From Chloroflexota bacterium (GTDB lineage Bacteria; Chloroflexota; UBA11872), in the NCBI GenBank assembly GCA_026706485.1, contig JAPOYR010000010.1, positions 271,798 through 335,797 of the forward strand: a stretch of 64,000 nt of DNA, given 5' to 3'. This document shows, piece by piece, positions 1 to 64,000 of this stretch. Within the stretch, counting starts at the first letter, position 1. Each line of letters opens with the position of its first letter. The notes under the pieces are model-generated. The model was not told the DNA's origin and ran no database searches. It worked only from the letters and a program-made list of their open reading frames with translations. The position numbers and the translations under genes were made by a program.

Positions 1-543
1 AAAGCCCAGGTTGATGAAATCGGCGCCCAGCGCGCGAGCCACCCGTGACGGATAGGCCAGCCCCGACCGCGTGGTGATGGCGCCGTGCGTGATCGAGTCT
101 CCGTGGAAGGTGATGAAGCGGGACGGTCGATGGGCGGGCGCCGCCAGGCTGGCGCCGGGCGCGAGCCCCAGCGACTTGAGCCGCACCTTGGAGTAGGGCG
201 GCATGTGCAGCTCGATTTCATGGGTACCCGTCAGGCCTTCGAGGAGAGCGGCGGTGCATGGACCCGGATCGTCACCGCCGTCGGTGCCTGCGAACTGCCC
301 GTCAACGTAGGCGTCGACCTTGCTGGCGCGGCTCGGCCGGGCCAGATACTCGAAGTGCAGGGCCACTCGCGAGCTGTTCGTCTGGAAGACCAGCCGCACG
401 CCCGAAGCCATCTCCGATCGCTCCCAAGTGTCGCCCGGCAGGCTGTTTCGGTGCTCCTCCGGAATCCGATGGAGCAGCGCCCGCGGCGCACCCACCAAGC
501 CCCGCATTTCGACATCCGGCGACGGCAGCGCGATCCATTGCAT
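1..543 (-). CDS. SGNH/GDSL-family hydrolase, C-terminus beyond window
   Basis: The minus frame is open from an ATG at 543 to the left edge (181 codons, no stop), so only the N-terminal part is present. A GAGGAACC ribosome site sits just upstream of the ATG. The first ~125 residues look like a beta-sandwich of the kind that precedes SGNH domains (SsfX3-like). The block I motif GDSITHG of SGNH hydrolases follows at about residues 147-153, and an NLGF near the edge fits the block II glycine. The expected function is ester or acetyl-ester hydrolysis on a carbohydrate or similar substrate; the catalytic Asp/His block lies outside the window. It is divergent from the gene at 694. The family is clear, the substrate unknown. 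Confidence 0.85.
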   Translation of the reverse strand, partial: MQWIALPSPDVEMRGLVGAPRALLHRIPEEHRNSLPGDTWERSEMASGVRLVFQTNSSRVALHFEYLARPSRASKVDAYVDGQFAGTDGGDDPGPCTAALLEGLTGTHEIELHMPPYSKVRLKSLGLAPGASLAAPAHRPSRFITFHGDSITHGAITTRSGLAYPSRVARALGADFINLGF

Positions 544-693
544 GTCCGGTTCCTCTGGCGGCAGTCAGCGGCATAGTAGGCGCCCGTGACTACGAGGGGC
601 GCTATTGGCTTCGCCGCCCGACCTGCCCGGCATAATCGACGCGGATGCAGGCCGCCGGCGCGGATTCGCCGGCCACTCGGAGGAGCCGCGCCA

Positions 694-1770
694 ATGGCGA
701 CCCAGTTGCGCAAGATCTGGCTCTCGGTTCACTCGCTGACCTGGCTCGCGCTGCCGCCCGACAGCCGCGAGCGCATGGACCGCATGTGGAATCAATTCAC
801 CGAGCGGATCCCATTGGCTTATCCGCTCGAGCAGAAGCTGCAGCGGGACTACCAGCGCCTTGTCGACGACGCCGGTGAGGACGAAGCCTTCTATTTCCTC
901 CCCACGCACTTCGAGGCCGCCGACGAAATCATCGAATACGCCGACGCGCGGCTCGGCGAGCGGTCGATGGCGTCACGCGTCGAGGGCGGCGCGGAGGCCA
1001 AGGAGCGCGCGCTCGGCAGGGACTTCTTCCAGGGTGTCGAAGACGATCAGCGTGCGGCCGTTCGCAACCGCGGGCTCGTCGACGGCGTGCTGACGGCCGA
1101 CCAACTGCGGCAGGACGGCGCGGCTCGCGACAACCGCCCCGACCTGCCCGCGGGCGGGTTGCAGCAGACCGAGATTCGCGGTTGGATGCAGGCCAAGGCG
1201 TGGGGACTGGACCTGCTGGCCCAGGCTGAGAGCCGTGGACTCGAGTTCGACCCCGCGACAGTGGAGATGGAGGCATTCGGCGGCGACTGGTGCTATTGCG
1301 CCGCGAGCTTTCCGATTCAGATTGGGCGTGCGATGGGACGCGCGAATCCCATCGAGCGGCGCTTCGATCTCATCAATCCGGCCGAAGGCCCGGTGCTACT
1401 GCAATCTGAAGTGGTCGAGCAGAACATTCGGCTGGCCGACAACATTCGACTCTTCATCTGGGAATACACCGATTCGCATGGTCCGCGCTACGTGGCGCAG
1501 TTCTGGGAGGGCATCCGCGGGATCATGGATCGCACCCACGAGGCCGTCGTCGACCTGCCGGCCGACTCCGCCGAGATCGTGAACCTCTGGGGCTTCCCGG
1601 AGACCCGCGCCCGCGGCGTGGACACCCCGCCGCGACATGGGCCGCTGCGCCTCAGCGTCGGGTCCGGCGGTCACACGCCGATCGCGTCGTCGATCGTCAT
1701 GACCGACGGCCACCTGCCGCTCGCTGAATTCCGGGACGCCCTGACGTCAGCCGAGATTCGCCTGACCTGA
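694..1770 (+). CDS. conserved-looking hypothetical protein, 358 aa
   Basis: I chose the ATG at 694 because a GGAGGAG ribosome site lies about 8 bases upstream; the frame stays open for 36 codons before it but that stretch is Arg/Pro-rich and not protein-like. The protein is soluble, acidic, without signal peptide or membrane segments, and contains a WCYCA motif and aromatic-rich segments (FIWEYTD, FWEGIRGIM). It is followed after 6 bases by an alpha/beta hydrolase, so the two are probably co-transcribed. I do not recognise the family and assign no function. Confidence 0.75.
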   Translation: MATQLRKIWLSVHSLTWLALPPDSRERMDRMWNQFTERIPLAYPLEQKLQRDYQRLVDDAGEDEAFYFLPTHFEAADEIIEYADARLGERSMASRVEGGAEAKERALGRDFFQGVEDDQRAAVRNRGLVDGVLTADQLRQDGAARDNRPDLPAGGLQQTEIRGWMQAKAWGLDLLAQAESRGLEFDPATVEMEAFGGDWCYCAASFPIQIGRAMGRANPIERRFDLINPAEGPVLLQSEVVEQNIRLADNIRLFIWEYTDSHGPRYVAQFWEGIRGIMDRTHEAVVDLPADSAEIVNLWGFPETRARGVDTPPRHGPLRLSVGSGGHTPIASSIVMTDGHLPLAEFRDALTSAEIRLT

Positions 1771-1776
1771 GCCCAA

Positions 1777-2418
1777 ATGAGCGAGCTGTCCTTCCTCACC
1801 GACGGACCTGCCGACGCGACGGACCGCTTCGTGCTGGCCCACGGCGCTGGTGCGCCCATGGACAGCCCCACCATGGAGGCCATCGCTACCGAAGTGGCCG
1901 CCGCCGGAATCCGGGTCGTTCGCTTCGAGTTCCCCTACATGCGCCAGCGGCGCAGCAGCGGTCGACGACGGCCGCCCGACCGGCAGCCCGTGCTCCTCGA
2001 GACCTGGCACGAGGTCATCGACGCCTTGGGCGGAGCCGAGCGCCTGGTGATCGGCGGGCGCTCCATGGGCGGCCGCATGGCCAGCCTCATCGCCGACGCG
2101 GTTGGCGCCAGGGGTCTTGTCTGTCTCGGCTATCCCTTCCACCCGCCCGGCAATCCGGAGAAGCTCCGCACCGAGCACCTGGCCGCGCTGCACACGCCTA
2201 CGCTCATCGTGCAGGGCGAGCGCGACGCCTTCGGGTCCAAGGCCGAGGTCGGCGGCTACGCCCTCTCGAACGCCATCCGGGTCCACTGGCTCGCGGACGG
2301 CGATCACTCGTTCGTCCCGCGAAAGAGGTCCGGTCACACGACAGCGGATCATCTCGCGGAGGCCGCGGCGGTCACCGCCGGGTTCATCCGATCACTGGGC
2401 CACGCAACGCGCAGCTAA
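1777..2418 (+). CDS. alpha/beta-hydrolase (COG3571-like)
   Basis: A 213-residue protein with a compact alpha/beta-hydrolase core. Visible elements are an oxyanion loop AHGAG (21-25), nucleophile elbow GGRSMGG with Ser96, Asp150 in GERDAF and His177 in DGDHSF, a complete Ser-Asp-His triad. Length and the HGAG/GRSMGG pairing match the small predicted hydrolases of the COG3571 (Tex30-like) group, for which substrates are generally unknown. It starts 6 bases after the preceding hypothetical gene, suggesting an operon; the next gene begins 51 bases downstream. Confidence 0.88.
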   Translation: MSELSFLTDGPADATDRFVLAHGAGAPMDSPTMEAIATEVAAAGIRVVRFEFPYMRQRRSSGRRRPPDRQPVLLETWHEVIDALGGAERLVIGGRSMGGRMASLIADAVGARGLVCLGYPFHPPGNPEKLRTEHLAALHTPTLIVQGERDAFGSKAEVGGYALSNAIRVHWLADGDHSFVPRKRSGHTTADHLAEAAAVTAGFIRSLGHATRS

Positions 2419-2469
2419 GGCTGGCACCATATCGGGCAGCGAGCACGACGACCTGAGCAGGAGATCGAC

Positions 2470-3516
2470 ATGAAGACCTACCGCGCCGCCATTCTGGGCC
2501 TGGGCCGCATGGGCAACACCATCGACGACGAGATCCCGCCGTCGCGCGACTTCATGCTGCCCTATGGCTTGCCCGGGGCCTGCCAGGCCGTCGAGCAGCT
2601 CGATTTGGTGGCGGGGTGCGACCTGCTGCCCGAGAAGCGCGCCAACTTCAGCGAGCGCTGGGGAGTGCCCGCGGTCTACGAAGACCTCGACGAGATGATT
2701 GCCAAGGAGCAACCCGACCTCGTCGCCATCTGCACGCGGGCCGACGTGCACTCGGAGCTGGCGGTCCGGGTGGCGAACGCCGGCGTGCCCATGATGTATC
2801 TCGAAAAGGCCATCGCCTGCTCGCCCCGCGAGGCCGACGACGTGCTGGCGGCGTGCCAAGCGCACCGGACGGTGTTCAACTCGGGCGTCCTGAACCGGTT
2901 TTCGAAGACCTTCGGCGCGGCGCGAGACCTGATCGTGCAGGGCCGCATCGGCGAGCCGAAGGCCGCGATCCAATTCCCCGCACGGAGCCTGCTTCACGGC
3001 CACATTCATTCAGTCGACGCACTGTCCTACCTGCTGGGCGACCCCCGCATCACGCGCGTGCGCGGTGAGCTGCATCCCCGCGATCTCGAGATTGTCGACG
3101 GCAGGCTCGACGACGACCCGATGGCGTCCTATCACCTGGAGTTCGAGAACGGGGTGGAGGCGTGGAGCATTTCGGCCGGGCAACACGAGTTCGAAATCGT
3201 GGGAACCGAGGGCGTGGTGCGCACGCTCAACAACGCCGAGGGATTGTCGCTGCGCGTCAACCGACCCACCGACTCATCGAGGCACCGCGAGTGGCACGCG
3301 GAGCCGCTGCCAGAGGTCGAGAAGTCAAGCTCGGTGGTGACGTGCCTGGAAGACTTGATCGAGGCCCACGAGACGGGACGACCGACGCTCAATCACATCG
3401 AGCAGGCGCACCACGTCACCGAGGCCTGCTTCGCCATCGCCGAGAGTCATCGCCGGGGCGGAGCGTGGGTGGACCTGCCGCTCACCGACCGCGATCTCTA
3501 CATCTATCACGTGTAG
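2470..3516 (+). CDS. Gfo/Idh/MocA-family NAD(P)-dependent oxidoreductase
   Basis: 348 residues with an N-terminal Rossmann fold (GLGRMG, 10-15) and a C-terminal alpha/beta domain typical of sugar or inositol dehydrogenases. The usual EKP motif that contacts cofactor and substrate appears as EKA (112-114), an uncommon variant. An AGGAG ribosome site precedes the ATG. It ends before a repeat-rich gap. The family catalyses oxidation/reduction of sugars, polyols or amino-sugar derivatives; the specific substrate cannot be read from sequence. It is one of four members of the family in this window. Confidence 0.88.
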   Translation: MKTYRAAILGLGRMGNTIDDEIPPSRDFMLPYGLPGACQAVEQLDLVAGCDLLPEKRANFSERWGVPAVYEDLDEMIAKEQPDLVAICTRADVHSELAVRVANAGVPMMYLEKAIACSPREADDVLAACQAHRTVFNSGVLNRFSKTFGAARDLIVQGRIGEPKAAIQFPARSLLHGHIHSVDALSYLLGDPRITRVRGELHPRDLEIVDGRLDDDPMASYHLEFENGVEAWSISAGQHEFEIVGTEGVVRTLNNAEGLSLRVNRPTDSSRHREWHAEPLPEVEKSSSVVTCLEDLIEAHETGRPTLNHIEQAHHVTEACFAIAESHRRGGAWVDLPLTDRDLYIYHV

Positions 3517-3525
3517 CGCCTACCG

Positions 3526-3692
3526 CCGTTCGTGGTGAGTCCTTCGACTGGCTCAGGAGAGGCCCCGTCGAACCATAAACGGTGCCCTTCGACTTCGCTC
3601 AGGGCGAACGGAGATTGCCCACAGCGCGCTCTCCGCCGTTTGTTGTCAGGCCCCGCGCCGTTCGTGGTGAGCCTGTCGAACCATGAACGGGG
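3526..3692. repeat. cluster of dispersed intergenic repeats (TTCGAC-AGGCTCA family)
   Basis: Between two convergent genes there are three related units: CCGTTCGTGGTGAG at 3527 with GTCGAACCATAAACGG ending 3583, CCCTTCGACTTCGCTCAGG at 3585-3603, and CCGTTCGTGGTGAGCC at 3658 with GTCGAACCATGAACGG ending 3690. Each is an imperfect inverted repeat built on GTTCG...CGAAC arms. The same family recurs as longer perfect palindromes at 38001-38055 and 60635-60690. This is REP-like DNA; no coding signal is seen. Confidence 0.8.
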
Positions 3693-3694
3693 CT

Positions 3695-4189
3695 CTAGCC
3701 AGCCTCCTCAGCCGCTTGAACCGAGTCACGCACGCGCCGCGCAAACTCCGAGTCCATGTCCGCGTTTAGGTCCGGCTGCGTGAACACGACCCAGTGGCCA
3801 TCGGCGTCGCGGAAGAGCAGGTCGCGGGTGTTCCACGGCGTGCGCGCCGGTCCCTCGACCGCGCCACCGGGCTCATTCGCGGCGATTGCCGCCCGCGCGT
3901 CCAGGTCCTCGTCCCCAGCGGCGAACGAGACCCGCACGCCCGACGCCTTGTCCTCGGGATCGCGCCCCGGCACCAGCAGAATGTCCTGATATCGAAACCG
4001 CCGCAGGTGGACCAGCACCGGCTCACCTTCCGGGCCGGGCAGCACCGCCAGCTCCACGAATCCGAGCCCGTTCACATACCAGCGCCGCGCCGAGTCCATG
4101 TCCGAGACCTCGAACGTGACGAACTGCGGCATCACGTAGATGCCGCGGTCGATGGTCGTGCTTGGCGGCGCGGCGTCGGGCGAGCTCAT
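3695..4189 (-). CDS. glyoxalase/bleomycin-resistance (VOC) superfamily protein
   Basis: 164 residues from an ATG at 4189 preceded by GGAG. A single VOC-type domain spans about residues 20-145, with the typical FEVSDMDSARRWYVNGLGF opening, a DLDARAAI segment and a closing FRDADGHWVVFTQPD motif with the His and acidic residues expected in the metal-binding fold. VOC proteins include glyoxalase I, dioxygenases and antibiotic-binding proteins; nothing here fixes the substrate. It lies 47 bases downstream of the E1-like gene on the same strand and may be the last gene of that operon. Confidence 0.82.
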   Translation of the reverse strand: MSSPDAAPPSTTIDRGIYVMPQFVTFEVSDMDSARRWYVNGLGFVELAVLPGPEGEPVLVHLRRFRYQDILLVPGRDPEDKASGVRVSFAAGDEDLDARAAIAANEPGGAVEGPARTPWNTRDLLFRDADGHWVVFTQPDLNADMDSEFARRVRDSVQAAEEAG

Positions 4190-4236
4190 CAAAGGACTCC
4201 GGCGGCCCATGCTGCGTGCAGCATGGGAACGCGCTC

Positions 4237-5076
4237 CTACCCCGCAACCCCCGCCGCGACCGGCTGCGAGGCGCGGTCGCCGCCGGCGAAGCCGCAGAAC
4301 TCCTCGTAGTCGATCAGCTCGGTGACCGTGGGCGAGTCCCCGCACAGCGGGCAGCTGGGGTCGCGCCGGAGCTTCAGCTCGCGGAACTCCATGGCCAGCG
4401 CGTCGAACAGCAGCAGGCGTCCGGCCAGCGTATCGCCGGTGCCCAGGATCACCTTGATCGTCTCCGTGGCCTGGATGAGACCCACTAGGCCCGGCAGCAC
4501 GCCCAGCACGCCGGCCTCGGAGCAGCTTGGCGCCATCTCCGGCGGCGGCGGGGTCGGGTAGAGGCAGCGGTAGCAACCTTCGCCCGGAACGAAGATCGTC
4601 GACATACCCTCAAAGCGCAGCACGCTGCCGTCGACCACGGGCTTGCCCAGCATGTAGGCGGCGTCGTTGACCAGGTAGCGCGTGGGGAAGTTGTCGCAAC
4701 CGTTCACGATCACGTCGTAGCCGCCCAGAACCTCCATCGCGTTTTCGGACGTGAGCGGCTCGTTGTGCTCGATGACTTCCACGTCCGAGTTGAGCCCGGT
4801 GAGCGTTTCGGCCGCCGACCCGGTCTTGGGCAGCCCCACGCGGTCCTCGCGGTGCAAGATCTGCCGCTGCAAGTTGGAGCGGTCGACGACGTCGAAGTCC
4901 ACGACGCCCAGCTTGCCTACGCCCGCCGCGGCCAGGTAATAGAGCACGGGCGAACCGAGTCCGCCGGCCCCAATGGCCACGACGCTGGCCTCCAATAGCT
5001 TCATTTGACCGGCGACGCCAACCTCCGGCAGCAGCATGTGCCGGCTGTATCGCTGAACCTGCTCGACGTTGAACAC
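4237..5076 (-). CDS. E1-like adenylyltransferase (MoeB/ThiF family)
   Basis: 279 residues. ATP-binding GAGGLG (36-41) with the acidic residue D60 after the second strand, the RQ(I)LH segment, a GCDNF motif, and two CxxC zinc pairs (C168/C171 and C242/C245). A conserved PPEMAPSC segment places C185 at the position of the mobile catalytic cysteine of the family. Enzymes of this family adenylate the C-terminal Gly of a ubiquitin-like sulfur carrier (MoaD, ThiS, CysO) as the first step of thiocarboxylate formation. It is preceded by a rhodanese-like gene (45-base gap), a common pairing for sulfur transfer. Which carrier it serves is not visible here. Confidence 0.92.
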   Translation of the reverse strand: MFNVEQVQRYSRHMLLPEVGVAGQMKLLEASVVAIGAGGLGSPVLYYLAAAGVGKLGVVDFDVVDRSNLQRQILHREDRVGLPKTGSAAETLTGLNSDVEVIEHNEPLTSENAMEVLGGYDVIVNGCDNFPTRYLVNDAAYMLGKPVVDGSVLRFEGMSTIFVPGEGCYRCLYPTPPPPEMAPSCSEAGVLGVLPGLVGLIQATETIKVILGTGDTLAGRLLLFDALAMEFRELKLRRDPSCPLCGDSPTVTELIDYEEFCGFAGGDRASQPVAAGVAG

Positions 5077-5121
5077 GCGCCTACCCTCGTTCCCTAGACC
5101 TCAACATGCGCCGTGCCGACC

Positions 5122-5475
5122 CTAGTGGCCGGCGGGCGGCTCCTCGGTGTCGTAGCCGGCGGCCTCCCAGGCCTCCATGCCGCCCTGCATGTTGTAGGCC
5201 TGGTTCAGGCCCAGGGCGGTTGCCATCTGCGTGGCGACGCCGCTGGTCTGGCCGACGTTGCAAATGAATAGGATCGGCTTGTCGGTCGGGATTGCCTCGG
5301 TTGGTCGCGCCAGGATGTCTTCGAGCGGCACGTACTCCGCCCCCGGCATGGCCGGAAACGGGAACTGTGTCCGAACGTCGATCACCCGGACCTCGTCCTG
5401 CTCGACCAGCTTCTTGGCCTCATGGACGTCGACTTCGTTGGAGGGCATTTGTGCTGCAGCCACGTTAAACCTCAC
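5122..5475 (-). CDS. rhodanese-like sulfurtransferase
   Basis: 117 residues covering one rhodanese domain: VIDVRTQ in the N-terminal part, the active-site loop CNVGQTS with Cys72, and the MQGGMEAWEAAGY signature near the C-terminus. A GTG at 5475 is used here; an internal ATG (residue 10) is an alternative start and no strong ribosome site discriminates. Such stand-alone domains carry a persulfide on the active Cys. The gene is first in an operon with an E1-like adenylyltransferase, so it probably supplies sulfur to the activated carrier protein. It is divergent from the Lon-like gene. Confidence 0.88.
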   Translation of the reverse strand: MRFNVAAAQMPSNEVDVHEAKKLVEQDEVRVIDVRTQFPFPAMPGAEYVPLEDILARPTEAIPTDKPILFICNVGQTSGVATQMATALGLNQAYNMQGGMEAWEAAGYDTEEPPAGH

Positions 5476-5640
5476 CGCCGGGAAACCACCCGCCTCTTGC
5501 TGCGATCTTCGCGCCGCGTCCGCCGCGAGTCAATCCCTGCGGAACTCAGGAGCGCATGCGCCGATCATTTATGACGCTCTTGCTCCGCTTGCAAAGTTTC
5601 TCACCGACGGCTACCAGTCGGACCCGGCTATGATTCCAAC

Positions 5641-7239
5641 GTGCGTGTGGCCGGGGTGGAGTGCACGGTGGATCCAGCCGACCTGCGGAGTCGCCTCGCC
5701 GAGGCTGGCTTGCCCGACGAGGCAGTCGACGCCCTCTCCGCGCGCCTGGACGATTCCACCAGAAACTCGGCCAGCGTCTCGCGCGCCCTCGGGTTGCCGT
5801 GGACGCCCGGGCACGCGCGACCGCTCGCGATCGCCCCGGTGCAAAACGCCCTGGAGTCGGAGCATTTGGCGCCGCCCCAAGCCGTAGCCGCCATCGTCGA
5901 GCATGTGACGGCTCACGACGCGCGAGCAACCGCGGCTCAGTCCTCGCACGCTCCACTGCGTCTCCTCTGTCTGCACGGACCCAACGGCGTGGGCAAGACG
6001 GCCGCGGCACGAACCATGGCGCGCGCCCTGGACCGACCCTGCGAGGTCATCGACCTGGCGCAGCTCGGCGCCGCCGAGGAAATCTGGCGGCGCGACGGCC
6101 AGCCGGGCGCGCTCATGGGCGCCGTCGAGCGGGCGCAGTCCGCAGAGGCCGTGGTCGTGCTGGCCGGGATCGATCGCGCGGCCGAGCGTTGGGGCGCCCA
6201 GGCCAGCACGCTTCTGGCGCGGCTGACCGATCCCCACCGCCGCGCCAGAGTCGTCGACCCATACTTCGGCGTTCCATTCGACCTGTCGCGCTTGCTCCTC
6301 GTCGTCACCTGCCGCTGGACCCAACCGTTGGCGACGGACGATTTGTCGAGACTCGATCGCGCGGAATTTCCCGGTTTGCTGATCAATCAGAAGGCCGAGT
6401 TGGCCCGGCGAACCCTGATCCCGGCCGCGCTCGCCGACCATGGGCTGTCGCCCGACGCCCTGACGTTTGACGGCAACGCCCTGCTGGTACTGATTCGGAG
6501 CTACACGGACGAGGCCGGCGTCGCGCACCTGGACGAGCTTCTGCGGCGCGTCGTTCGCCGGTCACTGGTCGCCGGCACTCTGAGCGGCGGCGACCAGGGT
6601 GTCGTTGCGAGCGAGCACCTCTTCGATCTGGCCGGTCGGCCGCCCGTCCCCGAGCGTCCCGACCGGCGCGCGCAGCGCCGCGGTCTCACCGCCGCGCTGG
6701 TGGTTGATGAGCGTGGCGGCCGGCACGGCGCCGTGATGGCCGTGCTGATGCCGGGACTCGGCCACGCGTTGGTTTCGGGGCTGGGTCGGATCTCGATGCT
6801 GGACTCGAACGGCGCCAACGTCTCAGGGGAGCTGGCCGTCGTCACGGCAGCCATCCGCTCGCGCCTGTCGGACCTCGATGTGTCGGCGCGCTTCATGCAG
6901 GAATTCGACATGCAGGTGCATGTTCCGGCAAGCCGGATTGCCGACGACTCCGGTTCGATCGGCCTCGCCGTGTCCATCGCCATTGTGTCCCTCGCCCGCG
7001 ATCGCCCGGTAGACCCGGAACTCGCCGCCACCGGCAGCCTGTCGGTCGACGGTCGGATCGAGCCCACCGTCGCCATCGCGCCCAAGATGCTGGCGGCCCA
7101 TCGCGCCGGCGTGCGCCGGGTCCTGCTGCCGCGCGGCAACGAGCGCGACCTGGACGATCTCCCGCCCCGGATCCACGACGACATCACCTTCATTCCGGTG
7201 GACGACATCGCGCAGGCGCTGCACGTCGCGCTGCGCTGA
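5641..7239 (+). CDS. Lon-like protein with degenerate ATPase Walker B
   Basis: 532 residues starting at GTG 5641. It lacks the Lon N-terminal substrate-binding domain and begins in the helical linker (LGLPW at 50-54, as in LonA). The AAA region keeps Walker A GPNGVGKT (113-120), but the Walker B LDEID of Lon reads LAGID (174-178), losing both acidic residues. The C-terminal protease domain keeps Ser439 (GSIG in place of GPSAG) and Lys482 in PKMLAAHR, the Ser-Lys dyad positions. So proteolysis may persist while ATP hydrolysis is doubtful. It is followed 55 bases later by the DUF3179 gene. It could instead be a regulator or a decaying paralogue. Confidence 0.85.
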   Translation: MRVAGVECTVDPADLRSRLAEAGLPDEAVDALSARLDDSTRNSASVSRALGLPWTPGHARPLAIAPVQNALESEHLAPPQAVAAIVEHVTAHDARATAAQSSHAPLRLLCLHGPNGVGKTAAARTMARALDRPCEVIDLAQLGAAEEIWRRDGQPGALMGAVERAQSAEAVVVLAGIDRAAERWGAQASTLLARLTDPHRRARVVDPYFGVPFDLSRLLLVVTCRWTQPLATDDLSRLDRAEFPGLLINQKAELARRTLIPAALADHGLSPDALTFDGNALLVLIRSYTDEAGVAHLDELLRRVVRRSLVAGTLSGGDQGVVASEHLFDLAGRPPVPERPDRRAQRRGLTAALVVDERGGRHGAVMAVLMPGLGHALVSGLGRISMLDSNGANVSGELAVVTAAIRSRLSDLDVSARFMQEFDMQVHVPASRIADDSGSIGLAVSIAIVSLARDRPVDPELAATGSLSVDGRIEPTVAIAPKMLAAHRAGVRRVLLPRGNERDLDDLPPRIHDDITFIPVDDIAQALHVALR

Positions 7240-7294
7240 GTCTGGGTACGGCCGCCGGCTGCGCAAACGCCGGCTGGCATTGGCCTGAATTGGC

Positions 7295-8326
7295 ATGCGG
7301 CATCGGCTAGGAATCGCAGGGTCGCTCGCGTTCGGGATGGCCCTCGTCGTGCTGGGCGCCCTCGCGCTGGTGTGGGCGATTCGAAGCTCCGCGGAAGCGC
7401 CCGAGACAGCGCGGCCCCCCGCCGACCTGCCCGATCCGCACGAGCGGATGATGTTCGACTCGGCCTACGACCAACGCCTCAGCCGCGACGCCATCCCACC
7501 CATCTACCAGCCGCACTTCGTGGCCGCCGCCGAGGCGCCGCTCCAGCCGGACGAGCTGGTCATTGGGCTGGTCATCGACGGCGAGGCGCGGGCCTATCCC
7601 GTCACGACGCTCAATCGGCGCGAGATGGTCAACGATGTCGTCGGCGGTACACCGGTGCTCGTCACCTGGTGACCGCTCTGCTACACCGGTCTCGTGCACG
7701 ACCGGCGGTTCGAGGGCCGGACCCTGGTCTTCGGCAATCAGGGCGCGCTGTACAAGACGGCCATGACGTGGTTCGACCACGCCACGGGCACCATCTGGAG
7801 CCAACCAATCGGCCGAGCCCTGGTCGGCGAGCTGCGCGGCGCGACGCTCACCCAGATCCCCTCGACCCTGGACACCTGGGAGGGGTTCCGCGCCCGGCAC
7901 CCCAATGCGCTGGTGCTGTCCAACGGCCTCGACGGACCGCGGCTCATCCTCGCGTCGCCGCGGGAGAACTGGGTGATCGGCCTCGCCTTGGGGGACGCGG
8001 CCGCGGCCGTTGACTTCAGCCACGCACGGGCCGCGGGCCTGGTGCAGCTGACGGTGGGTGATGAGCCGGTGGCGGTCTGGGTCGACTCCACTACCGGAAC
8101 CGTGCGGGCTTATCTGCGGCGGGTGGCGAATCGCCTGCTGGAGTTCGAGTCGGCGGGCGCCGGTACCTTGCGCGACCGCGAGACCGGATCGCTGTGGAGC
8201 GCGACGAATGGCCTGGCGCTCAGCGGTCCGCTTGCCGGCCAAGCCCTCAGCCCGGTGCCCTGGACGTCCGCGTTCGACTGGGCCTGGCGCGATTTTTACC
8301 CAAAATCCACATTCATTGAGGCCTGA
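7295..8326 (+). CDS. DUF3179 membrane-anchored protein, probable selenoprotein (in-frame TGA)
   Basis: The reading frame runs 343 codons from ATG 7295 to TGA 8324-8326 with a single internal TGA at 7670-7672 (codon 126). Residues 9-29 form a membrane anchor. The DUF3179 core is clear: ARAYPVTTLNRREMVNDVVGG leads into VTW-TGA-PLC-YTGLVHDRR, where family members read VT[YF]CPLC. The TGA therefore replaces exactly the first Cys of the CPLC motif and gives U126-P-L-C129. The frame after it is intact for 217 codons with the conserved family continuation (TLVFGNQGALYK, MTWFDHATG). A SECIS-like hairpin follows the TGA. The function of DUF3179 is unknown; a CxxC/UxxC pair suggests redox or metal chemistry outside the membrane. 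A nonsense mutation or sequencing error is the alternative. Confidence 0.8.
7670..7705 (+). promoter_or_regulatory. TGA (Sec) codon with SECIS-like stem-loop
   Basis: TGA at 7670-7672. Downstream, CCGG (7686-7689), a bulged TC (7690-7691) and TCG (7692-7694) can pair with CGA (7699-7701) and CCGG (7702-7705) around a TGCA loop (7695-7698). The loop begins 22 nt after the TGA and has G in its second position, and the bulged U on the 5' side recalls the E. coli fdhF element. An alternative pairing is CCGGTC with GACCGG around an 8-nt loop. The hairpin is seen directly; its role in SelB recruitment is inference. Confidence 0.6.
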
Positions 8327-8409
8327 TTCCGCCTGAAGTCGCCGATTTGGCGGTGCGGCCCGAGCAATCGCACACCGAGTGAGCGGGAGTTTTTTGGCAT
8401 GTTCGGCGT

Positions 8410-9036
8410 TTAACTTCGACTCCGAAACAACTCCGTGACGACTGGGATCTCGACGCAATGGTCGAGCAGGGGACACACCGCGCAGTCGATGATGAGCTTC
8501 GCCGGGGGCCGGGTCGCGCGGCAGAAGCCGGCCCGCTCGAACAGCCCCACCACGTCCCGGTTCACCAGCGAATAGAGCTGCCCGAACCCCCGAGACCTGG
8601 CTTCGGCCTTTGCCGTTTCGATCAGCTGCAGGCCGAGTTGCCGACCTCGATAGTCGCCGCTTACCGCCAGGGAGCGCAGCTCCGCCATCTGGCCAACGTC
8701 GTCGTTGGCATCGTGCCGAATCCCAAATTCGTCGGCCGGGAGCCTGTCCGCCAGCCAAGCGATGATCTCTTGGTGGTTCGACGGCATGCCGTAGACAGCC
8801 ACCGAGACGCAGCCGACGACCTCACCCGAGGGCAGGACGGCCGAGAAGAAGCGACCCAGGCTCTCGTCCCCCAGCATCCGGAGGATTTGCTGCGGACTCA
8901 CCGGGAGCAACGCTCCCGAGCCGTCCGACCGAAACCGGTTAGCCGCGATGAGGGCCGCGATGCTCGGGATGTCGTTGAGCGTCGTAGGGCGAATCACGGC
9001 CCGCTTGGAGCCCATTGAGGATTGGCTACCGGTCAT
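8410..9036 (-). CDS. GNAT acetyltransferase, short N-acetylglutamate-synthase-like
   Basis: 208 residues from ATG 9036 (the frame extends further upstream but without protein-like sequence; the ribosome site is weak). The acetyl-CoA loop is GDYRGRQLG (127-135), preceded by MAELRSLAV, the beta4 strand of GNAT folds. The C-terminus carries a Cys cluster DCAVCPLLDHC (C185, C188, C194) following PPAKL, a layout seen in stand-alone ArgA-type N-acetylglutamate synthases and their YhbS-like relatives. That suggests acetylation of glutamate or another amino acid, but the substrate is not proven. It lies 34 bases downstream of a Gfo/Idh/MocA gene on the same strand. Confidence 0.8.
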   Translation of the reverse strand: MTGSQSSMGSKRAVIRPTTLNDIPSIAALIAANRFRSDGSGALLPVSPQQILRMLGDESLGRFFSAVLPSGEVVGCVSVAVYGMPSNHQEIIAWLADRLPADEFGIRHDANDDVGQMAELRSLAVSGDYRGRQLGLQLIETAKAEARSRGFGQLYSLVNRDVVGLFERAGFCRATRPPAKLIIDCAVCPLLDHCVEIPVVTELFRSRS

Positions 9037-9070
9037 GTCATGCCGTCTCGATCGGTCGGTGTGACCGGAG

Positions 9071-10138
9071 CTACGCTGAACGGTAGAGGTCGGCGATCGT
9101 GACCGGATCGCCGCTGGCGGCCGAGCGATAGGCCGCGTCGACGATCTCCACCGACCACTGCGCAATCGAGCCCGGCGACAGATTCGGCGCCCGGCCCAGC
9201 ACCACGTCGGCCAGATTCTTCACCGGCGCCCGCAGCGGATAGTGCAGCGAGGCATCGTCCTCGCGCATTTCCTCGCCGCCGCCGTCATAGCGGTGCAGCG
9301 TCAGCCTAGGCGTCCGTTCCATGTCGATCTCCATCCAGCCCTTGGAGCCAAAGATGCGCAGCTCATTGTGGGGGGTGTCGTCGTTGGGTTTCGTCCCGAT
9401 GCTGGCCACCGTGCCCAACGCGCCTCTGGTGAAGCGCACGCTTAGCACGTCAACCGCGTCGACAGGCACTTCGAGATTCGACATATACCCGTGGACAGAC
9501 TGCGGCCCGTCGTCGATCACAAAGGCCGCCAGCGCCGCTGAATGCGTGAGCTGATTCTGCCCTTGACCAGAGGCGCTGAAGTTCTGACCCGTGGGGCCGT
9601 GCACCGGAAAGTCCCAGCCCTCGAGCACGTCCGGCTGCCGCACGAGCTGGATGGCGGAGCTGGCGAAAAGGCTATGAACCAATTCGACCTCGCCGATCGC
9701 TCCGCCGGTTACCAGCTCGCGGGCGCGGCGAGCCAGCCGCGTGTAGTGAAACGTGTGGCCGACCACGATTTCCGTTCCCGCGCGCTCGGCCGCTTCCAGC
9801 AGCGCCCGGCCCTCGGGCGCGATTTCGGTCATGGGCTTCTCGATTAGCACATGCAGCCCGGCATCGATGGCCCGGCGCGCCAGCTCGAAATGCGTGGCGT
9901 TGCTGCTGGCGACGACCAGTCCGTCCAGCGACTCCCGCGCCAGCATGCGGTCGAGGTCGTCGTAGACCGCGGCCACGCCGTAGTGCTCGGCCGCCCGCGC
10001 CGCGCGCTCCACGTCCAGGTCGCAGAGGGCCGCGACCTCGGCCCGCGGATGCTCGATGAGCCCGGGAATGTGCGCCTCCGTGGCCCACCATCCCGTGCCC
10101 ACGACCCCGATCCGTGCTCTGTCCAATGCGCTCATCAC
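9071..10138 (-). CDS. Gfo/Idh/MocA-family oxidoreductase
   Basis: 355 residues. Rossmann motif GTGWWA (14-19) and canonical EKPM (E100-K101-P102-M103). The C-terminal half has the open beta-sheet of the family with a histidine-bearing HTFHYTR segment. A GGAGGT ribosome site precedes the start; either of two consecutive ATG codons could be used. It lies between the M24 hydrolase gene upstream (gap 54 bases) and the acetyltransferase downstream on the same strand, so a three-gene operon (M24, dehydrogenase, acetyltransferase) is likely. Substrate unknown; probably a sugar or polyol derivative. Confidence 0.9.
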   Translation of the reverse strand: MMSALDRARIGVVGTGWWATEAHIPGLIEHPRAEVAALCDLDVERAARAAEHYGVAAVYDDLDRMLARESLDGLVVASSNATHFELARRAIDAGLHVLIEKPMTEIAPEGRALLEAAERAGTEIVVGHTFHYTRLARRARELVTGGAIGEVELVHSLFASSAIQLVRQPDVLEGWDFPVHGPTGQNFSASGQGQNQLTHSAALAAFVIDDGPQSVHGYMSNLEVPVDAVDVLSVRFTRGALGTVASIGTKPNDDTPHNELRIFGSKGWMEIDMERTPRLTLHRYDGGGEEMREDDASLHYPLRAPVKNLADVVLGRAPNLSPGSIAQWSVEIVDAAYRSAASGDPVTIADLYRSA

Positions 10139-10192
10139 ACCCGGAATACCTCCACTCCGCCACGGGCAACATAGCGCACGGTCGCGCCCTCG

Positions 10193-11416
10193 CTATCCGA
10201 GGCGAATCGGGTCGCGGGGATAGTCGGTCAGCACCTCGCAGCCGTCGGCGGTGACGGCCACCGTCTCGCTCACGCCCACGCCCGCGCGGCCCACGTCGCG
10301 CGCCACCGCCCGCACGTGAAACACATGACCCGCCTCAAGCGTCGAATAGGTGGCCACCGACCGCTCGGTGCGGCCGCTGCGCGGGCAGATCTGCAGACCG
10401 GGCACGTCCATCCAGTCCGGCTCGAAGCTCAGGCCCACCGAATACCCGCGATTGCCGTCCCTGAAAACACGCGATGGCAACTCGTTCAGCGGCTCGGATG
10501 CGTGCTCCCCAAGCTCGAGCGTGGACACGCCGGGCCGCATGCCGGCGATGGTTCGCTCCACCGCCGCGACGCACGCCGCGTACATCGCGTCCCAAACCGG
10601 GTCGGCCAGCGCGCCGACTACGCCCGTGCGGATCATGGGCGCGGTATAGCGCTTGACACACGCGCCCCACTCCAGAATCGCCGGATGGCCGGGTGTGAGC
10701 CGCGAACGCCCGAACGTCGTGTGCGGAATGCCGGAGTTTCGGCCGGCGGTGATGATGGGCTGAATCGACATGCGCTCGCTGCCGGCGCCCACCAGCGCCC
10801 GATAGGCCATCGCCGCCACGTTGGTGTCGGGCGCGTCCGGGCGCAGCTCGGCCCTGGCGGCGTCGAACCCGCGCGGCGTGATTGCCCCGGCGGACCGGAT
10901 GGCGGCGAGCTCGGCCGCGCTCTTCCGCGCCCGCACCCCGTCCACCAGCCAGTGCACGTAGCTCCACGAGGCGCCCACGGACTCCGCGGCGCGGAGATAG
11001 CTCTGGTGCGCCCCGCCGTGCTGATGGTGCTCCCAGCCCAGCCTTGCCTTTGCCCAGCCGCGATGGCGGAGCACGTCCACGAGCACGGCGGCGGGGTCCT
11101 CCGACCACGGATAGGTGACCACGTCCTCCACCCAACTCGAGACCAACGCGTTGAAGACCTCGAAATCGTCGACAAGCAGCGTGGGATCGCGGTCGATTCC
11201 GACGATGAGAAACGCGGGCACGAACGACGCCAGCGTCTCGTAGCCGCTGACATAGCAGACGCTGGGCGCAAAGGTGCACACCAGCGCGTCCAGGCCTTCG
11301 GCCGCCATCACAGCTCGCAGCGCCTCGTGCCGACGTTGAAACTCGTTTTCGTCGAAGGTCAGCGACCGGATGTCGCCGGCATCCGCCGGGCGCTTGAGCT
11401 CACCAAACAGCGGCAT
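10193..11416 (-). CDS. M24-fold hydrolase, creatinase/ectoine-hydrolase-like, metal site apparently lost
   Basis: 407 residues from ATG 11416, which has a GAGGGA ribosome site. The N-terminal creatinase domain (about 25-160) is followed by the pita-bread catalytic domain. H232 is retained, but the two Asp metal ligands of M24 aminopeptidases are changed: the D-x-G-A motif reads LEWGA (248-252) and the SD of the next strand reads AP within YTAPMIRT (257-264). Loss of the metal ligands is a feature of creatinases and the ectoine hydrolase EutD/DoeA group, which open C-N bonds without metal. An amide or amidine hydrolase role is therefore more likely than prolidase. A paralogue with the same changes lies at 16983. 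Confidence 0.82.
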   Translation of the reverse strand: MPLFGELKRPADAGDIRSLTFDENEFQRRHEALRAVMAAEGLDALVCTFAPSVCYVSGYETLASFVPAFLIVGIDRDPTLLVDDFEVFNALVSSWVEDVVTYPWSEDPAAVLVDVLRHRGWAKARLGWEHHQHGGAHQSYLRAAESVGASWSYVHWLVDGVRARKSAAELAAIRSAGAITPRGFDAARAELRPDAPDTNVAAMAYRALVGAGSERMSIQPIITAGRNSGIPHTTFGRSRLTPGHPAILEWGACVKRYTAPMIRTGVVGALADPVWDAMYAACVAAVERTIAGMRPGVSTLELGEHASEPLNELPSRVFRDGNRGYSVGLSFEPDWMDVPGLQICPRSGRTERSVATYSTLEAGHVFHVRAVARDVGRAGVGVSETVAVTADGCEVLTDYPRDPIRLG

Positions 11417-11582
11417 GGGCCTGTTCCCTCGGCAGCTGGCTGCACCGCCTGAAGATCGCACAGCGGCCACGAGCGTGCGTTACGGCGCGGGAATCGCAGT
11501 GCCCCGGCCTGACGTGGCACGATAGCGGCGAGGTTTCGGCGCCGATGCCCGTCAGTCGGCTCAGAGTGTGAGGTGTGCGCCA

Positions 11583-12182
11583 GTGCCCTACGACCTTGCC
11601 GAGAACAAAATGCTCACCGACTGGCTGCGTGGCCGAGGAGGGTTCAAGGTTGGGCTCTACATCGGCGCCTTCGTCTCGATCATCTACCTGGCGATCTCAT
11701 ATGCCTCGCCGCTGTTCTACGTGGGCGAGTTTTACGGGTTCTCAATGGCCATACCGGTTCCCATCGCCGCGATTCTCGCCGCCGGCGTGATTTGGGGTCT
11801 CCTGTTCCGCCTGGCCGCCGGAGTTGCCTGGCTGCTTGGCTTCGGCCTGGTCATGGGCGTCGGCGCCGGCATGTCCGAGGGACTGGCCGCCGGCCTGGGC
11901 TGGTCCCTGGACTGGGAGTTCGGCGTAAAGACGTTCTATAACCCCATCGATGTCGAGCCACAGGGGTTTGCCGTCGGTACGGTCAAGGGGCTCATCCATC
12001 TGGGCGCCGTGGCAGCCACCACCATCCTCCTATCGTTTGGCGCCGCGATCGCCACCACATTGTTCCTCCGCCGCTACGTCGCCAAGCGAATGCGCAGCGT
12101 GGCGCCGGGCCTCGTGGCCCGGTTCCCCGTGCGCGTCCGGCAGGTGATCGATCCGGCCTACCGCTTCGGCGCCGGGGAATAG
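11583..12182 (+). CDS. integral membrane protein, first of a tandem paralogous pair
   Basis: 199 residues from GTG 11583, chosen because its paralogue starts at the equivalent GTG with the same YDLAENK opening. About four hydrophobic segments are visible (roughly residues 24-45, 53-75, 78-105 and 140-170), then a basic tail with RRYVAKRMRSVAPGL and a VIDPAYR ending. The sequence is strongly similar along its length to the gene at 12469, with shared TDWLRG.GGFKVG, IWGLLF/VWGLLF and VIDPAYR/VVDPAYR. I do not recognise the family. It is divergent from the M24 gene. Confidence 0.78.
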   Translation: MPYDLAENKMLTDWLRGRGGFKVGLYIGAFVSIIYLAISYASPLFYVGEFYGFSMAIPVPIAAILAAGVIWGLLFRLAAGVAWLLGFGLVMGVGAGMSEGLAAGLGWSLDWEFGVKTFYNPIDVEPQGFAVGTVKGLIHLGAVAATTILLSFGAAIATTLFLRRYVAKRMRSVAPGLVARFPVRVRQVIDPAYRFGAGE

Positions 12183-12330
12183 TCTTCCGAGCGGATCGCG
12201 TCCGGCTCGCGATCGCCATTGATTCATGCCTGCTAACGCTTGCACGCTGGAGGCCTGTGCACCGTCCGGAAAGGGCGGGACTCAGCTTGGCCCTTTACCG
12301 GGGCCCAGCGCTCCGCCAGGGTCGCCCGGA

Positions 12331-12359
12331 CTGGATTCCGGCTTTCGCCGGAATGACGG
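12331..12359. repeat. REP-like palindrome (GGATTCCGGC...GCCGGAATGACGG)
   Basis: CTGGATTCCGGC, a short TTTC loop, GCCGGAATGACGG. The inverted arms ATTCCGGC/GCCGGAAT give an 8-bp stem. Near-identical copies occur at 20662-20690 and 39283-39312, always intergenic. It sits in the 286-base gap between the two membrane paralogues; the rest of that gap shows no coding signal. Confidence 0.85.
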
Positions 12360-12468
12360 AGAGGTTACGCGAGGACTTCCATGCTGAGAATGTTGCTCGT
12401 GCATAGTTCGCATTCGGTCCGGGCGGGCGCCGCGATGGCACGCGGCGGACCATAGGCAGTCGCCGACA

Positions 12469-13071
12469 GTGCTCTACGACCTCGCCGAGAACAAAACCGT
12501 CACCGACTGGCTGCGTGGCTGGGGCGGATTCAAGGTCGGGCTCGTTCTCGGGGCCGTCATCGCGGCGATCTGGATGCCGCTGGTCTTCACCGCGCCCCAG
12601 GTCATTGAGGAGGGCGATCTCTACGACCTCTCCATGACCGTGCATATCCCGGTGTTCAGCTTCATTGGCTTCGGCCTCGTGTGGGGGCTGCTGTTCAAGA
12701 ACGTGGCGGGAGTGACGTGGGCACTCGGAATTGGACTTGGCGTGGCCGCCACCGCCGGGATGGTTGCCGGCATGGACGTATCCCAAGGATGGGGCGTGGA
12801 CTGGGGCTTTGGTTTCAAGTCGTTCTATACCCGCGTGGACGTGGTGCCGCTCGGCGCCGCAAACGGCACCCTGGCGGGCCTGATGTTTGGCGGCGCCCTG
12901 GGCGCCATGACCGCTCTCGGGTCACTGCTGGCGATGGTCGTCAGCATGATCTACCTGCGTCGACACGTCGCCAAGCCGATGCGCCGCGTGGCGCCCCGCC
13001 TCGTGAGCCGGCTCCCCGGCCGCGTGCGAAACGTTGTCGATCCGGCCTATCGGCACGGCCTCACCCGCTAG
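12469..13071 (+). CDS. integral membrane protein, second of a tandem paralogous pair
   Basis: 200 residues from GTG 12469. Same architecture as the gene at 11583: YDLAENK start, TDWLRGWGGFKVGL, four hydrophobic segments, an aromatic FGFKSFYTRVDV loop matching FGVKTFYNPIDV of the paralogue, and a basic C-terminus RRHVAKPMRRVAPRL ending VVDPAYRHG. The pair most likely arose by tandem duplication; an REP-like palindrome separates them. Function unknown. It converges on the sialidase-like gene. Confidence 0.78.
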   Translation: MLYDLAENKTVTDWLRGWGGFKVGLVLGAVIAAIWMPLVFTAPQVIEEGDLYDLSMTVHIPVFSFIGFGLVWGLLFKNVAGVTWALGIGLGVAATAGMVAGMDVSQGWGVDWGFGFKSFYTRVDVVPLGAANGTLAGLMFGGALGAMTALGSLLAMVVSMIYLRRHVAKPMRRVAPRLVSRLPGRVRNVVDPAYRHGLTR

Positions 13072-13074
13072 CCA

Positions 13075-13101
13075 CCCGAGAAAATCTCAGTCCAACTCGG
13101 G
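13075..13101. terminator. possible hairpin between convergent genes
   Basis: CCCGAG (13075-13080) and CTCGGG (13096-13101) form a 6-bp stem with a 15-nt loop in the 47-base gap between the membrane-protein gene and the convergent sialidase-like gene. There is no U-tract, so a Rho-independent terminator is only suggested by position. Confidence 0.3.
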
Positions 13102-13118
13102 CCGGTGACCAGCGCCGG

Positions 13119-14210
13119 CTAGGTCGGCTTCACGGTTATCCAGCTGCCGAGAATGGCGCTGAGCCGCGGATCGTTGCGGTCGGTCTCGGCGTAGGCCGCC
13201 AGCAGCGTGTCGGGCGCCACCTCAATGATCCAGTCGTAGTTGCCGCAGTCCCAGGCCTGCGTGCCCAGGTTGAGGCAGGTGTGCCCCATCCAGGTGTGGC
13301 CGTCGTCGAGGCTGAAGGCGAGCCAGTCGCCAGGCCTTCCATAGATCACGGCGAGCACGCCGTTCGACATGCGGCAGGCCTTGGGCAACACCCCGCGGTC
13401 GGCGACGGGCTCGGGAGCGCTCCACGAGTGGCCGTCGTCCGCGGACCGGCTCATGGCGAGCGCGGTGTGCAGCCCCTCGTATCGCCCGCCGGTGCGCATG
13501 AAGCAGAGCAGGTCGCCGCTGGGCAGCGTGAGCAAATCGGGCTCGGTGAAGCCCTCGATGTGATGCGTGTGGGTCGGGTTGAGGTCAAAGGCCACGGTCG
13601 CGCGATAGCGCCAGGTCGCTCCCCGATCGTCCGAGCGCATGACGAACACCCGATGCTTGACGTCGCCGGCAAACTTTCCGAGCACGGTGGCCAGGAGGCT
13701 CCCGTCGCGCAGCGCCACGAGCCCGTGATCCACATAGGCCCAAATGTGCCGTCCCCATTTCTCGCTGTCTTCCTCCGCCAGATCCGGAACACCCGTGATC
13801 AGCGCCGATTCCGGGGCGTGGGTCTGCCCGTCGTCGTATGAGCGATGGATCGAAAACCGATAGGCGCCCGGCGCGTCGCCGCGCCTGAGCCACGGTTCGC
13901 CCGGCGTTCCCACGTGCAGCAGCTCGCCGTCGTCGAACTGGTGCACGTAGAAGCTGGGCCAGGCAGGCGCGGCGTACCACGTCTCGCCGCCGTCACGCGA
14001 CCGGCGCCAGGTGAGCTCGGGCTCGACGGTGCGAGGCCCGCCCACCACCAGCTCGCCGTTGGCAAGCTCGAAGAGGAACCCGCAGGGGCACTGGTTTTCG
14101 TGCGCCGGGATGAGCGTCTCCGTGCGCTCGACCTGCACGGTGAGGCCGGGAAACGTATAGGAGCCCCGGCCGAGCGCCTCGCGCCGGCCGTTGGGCTTGG
14201 TGATAGCCAT
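13119..14210 (-). CDS. sialidase-like six-bladed propeller (exo-alpha-sialidase family)
   Basis: 363 residues from ATG 14210 with GGAG upstream; the longer open frame before it is Arg/Pro-rich and rejected. Five Asp-box motifs are visible (SRDGGETW, SYDDGQTH, SDDRGATW, SADDGHSW, SLDDGHTW), the hallmark of sialidase/neuraminidase propellers. There is no signal peptide. Bacterial relatives of this type include true sialidases and many proteins of unknown glycan specificity; the arginine triad cannot be assigned securely by eye. It neighbours a PhyH oxygenase on the same strand but 268 bases away. Confidence 0.85.
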   Translation of the reverse strand: MAITKPNGRREALGRGSYTFPGLTVQVERTETLIPAHENQCPCGFLFELANGELVVGGPRTVEPELTWRRSRDGGETWYAAPAWPSFYVHQFDDGELLHVGTPGEPWLRRGDAPGAYRFSIHRSYDDGQTHAPESALITGVPDLAEEDSEKWGRHIWAYVDHGLVALRDGSLLATVLGKFAGDVKHRVFVMRSDDRGATWRYRATVAFDLNPTHTHHIEGFTEPDLLTLPSGDLLCFMRTGGRYEGLHTALAMSRSADDGHSWSAPEPVADRGVLPKACRMSNGVLAVIYGRPGDWLAFSLDDGHTWMGHTCLNLGTQAWDCGNYDWIIEVAPDTLLAAYAETDRNDPRLSAILGSWITVKPT

Positions 14211-14478
14211 GTGGCGACTCCACGAGCAATCGTCCGCGCACACCTTACGCGGTCTGGGGCGACGCTGATCTCGGCAGTCGAGGCAGCCAGAGGCTGGCTG
14301 CGACCCGGTGGCCGGGCGCCAGCGAGTCATCGGCGGGCGCGGGCGGCGCTCCCGGCCATGCCGCCCGCCTTGCAGCATTCCGCGTCACCCGCGTATCAAC
14401 TCGAGCGTTGCGCGCACCGCTCCCCGGCGTCAGCTCAAAACGACTCCAGGTGTCCCGTCAACTTCCAAAGACGGCCGC

Positions 14479-15579
14479 CTAGCTCCACTCGTCGATCGCG
14501 CGCACTTCATCGGACCAGTCGCGCCAGATGTCGCCGCCGGCATTGTCCATCGCCATTGCATCGGATAGGGAGTCCACCGTCTTGAGGTACCCATAGATCG
14601 TGGCTTGGCGGATGACGTCGCTGGACGTGTTTTGTCCGGGGATGTGCAGAATCTTGGTGTGCCACAGGACCACGGTGCCCGCCGGTCCGTAGGAATCGAC
14701 AGGTTCGGTCTCGGCCTTGATCTGCTCGAAGAGGGGATCGGGGAGATATTCGTAGCCTCCCGCCTCGCGCATCTTCTCACGCTCGCCCGTGTGCGTCAGT
14801 CCGTGTTCGTGAAAGGCCTTCCACTGGTTCTCCCAAATCTTTGTATGGCTGCCCGGCCACACGGTGAAGCCGCCGGACGCGGGCGGAAGGTCGTCGATGT
14901 AGGCGGCGAACTGTAGGCGCACCCGGCCATAGCACGGGCCGTCCGAGTGGGAGCCGCGCCAGTTCGGTCCTGGCGAGGGACTGTTGGGCAGCGTGCAATA
15001 CAGGCCGCGCGTCCCCTGTCCGTTCATCCACACGGGTCCGGTCTTGGGCAGCCGCAGCTCCTCCGTCGCGTATGTCGCCTCGTCCCGGTAGTTCTTCACC
15101 TCCTGGCGCATGTGGCTGGCTAGTCCCTCCATGGCGCCGTCGTCCATCAAGCAGGGCCCGGTGGTGTATCCGGATTCGTCCACTCCGGCGGGCCATACCA
15201 CCGTGTCCTTTCCGAGTAGTTGCTCAGCGATCGGCCACAGCGCACGGGGACCAAGGTCGAGCAAGAGCTCTTCAGCCCCATTGCGAATCGTCAACCGATG
15301 GCCCTTGCCGCTCAACAGCGGCTCGCCGCCGTTCGCTGGTCGCCGGGCGCTGAACCCGGCGGTCTCCTCCTCAGTGAATGGGCCCCATGTCGAGGGGCTG
15401 TCTCGCTTCATGCGGGGCAGGTCTGCCGCAATCGTCTCCCACATGTCGTCCCGGGCGCGGCGGCAAAGATCCGGGTCGAGCACCGCCGGAAGCACGATAA
15501 CGCCGTCGCGCTTGAACTGGGCGATCTGACTGGCCGTCAAGGGCGCAACTTGCGGCACGCTCGGGGAAGGCGTCGGCAT
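14479..15579 (-). CDS. phytanoyl-CoA dioxygenase (PhyH) family protein
   Basis: 366 residues starting at ATG 15579, which has an AAGGA ribosome site; upstream ATGs in frame lack one. Fe(II)/2-oxoglutarate oxygenase ligands are visible: H211-x-D213 in GSHSDG and a distal His in LWHTKILH (H307 or H312), with R324 in a position to bind 2-oxoglutarate. An N-terminal FKRDGVIVL motif is typical of the family. Bacterial PhyH proteins hydroxylate diverse small molecules, so the substrate remains open. A second PhyH gene is at 34307. Confidence 0.88.
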   Translation of the reverse strand: MPTPSPSVPQVAPLTASQIAQFKRDGVIVLPAVLDPDLCRRARDDMWETIAADLPRMKRDSPSTWGPFTEEETAGFSARRPANGGEPLLSGKGHRLTIRNGAEELLLDLGPRALWPIAEQLLGKDTVVWPAGVDESGYTTGPCLMDDGAMEGLASHMRQEVKNYRDEATYATEELRLPKTGPVWMNGQGTRGLYCTLPNSPSPGPNWRGSHSDGPCYGRVRLQFAAYIDDLPPASGGFTVWPGSHTKIWENQWKAFHEHGLTHTGEREKMREAGGYEYLPDPLFEQIKAETEPVDSYGPAGTVVLWHTKILHIPGQNTSSDVIRQATIYGYLKTVDSLSDAMAMDNAGGDIWRDWSDEVRAIDEWS

Positions 15580-15955
15580 TGGATCTTGTCCTTGCTTTAG
15601 AGGCATTCCGCGCTGACGCTGAATTATCGGCCGCGGGCGCCCGCGGCGTAAAGACCACTGGTGCTCGTCGGCTCGAAGAGGCGGTCGTTCGGAACGGCCG
15701 CCACCTTGCGGCCAACGTCGCAGAAGCCCATCCCCAAGGACAGGGTCTGGTCGTGGCCGATCCCGGCGAGCGCCTGCCGACGGTCGCCGTGGAGACTGCA
15801 TTCCTCGACGAGTCGGCCGTCACAGCTGACGTCCCGGAGCCACAATGACACCCAGGAACATCCTTGAAGGGCCGCACGACGCATCCACCTGCGCCACCAC
15901 GGACGGCGTGACACACTCGCCCTGGCGGCAATGATGCGCACGGGGAGACAGGGCT
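15580..15955. other. 376-base gap without a convincing gene
   Basis: Open frames exist on both strands, for example minus 15624-15941, which ends in a segment resembling the C-terminal edge of an FAD- or NAD-binding protein (TSGLYAAGA). None has a ribosome site, and codon usage is not clearly protein-like. It may hold a decayed gene on the minus strand; I see no RNA gene, repeat or clear promoter. Confidence 0.4.
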
Positions 15956-16963
15956 GTGGAGTACCGCAATCTCGGTCGCACGGGGGTCAAGGTCAGCCCG
16001 CTGTGCCTGGGCTGTTGGAACTTCGGCCAGGTGACCGATCAAGACCAGACGCAGGCGATCATCGACCGCGCGCTGGACGCGGGTGTCAACTTCCTGGACA
16101 CGGCCAATTCCTACGGCCGCGGCACCAGCGAGACCATGGTTGGGAAGGCGCTCGGTGGGTCGGGCCGTCGCTCGCGCGTGGTGCTGGCCACCAAGGTCCA
16201 CTTCCCCATGGACGACGACGATCCGAACGCCCAGGGCAACAGCCGACGCCACATCATCGAGCAGTGCGAAGGCTCGTTGCGCCGCTTGCAAACCGACTAC
16301 ATCGACCTCTACCAGGTGCACCGGCCCGTGACGGACGTGCCGCTGGACGAGACGCTGCGCGCGCTCGACGACCTGATCCGCGCCGGCAAGGTGCGCTACG
16401 TGGGCACGAGCACGTTTCCGGCCTGGCAGGTGGTGGAATCGTTGTGGCTCTCACGTGAGCTGGGGCTCAATCGCATGATCTGCGACCAGCCGCCCTATCA
16501 CTTGCTCGACCGCCGCGTCGAGCGCGAGCTGGTGCCCATGGCGCTGAACTTTGGCATCGGGATCATCCCCTGGGCGCCGCTGGCGGGCGGATTCCTGACC
16601 GGCCGGTACGCCCGCGGCGCGACGCCGCCGTCGGGATCGCGCTACGAGCGCAGCGTCGAAACGCAGCGCCAGCGCGGTCTCTTCACCGACGCGGCGTTTG
16701 CCGTGGTCGATGAGCTGACGGCCATCGCCAACGACAAGGGCTGCACGCCGGGCCAACTGGCGCTGGCCTGGAACATGCGGCAGCCGGGCATCACCAGCCC
16801 CATCGTGGGCCCGCGCACGCCGGAGCAGTGGGCGGAGAACCTGGGAGCGATCAAGGTGACGGTGACCGACGCCGACCGCGAGCGGTTGGACGCGGTTGCC
16901 CCGCCCGGTCGGGCGATTGCCACGTATTACAACGCCCCGTGGGGTCCGCACGAGTACCGCTGA
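15956..16963 (+). CDS. aldo/keto reductase
   Basis: 335 residues from GTG 15956 with GGGGAG about 8 bases upstream. The AKR tetrad is complete: D48 and Y53 in FLDTANSYG, K80 in ATKVHF, and H122 in YQVHRP. The C-terminal NADPH-binding region (IVGPRTPEQWAENL) is typical. Length and motifs match the large group of bacterial AKRs related to beta-subunit-like and YghZ-type enzymes that reduce aldehydes or ketosugars. It is followed after 19 bases by the second M24 gene and is probably co-transcribed with it. Confidence 0.92.
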   Translation: MEYRNLGRTGVKVSPLCLGCWNFGQVTDQDQTQAIIDRALDAGVNFLDTANSYGRGTSETMVGKALGGSGRRSRVVLATKVHFPMDDDDPNAQGNSRRHIIEQCEGSLRRLQTDYIDLYQVHRPVTDVPLDETLRALDDLIRAGKVRYVGTSTFPAWQVVESLWLSRELGLNRMICDQPPYHLLDRRVERELVPMALNFGIGIIPWAPLAGGFLTGRYARGATPPSGSRYERSVETQRQRGLFTDAAFAVVDELTAIANDKGCTPGQLALAWNMRQPGITSPIVGPRTPEQWAENLGAIKVTVTDADRERLDAVAPPGRAIATYYNAPWGPHEYR

Positions 16964-16982
16964 TGTGGGCGGACTTGTAGCC

Positions 16983-18188
16983 GTGCGTTTGCATCCCAGT
17001 CTCGACGGCGGGGCGTTCCCGGCCGGCGACTTGGAGGATTTCAGCAAGGAGCTGGCATTTGCCGTGGATGAGTACGGCGCCCGGCTCGCGCGAGCCCGCG
17101 CCGCCATGGACGCCGCCGGACTGGACGCCCTGCTGGTGATGAATCCGGCCAACGTCTTCTATCTGTCGGGCTTCCAGACGTTCGCCGTTGACGGCGCCGC
17201 TTGCCTGGCCGTGCCGCGACACGGCGAGCCGTCAATCGCGATGGATCCGCCGGAGTTCGGGAGCGCCTGGATCAGCGCATGGATCAGGGACCTGCGCGGG
17301 TATCCACCGGGGAGCGACCGCCCGGCATACGCCGCGTCGATGCTGGCCGAGCACGGACTGGATCGCGGCCGCATCGGCGCCGACGACGCCACCTGGGGCC
17401 AGACGCCGGCCTTTCGGGCCGGGCTGGTGCAATCCCTGCCCGAGGCCGAGTTCCTGAGCGCCGGCGAGCTGTTCATCGAGCTCAGGCGCTTGAAGTCGCC
17501 GGCCGAGATCGAGCACATCCGCTGGGCGGCGCTCGCCACGCGGGCCGCCACCGAGGCTGCCGTGGAGACCGCGGCTGCCGGCGTGACTGACGGCGAGATC
17601 GCCGGCGCGGCCTATGCCGCCATGACGCACGCGGGCGGCGAGTATCCCTGCCTGTCGCCGATCGTCACCAGCGGGCGCCGCTCGGGCATCCTGCACTCCA
17701 CCCACAAGCGCCGCACCATCGAGCACGGCGACACCGTTTTGCTCGAGATCGGCGCCTGCCATCAGCGCTACACGGCGCCGCAGATGCGCACGCTGACGAT
17801 CGGCCCGCCCGCCGACGACGTCCGCCGCGCGGCGGACGCCTGCGTCGCCGCGCTCAATGCCGTGCTGGACGCGCTGCGACCCGGCGCGGTGGCCCGCGAC
17901 GTGGCCGAAATCGGCTGGCGCGCGCTCGCCGCCGCCGGCGACGACCTGGTCTTCCACGGCAACTTCGGCTATGGCATCGGCGCGGGATTTCCGCCCAACT
18001 GGGCCGACGCGACCGGATTCATCCAGCGCGACCAGTCCACCGTGCTCGAACCCGGCATGGTCTTCCACCACCCCATCGCCGTGCGGCGGCTCGGACAGTT
18101 CGGCGTGGCCTTCAGCGAGACCAGCGTGATTACCAAGGAGGGTTGCGAGGTGCTAACTCACGGTGAGCGCGTGCTCATCGAGCGCTGA
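16983..18188 (+). CDS. M24-fold hydrolase, creatinase/ectoine-hydrolase-like, paralogue
   Basis: 401 residues from GTG 16983, the first in-frame start after the preceding stop. Creatinase N-terminal domain (about 30-165) and pita-bread domain. H238 is retained, but the metal Asp positions read LEIGA (254-258) and YTAP (263-266), the same substitutions as in the protein at 10193. The motif LEIGACHQRYTAP is close to my memory of ectoine-hydrolase-type proteins, which suggests hydrolysis of a cyclic amidine or amide osmolyte; no other ectoine-degradation gene is visible beside it, so this is inference. Confidence 0.83.
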   Translation: MRLHPSLDGGAFPAGDLEDFSKELAFAVDEYGARLARARAAMDAAGLDALLVMNPANVFYLSGFQTFAVDGAACLAVPRHGEPSIAMDPPEFGSAWISAWIRDLRGYPPGSDRPAYAASMLAEHGLDRGRIGADDATWGQTPAFRAGLVQSLPEAEFLSAGELFIELRRLKSPAEIEHIRWAALATRAATEAAVETAAAGVTDGEIAGAAYAAMTHAGGEYPCLSPIVTSGRRSGILHSTHKRRTIEHGDTVLLEIGACHQRYTAPQMRTLTIGPPADDVRRAADACVAALNAVLDALRPGAVARDVAEIGWRALAAAGDDLVFHGNFGYGIGAGFPPNWADATGFIQRDQSTVLEPGMVFHHPIAVRRLGQFGVAFSETSVITKEGCEVLTHGERVLIER

Positions 18189-18232
18189 GTCATCGGTTTA
18201 CATGCACATGTGCCGCCGATAAGGGACACCAC

Positions 18233-18901
18233 GTGACTCATTGCGAGCGTGTGATCGCCGCGCTTGAATACGGTGGTCCTTGCTGCGACGCCTGCTTGGG
18301 CGACCGCACTGGTATTCGCCCTCATCAAGCAGTGAATGGCGCCGCGAATCGGCTCAAGAAGGAAGGGCGTGTTGATCGAATCGAGCGCGCCTGCCCGTCG
18401 TGCAAGAAGTGGAAGCGAGTCAATTCGCTGGTTAGCAGGCCTAGCGACCCACGGCCAGAGGCTCAAGAGCGAACGGCGCAGTCTGCGAAAGATGGCACCG
18501 CTGAACCGGACAAGCCGTGGCATTGGGAGGGCAATGTACAGGCCCGGATCGTCAGCCATTTGGTTGAGTGCGGGCATGCCGTACGTGCAGTGGCGGACAC
18601 AGCTTCACGCACCGCAGGCAAGGACATCGAGACTAAGGCACCCGACGGAAAGACGCTGTGGGTTTCGGTGAAGGGCTTTCCGGAGCGTAACCCGCACGTC
18701 CAAGCTCGGCATTGGTTCTCGCATGCGATGTTCGACATGGTCTTGTACAGGCACGAAAACCGTGCGGCCGAACTTGCTATTGGACTTCCGTCAGGATTCG
18801 CGACCTACGAGAACCTCTCTAAGCGAATCGAATGGTTCAAGGCCGTCGTCCCCTTTCGCATCTTCTGGGTTCACCAGGACGGCCAAGTCGAGGTGGAGTA
18901 G
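18233..18901 (+). CDS. PD-(D/E)XK-like protein with N-terminal zinc-ribbon/HTH-like segment
   Basis: 222 residues from GTG 18233 with AGGGA upstream. The first ~65 residues have CDAC (18-21) and CPSC (54-57) pairs around a basic helix, like a small zinc-binding winged helix. The C-terminal half starts with WEGNVQARIVSHLVECG and has GKDIE (D131) followed by LWVSVKG (142-148), the spacing of a PD-(D/E)XK nuclease core, but the Glu/Asp before x-Lys is Ser145. Catalysis is therefore uncertain. Base composition is lower in GC than its neighbours, suggesting recent acquisition. It stops 4 bases before the next gene. Confidence 0.65.
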   Translation: MTHCERVIAALEYGGPCCDACLGDRTGIRPHQAVNGAANRLKKEGRVDRIERACPSCKKWKRVNSLVSRPSDPRPEAQERTAQSAKDGTAEPDKPWHWEGNVQARIVSHLVECGHAVRAVADTASRTAGKDIETKAPDGKTLWVSVKGFPERNPHVQARHWFSHAMFDMVLYRHENRAAELAIGLPSGFATYENLSKRIEWFKAVVPFRIFWVHQDGQVEVE

Positions 18902-18905
18902 TTCA

Positions 18906-19643
18906 ATGGCCCACGACCGCGTTGGCATCGTCTGGCCCGAGGCCGTGCAGGCCGGGCATCTTGCGGAGCTGGAGCTATTCGTTCCTCCGGGCCTCGAGCT
19001 CGACATCGAGCCGGTGGACTCCACGCCGCCGCTGGGCGACGACGGCATCACGCTGGAGCACGTGGAAGGCATCGCCCGCGTCCCCGGCATCGGCCGCGCG
19101 GCGAAGCGCCTCGCCCAACGCGGGGCACAAGCCGTGGCCTACGGCTGCACCTCGGGCAGCTACGTGCTCGGGACCGAAGGCGACGCGGCGATCGCGGCGG
19201 GCATGCGCACCGCCTCTGGTGTGCCCTCCACCACCACCTCAACCGCTGCCGCCGCCGCGTTGCGCGAGCTTGGCGTGCAGCGCATCGCCGTGCTCTCGCC
19301 GCACGTCGATGCCCTCAACGAGCGGCTGCGCGCCTACCTGGAGGCCAGCGGCTTCGCCGTGGTCAATATGGTCGGCCTGAACCGGCGCGGCGACATCGAG
19401 GCCGTCGAACCCGACGAGACGCGCGATCTTGTCGCCGCGGGCGTCGACACGCCGGAAGCCGAGGCCGTCTTCATCAGCTGCACCGGCCTGCGCACCGCCG
19501 CCGTCATCGAAGACTTGGAAGCAGCGCTGAAAAAGCCTGTCGTCACCGCCAACCAGGCCACCCTGTGGCACGTGGCCGAACTCGCCGGCGCCCCGGCCGC
19601 CACGCTGGGACGAGGGCGCTTGTTCGCCGCTTTGGCCGGCTGA
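18906..19643 (+). CDS. maleate isomerase / arylmalonate decarboxylase-like (Asp/Glu racemase superfamily)
   Basis: 245 residues from ATG 18906; a GGAG in the end of the preceding gene serves as ribosome site. Two cysteines at the superfamily positions, C81 in YGCTSGSY and C192 in SCTGLRT, match the maleate cis-trans isomerase pattern better than that of arylmalonate decarboxylase. The reaction would be cofactor-free isomerisation or decarboxylation of a dicarboxylate. No nicotinate or other pathway partner is adjacent, so the substrate stays open. Confidence 0.82.
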   Translation: MAHDRVGIVWPEAVQAGHLAELELFVPPGLELDIEPVDSTPPLGDDGITLEHVEGIARVPGIGRAAKRLAQRGAQAVAYGCTSGSYVLGTEGDAAIAAGMRTASGVPSTTTSTAAAAALRELGVQRIAVLSPHVDALNERLRAYLEASGFAVVNMVGLNRRGDIEAVEPDETRDLVAAGVDTPEAEAVFISCTGLRTAAVIEDLEAALKKPVVTANQATLWHVAELAGAPAATLGRGRLFAALAG

Positions 19644-19696
19644 CCGCGACGGTCCCGACCCTCGCGAGAACGGGAGCGCCGGTGTGTAATGCCAAG

Positions 19697-20593
19697 ATGG
19701 ACATCCAAGCGTCCACGGAGGCGGAACCGAAGGTGAACCAGGCGGGCTCGGGCCAAAGTCCAACACGATCCACCGATTCGGACATGCCGGCTGACCTCTA
19801 CTCCGGCACCGCGGAGGCTTATGCGCGGTATCGGCCTGCCTATCCGGACGCGTTGCTCGATGATCTCCAGCAGCGCGCCGATATCGCGGGCAAGGGCCGC
19901 TTGCTGGATTTGGCGTGTGGACCGGGGCGGGTGGCGCTTCCGCTGGCGCGGCACTTCAGCGACGTCTGGGCCATCGACCAGGAACCGGAGATGATCGAGG
20001 TTGCGCGGGCGAGGGCCGAGCGGATGGGGCTTACGAGTATCCGGTGGATGGTCGGACGAGCGGAGGATATGGAGGCTGCGCCGGGCTCGTTGGCGCTGGT
20101 CACCGTCGGCGAGGCCTTTCACCGGCTGGATAGGCGGGCGGTCGCCAAGCGGGTCAGGGAGTGGCTTGCCCCCGGCTGCTGCCTGGCGACGCTGGGGTGC
20201 TTCAGCCTGATGGCAGGCCTGGAGCAGTGGCACGATGTCTTGCGAGCCGCCGTTCGGCCGTGGACAAATCGCCACGCCGCCGGTCAGCCCACGAGCCCGA
20301 ACCCAGCGCCTCGACCGCGCGGTGCCGACCACGATCGGGACGTACTGACCGCGTCGGGGTTCGAGCATCTGGGCACGTTTGACTTTCCGCATCCCCATGT
20401 CTGGACGCTGGACGCGATCCTGGGGAATTTCCAGTCCACCGCACGGTTCTCGCGGCGCGTGTTGGTCGATGAGGCCGAGCGCTTCGACGCCGAGGTGCGG
20501 AGCGCGCTGCTGGCGTTCGACTCCAGCGGTCGCTACCCGGAGACGCTGCGGTTTGGCTACAGCCTGTTCAGGAGGCCTCGGAGTCGGACCTGA
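19697..20593 (+). CDS. class I SAM-dependent methyltransferase
   Basis: 298 residues from ATG 19697; an alternative start is ATG 19784, closer to the conserved LYSGTAEAYARYRPAYP opening, and neither has a good ribosome site. Motif I LDLACGPG (70-77), the acidic residue of motif II in AIDQEPEMIEVAR, and a VTVGEAFHRLD motif place it in the UbiE/trans-aconitate-like methyltransferase group. Substrate unknown. It stands alone after the racemase-like gene (53-base gap). Confidence 0.85.
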   Translation: MDIQASTEAEPKVNQAGSGQSPTRSTDSDMPADLYSGTAEAYARYRPAYPDALLDDLQQRADIAGKGRLLDLACGPGRVALPLARHFSDVWAIDQEPEMIEVARARAERMGLTSIRWMVGRAEDMEAAPGSLALVTVGEAFHRLDRRAVAKRVREWLAPGCCLATLGCFSLMAGLEQWHDVLRAAVRPWTNRHAAGQPTSPNPAPRPRGADHDRDVLTASGFEHLGTFDFPHPHVWTLDAILGNFQSTARFSRRVLVDEAERFDAEVRSALLAFDSSGRYPETLRFGYSLFRRPRSRT

Positions 20594-20661
20594 TACGTCG
20601 TCAATTCGAGACTCGACGCGACGGACGATCTCAATTTCGAGTGCCGCGAGGTCTGGCCGAA

Positions 20662-20690
20662 CTGGATTCCGGCTTCCGCCGGAATGACGG
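20662..20690. repeat. REP-like palindrome (second copy)
   Basis: CTGGATTCCGGC, TTCC, GCCGGAATGACGG: same 8-bp stem as at 12331, one loop base different. It lies in the 157-base gap between a methyltransferase gene and a convergent dehydrogenase gene. Confidence 0.85.
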
Positions 20691-20750
20691 CAAGAAGCAG
20701 GCGGCCCTTTCTTGGAGAAGAGGGACCGGACCCAAACCTCGCAGCGGGGC

Positions 20751-21863
20751 CTAAAGATTTATGTCAATCTGCTGACCAGTCTCCGCCGAGCGGTAGAGCG
20801 CGTCGATGATGGTGCTGGTGATGAGGCCCTGGTCGCCGGTCACCAGCGGCTCGGTGCCCTCGATGATGGCGTTGACGAAGTTCTGCATCGACAGCGTGTG
20901 CGGCTTGGGCGGGTCGCGCTGCGGGTAGGACGGCATGGCGGAGTCGGAACTCGGGATCAAGTCCACCAGCATCTCGCCGGTGTCCTTGAAGACGCGCACC
21001 GGATGCGTGCCGGACGTGGCGTGCCGCGCTTCGGCGAAGCGCACCTCGCCGCCGCCCTTGTCCCCGGCCAGGGCAATGCCCATGTCCGTCTCCCCCACGT
21101 TCATCCCCCAGGCGCACTCGAGCGTCATGGCCGCGCCGTTGGCGAACTTGATCAGACCAACCGCGCTCTCATCCACGTCCGTTGCCGAACGGTCCCAATC
21201 CCCCATGGGGTTGAACAGGTCCTCCTGGGTGATGAGCTTGCGGAAGACCGACCCCGACGCCGACACCGCCGTGGGGAACCCCATGAGCCAGAGCCCGGTG
21301 TCGAGAATGTGAACCCCAATGTCCATCAGCGCGCCGCCGCCACTCTGCTCCTTGGTATGGAACGCCTGGCGGCCCGGGATGCCCCGTCGCCGCACGTAGC
21401 GGGCGCGGGCAAAGTAGATCTCGCCGAGCTCGCCGGCGTCGACGAACCGCTTCATGGTCTGCGCCTGCCGGATAAATCGCGTCTGAAAGTCCACCGCCAG
21501 GATGCGATTGGCCCGGTGCGAGGCCTCCACCATGGCGCGCGCGCTGGCCAGGTCTACCGCCATCGGCTTCTCGGTCATGACGTGGCGCCCGGACTCCAGC
21601 GCGGCAATGGCCACCGGCGCGTGGAAGTCTGAATGGGTGCAGACGCTGACGGCGTCGATTTCGTCAACGGCCAACAGTTTTTCGTAGCTGTCGAATATGT
21701 GCGGGATGTCGAACTGCGCCGCCAATTCCTCGGCCCGTTCGATCTCGATGTCGGCGATTGCCACGATGCGGCAGCGGTCCGGCATGCTCAGGTAGCCGGG
21801 AACGTGCGCGCCCCTGGCGACCCCTCCCGCGCCGACGATGCCGATGCCAATCTCACCCGTCAT
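20751..21863 (-). CDS. Gfo/Idh/MocA-family oxidoreductase
   Basis: 370 residues from ATG 21863 with a GAGGAG ribosome site 8 bases upstream. GAGGVA (11-16), canonical EKPM (98-101), and the GGGALMDIGVHILDTGLW segment, which carries the Asp and His commonly acting in catalysis, are all present. It is a full-length and probably active sugar or inositol dehydrogenase-type enzyme. It is separated by a repeat-rich gap from the operon at 22237-25204 on the same strand. Confidence 0.92.
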   Translation of the reverse strand: MTGEIGIGIVGAGGVARGAHVPGYLSMPDRCRIVAIADIEIERAEELAAQFDIPHIFDSYEKLLAVDEIDAVSVCTHSDFHAPVAIAALESGRHVMTEKPMAVDLASARAMVEASHRANRILAVDFQTRFIRQAQTMKRFVDAGELGEIYFARARYVRRRGIPGRQAFHTKEQSGGGALMDIGVHILDTGLWLMGFPTAVSASGSVFRKLITQEDLFNPMGDWDRSATDVDESAVGLIKFANGAAMTLECAWGMNVGETDMGIALAGDKGGGEVRFAEARHATSGTHPVRVFKDTGEMLVDLIPSSDSAMPSYPQRDPPKPHTLSMQNFVNAIIEGTEPLVTGDQGLITSTIIDALYRSAETGQQIDINL

Positions 21864-22236
21864 GCCGCGTGCTCCTCACCAAGTTCAGGCAGGCCCCAGT
21901 GTCATGGGTGCGGCGTGGGGCGGCAACATGGTTTCCCGCGCGGCACCGCTGAACGCCGAGTTCTCGCATGTTTCGCTTGGGTGGAAGGAAGCTGGCCGGG
22001 GTCGTCCCCTCACCCCGGCCCTCTCCCCGTGGGAGAGGGAGCCGGACTCGATTCCCGCCTGTGCGGAGACCTGCTTCGCGGGAATGACGGCGTAGTGGCG
22101 GCCGTGCGGAGTTGACTGGCGTTGTGCCGAAGCTCCGGCGCCTTAGATTCCTCGCTGCGCTCGGAATGACCGACGGCTGCACTGGGAATGACCATGGTGC
22201 GGGATTGGCTGCGGGCTTTGCTTCTTCCGAGGCTAC
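21864..22236. repeat. 373-base gap filled with REP-like palindromes
   Basis: No gene is seen. Three palindromes are clear: CCCTCTCCC/GGGAGAGGG around CGT at 22019-22039; ATTCCCGC ... GCGGGAAT within 22051-22086, ending in ATGACGG like the family at 12331; and TTAGATTCCTCGCTGCGCTC at 22143, continuing to GGAATGACC, a unit that recurs inverted at 39409-39437. These are dispersed intergenic elements rather than regulatory sites specific to the flanking genes. Confidence 0.8.
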
Positions 22237-23028
22237 CTAGGCAATGCGCGCTTGCAGGAATTTGTGGCTGGATCGCAGGCAGTCGAACGGGTCGCGCAGG
22301 CACTGGTCTTGCTCGACGATCCACGCCTCGGTCCCGGCGGCATGGCTGGCGGCCAGGATGCGTTCCCAGTCCAGGTTGCCCTCGCCCACCGGCGCGAAGA
22401 ACGGGCGCGCGCCGGCCTCGTCGTCGCGAATCATCTCCAGATCCTTGCAATGCAGCAGCGGCACCCGTCCGGACAGTCGCTCGATCAGGCCCGCGGGATC
22501 CACGCCGGCGAACGCCGCCCAATAGACATCGATCTCGATGGCCAGGCTTGGTTCGTCGATCAGAAAGTCGAACATCGTCCGGCGGTCGGGGCCGAAGCGC
22601 AGGAACTCGTGCGCGTGATGGTGATAGCCCAGGCGCATGCCGTGTTCGCCGAGGATCTGCGTCACTAGCGCCGCCTCACCGGCGAACGCCGCGTAGCCGG
22701 CGGGCTCGAACCGGTCGAACTCATCGACGAAGGCGGGAATGCTGATGATGGAGCAGTCGAGCTCGCGCAGCCGATCGACCACCGCCGACGTGTCGTCGCG
22801 AATCTCGCGCCACCGCGCGTGGGCGCCGACGCAGGCCAGCCCGGCGTCGTCCAGCATTCGTTTCAGCTCGCGGGCCGAGATTGCGGGGTCTGGGCCTTCG
22901 ATCAGCGGCACGCCCGCCGCCTCGACGCCGCCATAGCCGATATCGCGCAACCGTCCCAGACCGTCCGCGACCTCCGCCACCGAAGTCATCTGACTTCTGA
23001 TCGTGTAGAGCGCTGCTGCGAGGATCAT
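22237..23028 (-). CDS. sugar phosphate isomerase/epimerase-type TIM barrel
   Basis: 263 residues from ATG 23028, two bases after the stop of the gene at 23031, so translationally coupled; there is no separate ribosome site. The AP-endonuclease-2-like TIM-barrel pattern is visible: GYGGVEAAG, a YHHHAHEF strand, AIEIDVYW and LLHCKDLE, supplying the Glu/Asp/His residues that bind the divalent metal. Enzymes of this fold isomerise or epimerise sugars or dehydrate inosose. Together with the next TIM barrel and the Gfo/Idh/MocA enzyme it forms a three-gene catabolic operon. Confidence 0.88.
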   Translation of the reverse strand: MILAAALYTIRSQMTSVAEVADGLGRLRDIGYGGVEAAGVPLIEGPDPAISARELKRMLDDAGLACVGAHARWREIRDDTSAVVDRLRELDCSIISIPAFVDEFDRFEPAGYAAFAGEAALVTQILGEHGMRLGYHHHAHEFLRFGPDRRTMFDFLIDEPSLAIEIDVYWAAFAGVDPAGLIERLSGRVPLLHCKDLEMIRDDEAGARPFFAPVGEGNLDWERILAASHAAGTEAWIVEQDQCLRDPFDCLRSSHKFLQARIA

Positions 23029-23030
23029 CG

Positions 23031-24002
23031 CTAGGCCCAGTACGCGTCGCTGGTGGGCTGCTCGATGATGATCTCGCGCAGGAAGCGGACCGCTTTCTCC
23101 AGACCCTCGCGCGGCGACATGAGCGCGTCCTCGTGCTCGATGCTCAGCGGGCCGTCGTAGTTCACCGTGCGCAGCGCGGTCACGATGTCGCGCCACACCT
23201 CCGCGCCGTGGCCGTAGCCGACGGTGCGGAAGATCCAAGCACGGTCCGCCGTGTCGGCCAGCGACTTGGTGTCGAGCACGCCGTGCTTTCGCGCGATGGT
23301 GGGTTCGATGCGGGTGTCCTTGGCGTGGAAGTGGTGCAGCGCGCCCGCGCGTCCGATATCCAGAATCGCCTCCGGCACGTCGATGCCCTGCCAGAACAGG
23401 TGGCTCGGGTCCAGGTTGGCGCCGATTTCCGGGCCGACTGCGTCGCGCAGGCGCAGAAGCGTCTCGGTGTTGAAGACCACGAATCCCGGGTGCATCTCCA
23501 GCGCGATCTTGTGGATGCCGTGGTCGCGGGCGAACGCCGCCGACTCCCGCCAGTAGGGAATCACCCTGGATTCCCACTGCCACTCCAGGATCGCCGGAAA
23601 GTCCGTCGGCCAGGCGTTGGTGACCCAGTTGGGGTATTTCGCGCCCTCGTGGTCGCCAGGACACCCCGAAAAACCGACCACCGTCTCGACGCCCAACTTC
23701 TCGGCCAGCCGAATGGCGTCGCGCTCCTCGGCGATATGCCGTTCGGCAATTTCCGCGTTGGGGTGGATGGGATTGCCGTGCATGGCCAGCGCGCTCAGAT
23801 TGAGCCCGCGCGAGACGATGGCCTCCTGGAACTCCGCGCGCTTCTCGTCGTTGGCCAGCAACTCCTGCGCGTTGCAGTGCTCGTTGCCGGGGTAGGCCCC
23901 GCAGCCAATTTCCAGGTCCTGCACGCCGATCGAGGCCAGGTAGTCCAGGGCGTCCGGAAGCGGCAGGTCGCGCAGCAAAACCGTCACCACGCCGATTCTC
24001 AT
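23031..24002 (-). CDS. sugar phosphate isomerase/epimerase-type TIM barrel
   Basis: 323 residues from ATG 24002, overlapping the upstream stop by four bases (ATGA). Metal-ligand strands are visible: IALEMHPG, GANLDPSHLFWQG, HHFHAKDTR and LSIEHEDAL. The protein is longer than its neighbour and of a subgroup often paired with Gfo/Idh/MocA dehydrogenases in sugar or inositol-like catabolism. The two barrels are only distantly similar, so they probably act on successive intermediates rather than being a recent duplication. Confidence 0.9.
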   Translation of the reverse strand: MRIGVVTVLLRDLPLPDALDYLASIGVQDLEIGCGAYPGNEHCNAQELLANDEKRAEFQEAIVSRGLNLSALAMHGNPIHPNAEIAERHIAEERDAIRLAEKLGVETVVGFSGCPGDHEGAKYPNWVTNAWPTDFPAILEWQWESRVIPYWRESAAFARDHGIHKIALEMHPGFVVFNTETLLRLRDAVGPEIGANLDPSHLFWQGIDVPEAILDIGRAGALHHFHAKDTRIEPTIARKHGVLDTKSLADTADRAWIFRTVGYGHGAEVWRDIVTALRTVNYDGPLSIEHEDALMSPREGLEKAVRFLREIIIEQPTSDAYWA

Positions 24003-25204
24003 GGGGCGTACTCGATCTCGATGGGAACTCCGCCTTCCGCGGCGGACCTGGTGATGGCTTCCAGGATCACGTCACAGCGCCAGCCGTCCTCGAACGTCGC
24101 GCCATAGGGCGCCACGTCGGTGTCGTTGACGACGGCGTCGAGCAAGTGATGGATTTCATGCACGAAGGTGTGCTCCCAGCCGATGATATGGCCCACGGGC
24201 CACCACCACTCGATGAACGGGTCCTCGGGCTCGGTGATCAGCTCGCTGCGGAATCCCGGCTGGGGGTTCGACGGGTCGGGGCGTAGGTGCACCTCGAGCT
24301 CGTTGAGCCGTTCCAGGTTGAACCGGAGCGAGCCCTTCGAGCCGTTGATCTCGAACATGTTGGCGTTGCGGTGGCCGACGGCGAAGCGCGTGGCTTCGAG
24401 CGTCCCGATGGCGCCATTGTCGAACTCGACCAGCGCGACGAAGGCGTCGTCCACGTCTACCGGACCTTGCTCATCCGGGTTCTCGGGCAGCGGTCGCTGC
24501 GAGACGAACGTCTTGAGCCGCGCGTTCACCACCGTCGGCTCACCGACGAGGAACCGCGCGAGGTCCACGATGTGCGAGCCGAGGTCGCCCAGCACGCCGC
24601 TGCCGGAGAGCGCCTGCTGCAACCGCCACACCCGCGGAAACTCCGGGTCGGCCAGCCAGTCCTGGCAGTAGCGCGCGCGAAAGTGATAGATCTCGCCCAG
24701 CGCGCCCTGCTCCATCAGCATGCGCGCCTTGCGCACGGCGGGCACGAAGCGGTAGTTGAAGGCCACCATGTGCTTGCCGCCGGCGTTGCGGGCCGCGTCC
24801 AGCATCCGCCGCGACTCCGCCGCGTTGCGACCCATGGGCTTCTCGCACAGCACGTGCTTGCCGGCGTCCAGGGCGGCGATGCTCACCTCGGCGTGGATGT
24901 TGTTGGGTCCGCAGTTATCAATGAGGTCGACCGCGGGATCGGCCAGCATTTCACGCCAGTCGGCATGAGCCCGCTCGAAGCCGTAGCGACGCGCGGCCGC
25001 CTCGGCGCCCGCGACCGAACGCGAGGCGACGGCCCTTAACCTGGGCCGCGCCGGCGGCGGATAGGCCATGTACGGCAGCGTGCGAAAGGCATTCACATGC
25101 GCCTGGCACATGAAGCCGGTGCCGACGATGCCGACGCCGATTTCGGGGATACCGTCGCCCGCGTCGCGGCCGACCTCGGTCGCTACGCCCTCTTCGCCGC
25201 TCAC
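23999..25204 (-). CDS. Gfo/Idh/MocA-family oxidoreductase
   Basis: 401 residues from GTG 25204; the cofactor motif GTGFMC begins near residue 29, so a shorter start is possible. EKPMGRNAAE is canonical and the C-terminal domain includes GSHIVDLARF with the catalytic-type His. It is the first gene of an operon with two TIM-barrel isomerases. The combination suggests oxidation of a sugar or cyclitol, then isomerisation; the substrate cannot be named from sequence. Confidence 0.9.
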   Translation of the reverse strand: MSGEEGVATEVGRDAGDGIPEIGVGIVGTGFMCQAHVNAFRTLPYMAYPPPARPRLRAVASRSVAGAEAAARRYGFERAHADWREMLADPAVDLIDNCGPNNIHAEVSIAALDAGKHVLCEKPMGRNAAESRRMLDAARNAGGKHMVAFNYRFVPAVRKARMLMEQGALGEIYHFRARYCQDWLADPEFPRVWRLQQALSGSGVLGDLGSHIVDLARFLVGEPTVVNARLKTFVSQRPLPENPDEQGPVDVDDAFVALVEFDNGAIGTLEATRFAVGHRNANMFEINGSKGSLRFNLERLNELEVHLRPDPSNPQPGFRSELITEPEDPFIEWWWPVGHIIGWEHTFVHEIHHLLDAVVNDTDVAPYGATFEDGWRCDVILEAITRSAAEGGVPIEIEYAP

Positions 25205-25284
25205 GTATCGAAATCTCGCCCGCCCAACAGCCGCACTCTAGCGGAATGGCGGCGCGTTCGTGTGCGATGAGACCTCCGACGCGA

Positions 25285-25326
25285 GTAGCCAGCGTTCGCC
25301 TCCTGGCTACAACGTTGACGTGTCAA
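25285..25326. promoter_or_regulatory. inverted repeats in divergent intergenic region
   Basis: GTAGCCA (25285-25291) and TGGCTAC (25304-25310) form a 7-bp inverted repeat with a 12-nt spacer, followed by TTGAC-GT-GTCAA (25315-25326), a 12-bp palindrome. They sit between divergent genes (dehydrogenase operon and substrate-binding fusion protein), about 90 bases before the latter. They could be operators for a dimeric regulator. No convincing -35/-10 pair with correct spacing was found; TATAAA at 25368 is a possible -10. Confidence 0.4.
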
Positions 25327-25415
25327 TTGCCAGTGCCGCTCTGACTGGAGCAGTTGATACATCGTGATATAAACCCACGGCGCTTCGGCCCGGCTCTGCA
25401 GCCTGGGGTGGTCCC

Positions 25416-27206
25416 ATGAGGTGCAAGTCCTTCAAAACCCTTGCCATGCTTGGCCTGGCGACTCTGATGTTGGCTGCGTGCGGGGAAGAGGCGTTGCCAA
25501 CCTCAGACGCCGAGCCCGCCGCGACGGCTGCCGCGGCCGGCGACGCATCGGCGCAGTCGGACACCTCGCAGGAGCCCTTCGTGATTGGCGCGTTGGACTC
25601 GCTGACGGGCGTGGGGGAGTCCTACGGCATTCCCTTTTCCCGGTCCAAATTGATCGCTGTGGAGGAGATCAACGCCGCCGGCGGCATCAATGGGCGACCG
25701 CTCAAGCTCATCGTTGAGGACTCCAAGTGCACGTCCGCGGACGCCATCATCGCCTACCAGCGGCTGACCGACGTGGAAGGCGTCAAGATCATCCTGGGCG
25801 CCACGTGCAGCGGGGCCACGCTGGGGATCGCGCCCCTGGCGGAGCAGGAGGGCGTCGTCCTCTTTTCGGCGTCCTCCACCAGCCCCGACATCAGCGACGC
25901 CGGCGACTACATCTTCCGCACCGCCATCAACTCGCTGAAGGTCGGCGCCGACATCGGCAACACGCTGTGGGCCGACGGCGCGCGCACCATCGGCACGATC
26001 ACCGAAGCCACCGACTATGCCGAAGGCGCGCGCCGCTCCGCGGTCACGCAATTCGAAAAGCTGGGCGGCGCGGTGGTCGCGGCGGAGAGCTACCCCACGG
26101 AGGCCACCGATTTCCGCACCCAGCTGACCAAGCTGCTGAACGCGAACCCCGACGCTGTCCTAGTCGCCGCGCAAGGCGAGGTCTCCGGCGGCACCATCAT
26201 CAAGCAAGTCAGGGAGCTGGGCTACGAGGGCCCGATTTACTCCGAGGTGGTTCCCACCGGGTCCAACTCCCTCGACATCGCTGGCGAGGCGGCCACCGGG
26301 CTCAAGGCCGTGGTCCCCAACCCCGACCTGGAAACCGACATCGGCCGGGAGTTCCTGGCCAGCTTCAACGCCCGCTACGGCGTCGCCCCCTGGCCCTGGT
26401 TCCAGGGCTCGGCCTACGACGGCGTCTACATCGCCGCCGAGTGCCTGCGCCAGACGAATGACGACCAGGACGCCGCCGGCTTTCGGGACTGTCTCTACAG
26501 CCTGACCTGGAGCGGAGCCATCGGCGACGGCTACAGCTTCGACGCCAACGGCGACGTGGTCGGCGTGTCCCACGTCGTCATCGAGGTGCTGCCGGTAGCC
26601 GAGCGCACGGAGGAGAATCTGGGCTTTCGCGTGCTGGGGGCGCCCGCGACATCCAGCAGAAAGACCTACGACGCCTACCCGCCCATGAACCTACCCGAGG
26701 GTCAGATTTGGGTGACGATCGCCACCAGCCTGGGAGAGATGACCTTCGAACTCTTTCCCGACGAGGCGCCGCTGGCGGTCAACAATTTCCTCTTTCTGGC
26801 CAACGAGCGTTTTTTCGAAGGCCTGCCGTTCCACCGACTGCTCCCAGGTTTCATCGTGCAGGGCGGTGATCCCACCGGGACGGGCGTGGGCGGCCCAGGC
26901 TACAGCTTCGAGATCGAGCCGCCGCACCGGCCGTATATCCGCGGCGGGCTGGCGATGTCCAACAAGGGCACACCCGACACCAACGGATCGCAGTTCTTCA
27001 TCGTTCTGGACGACCTCACCGCCCAGGGCCGGCTCGCGCCGGACTACACGCTCTTTGGTCAGCTCAAGCAAGATCACCAACCATCGCTCGACACGTTAGC
27101 GAAGATCGAGGCGGTGCCGGTGACCGACGCCGAGTTCGGCAACGAGACTTCACATCCGCAGCAACAAATCACGATCTTGCGGGTAGCGGTAGGCGGCGAC
27201 GTCTAG
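25416..27206 (+). CDS. lipoprotein fusing LivJ-type solute-binding domain to a cyclophilin PPIase
   Basis: 596 residues from ATG 25416. Signal peptide with lipobox LAAC (C22) and a Thr/Ala/Ser linker to about 52. Residues 54-400 form a type I periplasmic-binding domain of branched-chain amino-acid/urea ABC systems (GVGESYGIPF, INAAGGINGRPLKLIVEDSKC). After a short linker, residues 428-592 are a full cyclophilin with FHRLLPGFIVQGGDP (R474, Q482), GLAMSN and GSQFFIVLDD, all PPIase residues present. The cyclophilin half is very similar to the lipoprotein at 29579, including the preceding YDAYPPM linker, so the fusion probably came from local duplication. No permease or ATPase genes are adjacent. 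Confidence 0.88.
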   Translation: MRCKSFKTLAMLGLATLMLAACGEEALPTSDAEPAATAAAAGDASAQSDTSQEPFVIGALDSLTGVGESYGIPFSRSKLIAVEEINAAGGINGRPLKLIVEDSKCTSADAIIAYQRLTDVEGVKIILGATCSGATLGIAPLAEQEGVVLFSASSTSPDISDAGDYIFRTAINSLKVGADIGNTLWADGARTIGTITEATDYAEGARRSAVTQFEKLGGAVVAAESYPTEATDFRTQLTKLLNANPDAVLVAAQGEVSGGTIIKQVRELGYEGPIYSEVVPTGSNSLDIAGEAATGLKAVVPNPDLETDIGREFLASFNARYGVAPWPWFQGSAYDGVYIAAECLRQTNDDQDAAGFRDCLYSLTWSGAIGDGYSFDANGDVVGVSHVVIEVLPVAERTEENLGFRVLGAPATSSRKTYDAYPPMNLPEGQIWVTIATSLGEMTFELFPDEAPLAVNNFLFLANERFFEGLPFHRLLPGFIVQGGDPTGTGVGGPGYSFEIEPPHRPYIRGGLAMSNKGTPDTNGSQFFIVLDDLTAQGRLAPDYTLFGQLKQDHQPSLDTLAKIEAVPVTDAEFGNETSHPQQQITILRVAVGGDV

Positions 27207-27348
27207 TTCCGGTCAGTCCACCGTTCGGCGGACCTCGGACGGCGCCCGGCCATCGCGCTCGACCTCAAGGAACGCGCGAACAATCTTGACCGCATTGGCT
27301 GGCTACGGGCGTCGCGCACGAGTTTGGGCAGATCCTTCAGCATGCGAG

Positions 27349-27915
27349 CTATTCGCCGTTCGGCGGGAAGGGGTCTCGCTCGCTCAGCAACTCCTGTGAC
27401 TCGCGTATGGAATAGTCCATCCGTACTTTGTTGCCCCAAAGGCTTTTGATAAAGGTCAGCACGGCGATGATTTCCTCGTGGCTGAGGCGGTCCTCAAATG
27501 CCGGCATGGCGCTCTTGAAGCCGGGGTCGCTGGGGCTCTCGAACTGGGCTCCGCCCTGGCTGACGACGCGATACAGCAGGCCGTCCGGGTGGTGCCAGGT
27601 ATGACCGTCACCATTGAGCGGCGGCGCCGGCAGGGTGCCGTCGTCCTTGGCGATATGCCAGTTGGATTGGCCTTCACCTTCGGCCCCGTGACAGACGGCG
27701 CAGTTTGCCGCGAAGAGCTCTTGACCCGTTGGAGGCGCCGGCACCGTGACGACGGCGCTGGTTGAAGCTCCGCGATCGTCAGGCCCGCAGGCAGCGAGGA
27801 AGGCCGAGACGAGCGCGAATGCGGCAAGAACGCTCACGCGGAGCTTCAGCGGCACGACGACCGAGCGATTCCGGCGCGCCACCGGCATCCTTCGGGGCAA
27901 TCCAGGTCGCTGCAT
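27349..27915 (-). CDS. c-type cytochrome lipoprotein
   Basis: 188 residues (ATG 27915; ATG 27888 is an alternative start). A signal peptide ends in the lipobox AFLAAC, after which one heme motif CAVCH and a methionine ligand candidate in SAMPAFED follow, giving a single-domain class I cytochrome c anchored by lipid on the outer face of the cytoplasmic membrane. A HEEIIAVLTFIKSLW helix near the end is the usual C-terminal helix. The second cytochrome gene lies 38 bases upstream on the same strand; the two are probably electron carriers of one respiratory segment. Confidence 0.87.
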   Translation of the reverse strand: MQRPGLPRRMPVARRNRSVVVPLKLRVSVLAAFALVSAFLAACGPDDRGASTSAVVTVPAPPTGQELFAANCAVCHGAEGEGQSNWHIAKDDGTLPAPPLNGDGHTWHHPDGLLYRVVSQGGAQFESPSDPGFKSAMPAFEDRLSHEEIIAVLTFIKSLWGNKVRMDYSIRESQELLSERDPFPPNGE

Positions 27916-27953
27916 CGAACGTCAAGACCCGAGATTCGGCCGCGTGCTCTGCC

Positions 27954-28520
27954 TCAGCACACGGTCTCGAAGGTGTCGCCGTCGAATATGCCGGCCTCAC
28001 GCTGGAGTTCCCGGACATAGCAGATGATCTGCTCGACCTCGTCCGCTGTGACCGTCGCGACCGGAAGCATGTCGCCGAAGGTCCAGTGGTGTTGGCGGAC
28101 TCCTTGAGCCACCGCGCGGCGGAAGCTGAAGTCCGAGTGATGGCCCGGATGGTAGATCCGGTCGATAAGCGTCGGGCCCTGCGTGGTGCCCGCGGCGCTT
28201 TGGCCGTGACAGAGGGCGCAATTCGCGTTGAACAGCATCTCGCCCGCGAGGGCTGTCTCGGACAAGGCGGGCTGCGCGGTCGCGGTGGCCACGACTTCGG
28301 CGGCTTTGGTGGTCGCGACCGGCGATGCTCCGGAAGCATTCGGCGGCTCTTCCGCGTCACCACACCCGCCGGCCACGATCAGCACCATTGCCGCGACGAG
28401 CACGAGGATCGTCATCCGGCTGCCAGGCGCTCTGATCGTCGCCACCGCAATGCTTCGCGTCGCGTGCGCGCCGACATTCGCGGCAGAGCGGCGATTCGGG
28501 AAGGAGGTATCTCTGGTCAT
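27954..28520 (-). CDS. c-type cytochrome lipoprotein
   Basis: 188 residues from ATG 28520; a shorter start at the internal MTILVLVAAM is also plausible because the lipobox VAGGC follows directly. One heme motif CALCH, a Met ligand candidate in GDMLPV and a C-terminal helix DEVEQIICYVRELQ. It is similar in layout to the cytochrome at 27349 but not a close copy. An AT-rich stretch (28540-28700) upstream contains TTGAGC and TATTCA spaced 18 bases apart on the minus strand, a candidate promoter. Confidence 0.85.
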   Translation of the reverse strand: MTRDTSFPNRRSAANVGAHATRSIAVATIRAPGSRMTILVLVAAMVLIVAGGCGDAEEPPNASGASPVATTKAAEVVATATAQPALSETALAGEMLFNANCALCHGQSAAGTTQGPTLIDRIYHPGHHSDFSFRRAVAQGVRQHHWTFGDMLPVATVTADEVEQIICYVRELQREAGIFDGDTFETVC

Positions 28521-28742
28521 GTGGGGTGAGTGCGAAGCAAAAACTCACATCTTTCTTGAGAATACCATCGCCTGTGAAGCCGCCACAATTGCAATTGAAT
28601 AGCGCTTCTTGCATATTGGGCTCAATTGTAAACTTGTCTTTATATTGCTTCGTTTCACCGGATTGCGCGAATCGGAATTGACCTGTTAATATGCGCGCGT
28701 GCAACGCTGGAATTGTGCACACGGGAAAGGGCGAAGAGGACC

Positions 28743-29495
28743 GTGAATTCAAGCATGCTGATCGGAAGCAAAGGCGCGGGTCTCGCCCTGATGGCAGGCG
28801 TCATCCTCACAATCGTGGCGGGCTTGTTCTTTCCCGGGGGTCCGTTCGTCAGCCCGGTGGATCAAACGGACTTCGCCGCGGCGATCGTCCCCCTGGGTGA
28901 GCAAGCGGCCTTGGGGCACGTGATGACCATACTGTTGATCGTCGGCATGCTGTTCTACGCCTACGGCTTCACCGCGCTCTTCCGTCTCGGCAACGGTGAG
29001 CGGTCCTTGGCGAGCACGGCATTGCGACTTGGCGTCGTCACCAGTCTGTTCGGCTGGGGCGTGTTCGTTCTTGGCCTGGCCCAACGACACATGGTGATTT
29101 ACCTGATGCAGCGCAGCATGGATTCGGCCGAGACCGCCGAAGCGCAAGCGCAGTTCGCGAAGTTCGCCTTGGACGTTCAGATCGACATTGCCGGATTGCT
29201 CATGGGCTTCTTGTGGCTCTATCCCGTCGCGTCGATCCTGACCGGGGTTGGGCTGGCCGGACGGTTCGGCGGCCTGAATGGCTTCAAGCTCGCGTCCTAC
29301 GTTCTGGTAGTCATCGGAGCGTGCGCCATCATCAACTTCTTGATCGCGCTGCTCGCGCCCGGCCTTGACACCGTGACGCTGCTGCTGGTGAACAACATCT
29401 TCCAGATGATCGGCGCCCTTGCCCTGTTCGTCATCGGGCTGGGGCTGTATCAGGGTCGGCGCGAGCTGGTCCCCGCTGAGGAGTCTTCCGGCTAG
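28743..29495 (+). CDS. six-helix integral membrane protein of unknown function
   Basis: About 250 residues. Six hydrophobic segments are apparent (near residues 10-30, 55-80, 95-120, 150-175, 190-215, 220-245), no signal peptide and no motif I recognise. The start is unclear: GTG 28743 is two bases from an AGAGGA ribosome site and ATG 28755 is 14 bases from it. It is divergent from the cytochrome pair and followed 83 bases later by the cyclophilin lipoprotein. Confidence 0.75.
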   Translation: MNSSMLIGSKGAGLALMAGVILTIVAGLFFPGGPFVSPVDQTDFAAAIVPLGEQAALGHVMTILLIVGMLFYAYGFTALFRLGNGERSLASTALRLGVVTSLFGWGVFVLGLAQRHMVIYLMQRSMDSAETAEAQAQFAKFALDVQIDIAGLLMGFLWLYPVASILTGVGLAGRFGGLNGFKLASYVLVVIGACAIINFLIALLAPGLDTVTLLLVNNIFQMIGALALFVIGLGLYQGRRELVPAEESSG

Positions 29496-29578
29496 GACCG
29501 GCCGGGGGGCCGCTTTCGGCCGGCGCGGCGCTCTGGGACAATGCCGCCGGCAACGGAAGTGCTGGGGGTTGGAACGTG

Positions 29579-30277
29579 ATGTGGCGGGCAGTTTTGGTCG
29601 CGCTGGTGTTCGTGGGCCTGATGGTCTCCTGCGGCGAGGGGTCAACGGGATCGACCGGTTCAACCGGTTCGACCGGTTCGACTGAGTCGGCGGACGGTGG
29701 GCCCTACGACGCTTATCCAGCGATGGACAATATTCCCAAGGGCGAGCCTTGGGTGATCATTGCCACCAACCATGGGCGCATGAGCTTCGCGTTGTTCCAC
29801 GAAGAGGCGCCGCTGGCCGTCAACAACTTCATCTTCCTCGCCAACGAGGGCTACTTCGACGGCGTGACCTTCCATCGCCTGATTCCGGGATTCATGGTGC
29901 AAGGTGGCGATCCCAGCGGCACTGGCACGGGCGGGCCGGGGTACAGCTTCGAGATTGAGTTGCCGCAGCGGCCCTACATCCGGGGCGGGCTGGCCATGGC
30001 CAACAAGGGCACGCCCGACTCCAACGGTTCCCAATTCTTCATCATCCTGGATGACCTCACGGCGCAAGACCGCCTGCCCCCGGACTTCACGCTCTTCGGC
30101 CAGCTCAAGGACGAACACAAGCCGTCGGTCGCTACCTTGGAGAAGATCGAGGCGGTGCCGGTTGCCGAGGGATCCGACGGTGAAGGGTCCGTACCGCAAG
30201 AGGAAATCAAGATCATTTCGGTGACCGTCGGGGCGAAGTTCGACGACGGCTGCTCGGCGACCTGGTCCGCCTGCTAG
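29579..30277 (+). CDS. cyclophilin-type peptidyl-prolyl isomerase lipoprotein
   Basis: 232 residues from ATG 29579 (a GTG three bases upstream is the alternative). A short signal peptide with lipobox LMVSC is followed by a Gly-Ser-Thr repeat linker encoded by 9-bp tandem repeats, then a complete cyclophilin domain: FHRLIPGFMVQGGDP, GLAMANKG, SQFFIILDD, FTLFGQL. It should act on extracytoplasmic proteins as a cis-trans prolyl isomerase. Its domain and linker are closely similar to the C-terminal half of the fusion protein at 25416. Confidence 0.92.
   Translation: MWRAVLVALVFVGLMVSCGEGSTGSTGSTGSTGSTESADGGPYDAYPAMDNIPKGEPWVIIATNHGRMSFALFHEEAPLAVNNFIFLANEGYFDGVTFHRLIPGFMVQGGDPSGTGTGGPGYSFEIELPQRPYIRGGLAMANKGTPDSNGSQFFIILDDLTAQDRLPPDFTLFGQLKDEHKPSVATLEKIEAVPVAEGSDGEGSVPQEEIKIISVTVGAKFDDGCSATWSAC
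29641..29690 (+). repeat. 9-bp tandem repeat encoding a Gly-Ser-Thr linker
   Basis: About five units of GG-TC-ACC (GGTTCGACC-like) follow the lipobox codons of the cyclophilin gene and encode repeated Gly-Ser-Thr. Such coding microsatellites can change copy number by slippage, altering only linker length because the unit is a multiple of three. Confidence 0.8.
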
Positions 30278-30482
30278 AACACAACGCTGGCGCCACCGGC
30301 CGCCTGGGGTGCGTCCGCCGTGGGCGCGCGCGGCTATAGCGCGGCGGTCGCCGGCTCGGGTGAGCGCCCAGCGGAAACGATGGTCGCGGCAGGCTTCTGG
30401 CGGACGCCGTTGGCGATGCGCCGGTGATGCGGTCTCGGCGCGACGTGCGATCGCCGCGCGATGATTCGTCCCCGGAGCCGCC

Positions 30483-31724
30483 TCAAAGCACCGTCTTGGG
30501 CCGCTCCTTAGTCGGGTCGACGAAGGGCACGCGCACGACTTCGGCGTCCACGAGACCATCCTGCGGGAGCTGCACCTTCACCCGGGCGCCACGCTTCCAG
30601 TGCGTGCGCGGCATGACTGCCAGGGCGATGTTGGACCCGACGTTCGGCGACCAGAAGGCGCTGGTGACGTAGCCTAGGTCGCGGCCGGAGTCGGCGTCCT
30701 TGACCAGGTAGAAGTCCTCGTTATACCAGGTGATCGGCTCGCCCCCGACCCTCAAACCCACCAGCCGCTGCTGCACGCCCTTCGCTTTGATCTTGGCCAG
30801 GGCGTCCTTGCCGATGAAGTCGGCCTTGTTCAGATCCACCTGCCAGCCGAGCCGCACCTCGTAGGGATTGTTTTCGATGTCCATGTCCTGGCCGTAGGAC
30901 AGGATGCCGGCCTCCAGGCGCCGGATGTGGCTCGGGGCAATGACGCGCAGGTTGAACTCCGCGCCCTGCTCCAGGATGTACGGCCAGACGTCGTCGGCGT
31001 GGAGCATGGCGTCGTGCAGATAGATCTCGAAGCCGATCTCGGCGGAGAAGCCGGTGCGCGAAATCGTCACCGCATGGCCGTTCAGCGTTGCGTGCAGCAG
31101 GCCGTAATACGGAATGCTTCGCACCTGCGGGCCGAACATCTTCTCCAACAGCGGTGCCGACTTGGGCCCCTGGATTTGCACCGGCGCTACGTCGATCTCG
31201 TTGATTTCGACGTCATAACCGGCGTTGGTGTTGACGCCCTGCGCCCAGAGGAGCACGTCGGAATCGGAGATGCTGAACCAGAACTCGTCGTCGGCGACCC
31301 GCAGCAGCACCGGGTCGTTGATGAGGCCGCCGTGCTGGTTGCAGAGGATCACGTAGCGCGCCTGCATCGTGGGCAGCAGGGCGTGAACGTCGCGCGTGAT
31401 CAGCAGGTTGACGAAGTCGGCGGCGTCCGGGCCCTTGACCTGGATCTGACGCTCGACGGCTACGTCCCACATGCTGACGTGCTGCGTAAGGTAGCGGTAT
31501 TCCTCGAGCAGCCCGCCGTCCTCGGGTTTGATGTAGGCGCGCGGGTGGTACAGGTGGTTGTAGGTCGTGTAGGCCCAGCACCCGGCGGCCTTCGACAGGT
31601 GCCACCACGGGGACTTTCTGATCCGGGTCGAAATGAGCATGCGCGCGTCGCTGTTCCCGCTCTGCCGCAGGTTGATCGGCACCCGACGCGGCTTGAGTCC
31701 GTCGATCACCAGGGTTTGCGTCAC
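30483..31724 (-). CDS. GcvT-family methyltransferase, DmdA-like
   Basis: 413 residues from GTG 31724, which has GGAGGT 8 bases upstream; an in-frame ATG at 31745 lacks this. The GcvT/DmdA fold is evident along the whole length: YNHLYHP, VSMWDVAVERQIQVKGPDA, GGLINDPV, ISRTGFSAEIGFEIYL and GILSYGQDMDIENNPYE, the last two very close to DMSP demethylase. These enzymes transfer a methyl (or methylene) group to tetrahydrofolate. DMSP, glycine betaine/dimethylglycine or another methylated compound could be the donor. The adjacent dimethylglycine-dehydrogenase-like gene (74-base gap) supports methylated-amine use. Confidence 0.85.
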   Translation of the reverse strand: MTQTLVIDGLKPRRVPINLRQSGNSDARMLISTRIRKSPWWHLSKAAGCWAYTTYNHLYHPRAYIKPEDGGLLEEYRYLTQHVSMWDVAVERQIQVKGPDAADFVNLLITRDVHALLPTMQARYVILCNQHGGLINDPVLLRVADDEFWFSISDSDVLLWAQGVNTNAGYDVEINEIDVAPVQIQGPKSAPLLEKMFGPQVRSIPYYGLLHATLNGHAVTISRTGFSAEIGFEIYLHDAMLHADDVWPYILEQGAEFNLRVIAPSHIRRLEAGILSYGQDMDIENNPYEVRLGWQVDLNKADFIGKDALAKIKAKGVQQRLVGLRVGGEPITWYNEDFYLVKDADSGRDLGYVTSAFWSPNVGSNIALAVMPRTHWKRGARVKVQLPQDGLVDAEVVRVPFVDPTKERPKTVL

Positions 31725-31797
31725 TTGGGGACCTCCAGTTGCCATGGGCCAGGCGGCCGTTTCGGCGTGCCGCCGATCGGGACGGGACCGGGGCCGC

Positions 31798-34266
31798 TCA
31801 CGACTTCATCCGCCTGCCGTCCGGATCGTAGAGCGGATCGTCCGCCACCGTCGCCGGCAGCCGCTCGCCAAAGTACAGGACATCCACCTTGGTTCCCGCC
31901 TCGGCATGCGCGATGGGGAGATAGCCGTACACGATGCCACGGCCGATGGAGTGGCCGAAGCCTGCGCTGGTCACGTAGCCAAGCACGCGATCGCCGTCCA
32001 GGATGGGCTCCTTGCCCATGACCACGCGGTCGGGGTCGTCGAGCGTCAGGCAGCACAGCCTTCGCGTCAGACCCTGCGCTCGACATTCGCTGAGCGCCTG
32101 CCTGCCGATGAAGTCGCCCTTACGCATTCGCACCGCGAACCCCAGGCCCGCCTCGTAGGGGTTGTACTCCGTATGGATGTCATTGCCCCACAGCCGATAG
32201 CCCTTCTCCAGCCGCAGCGAGTCGAACGCGCCGCCGCCCGCCGCAATCAGGCCCAGCGGCCGGCCCGCCTCCCAGAGCGCCTCCCACAGCGCGAGGCCCT
32301 GCCCGGTGGGCGCGTAGATTTCCCACCCAAGCTCACCCACGTATGAGATGCGCAGCGCCAGCGACGGAACCCCGCCCACGGTTATCGGCTTGGCGGTCAT
32401 GTAGGGAAACCCGGCGTCGCTCACGTCGTCGTCGCAGACGCGCTGGAGCACGTCTCTGGCCCTCGGTCCCCACAGCCCGACGCAGCATCGCTCTGGCGAA
32501 ATGTCGGCCGCGCGCACCGAGCCGTCCTCCGGCAGATGCGAGCGGATCCAGTCCAGGTCGTGCGGTCCAGTGGAACCGGAGGTGATCACCAGAAACCGCT
32601 CCGGGCCGAGCCGCGTGACCGTGAGATCGCACTTGATGCCGCCGCGTGGCGTGAGCATGGCCGTGTAGGTGATCGACCCGATGGGCTTGTTCATCTGGTT
32701 CGTCGCGAGGCGCTGCAACGCTGTGAGCGCGCCGGCGCCGGTCAACTCGAACTTTGCGAACGGGCTGAGGTCGAACAGGGCCGCTCGCTGACGGGTGGCC
32801 GCATGCTCGGCCGCCACCGCGGGCGACCACTCGCGCGCCTCCCAGCCGGTGCGCCATGCGCCGGCGACGTTTAGCGAGTCGAGCAGACCGCGGTTGGCGT
32901 CGTACCACTGCGGGCGTTCCCAACCGGCGCTCTCGAAGAACACGGCGTCCAGCTCCCGTTGCCGCGCAACGAAGGGCGTCAGGCGGATGTCGCGGGGACT
33001 GGCCAGCTGCTGGCGCGGGTGAATGATGTCGTAGACCTCGCGGTACTGCTGCGCGGCGCGCTCCCGCACGTAGGGACGACTCAGCGCGTGGGTGTGGAAG
33101 CGCCGGATGTCGCACTCCCGCAGGTCGACCGTTGGTTCGCCGTCGACGATCCACTCGGCCACGGCCTTGCCGACACCGCCCGCATGGGTAATCCAGACGG
33201 CCTGGGCCGACCAGAATCCGGGCAGTTGGGGCGATTCGCCGAGTACGGGAAAGCCGTCGGTGGTGAACGAGAACATGCCGTTGAGCGTTCGCGTCAAGCC
33301 CGCGCTCGTCAGGCTGGGAATCACCTCCCGCGCCGCGGCCATCCCGCGCTCGAAGTGCTCCGGCGCGAACGACCGCTCGGCCGGCGGGATGGGGCCGTGC
33401 CCGTGTTCGCGGATGTCCTCTGCGTCAACCAGGAGGGGTTCGTGGAGATAGGACCCGATGCCCAGGGCCTCACCCACCTGGCGGAAATACAGCGCTTTGT
33501 CCTGGTGGCGCACGATCGGCAGGGAGATCTCATCGGTGCTGCCGGCCAGGTCGGGGAGTGGCGTGCTGACGGCGTAAAGGTGCTGCATGGGCGAGAGCGG
33601 AATCGGCACGCCGGCCAGTCCACCGAGCCGCGGCGCCCAGATGCCGACGGCGGAGACCACCAGGTCCGTCTCGATGTCGCCGCGCGAGGTATGCACGCCG
33701 GCAATTCGGCCATTGGCGATCCGGAAGCCGGTCACCTTGACGTGGCCATGGAAGGACGCGCCGTGCCGCTCCGCCTCGCGCGCCATCGCCTCCGCTGGCC
33801 GTGTCGCCCGCGTCTGGATGTCCGACGGGACGAACATGGCGCCGAGGATGCGCTCGGAAAGCAGCGGGAAAAGACCTCGCGCCTCGGCGGGACTGAGCAG
33901 GTGGGCTTCCACGCCCCAGCTCAAGCCATATCCAACCTTGCGTTTCAGGTCGGCCAGCCGTTCAGGCGTCCACGCCACCTCCAGGCTGCCCACGGTCTTG
34001 GCACAGGGCACACCGTCGAGCTCCATCCGCGTCCACAGGTCCCGGGTGTGCCGCGCGAAGCTGGTCATGGTCTTGGAGGCGTTGATCTGGAACACGAGTC
34101 CCGGCGCGTGCGACGTGGATCCGCCGGTCTCGAAGAGCGGACCCTGGTCGACGACCACGATGTCCCGCCAGCCAAGCTGCGTCAGGTGATAGGCCACGCT
34201 GCACCCAGCGATACCGGCGCCAACGATTACGGCCCGGGCGTGTTGCGGCAGCGTGGGGTCAGGCAT
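31798..34266 (-). CDS. FAD-dependent dimethylglycine/sarcosine dehydrogenase-like protein
   Basis: 822 residues, the usual length for the family. N-terminal FAD domain with GAGIAG (16-21) and TGGSTSHAPGL, where H53 is at the position that binds FAD covalently in dimethylglycine dehydrogenase. A connecting FAO_M-like segment (about 370-425) is followed by a GcvT domain (about 430-700) and its C-terminal barrel (to ~815). The reaction expected is oxidative N-demethylation with transfer of the one-carbon unit to tetrahydrofolate. With the DmdA-like gene it forms a likely operon for methylated amines or osmolytes. Confidence 0.9.
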   Translation of the reverse strand: MPDPTLPQHARAVIVGAGIAGCSVAYHLTQLGWRDIVVVDQGPLFETGGSTSHAPGLVFQINASKTMTSFARHTRDLWTRMELDGVPCAKTVGSLEVAWTPERLADLKRKVGYGLSWGVEAHLLSPAEARGLFPLLSERILGAMFVPSDIQTRATRPAEAMAREAERHGASFHGHVKVTGFRIANGRIAGVHTSRGDIETDLVVSAVGIWAPRLGGLAGVPIPLSPMQHLYAVSTPLPDLAGSTDEISLPIVRHQDKALYFRQVGEALGIGSYLHEPLLVDAEDIREHGHGPIPPAERSFAPEHFERGMAAAREVIPSLTSAGLTRTLNGMFSFTTDGFPVLGESPQLPGFWSAQAVWITHAGGVGKAVAEWIVDGEPTVDLRECDIRRFHTHALSRPYVRERAAQQYREVYDIIHPRQQLASPRDIRLTPFVARQRELDAVFFESAGWERPQWYDANRGLLDSLNVAGAWRTGWEAREWSPAVAAEHAATRQRAALFDLSPFAKFELTGAGALTALQRLATNQMNKPIGSITYTAMLTPRGGIKCDLTVTRLGPERFLVITSGSTGPHDLDWIRSHLPEDGSVRAADISPERCCVGLWGPRARDVLQRVCDDDVSDAGFPYMTAKPITVGGVPSLALRISYVGELGWEIYAPTGQGLALWEALWEAGRPLGLIAAGGGAFDSLRLEKGYRLWGNDIHTEYNPYEAGLGFAVRMRKGDFIGRQALSECRAQGLTRRLCCLTLDDPDRVVMGKEPILDGDRVLGYVTSAGFGHSIGRGIVYGYLPIAHAEAGTKVDVLYFGERLPATVADDPLYDPDGRRMKS

Positions 34267-34306
34267 GTGGGTCTACCGAATCAAGCGCCGGTTGCGCAGA
34301 CCCTCC

Positions 34307-35170
34307 CTAGTATTCATATCGCGCGGCTAGCTCCGGCTGATGTTCGGTGAGCCAGGCTCGGAGGGGAACGGTTTCGTCGGTAGTCTCCATGCGGCCGGCG
34401 GGCGTGCCGATTATGTCAAGAAGCTGCCGGCGGATCGGGTCCGCGATGCCTCGTGCTTCGTGCCCCGGCGGCAGCACGTTGTCCGTGTGCAACCAGCGGT
34501 AGGCATAGGCGAAGAACAGCACCTTGCGCGTGGTCTCCGAGTAGTTGGGACTGCCGCTGTGCCATACGCGGGCGTCGAAGATCAACGCGTCACCGGCGCG
34601 CAGGAGCACCGGCTCCGCCCCTGGAACGAGACCGCCGGCTCCCGGACTGACCTCGATGCTCCGTCGCCGGTGACTCCCCGGTACCACCCAGAAGTTGCCC
34701 ATGTCCGGTTTGCTGACATCGGTGAGGAAGTAGCCGACTTTCAACGACAGCCGCGCCGGGATCTCGAGCTCGGGCATGTCGAGCGTGCGGCGGCCGTTGT
34801 CTTGGTGCCAGCCCCCGGGTCCTCGCGGCCCCTCGCGCGGCTCCGGCGGCGTGAGCATGAGGTGGGTGTTGAGCAGGAAGATGTTCCAGCCCAAGATTCC
34901 CCACACCTTGGGGAATGTCGTCGGGTGGTCAATGAGGTCCACGAATGCCGGATCGAGCCCAACCGCATTCAAGTGCTGCACCCGGTTGGTGACGCCGGCA
35001 TAGGTCGCCGGGGCTACGAGCCGACCGTCACGGTGGAGACGGTCGACGATGTCGACGAGCTCGGCTGCGTGCTCGCGGCTCAGCGCGCCTTCGACGCGCA
35101 GATACCCGTCGCGCTCGAAGGCCTCGTGTTCTTCCGCAGTCAGCGCGTGCGCGAGGCAGTTGGCGTCCAC
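34307..35170 (-). CDS. phytanoyl-CoA dioxygenase (PhyH) family protein
   Basis: 287 residues. Facial triad H122-x-D124 (GGWHQDNG) and H204 (RVWHSGSPNYS), with R215 for 2-oxoglutarate. The FERDGYLRVEGAL opening and WVVPGSHRRR motif are typical of the family. It lies 40 bases upstream of the dehydrogenase gene on the same strand, so an Fe(II)/2-oxoglutarate hydroxylation could prepare or process a methylated substrate for the two GcvT-type enzymes. That link is inference. Confidence 0.9.
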   Translation of the reverse strand: MDANCLAHALTAEEHEAFERDGYLRVEGALSREHAAELVDIVDRLHRDGRLVAPATYAGVTNRVQHLNAVGLDPAFVDLIDHPTTFPKVWGILGWNIFLLNTHLMLTPPEPREGPRGPGGWHQDNGRRTLDMPELEIPARLSLKVGYFLTDVSKPDMGNFWVVPGSHRRRSIEVSPGAGGLVPGAEPVLLRAGDALIFDARVWHSGSPNYSETTRKVLFFAYAYRWLHTDNVLPPGHEARGIADPIRRQLLDIIGTPAGRMETTDETVPLRAWLTEHQPELAARYEY

Positions 35171-35228
35171 TGTTTGGCCTCCAAAGCTCGGGCCGGTGAC
35201 GCGAACCTAGCACGGGGAACGGACGCCT

Positions 35229-35792
35229 CTAGGCCGAGACACCGCGCGCCCGTTGCCACTCCTCGCGCAGGATGCCGTAGTAGGCAAAGTCCACATGTCC
35301 GTCCCGCGCCTTGTGGCGGCCCCGCAGCACGCCTTCGCGCGTCATGCCCAGCTTCTCCATGACGCGCCACGATTGCCGATTCGTCACATCCGTCTCCGCG
35401 AAGACCTTGTGCAGTCCGCATCGCTCGAATCCCCAGTCGATGACGGCCCGCCCGGCCTCCGGCACGATGCCGCGGCCCCACATCTCGCGGGCCAATGCGT
35501 AGCCCATCTCCGCGGTCTCATGCCGCACGTTGATATGCAGGCCGATGCTGCCAACAACGCGTCGCTCCCAGACGATGGCGAACATGGCCTCGTCGGACCA
35601 ATCGTCAAGAATCCGACGCGCCACGTACTCCTCCGCGTCGTCGCGCGTGTAGGGCTGGGGCAGGTCGAGGAAGCGCCCAAGCTCGGGAACCGAGGCGTAG
35701 GCCAGCACGTCGTCGACGTCACCGACTTCGAACGGCCGCAGGAGCAGTCGCTCGGTGGTCAACTCGACGCGGTCGTTAGGTTCGTGGCTCAT
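35229..35792 (-). CDS. GNAT acetyltransferase, RimJ/RimL type
   Basis: 187 residues with the Acetyltransf_3 pattern: TERLLLRPFEVGDVDDVLAYAS at the N-terminus, MGYALAREMWGRGIVPEAGRAVIDW with the acetyl-CoA loop, and TDVTNRQSWRVMEKLGMTREGVLRG near the end. Members acetylate ribosomal protein N-termini, amino acids or antibiotics; none is indicated here. It starts at ATG 35792, directly opposite the start region of the divergent permease gene. Confidence 0.92.
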   Translation of the reverse strand: MSHEPNDRVELTTERLLLRPFEVGDVDDVLAYASVPELGRFLDLPQPYTRDDAEEYVARRILDDWSDEAMFAIVWERRVVGSIGLHINVRHETAEMGYALAREMWGRGIVPEAGRAVIDWGFERCGLHKVFAETDVTNRQSWRVMEKLGMTREGVLRGRHKARDGHVDFAYYGILREEWQRARGVSA

Positions 35793-37621
35793 TGCTGCTT
35801 CGCCGGCTTTCGGCGCAACTGATCAAGGATCGGCCGTACTATCGATGCACCCATCATCCCGCACCCATTGCGAGTCCGAAGATAGCCCGCGTCAACGAGT
35901 ACATCCGCTACGAGCCGGACGATCCGTGTCCGCCTCTTCTCGCAACGGGCGTCGCTCTTCAGGGGGTCGTGCTCACCCTCGCGAACACGGTGCTGTTCGT
36001 GACCATCACGGCCCGGGCTGCCGGCCAGGGCGACACCTATCTATCGTGGGCCGTATTCGCCGCGCTGATCATCGCGGGAGCGACGACCGCGCTGCAGGCG
36101 GCTCGCGTCGGGCGGCTCGGAGCCGGGCACGTGCTGATGAGCGGGGCCGGACCCCACTTCGTCGCGCTGGCCATCCTGGTCCTGGCGCTGCCGGAGGCCG
36201 GACTTGCCACGCTCGCCAGCCTCATCGTGGTCGCATCGCTGGTGCAGTTTGCGCTGGCGGCCTGGCTGCCGCTGCTGCGGCGCATCATCACGCCGGTCGT
36301 CGCCGGCACGGCGCTGATGCTGATCGCCGTCATGGTTATGTCAATCGCGATCGGGAGGATCGGCGAGCCGACCGAGGGCGTGCCGCCGGCCGCGGGTCCC
36401 GCCGTGGCCGTGACGACCCTGGCGGTCGCCGTGATGCTGGCCATGCGAGCGTCCGGGGTTTGGCGACTATGGGCGCCCCTCATCGGCATCGTTTCGGGCT
36501 GCGCGGTCGCCGCCGGGTTCGGCCTTTACGACCCTCAGCCGGTTCTCGACGCGCCCTGGTTCGACCTGCCGGACTTCACGGCCTGGCCGGGCCTGGACCT
36601 GACGCCGGGCGTGGAGTTCTGGACGTTCCTGCCGGCGTTCCTGATTGTGAGTCTGGTATCGGCCGTCAAGGCCAGCGGCGACGGCGTCGTCATTCAGCAG
36701 GTGTCGCGGCGCGAGCCCCCCGCCACCGACTTTCGTGTGGTTCAAGGCGTGCTCAACACCAACGGGCTCGGCGCGCTGCTGTCGGGAATTGCCGGCACGC
36801 TGCCGACGATCATTTTTTCGCCGTCCACCGTCTCGCTCATCACTTTCACGGGAGTCGCGGCGCGCCGCGTCGGATATGCCATGGGAGGCGTCCTCGTGGC
36901 GCTGGCGTTCTTGCCCAAGGTGGCGGCCGTCCTGCTCACGATTCCGAGTCCCGTCATGGGGGCTTTCCTGCTGATGATCATGGGGCTGCTTTTCGTGGAA
37001 GGCATGCGGACGGTCGTCCAGGACGGACTCGATCATCGAACGGCGCTAGTGGTCGGCGTGTCCCTCGCGATCGGCGTTGGCTTGGAGAGTCGAAACGTGG
37101 TCGCGGACCTCCTGGGCGAGACCTGGGTCGCCTCACTCAGCAACGGCATGACGGTCGGCGTCGTCGCCGCCGTGCTGATGACGCTGTTTCTCGAAGCGTC
37201 CGGCCGGCGGCAAAGCCGACTGGAGGTCCCACTGAGCACGGCCTCGCTGCCCGCGATCGACGCATTCCTGCTCGACCTCGCGTCGAAGTTGGGCTGGAAC
37301 ACGGCGTCGACGGAGCGGCTGCGCGCCGCGGGCGAGGAGACGCTGTCGAGTCTGCTGCAGGCTGATTCTGACTACGGGGCCGATCGGGTGCCGCGTTTGA
37401 TCGTGGTGGCTCGGCCCGGGGATGCGGTCGAGCTGGAGTTCCTGGCGGTGTTCGACGAGGAAAACCTCCAGGACCGGCTGGCCTACCTGAGCGAGCAGCC
37501 CCAGGTTCCGGAGGCAGCCGAGATATCCTTCCGCCTTTTGCGGCACTATGCATCCTCGGTGCACCACCGGAAGTATCACGGCATCGACGTGGTGACGGTG
37601 CACGTGGATGGCTCGCGTTAG
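35792..37621 (+). CDS. NCS2-family nucleobase:cation symporter with extra C-terminal domain
   Basis: Up to 609 residues. About 12 membrane segments between residues 45 and 465 with NCS2 features (AGHVLMSGAGPHF, VSAVKASGDGV, the NTNGLGALLSGIAGTLP segment) point to a uracil/xanthine permease type. Residues ~472-609 form a soluble domain with ERLRAAGEETL and a closing HGIDVVTVHV that looks like a degenerate HATPase of the RsbW kind. The start is uncertain: no ATG or GTG precedes the conserved region, and the TTG at 35792 overlaps the divergent gene's start codon. Substrate not determined. Confidence 0.82.
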   Translation: MLLRRLSAQLIKDRPYYRCTHHPAPIASPKIARVNEYIRYEPDDPCPPLLATGVALQGVVLTLANTVLFVTITARAAGQGDTYLSWAVFAALIIAGATTALQAARVGRLGAGHVLMSGAGPHFVALAILVLALPEAGLATLASLIVVASLVQFALAAWLPLLRRIITPVVAGTALMLIAVMVMSIAIGRIGEPTEGVPPAAGPAVAVTTLAVAVMLAMRASGVWRLWAPLIGIVSGCAVAAGFGLYDPQPVLDAPWFDLPDFTAWPGLDLTPGVEFWTFLPAFLIVSLVSAVKASGDGVVIQQVSRREPPATDFRVVQGVLNTNGLGALLSGIAGTLPTIIFSPSTVSLITFTGVAARRVGYAMGGVLVALAFLPKVAAVLLTIPSPVMGAFLLMIMGLLFVEGMRTVVQDGLDHRTALVVGVSLAIGVGLESRNVVADLLGETWVASLSNGMTVGVVAAVLMTLFLEASGRRQSRLEVPLSTASLPAIDAFLLDLASKLGWNTASTERLRAAGEETLSSLLQADSDYGADRVPRLIVVARPGDAVELEFLAVFDEENLQDRLAYLSEQPQVPEAAEISFRLLRHYASSVHHRKYHGIDVVTVHVDGSR

Positions 37622-37680
37622 CTGGTTGCGTTGGACCTGGTGGAAACGTCTCCCACCAACAGACGAAAGGACAGGCCCTG

Positions 37681-37968
37681 ATGGCCGGATACGTGATCGT
37701 GAATGACGAGATTACGGACGACGCGACATTCGCCGAGTTTCGCCAGAAGGTCGGAGCAACGGTAGCGGCTCACGGCGGCAGGTATCTGGTGCGCGGCGGC
37801 GCCACCGAAGTCGTCGACGGCGACTGGGCTCCCGACCGGCTCGTCATCATCGAATTCGACAGCGTCGACCAGGCCAAGGCGTGGCTGAACTCGGCCGATT
37901 TCCTGGCGATCAAGGACCTTCGCGTCAGCTCCGCGAGCGCCAGCGTGGTCATCGCCGAGGGCGTGTGA
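37681..37968 (+). CDS. DUF1330 family protein
   Basis: 95 residues from ATG 37681 with AAAGGACAGG upstream. The small ferredoxin-like dimeric fold of DUF1330 is recognisable from MAGYVIVNDEITD, RYLVRGGATEVVDGDW, RLVIIEFDSVDQAKAW and ASVVIAEG. The function of the family is unknown. It follows the permease gene by 59 bases and may be in its operon. Confidence 0.92.
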   Translation: MAGYVIVNDEITDDATFAEFRQKVGATVAAHGGRYLVRGGATEVVDGDWAPDRLVIIEFDSVDQAKAWLNSADFLAIKDLRVSSASASVVIAEGV

Positions 37969-38000
37969 CTGAGGCAGGGTCTAATTCAGTCGGTAGGCTC

Positions 38001-38055
38001 GACCCCAATCCGTTCGGTAACCCTTCGACAAGCTCAGGGCGAACGGATTGGGGTC
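38001..38055. repeat. perfect 16-bp inverted repeat (TTCGACAAGCTCAGG family)
   Basis: Arms GACCCCAATCCGTTCG (38001-38016) and CGAACGGATTGGGGTC (38040-38055) are perfectly complementary around a loop with CCCTTCGACAAGCTCAGGG. It lies between convergent genes and could also act as a transcription stop. A second long copy is at 60635-60690, and degenerate relatives are at 3526-3692. Confidence 0.9.
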
Positions 38056-38131
38056 CGTGCACTCCAAGGCCGTGTGCTTGCCCAAAAGTTTCCTAGCCGC
38101 TATCGCCTGAGCCCTCTCGGGCGGGCGATGC

Positions 38132-39109
38132 TCAGTCGATCGACAGCCCGGCGAACTTCGCCGCGTTGACGCCGAGGACGAGCCGCTTCTCCTCGTCCGA
38201 GAGAAAGTCCGCGTGCGTGGTGACCATGGTGAGGTTCTGCTTGTAGGTGCAGCGGCCCTCGGTCCAGGGCCAATCCGTGCCCCACATCACACGCTCCACG
38301 CCCGCACCCCTGACCAGACCCTCCAGCAGGGCGAGTCCGTTGGCATAGGGGTATTCCCACTCCGGGCCTTCCAGCCCACCGTTCTTCCAGGCGATCTCGT
38401 CGCCGAAGAAGATCGTGATGGCGGCGATGTCGGTGTAGAGGTGCTCGTGCCGATTGAGCAGCGCCACGAAGGGATCGAGCGAGGGAAACGGCGGGCGGCT
38501 GTTGGCCAGCCACTGGTCGCCCCAGGTGAAGCAGCCCCAGTGGGTCAGCAGGAATTTGACCGTCGGGAAATCGCGCGCGACGGGATCGAAGAGGCCGAGG
38601 AATTCCTCGTAGTCCGACATGCAGGCGCGAAGGCGCGGATCGTTCCAGCGCTCCCAGGCCATGATGATGGGCACGTCACGCTCGGCACACAGCTCGTAGA
38701 CCTTGCACAGGCCAGGGTCCGACGGCCAGTGGCCGGTATAGGCGGGGAAGATCTTGAGCCCCACGGCCCCCGCGTCGAGGTCCTCCCGGATCCGGTCGAG
38801 GTATCCCGGTCGATCGGGATTGATGTGGTCGGTGAACCAGATGAAGCGGTCGTGGTCGGCGGCGGCGATCGCCTCGGTGAAATACTCCTTGGTGATCCGG
38901 TTGATGGCCGGATCGTTCCAGGTGTCGCCAAGGTCCGGCCAGATGTCCTCGGCCGTGTAGCTGATGAGAAAACACTTGTCCACGCCGGCGTAGTTCATCT
39001 CGTCGAGCAGCAACTCGGCCGACATTTCGTGCCAGGTGTAGTGCATCCGGATGCTGCGCTCCACGCCGTGGGCCTTCTCCAAGATGTGGACCTGGGTGTC
39101 GATGATCAT
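38132..39109 (-). CDS. amidohydrolase-2 (ACMSD-like) TIM-barrel protein
   Basis: 325 residues. The barrel begins IIDTQVHI, where the first His of the usual D-x-H-x-H is Gln, and continues with VGLKIFPAYTGHWP, LLTHWGCF and the closing WGTDWPW with the conserved Asp. Such proteins hydrolyse lactones or decarboxylate small acids with one metal ion. An AGG ribosome site precedes the ATG at 39109. It stands alone; no pathway partner is adjacent. Confidence 0.87.
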   Translation of the reverse strand: MIIDTQVHILEKAHGVERSIRMHYTWHEMSAELLLDEMNYAGVDKCFLISYTAEDIWPDLGDTWNDPAINRITKEYFTEAIAAADHDRFIWFTDHINPDRPGYLDRIREDLDAGAVGLKIFPAYTGHWPSDPGLCKVYELCAERDVPIIMAWERWNDPRLRACMSDYEEFLGLFDPVARDFPTVKFLLTHWGCFTWGDQWLANSRPPFPSLDPFVALLNRHEHLYTDIAAITIFFGDEIAWKNGGLEGPEWEYPYANGLALLEGLVRGAGVERVMWGTDWPWTEGRCTYKQNLTMVTTHADFLSDEEKRLVLGVNAAKFAGLSID

Positions 39110-39708
39110 TGGTGCCTCGTTTCTCGGACAGGCGCGGCGGCGGCGCTCCTTGCGGCTATGTGCGCAGGGTACTCAGATCGCCTGGGATGGTCCCGTGGTC
39201 GAGCCGTTTGCATCGGGAGAGAAGGGCGGTTTGCGAACCGCCCCTCCGCCACGCATCCAGGCTGCCCCCCAGGTTCGACCGGACTGGATTCCGGCTTCCG
39301 CCGGAATGACGGAGGGGTATCGCAGGGGTCTCCAGGGTACGGGTTGCGGGCGGTGGTGTATCGGATTGGCGCAGCGTCCGCGCGGCACGACGCTGGATCA
39401 ACCGATCCGTCATTCCGAGTGAAACGAGGAATCTAAGAGCCGCGGGAATCGGCCACCACGGCCGTCGCCTCCTCCCGGCCGTCGGCCGTCCGGCGCTTCC
39501 CTGATCCTCTGAGAGTGGCCGCTCCAGCGTCTCAGCCTCCTCGTGAACAGACGCATGACGATGCAAACACTCGGCCGCCGCTTGACGCCCAAGTCCGTCA
39601 CCGTCTCGGCCGGCACCGCTCCGGAAACATCACCAGTCGTACACTGCCGACCGATATGGTTGAGACTGTGTCAATCCTCGCCAGAAGCACCAGCAAGGCA
39701 CCACAACC
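39110..39708. repeat. 600-base gap with two dispersed repeats, no gene
   Basis: The gap holds a copy of the GGATTCCGGC/GCCGGAAT palindrome at 39283-39312 and TCATTCCGAGTGAAACGAGG at 39410, continuing to AATCTAAG (39437), the inverted partner of the unit at 22142. Open frames here are short, without ribosome sites, and on both strands. The last ~200 bases before 39709 should contain the promoter of the Mrr-type gene; TTGAGACTGTGTCAATC (39659-39675) is a partial palindrome there. Confidence 0.7.
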
Positions 39709-40800
39709 GTGACGCCCGAGGCGAACCAAGCTACAGACAAAGATCCGCCCACGTCCGTGTGGCTTGTCCGAGGGGGTGCCCAAGGCGAGGACGAGTCCGT
39801 CGCTTTGGATAACGGCCTAGCGATTATTGGCTATCACGAGATCCCCGACCTAGCGTCCGCCGCTGATGCGGCAGCGGTACTCGCTCTTGTTCAGGAGCAC
39901 CTTGCCGGTGGATCCAGGAGCCGCGATCGCAACTTCGCAGCTCAGTTGACGGCGTTTGCATTGCGTATGCGCCTAAACGACATCGTCGCGCTGCCGCTAA
40001 AGACCCGACGCGGCCTGGTCGCTCTCGGGCGTGTCTCAGGACCGTATCGCTACCAAGAAGTCGACGGAATCAAGCGTCACACGCGATCGGTCAATTGGAT
40101 TCGGCCGGACGTTCCTCGATCTGAGTTTGGGCAGGACTTGCTCAATTCACTAGGCGCGTTCATGACGGTATGTCGGATCCACCGCAACGATTCCGCGCCA
40201 CGAATCGCCAGTATTTTGGAAGGTCAGGAAGACCCCGGTACAGACGCGACGAACGCAGAGTCAGATTCCAGCCAGAACGGGGACGAGACAGTACGCGATG
40301 ACCAAGCAGTCCCAGATGTCGCCGATCTGGCGCGCGAGCAAGTGGTTGGCCGTATTCGGGCACACTTCACCGGGCATGAGCTCACGCGTCTCGTTGACGC
40401 CGTACTACAGGCCCAGGGGTATTTCACATGGCCATCGACGCCCGGGCCTGACGGCGGAGTGGACATTCTGGCAGCCCGAGGCTCTCTCGGATTCGAAGGG
40501 CCGCGAATCTGCGTTCAAGTCAAAGCGACCGCAGATCCCGCCGACGTCACGATCCTTCGCAGCCTCCAAGGCACTATGCAGTCCTTCCGAGCCGATCAGG
40601 GACTCCTCGTCTGCTGGGGTGGATTTACGAGCGCCCTGGAGCGCGAGGCCCGACAGAGCTTCTTCCGGGTAAGGCTCTGGAACGCCAACAATCTAGTGAG
40701 TGCGATCTACAAGACTTACGAGAATCTCCCGAAGCAAATCCAGGCCGAAATCCCGCTGGAGCGAATATGGACGCTCGTGCGCGACGATGGTGAGGGGTGA
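39709..40800 (+). CDS. Mrr-type restriction endonuclease with N-terminal EVE/PUA-like domain
   Basis: 363 residues from GTG 39709. The C-terminal Mrr_cat nuclease has GGVDIL (D252) and VQVKA (Q270-V-K272), the D...QxK catalytic pattern of Mrr. Residues ~16-130 (VWLVRGGAQGEDE ... RLNDIVALPLKTRRG ... SVNWI) look like an EVE/PUA-type fold that in other type IV systems reads modified bases. A Ser/Asp/Glu-rich linker joins them. This suggests modification-dependent DNA cleavage. GC content is lower than the flanking metabolic genes. It marks the left end of a defence-gene cluster. Confidence 0.85.
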   Translation: MTPEANQATDKDPPTSVWLVRGGAQGEDESVALDNGLAIIGYHEIPDLASAADAAAVLALVQEHLAGGSRSRDRNFAAQLTAFALRMRLNDIVALPLKTRRGLVALGRVSGPYRYQEVDGIKRHTRSVNWIRPDVPRSEFGQDLLNSLGAFMTVCRIHRNDSAPRIASILEGQEDPGTDATNAESDSSQNGDETVRDDQAVPDVADLAREQVVGRIRAHFTGHELTRLVDAVLQAQGYFTWPSTPGPDGGVDILAARGSLGFEGPRICVQVKATADPADVTILRSLQGTMQSFRADQGLLVCWGGFTSALEREARQSFFRVRLWNANNLVSAIYKTYENLPKQIQAEIPLERIWTLVRDDGEG

Positions 40801-40963
40801 TCCTCAGGAATCGCCTGCGGACCCATCGGCGAACTTAGACCAGACTATGCGCCTGGCCAGATGTCGATCGACACGGAAACGCACCGCGATCTTGGCAGCG
40901 ACCGTCTCCAATTCCGCCCGCGCGCCGGCCGCCGCGACCGGCCCGGACTAACTGGCCTCCCCC

Positions 40964-41998
40964 GTGCCCGACCAGCGCATCGTTCTGACCTACGACCCCG
41001 ACGGGACGCTGGTGGACCGCGTCCGCGCCGCGCTGCCGCACCGGTCGCTCGAGATCGTCTGCGAGTATTCCTCGGACGCGCTGCCCGAGGTGATGCCGGG
41101 CACGACGATCCTTTTCGGCAACTACCTTGCCGCGGAGGCCCTGGAACAGTCGCGCGACCTGCGCTGGATTCAAACCGTGGGCGCCGGGGTCGACGTGCTG
41201 CTTTCGGTCGATCTCACGTCGACCGATATCGTCGTCACGAACACCAGCGGCGCATTCGGCGTCCAGATCGCCGAGCATGCGCTGTCGCTGATGTTTGCGC
41301 TGGCCCGGCGACTGCCCGCGGCGCTGGAGTCGCAGGCGGCAAGGCGCTACGCGCCCGAGCCCCGCGACGACCTGTTCGAGCTGACCGGCAAGACCGTGGG
41401 CATCGTGGGGTTCGGCGACGTGGGCCAGGCGCTGGCGCGGCGGGCGCGTGGGATCGGCATGCGCGTCATCGCGCTGCGCCGCTCGCCGGGCGACTCTCCG
41501 GCGACAAGCGCTGAACTAGCCGACCTGGCGCTCGACCCGCTGGCCGACTCGGACCGCGGCGACGCGTCGGCGCTCGTGTACGAGGTCATGGGACCCGACC
41601 GGTTGAGCGAGTTGCTGCGCGAATCCGACGTGGTGGTCAACGCCGCGCCCCTGACGGACGCCACCGTGCGCCTCTTTGGCCGGGAACAGTTCGGTCACAT
41701 GCGGTCCACCGCGTGCTTCATCAACCTCGGGCGAGGCGAAACGGTGGACCAGGAGGCGTTGATCGACGCGCTGCAAGATGGCGTCATCGCCGGAGCGGGT
41801 CTGGACGTCACCACGCCCGAGCCGCTGCCGCCGGATTCGCCCCTCTGGGCGCTGCCCAACGTCATCCTCACTGCCCACTACGCCGGCTGGTCCGACACCA
41901 TGCTCGACCGCATTTACGCGATCTTCGCGGACAACCTGCAGCGCTTCGACCGCGGCGAGCCGCTACGCAATCGGGTGGATGTGCGGGCGGGGTACTGA
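40964..41998 (+). CDS. D-2-hydroxyacid dehydrogenase, NAD-dependent
   Basis: 344 residues from GTG 40964. Rossmann motif GFGDVG in TVGIVGFGDVGQALARR, the catalytic Arg in INLGRGETVDQEAL, the Glu in DVTTPEPLP and the His in LTAHYAGW, which replaces the commoner TPH. It would interconvert a 2-hydroxyacid and 2-oxoacid, possibly glyoxylate or hydroxypyruvate. It is an ordinary metabolic gene lying inside the defence-rich stretch and ends one base before a convergent gene. Confidence 0.92.
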   Translation: MPDQRIVLTYDPDGTLVDRVRAALPHRSLEIVCEYSSDALPEVMPGTTILFGNYLAAEALEQSRDLRWIQTVGAGVDVLLSVDLTSTDIVVTNTSGAFGVQIAEHALSLMFALARRLPAALESQAARRYAPEPRDDLFELTGKTVGIVGFGDVGQALARRARGIGMRVIALRRSPGDSPATSAELADLALDPLADSDRGDASALVYEVMGPDRLSELLRESDVVVNAAPLTDATVRLFGREQFGHMRSTACFINLGRGETVDQEALIDALQDGVIAGAGLDVTTPEPLPPDSPLWALPNVILTAHYAGWSDTMLDRIYAIFADNLQRFDRGEPLRNRVDVRAGY

Positions 41999-42421
41999 TC
42001 ATCCGGAGTCCGTCGTCAGGTCCTTGTGCGAAATCGGCGGCGTTCCGGGCACGCAACTCCACGGCTCCTGCTGGACCTCGGTGCCGTCCGATTGGGTGAT
42101 TTGCCAGCCGGCGCTCATGGGCTCGATGTCGCTGCAGTGCTCGATTTTGGCCGTGCGGATGCACTTGCCGTCGAGGACGTAGCTGGTGGCGGACGCGACC
42201 TTGCCCATCGTTCCATCGGCTGAAATGCGGTCCATGGCAAACATTCCCATCTGGATGTGCCTGTCCATTTCGTCGTCGAACGGTCGCTCGTAGACCGCCT
42301 CCGCCTCGGCGACGTCGTACATCAGGATCTGCTCGACGGTGTGTCCCTCGACGCTAACGTGGACCCAGCGCACGTTCACGCCCCGGATTTCTCCGCTTTG
42401 CTCGGTGACTCTTGCGGTCAC
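41999..42421 (-). CDS. hypothetical protein, 140 aa
   Basis: Small soluble protein starting at ATG 42421, overlapping the stop of the ADP-ribosylglycohydrolase gene by four bases (ATGA), so translationally coupled. It contains SATSYVLDGKCIRTAKIEHCSD and two further Cys/Trp-rich stretches; no domain is recognised. Coupling suggests it assists or is regulated with the ADP-ribosylglycohydrolase. Confidence 0.7.
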   Translation of the reverse strand: MTARVTEQSGEIRGVNVRWVHVSVEGHTVEQILMYDVAEAEAVYERPFDDEMDRHIQMGMFAMDRISADGTMGKVASATSYVLDGKCIRTAKIEHCSDIEPMSAGWQITQSDGTEVQQEPWSCVPGTPPISHKDLTTDSG

Positions 42422-43389
42422 GACGCATCGCCCACGCGCAGATCTGCACGTTCGGATTGCCGCGCGTGGTCGTAGAGGCTATCGGCCATCGAGGTGATCT
42501 CCGTCGCCATGGTCAGCGTGTCTCGCCACTTTGCTGGGATTGCTTCTGCGCCATAGGTAGCGCCAGCGATCTGCCCGTAGATGGCAGCGGTGGTGTCGGC
42601 GTCGTCGCCGAGGTTGGCGGCCAGGAGTGCGCCCTCGCGAAAGTCGCGGGATTTGTGAAAGGCCCAGAGCGCCGCCTCCAGTGAATCCACGACGTAGCCG
42701 GTTCCGCTGATCTCCGGAGGCTCGCGATGCTTGAACGACCCGTTGGCGATCTCGGCGATCCTTCTCGCCAAGGAGTATTTTTTCCAACGACCAAAGTCCG
42801 GGCAATATCCTGGGGAGAGAAAGGTGCCCTTGTCGACGCCGCGCAAGGCCCCGACGAGCAGGCCGGCGAAGTAGCGGCAGGCATCGATCGCTTCTTGAGC
42901 CCCGTGGGTCGTTTGCGAGCTCTCGGCGCTCCTGCGGATTGCCTCGAAAGCATCGCCGGCAAAGAACATCGGCACTGGCGCCAGCCGCATGAGCGAACCG
43001 TTCCCGGCGGTATGGGGGTCAGTGGAGCCGGCCAGGGGTTCGCCGGTTGCCACGAAGCGTGACAACGCGCTCGCGACGGTGTTGCCGATGTCGAAGCATG
43101 TGCCGGTTGACGAGAAATAGCCCTCGTAGCGCCAGCGGAAATAGCGCCGCATCTGGTCCATTGGGTCGAACTGGCCCCGCTCGATCAAGCTCGCGGCCAG
43201 GCACAGGGCCATGGACGTGTCGTCGGTCCACTGCCCGGGCTTCAGGCCAAACGGTCCGCCACCGATCATGTCGTCGATTGGCTCAAGCGTATTTGGCGGT
43301 TTGAACTCCAGCGTCGTGCCCAACGCGTCACCCGCCGCGAGCCCCAGCAGGCAGCCGCGAAAGCGATCCCGTGGTGATGGTGCGCTCAC
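42418..43389 (-). CDS. ADP-ribosylglycohydrolase family protein
   Basis: 323 residues from GTG 43389 with TAGGAG 9 bases upstream. Family motifs: GLAAGDALG, GQWTDDTSMAL (first metal Asp pair), TAGNGSLMR, and GDDADTTAAIYGQIAGATYG (second metal site). Such enzymes remove ADP-ribose from arginine or other acceptors, or hydrolyse related glycosides, using two Mg ions. It begins 11 bases after the stop of the large nuclease-helicase gene and is coupled to a small downstream gene, forming a three-gene operon. Confidence 0.9.
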   Translation of the reverse strand: MSAPSPRDRFRGCLLGLAAGDALGTTLEFKPPNTLEPIDDMIGGGPFGLKPGQWTDDTSMALCLAASLIERGQFDPMDQMRRYFRWRYEGYFSSTGTCFDIGNTVASALSRFVATGEPLAGSTDPHTAGNGSLMRLAPVPMFFAGDAFEAIRRSAESSQTTHGAQEAIDACRYFAGLLVGALRGVDKGTFLSPGYCPDFGRWKKYSLARRIAEIANGSFKHREPPEISGTGYVVDSLEAALWAFHKSRDFREGALLAANLGDDADTTAAIYGQIAGATYGAEAIPAKWRDTLTMATEITSMADSLYDHARQSERADLRVGDAS

Positions 43390-43400
43390 GTGGTCAGCTC

Positions 43401-46400
43401 CTACGGCAGCCTCAGGGAGCTCTGAATTTCGTCGTGCGCCATTTCGAAGAGCCGCGCCAGGGCGTTGGCCAGGTGCATTTGGCGGGGCGTGCGGCAGCGC
43501 ACGGCGAGCAGGCCCGGACTGGCCACGACGACCGCCAGGCACTTGGCCCGGCTGGTGGCGACGTTGAGGCGGTTGAGGCTGTAGAGAAACTCCATGCCGC
43601 GGGGCGCCTCTTCGGCGGAGCTCGTGGCCATGGAGTAGACGGAGATCGGGGCCTCCTGGCCCTGGAACTTGTCGACCGTGCCGATGCGCAAGGCGCGGAG
43701 CTCAGGTCGCGACTCAAGCTGGCGAATCTGCCGGTTGTAGGGCGTGATGATGAGCACGTCGTCGGCGGTCAGCGTGTGAGCCGCGCCGTCGGCATCGGTC
43801 CAGGCGGGGCGCGATCGGAGCAGCCGGTCGACGGTGTCGGCAATCGCGGTGGCCTCCTCCTCCGAGTCGCTGACGCGGCGCTCATGCGCCACGGCCACGA
43901 AGCGCAGACCTGTCCCTTGGAACGGGGCCGAACCGGCCAGCTCCAGGTTCTCGCGACCGTCGTGCGAGCGCAGGCTGTCCTCGTAGAAGACCTCCGAGGT
44001 GAATGCGCAGATGCTGGGATGCAGGCGCCAGGTGCCGTCCAGGAAAAGGCCCATGTCGCTCGGCATGACCCGCGCGCCGTCCAGGACGTGCGCCAGCACC
44101 GACCGATCCGCGCCGGGCGGATGCACACCCTGCAGCGGCTGATCCAACTGCTGCGGATCGCCCAGGAGCAACAGGCTGTCGGCGCACGGCGCCGAAGCCA
44201 CGGCGTCGGCCAGCGACATTTGCCCGGCCTCGTCGATGCAGAGCACGTCGACCAGGGCCTCGGCTTCGACCCGCGCCCAGAGCCACGACGTTCCGCCCAC
44301 CACGTCCAGCGATCCCGTCGCGAGCTGTCGGCAGGCATCCTCGACTCGGGGCAATGGCACGGCGTCGGCGAACGCCGGCTGGCCGGTCCCGTAACTGGTC
44401 CGCTGACCGATCCTGACCGCAACTCCGCGCGCCTCGGCCACCCGCGCCGTCTTTTCGAGCAGCTCGCCGATGACCTTGTGGCTGTTGGCCGTCACGCCCA
44501 CGCGCTTCCCGGCCTCCACCAGGTCCACGATCATCTCGGCGCCGACCGTGCTCTTGCCCGAACCGGGCGGTCCCTGGATCGCCAGATAGCTCTCGTCCAG
44601 CGTCTGGACCAGACGCCGGGCCGCGTCCTGGGCGTCTTCGCCGTCACGCGCCAGCGGCGCGCCCTCGGCCTGTCCAACCCGCGGCGGACGCCGCAGCAAC
44701 AAGTCGCGCGCCGCCCGATATGGCCCAGGAGCGTCGATGCCGAACTCAATCACCCAGGCGGCAAAATTCCACAGGCTCGGCGGCTTCGGCCCGGGACGGA
44801 CATGCTCGTGGGGAATGAGCGACGTCGGCGCCGGCGCGGTGCGGCTCGACGTGGCTCTTAGCTTAACCAGGCCCGCCCGATCGTCGACCGCGACCACCTC
44901 GCCAACTGAAACGCCGTTCTGATCGTGCGGTTTGTCGCCGACGTCGATCTTGTGGTCCTGCGGCGGAAATCGAAAGCTATGGATCGTGGAACGGGACCGC
45001 GGCCTGGGATCGGCCTCGCTGCCCACGTAGGTCAGACGGCCCAGCGCGTCCGACTCGTTTACGCGCTCTTCGTCGGTCAGCTCGTCCCGTAGGTGGAAAT
45101 AGCGCCACCAGAACGCTTTGTCTTCGCGCCGGTGCCAGTCAAGCAGCTGCCCCAGCAGCCAGCGGCCGCGCTGGGCTGGATCGTCAAGCGACGTGCCGTC
45201 CGTCAGATCCTGGGGCAGGTCCGCGGTGAGCTCGGCCACGAGTGCCTGCACCTCCTGCTGAAGTTCCGAGTCCTCGGTTTCTTCCACCGGCATCACCATC
45301 GGGCGCGGCGGGGCCTCGGCGCCAAGCTCCCTCGCAAGCGCGGAGCGCTGCACTTCCAGCCATATGCGCAGGCGATACGTCGACAGGCAATCGTCGCGGT
45401 TGTAGGCCCTGATCTGTTCCAGCAACGCGTCCCGATCGGTCTCTTCGTCGGGCTCGAGCCAGTGCTCGAACTCCACGATGCTCTCGCCCGCGTCGCGCAG
45501 ATCGACCTCCCGTTTGAATCCATAGAGCGGCTCGAGACGCTTGATGGAGTAGCTCTCCACCGAGGCCCGGATGCCCTGCCGCACCACGCGGTAGAGGTCC
45601 ACGAACACGCATCCGCGCAGGAGCTGATCCACCTCCGACTCGCGGGTGGCGTAGCGCCCGGCCAGCCGCTTCATGGCCCCGGTTTCGTAGGGCGCGTAGT
45701 GGTAAACGTGCATGCCCGGGTGGTCGGCCCAGCGGTTCATGATGAGGTCGATGCAGTCCTCGAACGCCTGCCGTTCGGCCGCCGGCGTCACCGTGTCGTC
45801 CGCGATCGACCAGAACGCATGGAACGTTGGGTCGCCCGCGGCGTCCGTCCGCCCAGGCTCGATGATGCCGAAGAGATAGTCGACGCCGTCGATCTCCTCG
45901 GAGCCAAAGAATGGATCGCCCTCCAGGTCGAGGAACAGGTCCCCCGGCGACGGCTCCGGCAGCGCCCAGAGACCCCGGTCGGGAACCAGCGTGCCCTCGC
46001 GGTCGCGTTCGGGCGCGATGCGCTCCGAGATCACCCGTCCGTCGCCGCGAACCTGAATAGCCGCCTGGGCCTGCGCCCGTTCCAGCGACTCCTGGCTGAC
46101 GCCGTCCAGGCGTTCCGGCAGGGGCGGCGAGGGGTTGGCCAGCCCGCGCCGCGTGGTCACGTCGATGGCGTGCAGGGCCCGCCGCTGGCGGGAGGTCAGG
46201 TTGGCCACCAGCGCCAGGTCGTCTTCCCGCCGCCACTGAGCCCGGCACCTCTGGCTCCAACGACAGAAGTCGCAATGACCGACGGGCTCCGGCTTCGAGG
46301 CGACCGGAACTGCCGGTGCGGGCTCGTCCAGCATGGCTTCGAACTCGCGGGCGACCAGGCGGCAATAGGCCGCAAAGTCGGCCACTCGCAGGCTCTCCGT

Positions 46401-46946
46401 CTTCCGCTCGACCCCGCCCAACGCCAGGTGCATTCGGTCCGGCTGCCGCCCCTGCATGGCGGTCAGCAGGTCGGAGTACATGCCGATTTGGAGCACGGCC
46501 GGCGCCGTGGGACGGCGCGCCAGCTTGGTGTCCCAGACCTCGTAACTCCAGGCGCCGAGGTCGCTGGGCGACTCGACGCGCCGCAGGAAGTCCGCATAGC
46601 CCAGCCGCCGGTCGTCGAGGAGCACAGCCTGGTAAATCACGTCAACGCCGTCCCGCATGGCCTGCAGCGTGGCGGCGTGCTCGGACTCAACTGCGCCCGC
46701 CGGGGACACGGTATCGGGCGGTCGAATTTCCTTGATTTCCAGATGCTGAGCCCGCAGGAATTCCAGGAATCGCTCCTCGTACTCGCGGCCCCGGCGCGCC
46801 ATGCGGTCGAGCACCGGGTCGTCCTGAAATGGGCGCTTGAGATGACGCAGCGCCGCGGCCCGCTCCAGGTTGGCCAGGTGCCGGCACTCCAGAAACGCCA
46901 CCAGATCGGTGGCCGAATAGACCAGCCGATCGTCGATCAGTTGCAT
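43401..46946 (-). CDS. TM0106-type RecB-like nuclease fused to SF1 helicase
   Basis: 1181 residues. The N-terminal RecB/Cas4-like nuclease (1-240) has D119 in YADFL, the D139-T-K141 motif in EVWDTKL, and C21/C225/C228/C234, the arrangement of a [4Fe-4S]-stabilised nuclease. A middle RNase H-like exonuclease region starts LFLDLEGDPFF (about 338) with a YNRDDCLSTYRL end. The C-terminal UvrD/DNA2-like SF1 helicase has Walker A GPPGSGKS (about 790-797), IDEAGQMS and a final NVATSRAK motif. It probably resects or unwinds DNA (or RNA). It heads an operon with the ADP-ribosylglycohydrolase. Confidence 0.9.
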   Translation of the reverse strand: MQLIDDRLVYSATDLVAFLECRHLANLERAAALRHLKRPFQDDPVLDRMARRGREYEERFLEFLRAQHLEIKEIRPPDTVSPAGAVESEHAATLQAMRDGVDVIYQAVLLDDRRLGYADFLRRVESPSDLGAWSYEVWDTKLARRPTAPAVLQIGMYSDLLTAMQGRQPDRMHLALGGVERKTESLRVADFAAYCRLVAREFEAMLDEPAPAVPVASKPEPVGHCDFCRWSQRCRAQWRREDDLALVANLTSRQRRALHAIDVTTRRGLANPSPPLPERLDGVSQESLERAQAQAAIQVRGDGRVISERIAPERDREGTLVPDRGLWALPEPSPGDLFLDLEGDPFFGSEEIDGVDYLFGIIEPGRTDAAGDPTFHAFWSIADDTVTPAAERQAFEDCIDLIMNRWADHPGMHVYHYAPYETGAMKRLAGRYATRESEVDQLLRGCVFVDLYRVVRQGIRASVESYSIKRLEPLYGFKREVDLRDAGESIVEFEHWLEPDEETDRDALLEQIRAYNRDDCLSTYRLRIWLEVQRSALARELGAEAPPRPMVMPVEETEDSELQQEVQALVAELTADLPQDLTDGTSLDDPAQRGRWLLGQLLDWHRREDKAFWWRYFHLRDELTDEERVNESDALGRLTYVGSEADPRPRSRSTIHSFRFPPQDHKIDVGDKPHDQNGVSVGEVVAVDDRAGLVKLRATSSRTAPAPTSLIPHEHVRPGPKPPSLWNFAAWVIEFGIDAPGPYRAARDLLLRRPPRVGQAEGAPLARDGEDAQDAARRLVQTLDESYLAIQGPPGSGKSTVGAEMIVDLVEAGKRVGVTANSHKVIGELLEKTARVAEARGVAVRIGQRTSYGTGQPAFADAVPLPRVEDACRQLATGSLDVVGGTSWLWARVEAEALVDVLCIDEAGQMSLADAVASAPCADSLLLLGDPQQLDQPLQGVHPPGADRSVLAHVLDGARVMPSDMGLFLDGTWRLHPSICAFTSEVFYEDSLRSHDGRENLELAGSAPFQGTGLRFVAVAHERRVSDSEEEATAIADTVDRLLRSRPAWTDADGAAHTLTADDVLIITPYNRQIRQLESRPELRALRIGTVDKFQGQEAPISVYSMATSSAEEAPRGMEFLYSLNRLNVATSRAKCLAVVVASPGLLAVRCRTPRQMHLANALARLFEMAHDEIQSSLRLP

Positions 46947-47198
46947 CGCGGATTCACCAGCCCGTCCCCATGGCCGCCGCGTGGGCGACGGCCACGCGTG
47001 CGATCAGCGCGAGCGCCCCGCCAACATACTTGGCAAACCGCAGGTGGCGAAAACGTCAGTGCTACGGGGCCAAGGCGCGAGTGTGGCCTTGACCACATCG
47101 GCGCGACGCGCCTGAGAGTCTGAATCCCGGTAGCCCTTGCGGCTAGGACCGACCCTCGACGATAGTTTTCGGGCGTAGCTACAAGTGAAGGCCAATTC

Positions 47199-48419
47199 AT
47201 GCCGGCCATGCTCGCGTGGCTCGATCATTCCGAGGCTGAACAACGAAGAGCCCGCGAGATCATCAAGTTCTTCATGCAGCCGGAGAGTCGCGACGAGCTG
47301 GGAATCGGCGGGATTCGCGATGCGCTCAGCAACACGCTGTTTCCCGGGACCTCGATGCTGCTCACGCGTGCCCGGTACCTCCTGTTCATTCCCTGGCTGT
47401 ATCGCGAGGGTGCGCGTCGGGGACACGTCGGCCCGAAGCTCACCCAGTGGGTCGAGTGGAACGAACGTCAACTCATTGGCGCGCTGCGCAACGGCGGCGA
47501 TTTGGAGGGCTTGATCGGCCGCTTCGCTGGGGCAGACGTCCGACACCTTCCCTCCGGCATCTATTGGAACACCCTGCGACGCTTCGGAATATTGCGCCGC
47601 GAAGTGACGCCGGGGCAGATCGTGGGCCTGCCGCAGCACACGCGCCAGACGGACGACGCGACCGAGTTTCTCGGTCACTCCAACGCCCTCTGGGCGCCCA
47701 CGCTGCCCCCGCCTCCGGCTGACTTCTTCGACCTCGAGCGATGCGACTTTGCCCTCACCCGCGACGAGGCGACCTGGCTCGCCGAGCAGATTGTCAATGC
47801 CGTGCCCGGGACCCTGCTCCAATTCCTGGTCGCCCGCCGCAGCCGGATCGCGGACGCCAGCGCGTATGCCTGGGAGGACCCGAACATCGATGGGGTGACC
47901 GGCCGCGTTCGCGACGCCCTCAACGAAGCGCACCGCTTCGCCCTCGCCATGCACGGAGCCGCGTTGCTCTACAACGTGCTCCTCGCCGAGCGCGCCGAGA
48001 AGCTCGGGCTCTCCAAGTTCGATGGTCGCCGGGAGGAGTTGGTCGCCGAGCTTGACGCGTGGCGTGCCGAACTCGACGGCAGCGATGTCGGCAACTGGGA
48101 CTTGAACGGACTGTGGGCGCTGGTTGCCGCTCGAGGGAATCCAGCCTCGGCGGTGACGCGGTCATTCGTGACCGACTGGGTTGGACTGGCACGCGGCAAG
48201 CCCGGCGCACGACTCGCGGACGACGACGACGCGCGGCAGTTGATCTGGAAACGGGAACAGCAGCACAAGCGCGGCCAGGCGCGGCTCAGCAATGACCGGC
48301 TCATGCGTCAATGGGGCGGCGCCTCCGGATCCTGGCGCCTCACGTTTCGCTGGCGAGTCGTGGCGCGACTGCTCAATGACATGGCCGACGGGCGGGAAAA
48401 CGGTCGTGCTGGCGCCTGA
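47199..48419 (+). CDS. DUF6361 family protein
   Basis: 406 residues from ATG 47199 with GAAGG 7 bases upstream. The N-terminus matches DUF6361: SEAEQRRAREIIKFF, then ELGIGGIRDALSNTLFPGTS and TRARYLLFIPWL. No catalytic motif is evident; the predicted fold is mostly helical. The following PLD-like gene overlaps its 3' end, and a helicase gene overlaps that one, so the three are a single translationally coupled operon. I infer a defence role from the neighbours. Confidence 0.85.
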   Translation: MPAMLAWLDHSEAEQRRAREIIKFFMQPESRDELGIGGIRDALSNTLFPGTSMLLTRARYLLFIPWLYREGARRGHVGPKLTQWVEWNERQLIGALRNGGDLEGLIGRFAGADVRHLPSGIYWNTLRRFGILRREVTPGQIVGLPQHTRQTDDATEFLGHSNALWAPTLPPPPADFFDLERCDFALTRDEATWLAEQIVNAVPGTLLQFLVARRSRIADASAYAWEDPNIDGVTGRVRDALNEAHRFALAMHGAALLYNVLLAERAEKLGLSKFDGRREELVAELDAWRAELDGSDVGNWDLNGLWALVAARGNPASAVTRSFVTDWVGLARGKPGARLADDDDARQLIWKREQQHKRGQARLSNDRLMRQWGGASGSWRLTFRWRVVARLLNDMADGRENGRAGA

Positions 48420-50208
48420 TAGCCGGGAACTCTTGCTCGACGCCTTGCGGCCGCCCCCGCGGCACTCCCTGGATCACGCGGTCGCGACGACGTTCACCCT
48501 CGATCTCGAAATCGCCCTCATGGTCCCGCTTGCATTCGCGGGCTTTCAATTCGACGAGCAGTCGGATCCCGTCGAGGTCATGCAGGCGCTGCGCACGATG
48601 AGCGGCCGCATGGACATCTTCTGTCAGGCCGGCGCCATCCATGCCGGCAAGTGGCCGTCCGACCTGGTGGCCCTGCTCGAGAGCAGCATCCACGCGGCAG
48701 CGCCCCCTCGGCGAGGCAGCATCTTTCATCCGAAGACCTGGGTGCTCCGATTCCGCGGTCCGTCCCAGGAGTTCTCCTACCGGCTCCTCGTGCTCTCGCG
48801 CAATCTCACCGCAAGTCGCAGTTGGGACACCATCCTCCGGCTTGACGGGCGGCCGGGAGACCGAACCAGCGCAAACAGCGGGCCCCTGGCGCAGTTCGTT
48901 CGCGCGCTGCCCGAAATGGCCGTCCCGCCATTGCCGCCGAGCCGTCACTCGATTCTCACCACGCTTGCCGACGAACTTCGCAGCGTCGAGTGGGAGTTGC
49001 CTGCCGGCGTTCGCGAGGCCCGCTTCCACCCCATCGGACTCCGGAATGCCCCCTCGTTTGCGTTTGAGGAGCACTCCCGCGGCTATCGAAAGCTCGCGAT
49101 TTCACCGTTCCTCGGCGCAGGTGCGCTACGGCGATTTTTCCGACCCAAGGCCGGACGGACATCAATCCTCGTCTCATGCGGCGAGGAGCTCAATGCCCTT
49201 CCCCCGGCCGCGCTCGAACACGTGGATGTCTACGAGATTGATCCGACGGCGAGTCTTTCCGGGGATGATGTCGAGGACGACGGGTTCCAGACCTTGTCGA
49301 CCAACCTGCACGCCAAGCTCTTCGTCGTGGAGCGCGCTCGGCTCGCGCATCTCTTCGTCGGCTCCGCCAATGCGACCCACGCAGGCTTCAGCCACAACGT
49401 CGAATTCCTCTGTGAGCTCGTCGGCCCGGTTGCGAAGTTCGGGGTCAATGCGATCGTCGGCGAGAATGCTCCGTTTCGCGCCATGCTCATGCCCTACGTT
49501 GCCGCCGCCGCGCCGGAGGTGGACGAAGCCAGCGAAGCCGAACGGGGGCTCACGGATCTGCTGTTTGGCATTGCGTCCCGTGTTGCCTTTCGCACCACTG
49601 TCACGAAAGCGGACGACGGATGGGTTGCCCGGATTGCCGCCGATGGCACGCTGCCGCCCATGCCCGAGGACTCCAGGCTCACCGTCGCTCCCCACAACCG
49701 GGACGACGAGGCCCACGCACTCAGTCCCGCGGAGCCGATCGACGTGGAACTGCCGCCCCGCGAGCTCGCGGATATCACGGCATTCCTTCGGCTCACGGTT
49801 AGCCACACGGTCGCGGGTAAACCGGTGCAATGCTCGGCCGTCGTCTGTTCGAAGCTCCACGGTGCGCCAGCCGATCGCTTCCAGACCATCCTGGCCCGGC
49901 AGATCGACACGCCGGAGAAGTTCATGCGGCTGCTCGCCCTGCTCATTGGCTTCGCTTCCGCCAGTGTCGTGGACATGGCCACGACGGCCGAAGGGCAAGG
50001 GAGCTGGTCGACCGGCGCCGGTCAGGGCGTCCTGGAATTGCTGGCGCGCGCCCTGTCCGAGAGACCCGACTCCATCGATCACCTGGAGGAAATCGTCGAG
50101 CATCTCCGCCGATCAGCGGCCGGCCCGGCCGTCCTGCCTCGAGGCTGGGACGACGTCTGGCTGCCGGCCCTGGAGGCGCGGCGCGCGATGCGCGCCGGCG
50201 ACCCATGA
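48376..50208 (+). CDS. phospholipase-D-fold (two-HKD) putative nuclease
   Basis: 610 residues if started at ATG 48376, inside the end of the DUF6361 gene; GTG 48406 is another choice. Two HKD-like units are visible: FHPKTWVL (H118) with SRNLT, and NLHAKLFVVE (H312) with FVGSANATHAGF. That is the layout of two-domain PLD-family nucleases or phosphodiesterases, as seen with helicases in DISARM-like systems. It shares four bases (ATGA) with the helicase start, so expression is coupled. Confidence 0.82.
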   Translation: MTWPTGGKTVVLAPDSRELLLDALRPPPRHSLDHAVATTFTLDLEIALMVPLAFAGFQFDEQSDPVEVMQALRTMSGRMDIFCQAGAIHAGKWPSDLVALLESSIHAAAPPRRGSIFHPKTWVLRFRGPSQEFSYRLLVLSRNLTASRSWDTILRLDGRPGDRTSANSGPLAQFVRALPEMAVPPLPPSRHSILTTLADELRSVEWELPAGVREARFHPIGLRNAPSFAFEEHSRGYRKLAISPFLGAGALRRFFRPKAGRTSILVSCGEELNALPPAALEHVDVYEIDPTASLSGDDVEDDGFQTLSTNLHAKLFVVERARLAHLFVGSANATHAGFSHNVEFLCELVGPVAKFGVNAIVGENAPFRAMLMPYVAAAAPEVDEASEAERGLTDLLFGIASRVAFRTTVTKADDGWVARIAADGTLPPMPEDSRLTVAPHNRDDEAHALSPAEPIDVELPPRELADITAFLRLTVSHTVAGKPVQCSAVVCSKLHGAPADRFQTILARQIDTPEKFMRLLALLIGFASASVVDMATTAEGQGSWSTGAGQGVLELLARALSERPDSIDHLEEIVEHLRRSAAGPAVLPRGWDDVWLPALEARRAMRAGDP

Positions 50209-53200
50209 CGCTCTCGATCCGTGAGGGCGCGGCGGGCGCGCTGAGCGACTTCCAGCGGGCCACCGCCGTGCACGCGTTCCGGCGGCTCTATCTCGATCAG
50301 GACTCGTCGCGGCGATTTCTCGTGGCCGACGAGACGGGGCTGGGCAAGACGCACGTCGCGCGAGAGGTCATCGCCCTCACGCTCGACCACCTACAGCAGG
50401 TCGACCGCGTGGGTCGCATCGACATCGTCTACGTGTGCTCCAACGCAGATATCGCCGCTCAGAACATCCGCAAGCTCAACGTGACCGACTCCGACTCGGA
50501 GACCCCGACCTTCGCCACGCGGCTGAGTCTGCTGATCACGCAGCCGGACGTGCTGAAACCGACGAGGGGCGACAAAGGAAAACCGACCACGTTCGTAGCC
50601 TTCACACCGGCGACGTCGTTTCAGTCCGGCTGGCAGATGGGAACGGCCGCGGAGCGTGCCGTGCTCTATGTGCTCCTTCGCAGCCACCTGGGTTTGCAGC
50701 GCGCACGGGCGACGGCGGCGCAGCGGATCTTTCAAGGCTTCGTGGCCAGCCGGCGTCGATTCGTCAAGTCGTACGTCGCTCACGCGCGTGCCAAGCGCTT
50801 CGAATCCAGCATCCGCCGGAGGTTCCTGGAGGCGTTCGACCGGAGCTGCGAGCGGGTATCGCTCCTGGAACTGATCGATAAAGTCGCGCGACGGCGGACT
50901 CTGACCGCGGGACAGCACAAGGCCGCTCGCAGGATCATCGGCAGCTTGCGCCGGATGCTCGCGCGAGCCGCGGTCCATGCGCTGGAGCCGGATCTCGTGA
51001 TCCTGGACGAGTTTCAGCGCTTTCGGGATCTGCTCGACGTGAAGACCGGCGGCGAAGCGGCCGAATTGGCCAATGACTTGTTCACCCAATCCGACGCGCG
51101 CGTGCTCTTGCTGTCGGCAACGCCGTACAAACCATTCACGTATGCCGAAGAGACCGCGGAGGGCGGTGGGCACTACGAAGACTTCCTGAAGACCCTGGGA
51201 TTCCTCGCCAATTCGAACGAACCGGTGGACAACCTTCGCGCCGATCTCGACGCGCTGCGGCAGGCGGCGCTCGCGGGCGAGCCGACGGCGACGATCCGCG
51301 ATCGTGTGCAGGCCCAGCTCCGGAGATGGATCGCTCGCACCGAGCGGCCCACGGGCGCGCGCCAGGTCACCACGCTGGCGCCGACCAGGGGACGGTTCGG
51401 AGTCCAGGCGGACGACTTCTTGGGCTACGTCGCATTGCGGCGGGTCGCCGACGCGGTCAGGGCTCCGCTGAGCGTCGAGTACTGGAAATCAGCCCCCTAC
51501 TTTCTCAATTTTCTGACCGGATATCAGGTGGGAGAACACGTCCGCGACGCGATGAAGATTCCGGATCGGCGGGCCGGATTGATGCCGATGTTTCGCGGCG
51601 CCCAGCGGATCGCACGACCCAGTGTTCAACGCTTCCGGCCGGTCGAGTGGGCCAATGCTCGAATGCGAGCGCTAGCCGAGGAGACGCTCAGTCCCGGCTG
51701 GTGGCAGTTGCTCTGGATGCCGCCCTCCCTGCCCTACCACCGACTCGGCGGTCCGTACACGTCGATCGATTCGACCGCGATCACCAAGAAGCTCATTTTC
51801 TCGAGCTGGGTCGCCGCTCCTTCGGCCATCGCATCGCTCCTGAGCTACGAGGTCCAGCGACGGATCTTCACGAAGGCCAGGGGGTCTGATATCGAGAACA
51901 CGCCCGCGGCCCGAGCGGCCATTTCGAGGCGGCTCGACTTTCGGATGCACGAGGGCCGGCCCGCCTCGATGTCGGCGCTGGCGTTGTTCTGGCCGCAACC
52001 GGCGCTGGCGTCCTGCACCGATCCGCTGGACGCCGCGCGTGACCTCGCCGAGCTGCCGAGCGTGGAGCGTCTCCTCGAGTGGGCCCAGGAGCGCATGCAA
52101 CCCGTCGTCGGTCCGGCCGGCCACACGGCTTCCACGGCGAGCGCGGTCTGGCATTGGTTCGCGCCGATTCATGCCGATCGTGACGGCTCGCTGGCCTCCG
52201 CGCTCCTCGGCGTCCACCAGAGCACCTTGACCGAGGCACTGGCAGGGGACACTCCGGAGCACCGCGCGCTGGACACGCATGTGGAGCACGCGCTCACCGC
52301 CCTTGGCGGCGAGTATCCAGAATCGGAACGACCATCAGACTTGCTCACGACCAGCGCGCTTCTCGGATTGGGAGCGCCGGGGAACATCGCGTGGCGAGCG
52401 CTCAACCGGCTGAAGCGGGCGGACGACCGTGTGACCGAGTTAGGGCAATGGCGCGCAGCGGCAATCCTCGCTTCCGGCTTGAGGAGCGTGTTCGCCCGGC
52501 CCGTCTCGATACTGCTTCTGGACAGCCTGTACGCCGGCTCCGGCAGCACACGCGACGACGACGGCATCTATTGGCGCAGGGTGGCTCGCTACTGCATCGA
52601 CGGGGGTCTGCAAGCCGTCTTGGATGAATACATCCACCACCTCGCCGGGGAAGCAGGCGTCAACACGACTACCGATGAGGGGCTGATCGCGCTTGCCGCA
52701 ACGGCACGGCGCGCGATTGCCGTTCGAGAATCGGTGTACCGCGCAACCGACATCGAAAACTTCGACGGCGAGGGCATCGCGTTCCCGAGCCGTTATGCGA
52801 TGCGGTTTGGCAGCGCCCGACAGAGCCAAGATGAAGCAAGGCTCCCCGAGATCCGGGCTGCGTTCAACTCGCCGTTCTGGCCGTTCGTGCTCGCCACGAC
52901 TTCCGTCGGCCAGGAGGGAATTGACTTCCATTGGTGGTGTCACTCGGTCGTCCACTGGGACCTGCCGGGAAACCCCGTCGATTTCGAGCAGCGTGAGGGC
53001 CGAGTGGACCGCTACAAGGGCCACGCGATCCGCAAGAATGTCGCAGCCGCACATCGATCGGCAGCACTGGCTCCCGGAGTTAGGGACCCCTGGGCCGCGG
53101 TCTTCGAAACTGCCTCCGCGGAGAGCGACCGCGGTTTAGGCGGCCTTTCCCCCTGCTGGATATATCCGGGAAGTGCCCAAATCCACCGACGAATCATGGC

Positions 53201-53396
53201 CCTTGCCCTGAGTCGCGACGAGGATCGATGGGCGCGGCTGCAGGAATCGCTGGCGCTCTATCGCCTGGCGTTCGGTCAGCCGCGGCAAGAAGACATGCTG
53301 GCCGCCCTGGAGCGTCGCGGCATCGCCGGTAGGCCGGACCGGATGGCGGACCTCAGGATCGACCTGCGTCCCCCGGTTCCGGGAGCGATGCGCTAG
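50205..53396 (+). CDS. SF2 helicase, SNF2/DISARM-like
   Basis: 1063 residues from ATG 50205. Motif I is DETGLGKT (residues ~42-49), motif II is LDEFQ (~267-271), motif III LLSATPYKP, and motif VI QREGRVDRYKG begins near 929. A very long insertion (~550-850) lies between the two RecA lobes. This is the architecture of large helicases that accompany PLD nucleases in anti-phage systems. DrmA, DrmB and the methylases of DISARM are absent nearby, so it is not a standard DISARM locus. Confidence 0.87.
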   Translation: MTLSIREGAAGALSDFQRATAVHAFRRLYLDQDSSRRFLVADETGLGKTHVAREVIALTLDHLQQVDRVGRIDIVYVCSNADIAAQNIRKLNVTDSDSETPTFATRLSLLITQPDVLKPTRGDKGKPTTFVAFTPATSFQSGWQMGTAAERAVLYVLLRSHLGLQRARATAAQRIFQGFVASRRRFVKSYVAHARAKRFESSIRRRFLEAFDRSCERVSLLELIDKVARRRTLTAGQHKAARRIIGSLRRMLARAAVHALEPDLVILDEFQRFRDLLDVKTGGEAAELANDLFTQSDARVLLLSATPYKPFTYAEETAEGGGHYEDFLKTLGFLANSNEPVDNLRADLDALRQAALAGEPTATIRDRVQAQLRRWIARTERPTGARQVTTLAPTRGRFGVQADDFLGYVALRRVADAVRAPLSVEYWKSAPYFLNFLTGYQVGEHVRDAMKIPDRRAGLMPMFRGAQRIARPSVQRFRPVEWANARMRALAEETLSPGWWQLLWMPPSLPYHRLGGPYTSIDSTAITKKLIFSSWVAAPSAIASLLSYEVQRRIFTKARGSDIENTPAARAAISRRLDFRMHEGRPASMSALALFWPQPALASCTDPLDAARDLAELPSVERLLEWAQERMQPVVGPAGHTASTASAVWHWFAPIHADRDGSLASALLGVHQSTLTEALAGDTPEHRALDTHVEHALTALGGEYPESERPSDLLTTSALLGLGAPGNIAWRALNRLKRADDRVTELGQWRAAAILASGLRSVFARPVSILLLDSLYAGSGSTRDDDGIYWRRVARYCIDGGLQAVLDEYIHHLAGEAGVNTTTDEGLIALAATARRAIAVRESVYRATDIENFDGEGIAFPSRYAMRFGSARQSQDEARLPEIRAAFNSPFWPFVLATTSVGQEGIDFHWWCHSVVHWDLPGNPVDFEQREGRVDRYKGHAIRKNVAAAHRSAALAPGVRDPWAAVFETASAESDRGLGGLSPCWIYPGSAQIHRRIMALALSRDEDRWARLQESLALYRLAFGQPRQEDMLAALERRGIAGRPDRMADLRIDLRPPVPGAMR

Positions 53397-53521
53397 ACCG
53401 ATCGGCATCCGCCGCGACGTGGTCGTCAATCGAGGCGCTGGGAGAGTTGAGGCCGGCTCCGCGACGAGTCCTTCAATCGAGAGTCTCGGGAGATGACGTC
53501 AATGGCCTCGAACGTCGAGTC

Positions 53522-54337
53522 TCAGGCAAGGTCGATGACGATGCGGCAGTGGTCGCTTGGGCCCCAGTCGTCGGGACTGTTGAGGGCGCGGGCCCACACG
53601 CGGTCGGCGATGTTTTCGGTGGCGAAAACGTAGTCGGCTTGCGCCCAGGCCTGGGCAGGCGTTTCGACCATGGACTGGAACGTCACGACATTTCCACGAT
53701 TGCCGTGGCGCCCCTTGAGATTGACTTTGCGAAAGCCCAGCGCCCGCATTCGGTCAAAGGCTGTCTGGAAGTGCAGCGCCTCCCGCTCATTCCAGATCGG
53801 AGTCGGATAAGTGCTCCAGCCTGGATGGATGGCCCAATCGCCCGCGGCAATGACGCGGCTCTGGCGCCCGACCAGTCGCGAGAGATCGGAGATCAGCCGA
53901 TGCAGCGAGCCGATGGGCTCGCGACGACTCGGCGAGCCCGACTCGCGCGTGAATGCATTGGAGTACGGGGCCATGGAGACGACGATGAGGGACTCGTCCT
54001 CGTCAATCGGGCTCACGATCGCGGCGCCGAGCGTGCCCCACTCGCTCGTGTAGAAGTCGTGGCTGAAGGCATCGGCCATCGGCCCCGTCGCGATGAAGCT
54101 GGTGGAGACCCGCTCGGAGAGCCGGGCCACAACCGAGGGATAGCCCAAGGCGGCGTCTTCGCGCCCGGGCCAGAGCCTGTGGTCGTCCCAGAGCTTGTCG
54201 TCGACGTCGACGCGATGGCGGAGGTCGTCGGGCAGGCGTGAGGCTTCCTGCAAGAGCGCGATGTCAACCGCGTCCATCTCGACCAGCGCATCCCACGCCT
54301 TCCGCGAGTGCGCCATATTCCAGCAGACGATCCTCAT
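53522..54337 (-). CDS. endonuclease/exonuclease/phosphatase (EEP) family protein
   Basis: 271 residues from ATG 54337. EEP-fold strands are visible: MRIVCWNMAH with the Asn, ALLQEAS with the metal Glu, AAGDWAIH in place of the usual GDFN, and the final PSDHCRIVIDL with catalytic Asp-His. It could cleave DNA, RNA or a phosphoester metabolite. It converges on the helicase operon, 125 bases away, and may belong to the same defence cluster, though it is on the opposite strand. Confidence 0.88.
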   Translation of the reverse strand: MRIVCWNMAHSRKAWDALVEMDAVDIALLQEASRLPDDLRHRVDVDDKLWDDHRLWPGREDAALGYPSVVARLSERVSTSFIATGPMADAFSHDFYTSEWGTLGAAIVSPIDEDESLIVVSMAPYSNAFTRESGSPSRREPIGSLHRLISDLSRLVGRQSRVIAAGDWAIHPGWSTYPTPIWNEREALHFQTAFDRMRALGFRKVNLKGRHGNRGNVVTFQSMVETPAQAWAQADYVFATENIADRVWARALNSPDDWGPSDHCRIVIDLA

Positions 54338-54430
54338 TGAATGCGGCCGCCGCTCAGTTCAATCCTGCCGTCCGGCCTGCATGGTAGACGTGCCACGCCC
54401 GCCGAGACCACGTTTGGCCCGCGACTTGAG

Positions 54431-54517
54431 TGGCGTCGAGGGTGAGACTCGAACCTCCACAGCCCGGCCAGCCGCCTGACCACCTGCCTTCAGCGGACCG
54501 ATCAAGTCACCGGCGCC
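54431..54517 (-). pseudogene. class II tRNA-like sequence, probably degenerate tRNA-Leu
   Basis: An 86-87-nt segment reads GGCGCCG at the 5' end and CGACGCC at the 3' end (6 of 7 acceptor pairs), with a T-loop-like GGTTCGAGTC. The T-stem is defective (about two of five pairs) and the loop carrying CAG lacks U33, so it is unlikely to function. Its 3' half shares CCGGGCTGTG and GGTTCGAGTC with the truncated tRNA-Leu at 56964-57020. It may be a decayed tRNA left by integration. Confidence 0.4.
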
Positions 54518-54565
54518 CCGCAACCGCCGTTCCGAACGAGAGTGAGTTCTCTCGCAATGCGCGTG

Positions 54566-56569
54566 CTAGGTGCTTGGAATGAGGTGGCCGGTGACGCGTA
54601 CATTGTAGTAATAGATACTATTTGGCTGGTCTGGACCGGTGCATCCAAGATTCAACGTAATATCGTCGCCGTATTGAAGACCAGATTCGTGATGCACCGC
54701 CTCTCCATTGATAAATAATGCAACGGAATTACGATCATAGATGAATCTCAAATGGAATCTCGCCCCGCCGACTACATCGTCGACTATATCCGGGTGTACG
54801 AAACGCTTCACAAATGTCCTGTCGCCCTCGTAATCGGCTCCCAATCGTACCCACGATATCGATTGGCGCGTATGGCGCATATAGTCATAGTATTCCCCGA
54901 AGACAATTATGTCGGCTCTCGCAAACGGCGTAACGGTGCCCTCGAATCGCAATCGCGCGAAAGACAACGCTGCGGGATTCAACCACACGTCCGCCGTGAG
55001 CTCAATAGACCCGCCTCGAACCGAAAGAGCCATCTCGCCATACCGCCCTTCGGCCACTGCGTCCCGTGGACACGCGATGCTCGCGCGCTCAAGCAGCGGG
55101 AAGCGGTCGAAGAGCGGGCGCACCGAACGCGCCGGGGCTACGCCACGCGCAATGTCATCCAGCCAGGCGCCCACCAGCACCTGAGCCTCTGTCGCCAAGA
55201 ACAGCGAGTCGAGCCTGCGGATCTCGGGCGAGACGCTGGCCGCCATGCCCACCACGCGCCCCGCGGTGGTGGCGACTGGACCACCGCCGTTGCCGGCGTC
55301 GAGCACCGGGGCGAGGACGGCCGGCTGGCCAGGCTCCAGCAACCAGGCAATGAGCGGCGTCGCCGTCGGCTCCGAGCGACACTCCTCCGCTCGGCCTCCC
55401 GGCGCGCTCGTGGCGTCGTAGCCGATGGCCACAAGGCCGGTCGCTTGGGCCAGGTCCTCGGCTGAGCCCCATTCCACGGGAATGTGCCCGTCGCCTTCAA
55501 CCTTGATGAGGGCAAAGTCCTGCTGGGCGTAGCCCGCGACGAACTCGGCGTTGGCGGTGTAGCCCCGCGGGCTCGTCACCACGAACGTGGCCGCGTCCAA
55601 CGCCAGGTGCCAGGGGATGACCGCATAGCCGCTCGCAGTAACGACAAAGCCCGTCCCGCACGCCTGGTCCGTGGCGACGCGCAGCAGGGACAGCTCCACG
55701 AATCTGGCCACGTCTTCGGGCGTGACCCCATACGGGCCCCGGCGGCTCTCCAGCCCAAGCTCCAGCTGGTCGCCGACCGCGAGCGGCGCTTCCGGGCCAA
55801 AGGCCAGGTATTGCTGCCAGGCACGGTAGGGATAGCGGCTGTCGCGCAGGGTGTCGCCCAGCAACCGGAGCTGGACGGGCGCTGCGGGCGACTCGGGGTG
55901 GTATTCGAGCACCGCCGCCTGGAAGTACTGCCGAATGCGGCTGTCGGGCGGGCGGCCGGGGATGTGCAAGTCAGCGTCCTCATGATCGTCCGCGCGCGCA
56001 TCGGTCTTGGGAAAGCCGAACGAGGCCACCCCGCCCAGCCGGTGGAAGAAGTCGGCGAAGCCGATGCTCTCGCCGTCCACTGAAAGGTTGGAGACCTTGT
56101 GGCCCCAGGGGCCGAGCGGCTCGCCGGGGTTGGGATTGGTCAGGTGCGGTTCGACGCCCTGGTCGATGGAGCCGCCGAGTCCACCGCCCAGATAGTCCCA
56201 GGCGAGCCGGCGCAGGAACGTGGGTTCGCCGCCGTCCGGCGGCGGCTGCCAGTCGATGACTCCGCGCTGGTAGTACTGCGTCAAAGTGCCCGGCCGCTCC
56301 TCCACGATGGCGGAGGTCGGGTAGCCCCAGCGTTCGATGCCGCCGGTCCGGGTGTAGTTCGCCAGGAAGTCGGCGCGAAATTTGGCGCCGTCGAGCAAGG
56401 TCCCGGCGATGTCCACCACGTTGTGTTCCAGGGGCTCGAAGAATTGGGTGCGCGCAACCTCCGCCGTCGCGAAGCCCGACTCGGCGCCGTGGGCGCCAGG
56501 CGGCACGGCCACCGCCCACAGCACCAGCGCGAGCAGCGGCACCGCGATGCGGGCTCGCTTCCACGACAT
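54566..56569 (-). CDS. secreted trypsin-like protein with catalytic Ser replaced by Gly
   Basis: 667 residues from ATG 56569, followed by a signal peptide ending AHG-AE. The N-terminal third has two repeat units (GGIERWGYPTSAI...QYYQRG and GGVASFGFPKTDA...QYFQAA) seen in Chloroflexota surface proteins. A trypsin/HtrA-like domain follows: H321 in IPWHLAL and D351 in QDFALIK are kept, but GNSGGP reads GNGGGP with Gly428 at the nucleophile. The C-terminus (about 540-667) is a lectin/LamG-like beta-sandwich encoded by noticeably AT-richer DNA. It is probably a non-catalytic binding protein. It lies between two tRNA-Leu-like 3' ends. Confidence 0.83.
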   Translation of the reverse strand: MSWKRARIAVPLLALVLWAVAVPPGAHGAESGFATAEVARTQFFEPLEHNVVDIAGTLLDGAKFRADFLANYTRTGGIERWGYPTSAIVEERPGTLTQYYQRGVIDWQPPPDGGEPTFLRRLAWDYLGGGLGGSIDQGVEPHLTNPNPGEPLGPWGHKVSNLSVDGESIGFADFFHRLGGVASFGFPKTDARADDHEDADLHIPGRPPDSRIRQYFQAAVLEYHPESPAAPVQLRLLGDTLRDSRYPYRAWQQYLAFGPEAPLAVGDQLELGLESRRGPYGVTPEDVARFVELSLLRVATDQACGTGFVVTASGYAVIPWHLALDAATFVVTSPRGYTANAEFVAGYAQQDFALIKVEGDGHIPVEWGSAEDLAQATGLVAIGYDATSAPGGRAEECRSEPTATPLIAWLLEPGQPAVLAPVLDAGNGGGPVATTAGRVVGMAASVSPEIRRLDSLFLATEAQVLVGAWLDDIARGVAPARSVRPLFDRFPLLERASIACPRDAVAEGRYGEMALSVRGGSIELTADVWLNPAALSFARLRFEGTVTPFARADIIVFGEYYDYMRHTRQSISWVRLGADYEGDRTFVKRFVHPDIVDDVVGGARFHLRFIYDRNSVALFINGEAVHHESGLQYGDDITLNLGCTGPDQPNSIYYYNVRVTGHLIPST

Positions 56570-56963
56570 TGGTGCGAGCGTTCTCAAGCCGCGGCCAGTG
56601 ATTTGAGCGTTCACGCCCTGGCCGGACGCTCTCGGGTCGCGACCGCGTCGCTGTCGTGACGCCTGGGCCACATCGGGGCAACCGTCCACGTCCGCGTCAC
56701 TTCAACCCAAACTATCAGGCCTCGATTGCGTCCTAACGTATCAGGCCGGTCTGGTACTAGCCTACCGGTGCGCTTCTGCCCCTGAGGTTCGGCGATCTGG
56801 GCAAACTATCGAGAGATACGGCGAACGCGGGCGCGGACGAAGGCGGGAATGCCCGCGGCTTCGCCAGGATCCTCGCCAGTCGATCGGGAACAGCCGGCAT
56901 GGCTGCCGCGTTCCCGACGGCTCCGCAAATGGGCCAGACTCGCGGGTCCGAGCCGGCAAATCG

Positions 56964-57020
56964 TGGTGCCGAGGGCGGGACTCGAACCCACACAGCCCGG
57001 AGGCCACTAGCCCCTCAAGG
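56964..57020 (-). pseudogene. truncated 3' part of tRNA-Leu(GAG), probable attachment-site remnant
   Basis: On the minus strand the segment reads from CCTTGAGGGGCTAG (anticodon loop and 3' anticodon stem), through a variable arm CCGGGCTGTG, to a perfect T-arm GGGTTCGAGTCCC and CCCTCGGCACCA with encoded CCA. The 5' half of the tRNA is missing: the sequence before the anticodon loop does not pair with the anticodon stem. Anticodon-to-CCA fragments are the typical direct repeat left when an element integrates into a tRNA gene. Confidence 0.7.
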
Positions 57021-57836
57021 TTTCGTCTACCTGGCGCGTTCTTCCCTGGTGTTCCCTTCTGTTCGTGCACTTGCCGGCGCCAACTCTGAGGCAAAGGCTA
57101 GTGCCCAACGTTCGACGATATGTCGTCGATCCGTCGCCAATCGGCGACATCTATATGTATCCCTCGGCACTGGATCTGGGGAGACGGACCGCCATGGTCG
57201 TGTGGCAGGCCAGTGCCAGTTGAGGGGACCTGATGCAGGCGCGACCGGCGTTCCCTTCATGTACTCGTTCCCTAGGCTGGTGTTGCGCCATTCCCGGCGG
57301 CTGAAACCACACGGGCGTATCGCACGCCCCTAGTGGCGGGACGCGGCGATCGATCTCGACGCGAGTCCCGGGGCGACATGGAATCAGCGCCAGCGCAATC
57401 ATCTGGCCCATGGGGCCCTAGACCCGGAATTGCCGCTGCTGCGCATAGCGACGCGGCGTCGCCATCCACCTCAACGTAGGTCGAGGGCATCGTACTGGCG
57501 GTGCCCAGGGTCCTTCGCATCTCCTGGCATGCCCGGCGCAGAGCCGCTTGACGTCCTCAACGTCTACACGTAGCGTACGAATACCGAACAAATACCGAAC
57601 AACTGGTGCTCGTGCAACGAACATCCCGTAGGGGTTTCATCTGCGGCCCCTTCACCCGAGAAGGGGCCAGAGGGTGCCATCCGTCTCAGCGCCGCCGCGG
57701 GCGTCGACCGGGCCTTGCTGAGCGGGGTTCTCGGCAAGTGCAGGGCAACGGCACCGCCCCCTGTTTCCCGCGCGTAAGGCCGCCAACCCCCGTGGGCAGT
57801 GCGCAAGCCTCCTGCTTCGGCCGGGTGGGCGCCAGC
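57021..57836. other. 816-base gap, no convincing gene
   Basis: With the 56570-56963 stretch, this forms a gene-poor region around the tRNA fragment. Open frames crossing the tRNA fragment translate as the well-known false peptide GGTRTHT. Minus-strand frames at 57272-57624 vaguely recall the end of a tyrosine integrase but have no catalytic residues I can identify. An 11-bp tandem repeat lies at 57580-57601. No promoter or RNA gene was recognised. Confidence 0.5.
57580..57601. repeat. two tandem 11-bp units AATACCGAACA
   Basis: AATACCGAACA is repeated exactly twice in direct contact. The position, in the gene-poor stretch near a tRNA remnant, would suit iterons or recombinase arm sites, but two copies are too few to decide. 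Confidence 0.7.
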
Positions 57837-58217
57837 GTGACGGTCGCCACGGTGAGGTGTGATCGCTGCGGCGCCATGGCCAACCTGCCCGGCGGGCTGC
57901 TGCCACTTGGCTGGATGCGGACGCTGCGGCCGGAACGGCAGCCGCGCGTGATGTGCATTGATTGTGTGTGGACCGTCCATCACAAGGCAGCGCTCCTCGC
58001 CACTCGCAAGCATCGTCCCCTGCGGCCGACCGAGGTGCTTGAGCCGACCTATCGTGCGCTGCAGGCCCTTGGACCGATCACGGCCGCTCAGCTCGGCGAG
58101 GCGCTTGGGATCAAGGGAGAGACGGCCCGCGCGCGGGTGCGCCGACTGATCACGCGTCAATACGCACGGCAGGTGCCTGGCACATACCCCGCACAGTACG
58201 AAGCCGTCCAGACGTGA
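57837..58217 (+). CDS. zinc-ribbon plus winged-helix DNA-binding protein
   Basis: 126 residues from GTG 57837, chosen because upstream residues are Arg/Pro-rich. A CDRC pair (near residue 8) and CIDC pair (near 40) suggest a zinc ribbon. The C-terminal part (LGPITAAQLGEALGIKGETARARVRRLITRQYARQVPGTYPAQYEA) is a typical winged helix-turn-helix. It is probably a small regulator of the adjacent accessory genes. The next gene overlaps its stop by four bases (GTGA). Confidence 0.65.
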   Translation: MTVATVRCDRCGAMANLPGGLLPLGWMRTLRPERQPRVMCIDCVWTVHHKAALLATRKHRPLRPTEVLEPTYRALQALGPITAAQLGEALGIKGETARARVRRLITRQYARQVPGTYPAQYEAVQT

Positions 58218-58621
58218 GCGGCTCCACGAGCCTTCGCCAGAGGGCTAAAGCGCAAGACGCGACCACTCCCGTGACCAGCTTGATTCCGGAGACCGTTGCA
58301 AGCTCGGCCGCCGTCGGCCGGCATCCAACGGTGCGGTCCACGAACCGCCTCACGCCTGAGCAAGAACTCATGCTCTCGATCTATGCGCGCGCCAAGCTTG
58401 ACGCGGCTGGAGACGTGGGCTGGCGTTGGACCTCCCGCCGCGATCAGCTGCAAGCCGATGGCATCCGGTTCATGGACGACGTGCATGAATTGTTGGGGTA
58501 TCCGCCAACCGTTGAGGTCTCGGACTTGTGCCTGGCCGTGGTTCGGATCTGCCAGCGGCGGCAGGCGCAAGCGCGCGCGAATCCGAGGTATCTGAGCGCA
58601 TGCCGGCGTAGGCCCGGATAG
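58214..58621 (+). CDS. hypothetical protein, 135 aa
   Basis: Starts at GTG 58214, overlapping the preceding stop, so coupled to the HTH gene. The C-terminal 85 residues (LTPEQELMLSIYARAK ... DDVHELLGYPPTVEVSDL) look folded and helical; the first 45 are low-complexity. No family recognised. It ends 30 bases before the first copy of a 39-bp repeat that punctuates this region. Confidence 0.55.
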   Translation: MSGSTSLRQRAKAQDATTPVTSLIPETVASSAAVGRHPTVRSTNRLTPEQELMLSIYARAKLDAAGDVGWRWTSRRDQLQADGIRFMDDVHELLGYPPTVEVSDLCLAVVRICQRRQAQARANPRYLSACRRRPG

Positions 58622-58651
58622 CGTCCCCTTCTCCGTGCGACCACCACTGAA

Positions 58652-58690
58652 CGTTATGTCAACGATGGATTTGGCGAGCCCTACACATAG
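58652..58690 (+). repeat. 39-bp direct repeat, copy 1
   Basis: Begins CGTTATGTCAACG and ends GGCGAGCCCTACACATAG. About 82% identical to copy 2 (62625-62663) and less to copy 3 (63367-63405), all in the same orientation and each ahead of a small gene. The start TTATGTCAA resembles the XerD arm of dif sites. Read in one frame each copy spells Y-V-[ND]-x-G-F-[GS]-E-P-[YD]-T-stop, so a duplicated gene 3' end is another explanation. Confidence 0.75.
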
Positions 58691-58700
58691 CGTGTTGGAC

Positions 58701-58886
58701 ATGGCCATGCCGACCAGCGCCAGCGAGGTGCTCGTCTCCATGGCGAGGAAGGAGACCCAGCTTTTGGACCTGACCTGCGGCACGTTCCGTGCCGCGCTCA
58801 AGGCGGATAGCGACGGAACCGTGATCGACTGCGGGGCCATCACGGACCGGTTGGGCCTGTCGGCGCCAGCGTCGGAGTGCCGCTGA
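58701..58886 (+). CDS. small phage-tail-cluster protein
   Basis: About 61 residues from ATG 58701; starts at GTG 58692 or ATG 58707 are also possible. Its stop overlaps the start of the tail-terminator gene as TGATG, indicating coupling. No family recognised. Position before the tail terminator suggests a head-tail connector-like or small structural protein. Confidence 0.5.
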   Translation: MAMPTSASEVLVSMARKETQLLDLTCGTFRAALKADSDGTVIDCGAITDRLGLSAPASECR

Positions 58887-59338
58887 TGGGCACGATCGCC
58901 GGCGCCCTCGACCGCATCGTGACGCTGCAACAAGGGTTGTCGATCACGACACCGATAGCAGCCTCCATCAGGGCGGCCTACAAGTACCCACCGGATCCCG
59001 CCACCGAGTTTCCCAAGACACCGTGCTTCGTCAACACCTGGACGTTTGACCGTGAGGAGCGCGGGGCAAGCCAGCGGCGGCTGTTCTACACCGTGCGGAT
59101 GCAGTTGTTCGTCGCCAACGCGGACCCGGCCCGGGCCGCCGAGATTGCCACGGCGTTCCACGTGCAGTTGGGAAACAGTCTCGACGCGGACGTGACGTTG
59201 AACGGGGCGGTGACCGAGGCGTCGCGGCGGGGCGAGGATCCGACGCTGGTGCGGGCGGAATGGGCGAACCGCAGCTACGTGGGAACGGACGAGTTCGTGG
59301 ATGTGGTGATCGTCGAGGCGCACACCTTTGCGCCTTAG
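58886..59338 (+). CDS. phage tail terminator / minor tail-completion-like protein
   Basis: 150 residues from ATG 58886. The pattern (TPCFVNTWTFDREERGASQRR followed by YTVRMQLFVANADPARAAEIATAFHVQLGNSL and a VVIVEAHTF end) matches phage tail-completion proteins that cap the tail tube. Its place directly before the tail tube gene supports this. Similarity was judged by pattern, so the family assignment is moderate. Confidence 0.65.
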   Translation: MGTIAGALDRIVTLQQGLSITTPIAASIRAAYKYPPDPATEFPKTPCFVNTWTFDREERGASQRRLFYTVRMQLFVANADPARAAEIATAFHVQLGNSLDADVTLNGAVTEASRRGEDPTLVRAEWANRSYVGTDEFVDVVIVEAHTFAP

Positions 59339-59551
59339 GAGCAATCAACATGCAGCGATGCAACGGCGCGCCGGGAATGCTCAGCCAGGCGTGTCGGCAC
59401 ATGACGGAACGCATGAGAGGAACGGACCGCTTGGCGGCGTCCGCTCATGCCGAGCAGGGATTTCCCACACCAGCCTGACAAGCCGCCGGCCACGAAGCGC
59501 CGGGGCGGGGCATCAACGAGGTCGGCCACGCCGACACGGGAGGATTAGCGC

Positions 59552-60598
59552 ATGAGCAGCGGAATTCGCGCGCTCACCAAGATTCAGGTCGGCAAGGAAG
59601 CAACCCGCGGCACCGCCGTCGCCGCGACGCGGCGGGTACCCATGCGGCAAGCGCTCTACAGGCGCCAGCTGCAGCAGGAGCGGCTGGAGGGACTGATCAC
59701 CGGCCAACTGGCGCGCGTGGTCAACGCCCCCGTCGCCACGCGCCACGGCACGGAGTTCGAGGTGCAGGACTGGCTGAACTTCGACGACGTGCTACTGCCG
59801 CTGCTGTCGGGCATGAAGGGCGCCGTCACGCCGACCGAGCCCGGCACGGGCGAGTCGCGGCTCTGGACCTTCACCCCGCCGGTGGCCGGCGACCCGGTGC
59901 CGGACACGTTCACGCTCGAGTTCGAGGAAGGCAGCCCAACGGCCACCGCCGGCATGGAAGCCGCCTACGGCTTCACGACCGAGATCGAGATCACGGCCAC
60001 CGAGGACGGCCTGCCCGAGCTGCGCTACGTGATGATGGCCCGCAAGACCACGGACGGCGCGGCGACCGCGTCCCTGTCCGCGGGGTCGCCGGCCTATGCG
60101 GCGAACTCGCGCTGGGCCGTCTCGATCGACGGCGCCTGGGCGACCCTGGGCACCACGCCGATCACCGGCCAGGTTTACGGCCTGACATGGCGGTTCAGCG
60201 GCCACGTGCGGCCGGCGTACTACTTCGACAACCGGGCGGATCTCGACTTCTCGAACTACGAGGTCGGCATCCGCCAGGCGGAGTTGATGTTCGACGTGGT
60301 GCATGACCCGGCCAGCGGCAAGCTGGTGCAGACGGAGGAGGCGGCCCGCGACAACGGCACCCTGCGGGCGGTGCGGGTCCAGCTCAACGGGTCCGCGTTC
60401 AAGAGTCCGGATGACGGACTGCATCGGTTCATCCGCATCGACGGAGCCTACTACCACGCCGAGGACAGCCTGCAAGAGCGCGGGCGGGAGCGCGACGGGT
60501 TGCTGATCACCAGCGTGCACCTGCTGTCGGCCTACGAGTCGACGCAGGCGCAGGACATCCAGGTGGCGGTGCAGAACAGCCTCGCCAGCTACCCCTAA
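59552..60598 (+). CDS. phage tail tube protein
   Basis: 348 residues from ATG 59552 with GGGAGGAT upstream. The opening IQVGKEATRGTAVAATRRVP is typical of major tail tube proteins of siphophages, followed by a beta-rich body. About 210 bases separate it from the tail terminator gene. It would polymerise into the inner tube of a long flexible tail. No head, portal or terminase gene is visible in the window. Confidence 0.8.
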   Translation: MSSGIRALTKIQVGKEATRGTAVAATRRVPMRQALYRRQLQQERLEGLITGQLARVVNAPVATRHGTEFEVQDWLNFDDVLLPLLSGMKGAVTPTEPGTGESRLWTFTPPVAGDPVPDTFTLEFEEGSPTATAGMEAAYGFTTEIEITATEDGLPELRYVMMARKTTDGAATASLSAGSPAYAANSRWAVSIDGAWATLGTTPITGQVYGLTWRFSGHVRPAYYFDNRADLDFSNYEVGIRQAELMFDVVHDPASGKLVQTEEAARDNGTLRAVRVQLNGSAFKSPDDGLHRFIRIDGAYYHAEDSLQERGRERDGLLITSVHLLSAYESTQAQDIQVAVQNSLASYP

Positions 60599-60634
60599 GC
60601 AGGCACCGAACACGGAAAAGACCCGCGTCGACGT

Positions 60635-60690
60635 GCGCCCCAACCCGTTTGGCCCCCTGCGACAAGCTCAGGGCCGACGGGTTGGGGCGC
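60635..60690. repeat. 14-bp inverted repeat (TTCGACAAGCTCAGG family)
   Basis: Arms GCGCCCCAACCCGT (60635-60648) and ACGGGTTGGGGCGC (60677-60690) around CGACAAGCTCAGGG. It is a close relative of 38001-38055. Its presence between two tail genes shows that the chromosomal repeat has inserted into this cluster, or the cluster was assembled locally, and may end transcription of the tail tube gene. Confidence 0.88.
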
Positions 60691-60748
60691 GGCCCGCGGG
60701 CTATGCAGCGGTCGCCGCGGCGACCGCACGGAGAAGGAGCGCCGGACG

Positions 60749-61255
60749 ATGGCGTTGATCGATCACGAATCAGGTCACACATGGGACATTCCCCATGAGC
60801 CGGGCGCATGGATGCGCCTGCGCCCGCTGACCTGGCTGGAGGCGGCGGCCGCCGACGCGGAAGGCGCGCGCCAGGCCATGCAGTCGGCGGTGAAGTCACT
60901 GGACGGGGCGTCGAAGGATTTCCTCGCCACCATCACGCCGGCGCAGGCCGACGCCGCCGAGCGCCAGGCGCGCCGCCAGCGCGAGCGGCAGCCCTATGCG
61001 CAGCGGATGGACCAGCGCGTGACGCTGGAGTCCGGGATCGTCGGCTGGTCGTATGCCGATGCGGTGACGCCGGAAAGCGTGGCGCGGCTCGACCCGGAGA
61101 CGGCGCGCGCGGCCTTCCTGGAGATCGTGCGGCTGTCCACGATCGGCACCGACGAGGGGGAAGCCTCCGCGCCGCGCTTGAACGGTTCTACCACGGGCAC
61201 GGCGCCTTCCCCGACGGATGGAGCGACCTCTATCTCGCCCGTTACCTCGGCGTGA
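60749..61255 (+). CDS. phage tail assembly chaperone, frame-0 product
   Basis: 168 residues from ATG 60749 with GGAGAAGGAG upstream. The body (PGAWMRLRPLTWLEAAAADAE ... VARLDPETARAAFLEIVRLSTIG) has the size and position of a gpG-like tail chaperone, directly after the tail tube. The last ~30 residues are Ser/Thr/Gly-rich and unlike a protein fold, whereas the -1 frame from about 61159 is well-formed. This fits programmed frameshifting in which the real C-terminus is in the -1 frame. Confidence 0.7.
   Translation: MALIDHESGHTWDIPHEPGAWMRLRPLTWLEAAAADAEGARQAMQSAVKSLDGASKDFLATITPAQADAAERQARRQRERQPYAQRMDQRVTLESGIVGWSYADAVTPESVARLDPETARAAFLEIVRLSTIGTDEGEASAPRLNGSTTGTAPSPTDGATSISPVTSA
61156..61162 (+). 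promoter_or_regulatory. candidate -1 frameshift slippery site G GGG GAA
   Basis: Frame-0 codons GAG GGG GAA (61154-61162). Slipping one base back lets the P-site GGG re-pair perfectly and moves reading into the -1 frame that stays open to 61386. The lambda G/GT site is GGGAAAG; this one is a weaker match, so exact position is tentative. Confidence 0.45.
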
Positions 61256-61386
61256 GCTGGCTGGAACTCCAGCGCATGCCGGCGCGCGTGGTGCAGTTCT
61301 ACGCCATCCAGCTGGCGGCGGAATCCAGCGTGGCCGCGGCCCAACGCCGCGCCGCCCAGCGCGACCACTCGCGGGCCGGCCGCTAG
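61159..61386 (+). CDS. tail assembly chaperone C-terminal extension (read after -1 frameshift)
   Basis: In the -1 frame the sequence continues as a helical domain: ALERFYHGHGAFPDGWSDLYL, ARYLGVSWLELQRMPARVVQ, ending RRAAQRDHSRAGR at 61386. Joined to the frame-0 part at the slippery site it makes a ~212-residue protein, as with gpGT of siphophages. The frame lacks its own ribosome site. The tape-measure gene that normally follows is not present. Confidence 0.6.
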   Translation, partial: GSLRAALERFYHGHGAFPDGWSDLYLARYLGVSWLELQRMPARVVQFYAIQLAAESSVAAAQRRAAQRDHSRAGR

Positions 61387-61490
61387 CCCCACGATGTAGG
61401 GGCCACGCAACGCAGGACGCCCGGAGCCCGCGCGGCGTGCCGCGCGGGCTCTGGCTTATTTGCCGAGGCATCGCCCAGGTGGGTTGAGCG

Positions 61491-62396
61491 ATGAATCGCC
61501 GTCTACAGCTTGTGGGATCAATTGGAGTGCCGCTGGGCGCCATTGCCCTGGCGGCCGTCGCCTTGGTCGTAGCCATGGGCTTGCAGCAACAGCTCGCCGA
61601 CGCCACCGCGCGGGTGGACAACTCGAGGCTATCGCCGCGCGCATTCCCGAACTGGAGGCCATCGCCGCCCGCATACCCCGAGCGGGAGGGCGCCGCCACC
61701 GGCGCCGCGGCCCTGGAGCCGCGCGTGCGCGCTCTCGAAGACGCCCCCGCGGCATCGCTTGACGCGGTCCATCCCATGCTCAGCGCCCAGGGTTCCGCCT
61801 GGTGGACGCCGAAGGCGAAGAGCGCGGTGCTGCGGATGTTCGATGACCGCGGCACGTCCCAGGTATTCGTCGGCGTGACCACCGATGGACCCGAGCTCAC
61901 GGTCAAGGCTCCGGGCCCGGACACGAACGACGCCGGCGCCTCGCTCAGGATCACCGAAAGCGGCCTGCCGCACCTTGGCATGGTGGACCGGGCCGGGCGC
62001 CCGCGCGCGGCCCTGGGCCTCGTCTCCACGAGCAACGACGGCGGCCCCGGTCTCGTCTTCCTGAACTCGCGGGAAACACAGCGACTGGCCATCGGGTCGG
62101 GCGACGCCGGACCGCAGGTCTTTCTCTACGACGCGAACAAAGCGCCGCGCATCCGCTTGGGCTATACGACGAGTGGGCCAACCGTCGCCCTCCACAACGC
62201 GAGCGACGCGGAGCGCCTGAGTCTGGAACTCAACGAGGCGGGCGCGGGCATCGCCATCAACGATGTCGCCGGGGAGACGCGCACCGGCCTGGTCGTCACC
62301 GCCTCGGGCTCATCGTTGGTCTTTCTCGATGCGCACGGCGCGACGCGCACAAACCTGGGCAGCGACGAGGCCGGGCGGAGCCGGCCACGGCCATAG
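61491..62396 (+). CDS. membrane-anchored protein with ~30-residue beta repeats
   Basis: 301 residues from ATG 61491. A single transmembrane helix (about 8-30) is followed by a coiled-coil-like stretch, then repeats of the form GLP-LGMVDRAGRPRAALGL, PQVFLYDANKAPRIRLG and SLVFLDAHGATRTNLG, consistent with a beta-helix-like fold. Between about 61622 and 61678 frame 0 reads poorly while the +1-shifted frame reads QLEAIAARIPELEAIAARIP, a perfect heptad-like repeat. Two compensating single-base indels are likely. It is not a phage tail protein. Function unknown. Confidence 0.7.
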   Translation: MNRRLQLVGSIGVPLGAIALAAVALVVAMGLQQQLADATARVDNSRLSPRAFPNWRPSPPAYPEREGAATGAAALEPRVRALEDAPAASLDAVHPMLSAQGSAWWTPKAKSAVLRMFDDRGTSQVFVGVTTDGPELTVKAPGPDTNDAGASLRITESGLPHLGMVDRAGRPRAALGLVSTSNDGGPGLVFLNSRETQRLAIGSGDAGPQVFLYDANKAPRIRLGYTTSGPTVALHNASDAERLSLELNEAGAGIAINDVAGETRTGLVVTASGSSLVFLDAHGATRTNLGSDEAGRSRPRP

Positions 62397-62624
62397 CCGA
62401 CGACCGGTGGACCGCGACGCGCTCACCAGCGTTCTCGAACGGTGCGACTGCAAACCGAACATCGACTGCGGCTTTGGCTGAGGCACGCGATCGCCTGGAT
62501 CCCATAACAACCAATGGCCGTTCGACGGGCCGCTGAGGACGCACGCGGCAAGCACCAAGATTCGTCGAGCAAAGGCTCGGATTTCACGAATTCCGGAACA
62601 TCGTGGTCATCATCAGTGCCCAGC

Positions 62625-62663
62625 CATTATGTCAACGTGGGTTTTGGCGAGCCCGATACGTAG
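62625..62663 (+). repeat. 39-bp direct repeat, copy 2
   Basis: Starts CATTATGTCAACGTGG and ends GGCGAGCCCGATACGTAG. It lies in the 385-base gap between the beta-repeat protein and a small membrane-protein gene; the rest of that gap shows no coding signal. See copy 1 at 58652 for the alignment and possible meaning. Confidence 0.8.
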
Positions 62664-62781
62664 GTGATAGGCAGATCAGGAAAACGCCCTGGTGTACAGG
62701 TGCTTGATGCGGCCTGACACGGTGGATCTGAGAAACGCGCAGGCCGCCACGCGCGTACGTGCTCTGTAGTACGCTCGGCCT

Positions 62782-63207
62782 ATGCATAAAGATCCACTCT
62801 GGCTCAAGCAGGTCGGGCCGCGCCGAGATCCCCGCAGCGATCCGGATCCGGGGTGGATGGCCTCCAAGAACGAGGATGCTCGCGCCGTACGTTGGTTCGT
62901 GGCCGCTGCTGTGGGCTATACGCTTTTCTCGCTGTTCACGGGATCGCTGGAAGAGGAAACACGAGGAAGGATCCTCATCGTGACCGTTGCGGTCATCCTG
63001 ACCGCTCATTGGCTGATTCCGCGAGTCCGCCGAATCCTGACCCGTTGGCGTGACCGACGTGCCGTGGCAGACGCATCTCCGTCCCACATGCTCGGGACGC
63101 ATGCCCACGGTCCGGATGTCGATCAGGCGCGCGCCGGTGACCAGCACCCGCGCAGCCGCACAGCCATCGAACAGTTCGACCACATCCGACCGCAACCGTA
63201 TCGCTGA
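62782..63207 (+). CDS. small membrane protein, 141 aa
   Basis: ATG 62782. Two adjacent hydrophobic stretches (about residues 40-55 and 63-79) after a charged N-terminus MHKDPLWLKQVGPRRDPRSD, and a polar C-terminal tail. No family recognised. It is the only gene between repeat copies 2 and 3, as in a cassette. Confidence 0.6.
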   Translation: MHKDPLWLKQVGPRRDPRSDPDPGWMASKNEDARAVRWFVAAAVGYTLFSLFTGSLEEETRGRILIVTVAVILTAHWLIPRVRRILTRWRDRRAVADASPSHMLGTHAHGPDVDQARAGDQHPRSRTAIEQFDHIRPQPYR

Positions 63208-63366
63208 CACACGCTCGCGTTCGAGGGGCTCAGGCGGCTCGCCCTCCTCCTAGCGAACCAGCCCTGCCGGCCTGAGCATCAACGGCTCGGCTCCTGCGCG
63301 CACAGCCGATCCAGCACGCCCAGCCCCAATGGGTCTCACGGCGCCTCGCTCTGACGCATACGCGAA

Positions 63367-63405
63367 CATTATGTCGATGTGGGCTTTAGCGAGCCCTACA
63401 CGTAG
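63367..63405 (+). repeat. 39-bp direct repeat, copy 3
   Basis: Starts CATTATGTCGATG and ends GCGAGCCCTACACGTAG, followed by GG, so that CCCTAC-AC-GTAGGG forms a perfect 6-bp palindrome. It lies in the 259-base gap between two small membrane-protein genes. Same orientation as copies 1 and 2. Confidence 0.8.
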
Positions 63406-63481
63406 GGTGCGCGTCGATCGGTAGCCGTCCGAGTGGTTCAGCCGCGTCAAGGCTTTAGCGGCAGCCGTGTATCCTCACTAC

Positions 63482-63889
63482 ATGGACCCACGATGGCGTG
63501 ACGACATTGGCCCAAGCGGATCGTCGCTGAACCACCCGAAGTTCAAACGGCCTTGGGGGTTCCAGCGGCGCTATCCGACTTGGCAGTGGGGTGCCGTCCT
63601 TTTTCTAATATTCGTCGTCCATCCCGTGACTGTTCTCGCAACAGGCTCTCTAGGCTGGGGCGTAGGGATCTACTTCGCAGGGATCGGCCTGTTTATCTTG
63701 GCCAGATACCTCATCGGTCGTCGGGAACGGTCGGCCCGATCCACACGACGCGAGCAGGACTCCCTGTCCCCGACCCGGCAGACGGCGACACATCGGCCGG
63801 ACCGTTCCCTGCAAGACGAACGCGATCGCCTCGCCGCCGAGAATGCCCGACTCAAGGCGCGTCTGCGGCAAAGAGAACGCAGCGAATAA
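63482..63889 (+). CDS. small membrane protein with C-terminal coiled coil, ~135 aa
   Basis: ATG 63482, or GTG 63467 in frame. Polar N-terminus (MDPRWRDDIGPSG), two hydrophobic helices (about residues 39-58 and 62-83), then a charged tail ending DERDRLAAENARLKARLRQRE, a short coiled coil. It has a general layout like the gene at 62782 (charged N-terminus, helix pair, basic tail) and the same relation to a 39-bp repeat. No family recognised. The last 110 bases of the window show nothing. Confidence 0.6.
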   Translation: MDPRWRDDIGPSGSSLNHPKFKRPWGFQRRYPTWQWGAVLFLIFVVHPVTVLATGSLGWGVGIYFAGIGLFILARYLIGRRERSARSTRREQDSLSPTRQTATHRPDRSLQDERDRLAAENARLKARLRQRERSE

Positions 63890-64000
63890 TCCCGGCCTGA
63901 CCACGACTAGTCGCCGATAGCTCGACGGCGCATCGGAGGTCCAGCGTCTTTTCTGCGAAGGTCCTCGAAGGCGCGGAGCCCTACTTGCAGTGACTACATG

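Follow-up and report, generated by a model that had tools for sequence, protein, structure and literature searches.

The 64,000-nt window, the whole stretch of Chloroflexota DNA that we analysed, belongs to a 3.37 Mb bin that is 98% complete and carries on its forward strand a gene of the DUF3179 family (PF11376; 7295-8326). The gene starts with ATG at 7295, ends with TGA at 8324-8326 and specifies 343 residues if its sole internal stop, a TGA at codon 126 (7670-7672), is read as selenocysteine (Sec, U126). The 217 codons beyond this TGA (127-343) are open, and the read-through product scored 225.1 bits against DUF3179 in a Pfam scan (gathering cut-off 27). In the alignment of homologues, codon 126 coincided with the first Cys of the motif V-T-W-C-P-L-C; the partner residue of the resulting UxxC motif, Cys129 (7679-7681), is invariant in alignments. 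The initial annotation had noted both a single TGA at the first Cys of CPLC and an intact frame 3' of it, and both observations were borne out.

An N-terminal hydrophobic helix (residues 5-31; 7307-7387), evident in the sequence and predicted as a helix, is a probable membrane anchor or signal, and the product is probably membrane-anchored and exported, judging from its sequence. The neighbouring genes encode a Lon-like protease, a GNAT protein and a MocA-type oxidoreductase; they are syntenic within the genus, and their comparison within the genus gave no clue to the function of the DUF3179 gene. A 483-codon open frame on the opposite strand (7307-8758) seems to be a side effect of the GC-rich codon usage.

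In a single genome, a gene recently broken at codon 126 by a nonsense mutation, a pseudogene or a sequencing error would look alike, with one in-frame stop and an intact frame downstream. Yet all six genus members had the same frame and TGA, and orthologues with exactly one TGA also turned up in the order (three genomes) and the class (two genomes). Between members of the genus, dN/dS was 0.11-0.27 before the TGA and 0.14-0.28 after it; this similarity indicates that the part beyond the TGA is translated and kept, under purifying selection. Codon 126 is TGT or TGC in g2, the sister genus within the same family.

The count of homologues at this column that the initial annotation had proposed extended these observations. 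Among 93 usable genes, drawn from a scan of species genomes together with the genus, order and class loci, codon 126 was TGA in 66, TGC in 17 and TGT in 10, a ratio that differs from a population frequency because the genes were picked for resemblance to an alignment made up mostly of Sec forms, include a few near-identical entries and passed a motif filter demanding Sec or Cys. Sec forms in the survey came from Chloroflexota, Actinomycetota, Nitrospinota, Tectomicrobia and one Verrucomicrobiota bin, and Cys forms from archaeal, Balneolota, Gemmatimonadota and Rokubacteria entries. In a quick tree, Sec and Cys changed six times, at least three of these changes being forced by starred branches, compared with 23.6 changes when labels were shuffled; the tree does not give the direction of change. 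No other in-frame stop, of the scattered kind expected in decaying genes, was present in the Sec genes surveyed. Recurrence of TGA at this same codon is far beyond chance. The earlier view that a random nonsense mutation was unlikely held, since the TGA recurs in independent assemblies, in the whole genus and in 66 of the 93 survey genes. We consider nonsense mutation, sequencing error and pseudogene effectively excluded, with almost no probability left for a broken gene.

Several loci were unusual. In each of two same-class genomes, G034 and G037, an in-frame TGA interrupts three DUF3179 genes (loci L142, L034 and L143 in G034), which suggests duplication of the Sec form there. A bin labelled Verrucomicrobiales holds two tandem Sec-form genes (L119:2719 and L119:4038), both with the hairpin described below; one of them groups with the G034 and G037 genes in the tree, which may reflect a binning error or a transfer. 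A Cys-form paralogue in a genome of the same order (G022:C42, L140; CPLC codon at 1198) has in-frame TAGs upstream of CPLC, one of them where homologues have Tyr in RAYP, and is a pseudogene or an assembly error in that bin.

Decoding of UGA as Sec requires dedicated machinery, and a search for it, also suggested by the initial annotation, found all components in the source genome. SelA (489.5 bits), SelB (289 bits) and SelD (375.5 bits) each exceeded the curated cut-off, and the tRNA-Sec scored 70.1 bits, with the anticodon TCA according to ARAGORN. SelD of the same genome (G000:C1:28817-29743, L055) has an in-frame TGA in GAGUACK and is itself a predicted selenoprotein. A second Rfam tRNA-Sec match just above cut-off (G000:C4:140490-140575, L007) was identified by ARAGORN as tRNA-Ser with the anticodon TGA, and was discarded as a false positive. 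SelA was present in 11/11 compared genomes with TGA-containing DUF3179 genes; being widespread in the phylum (found in 53 of 61 genomes, the Cys-form genus included), it is necessary but only weakly discriminating, and was dropped as a discriminator of Sec-form genomes.

An altered code or general readthrough that placed another amino acid, Trp for instance, at the codon would equally leave the frame open across TGA. Against this, the same genes terminate with TGA in three genomes of the genus, homologues have Cys rather than Trp in this column, and a tRNA-Sec with the anticodon TCA is encoded in the genome. We regard such a reading as extremely improbable.

Reading of codon 126 as Sec is further favoured by an RNA hairpin downstream. 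The initial annotation had described a bulged hairpin with a G in its apical loop past the TGA, and a hairpin is present on the forward strand at 7686-7705, 14-33 nt downstream of the UGA, with a loop G 22 nt beyond the TGA. Its arms, CCGGTC (7686-7691) and GACCGG (7700-7705), enclose an 8-nt apical loop, TCGTGCAC (7692-7699). In the subgroup of genes to which that of the window belongs, the hairpin CCGGTCTCGTGCAYGACCGG is almost invariant, and its 6-bp stem is shifted by one base relative to the wider family. Because of this shift the two groups were analysed apart: the stem of the window subgroup pairs positions 17-22 with 31-36 of a 45-nt piece, where the type-2 register pairs poorly. As the subgroup sequence barely varies, the covariation signal comes from the wider family.

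In that wider family (39 TGA genes), the structure consists of a 7-bp stem and a 5-nt loop, with 95.2% of cells paired. Five pairs were changed on both sides, giving 35 double-change cells. The covariation score was 0.355, compared with 0.082 after shuffling (0/500) and at most 0.078 with slid partners. The corresponding structure in 26 distinct Cys homologues was at shuffle level (41.2% paired versus 40.0%), as were Cys homologues tested in the window-type register. For the window-type hairpin, constraint was visible in synonymous positions: codons 131-137 (7685-7705) showed 92% synonymous identity across genera (13 representatives) versus 42% gene-wide, more than any other of the gene's 194 windows, which points to constraint on the RNA. 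The sole variable third base in these codons is the unpaired base of the His codon.

The folding energy of the hairpin as a single sequence was not unusual (z = -0.24), and folding energies did not separate Sec from Cys genes. The hairpin is convincing because of the comparative evidence, folding energy alone being unremarkable, and our SECIS call uses covariation and synonymous constraint in place of a dedicated SECIS predictor score. We also built a covariance model for the hairpin but set it aside, as it would score coding conservation too. By these comparative measures, the hairpin at 7686-7705 behaves as a bacterial SECIS element. The proposal in the initial annotation of a probable DUF3179 selenoprotein is thus supported by the Sec machinery, the codons of homologues, and SECIS covariation that has no counterpart in Cys homologues. 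Taking these sequence comparisons together, UGA at codon 126 is very probably decoded as Sec.

An AlphaFold2 (AF2) model of the product (pLDDT 88.8) has two beta repeats following the N-terminal hydrophobic helix. The first repeat (approximately residues 88-208; 7556-7918; pLDDT 95.6 when modelled alone) is a predicted Rieske-like beta domain containing U126-P-L-C129, and the second (approximately residues 226-341; 7970-8317; pLDDT 88.8) is a predicted Rieske-like beta domain without a Cys pair. For this separate model of repeat 1, the top 50 structural matches were almost wholly of the Rieske fold (VIA-align Z up to 8.8), and repeat 2 matched Rieske ferredoxins with Z up to 9.7; beside these values, the Foldseek E-values were weak. 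In the model, U126 and C129 flank a beta-hairpin turn between strands 119-126 and 131-136. Both positions, the first as Sec or Cys, are invariant in domain alignments.

This model bears on the idea that the locus is a split gene, in which a 125-residue protein ends at the TGA and a second one starts anew beyond it, with GTG 7694 as one possible start. Alternative starts are indeed present (ORF 7694-8326), but the break would cut through a beta hairpin within a single predicted domain, and Cys homologues are continuous across codon 126. Nor would a split account for covariation of the hairpin in TGA genes that Cys genes lack, or for the Sec machinery in the genome. We give the split gene hardly any credence.

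Sequence comparisons gave little link between DUF3179 and Rieske proteins. A Pfam scan of the product gave DUF3179 only, with no Rieske profile match; hhalign linked DUF3179 only weakly to Rieske proteins encoded in the same genome, the sequence profiles barely connecting; and a sequence search of the PDB gave matches only at E ~0.5. The DUF3179 domain alignment contains no invariant or nearly invariant His, and therefore the ligands of a Rieske cluster (two Cys, two His) are missing. A register drawn by eye, in which UPLC corresponded to the Rieske C-x-H ligand loop, was ruled out by the aligned ranges (for example, model 33-133 to chain 2-96 of 2qpz). The models predict that DUF3179 consists of two tandem Rieske-like domains lacking the Rieske His ligands, with UPLC in the hairpin turn of domain 1. 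In predicted fold, both repeats resemble Rieske [2Fe-2S] ferredoxins and NirD-type Rieske-fold proteins, but these differ from DUF3179, which has no conserved His ligands, no Rieske profile match, and UxxC or CxxC in the turn of repeat 1 only.

The function of the site can be read in two ways, both compatible with Sec decoding. UxxC might serve mainly as a metal- or metalloid-binding or electron-transfer site related to that of Rieske proteins, as the resemblance of both predicted repeats to Rieske [2Fe-2S] domains would suggest. Against this stand the absence of the 2Cys/2His set, the weak profile comparison, and the position of U126, which by arithmetic on aligned ranges lies ~10 residues before the first Rieske ligand Cys. 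We consider this use of the site, the main alternative, rather unlikely. The invariance of U126 and C129 at the hairpin turn and the missing cluster ligands favour instead an extracytoplasmic selenol/thiol couple. On the basis of the UxxC motif and the predicted fold, Sec126 and Cys129 would most likely form an oxidoreductase site outside the cytoplasm cycling between selenol/thiol and selenylsulfide, an assignment to which we give an even chance. The literature searched in full text, in which only three papers used the term DUF3179, contained no enzyme activity for the family.

The proposed sequence of events would be as follows. SelB carrying Sec-tRNA(Sec) (anticodon UCA) would bind the mRNA hairpin past UGA 126, Sec would be inserted and termination avoided, yielding the full-length protein with U126-P-L-C129, and Sec126 and Cys129 would then cycle between their reduced and selenylsulfide forms.

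The initial annotation knew of no report of Sec in DUF3179, which was wrong: the DUF3179 domain-containing protein (pfam11376, UxxC/T) is tabulated as a selenoprotein family in a 2022 review (PMC9312934), and the same entry appears in a 2026 review (PMC13188914). Both tables credit Zhang and Gladyshev 2007, a study of an Olavius algarvensis symbiont. A word search of the main text of the two reviews found no mention of Chloroflexi. Going by the review entries, the catalogued protein is of the same Pfam family as ours and likewise has Sec first in a UxxC motif; it differs in coming, with an example accession, from a study of a symbiotic deltaproteobacterium, whereas the gene described here is from Chloroflexota. 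The Cys-form proteins of genus g2 and of archaeal and bacterial homologues belong to the same family and have Cys in place of Sec (ITWCPLC), encoded by TGC or TGT at codon 126 without a conserved hairpin.

Sec in DUF3179 is thus already catalogued, and what is added here is the breadth of the Sec form, the covariation of its SECIS and the Rieske-like fold. In the genes surveyed, the Sec form proved common across several phyla. Tentatively, and at slightly less than even confidence, we propose that these proteins combine a tandem Rieske-like fold devoid of Fe-S ligands with a Sec-x-x-Cys redox couple, placed in a hairpin turn of domain 1, on a non-thioredoxin scaffold, and that they occur commonly in marine and sponge-associated Chloroflexota and also in Actinomycetota and Nitrospinota. 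Sec-type DUF3179 genes are prone to truncated or split annotation, and selenium use is therefore easily missed in such uncultured lineages. Genus g1 (Sec) and genus g2 (Cys), members of one family that both have SelA, offer a clean natural contrast for judging the contribution of Sec, and the predicted Rieske-like fold provides a concrete, testable idea of what DUF3179 might do.
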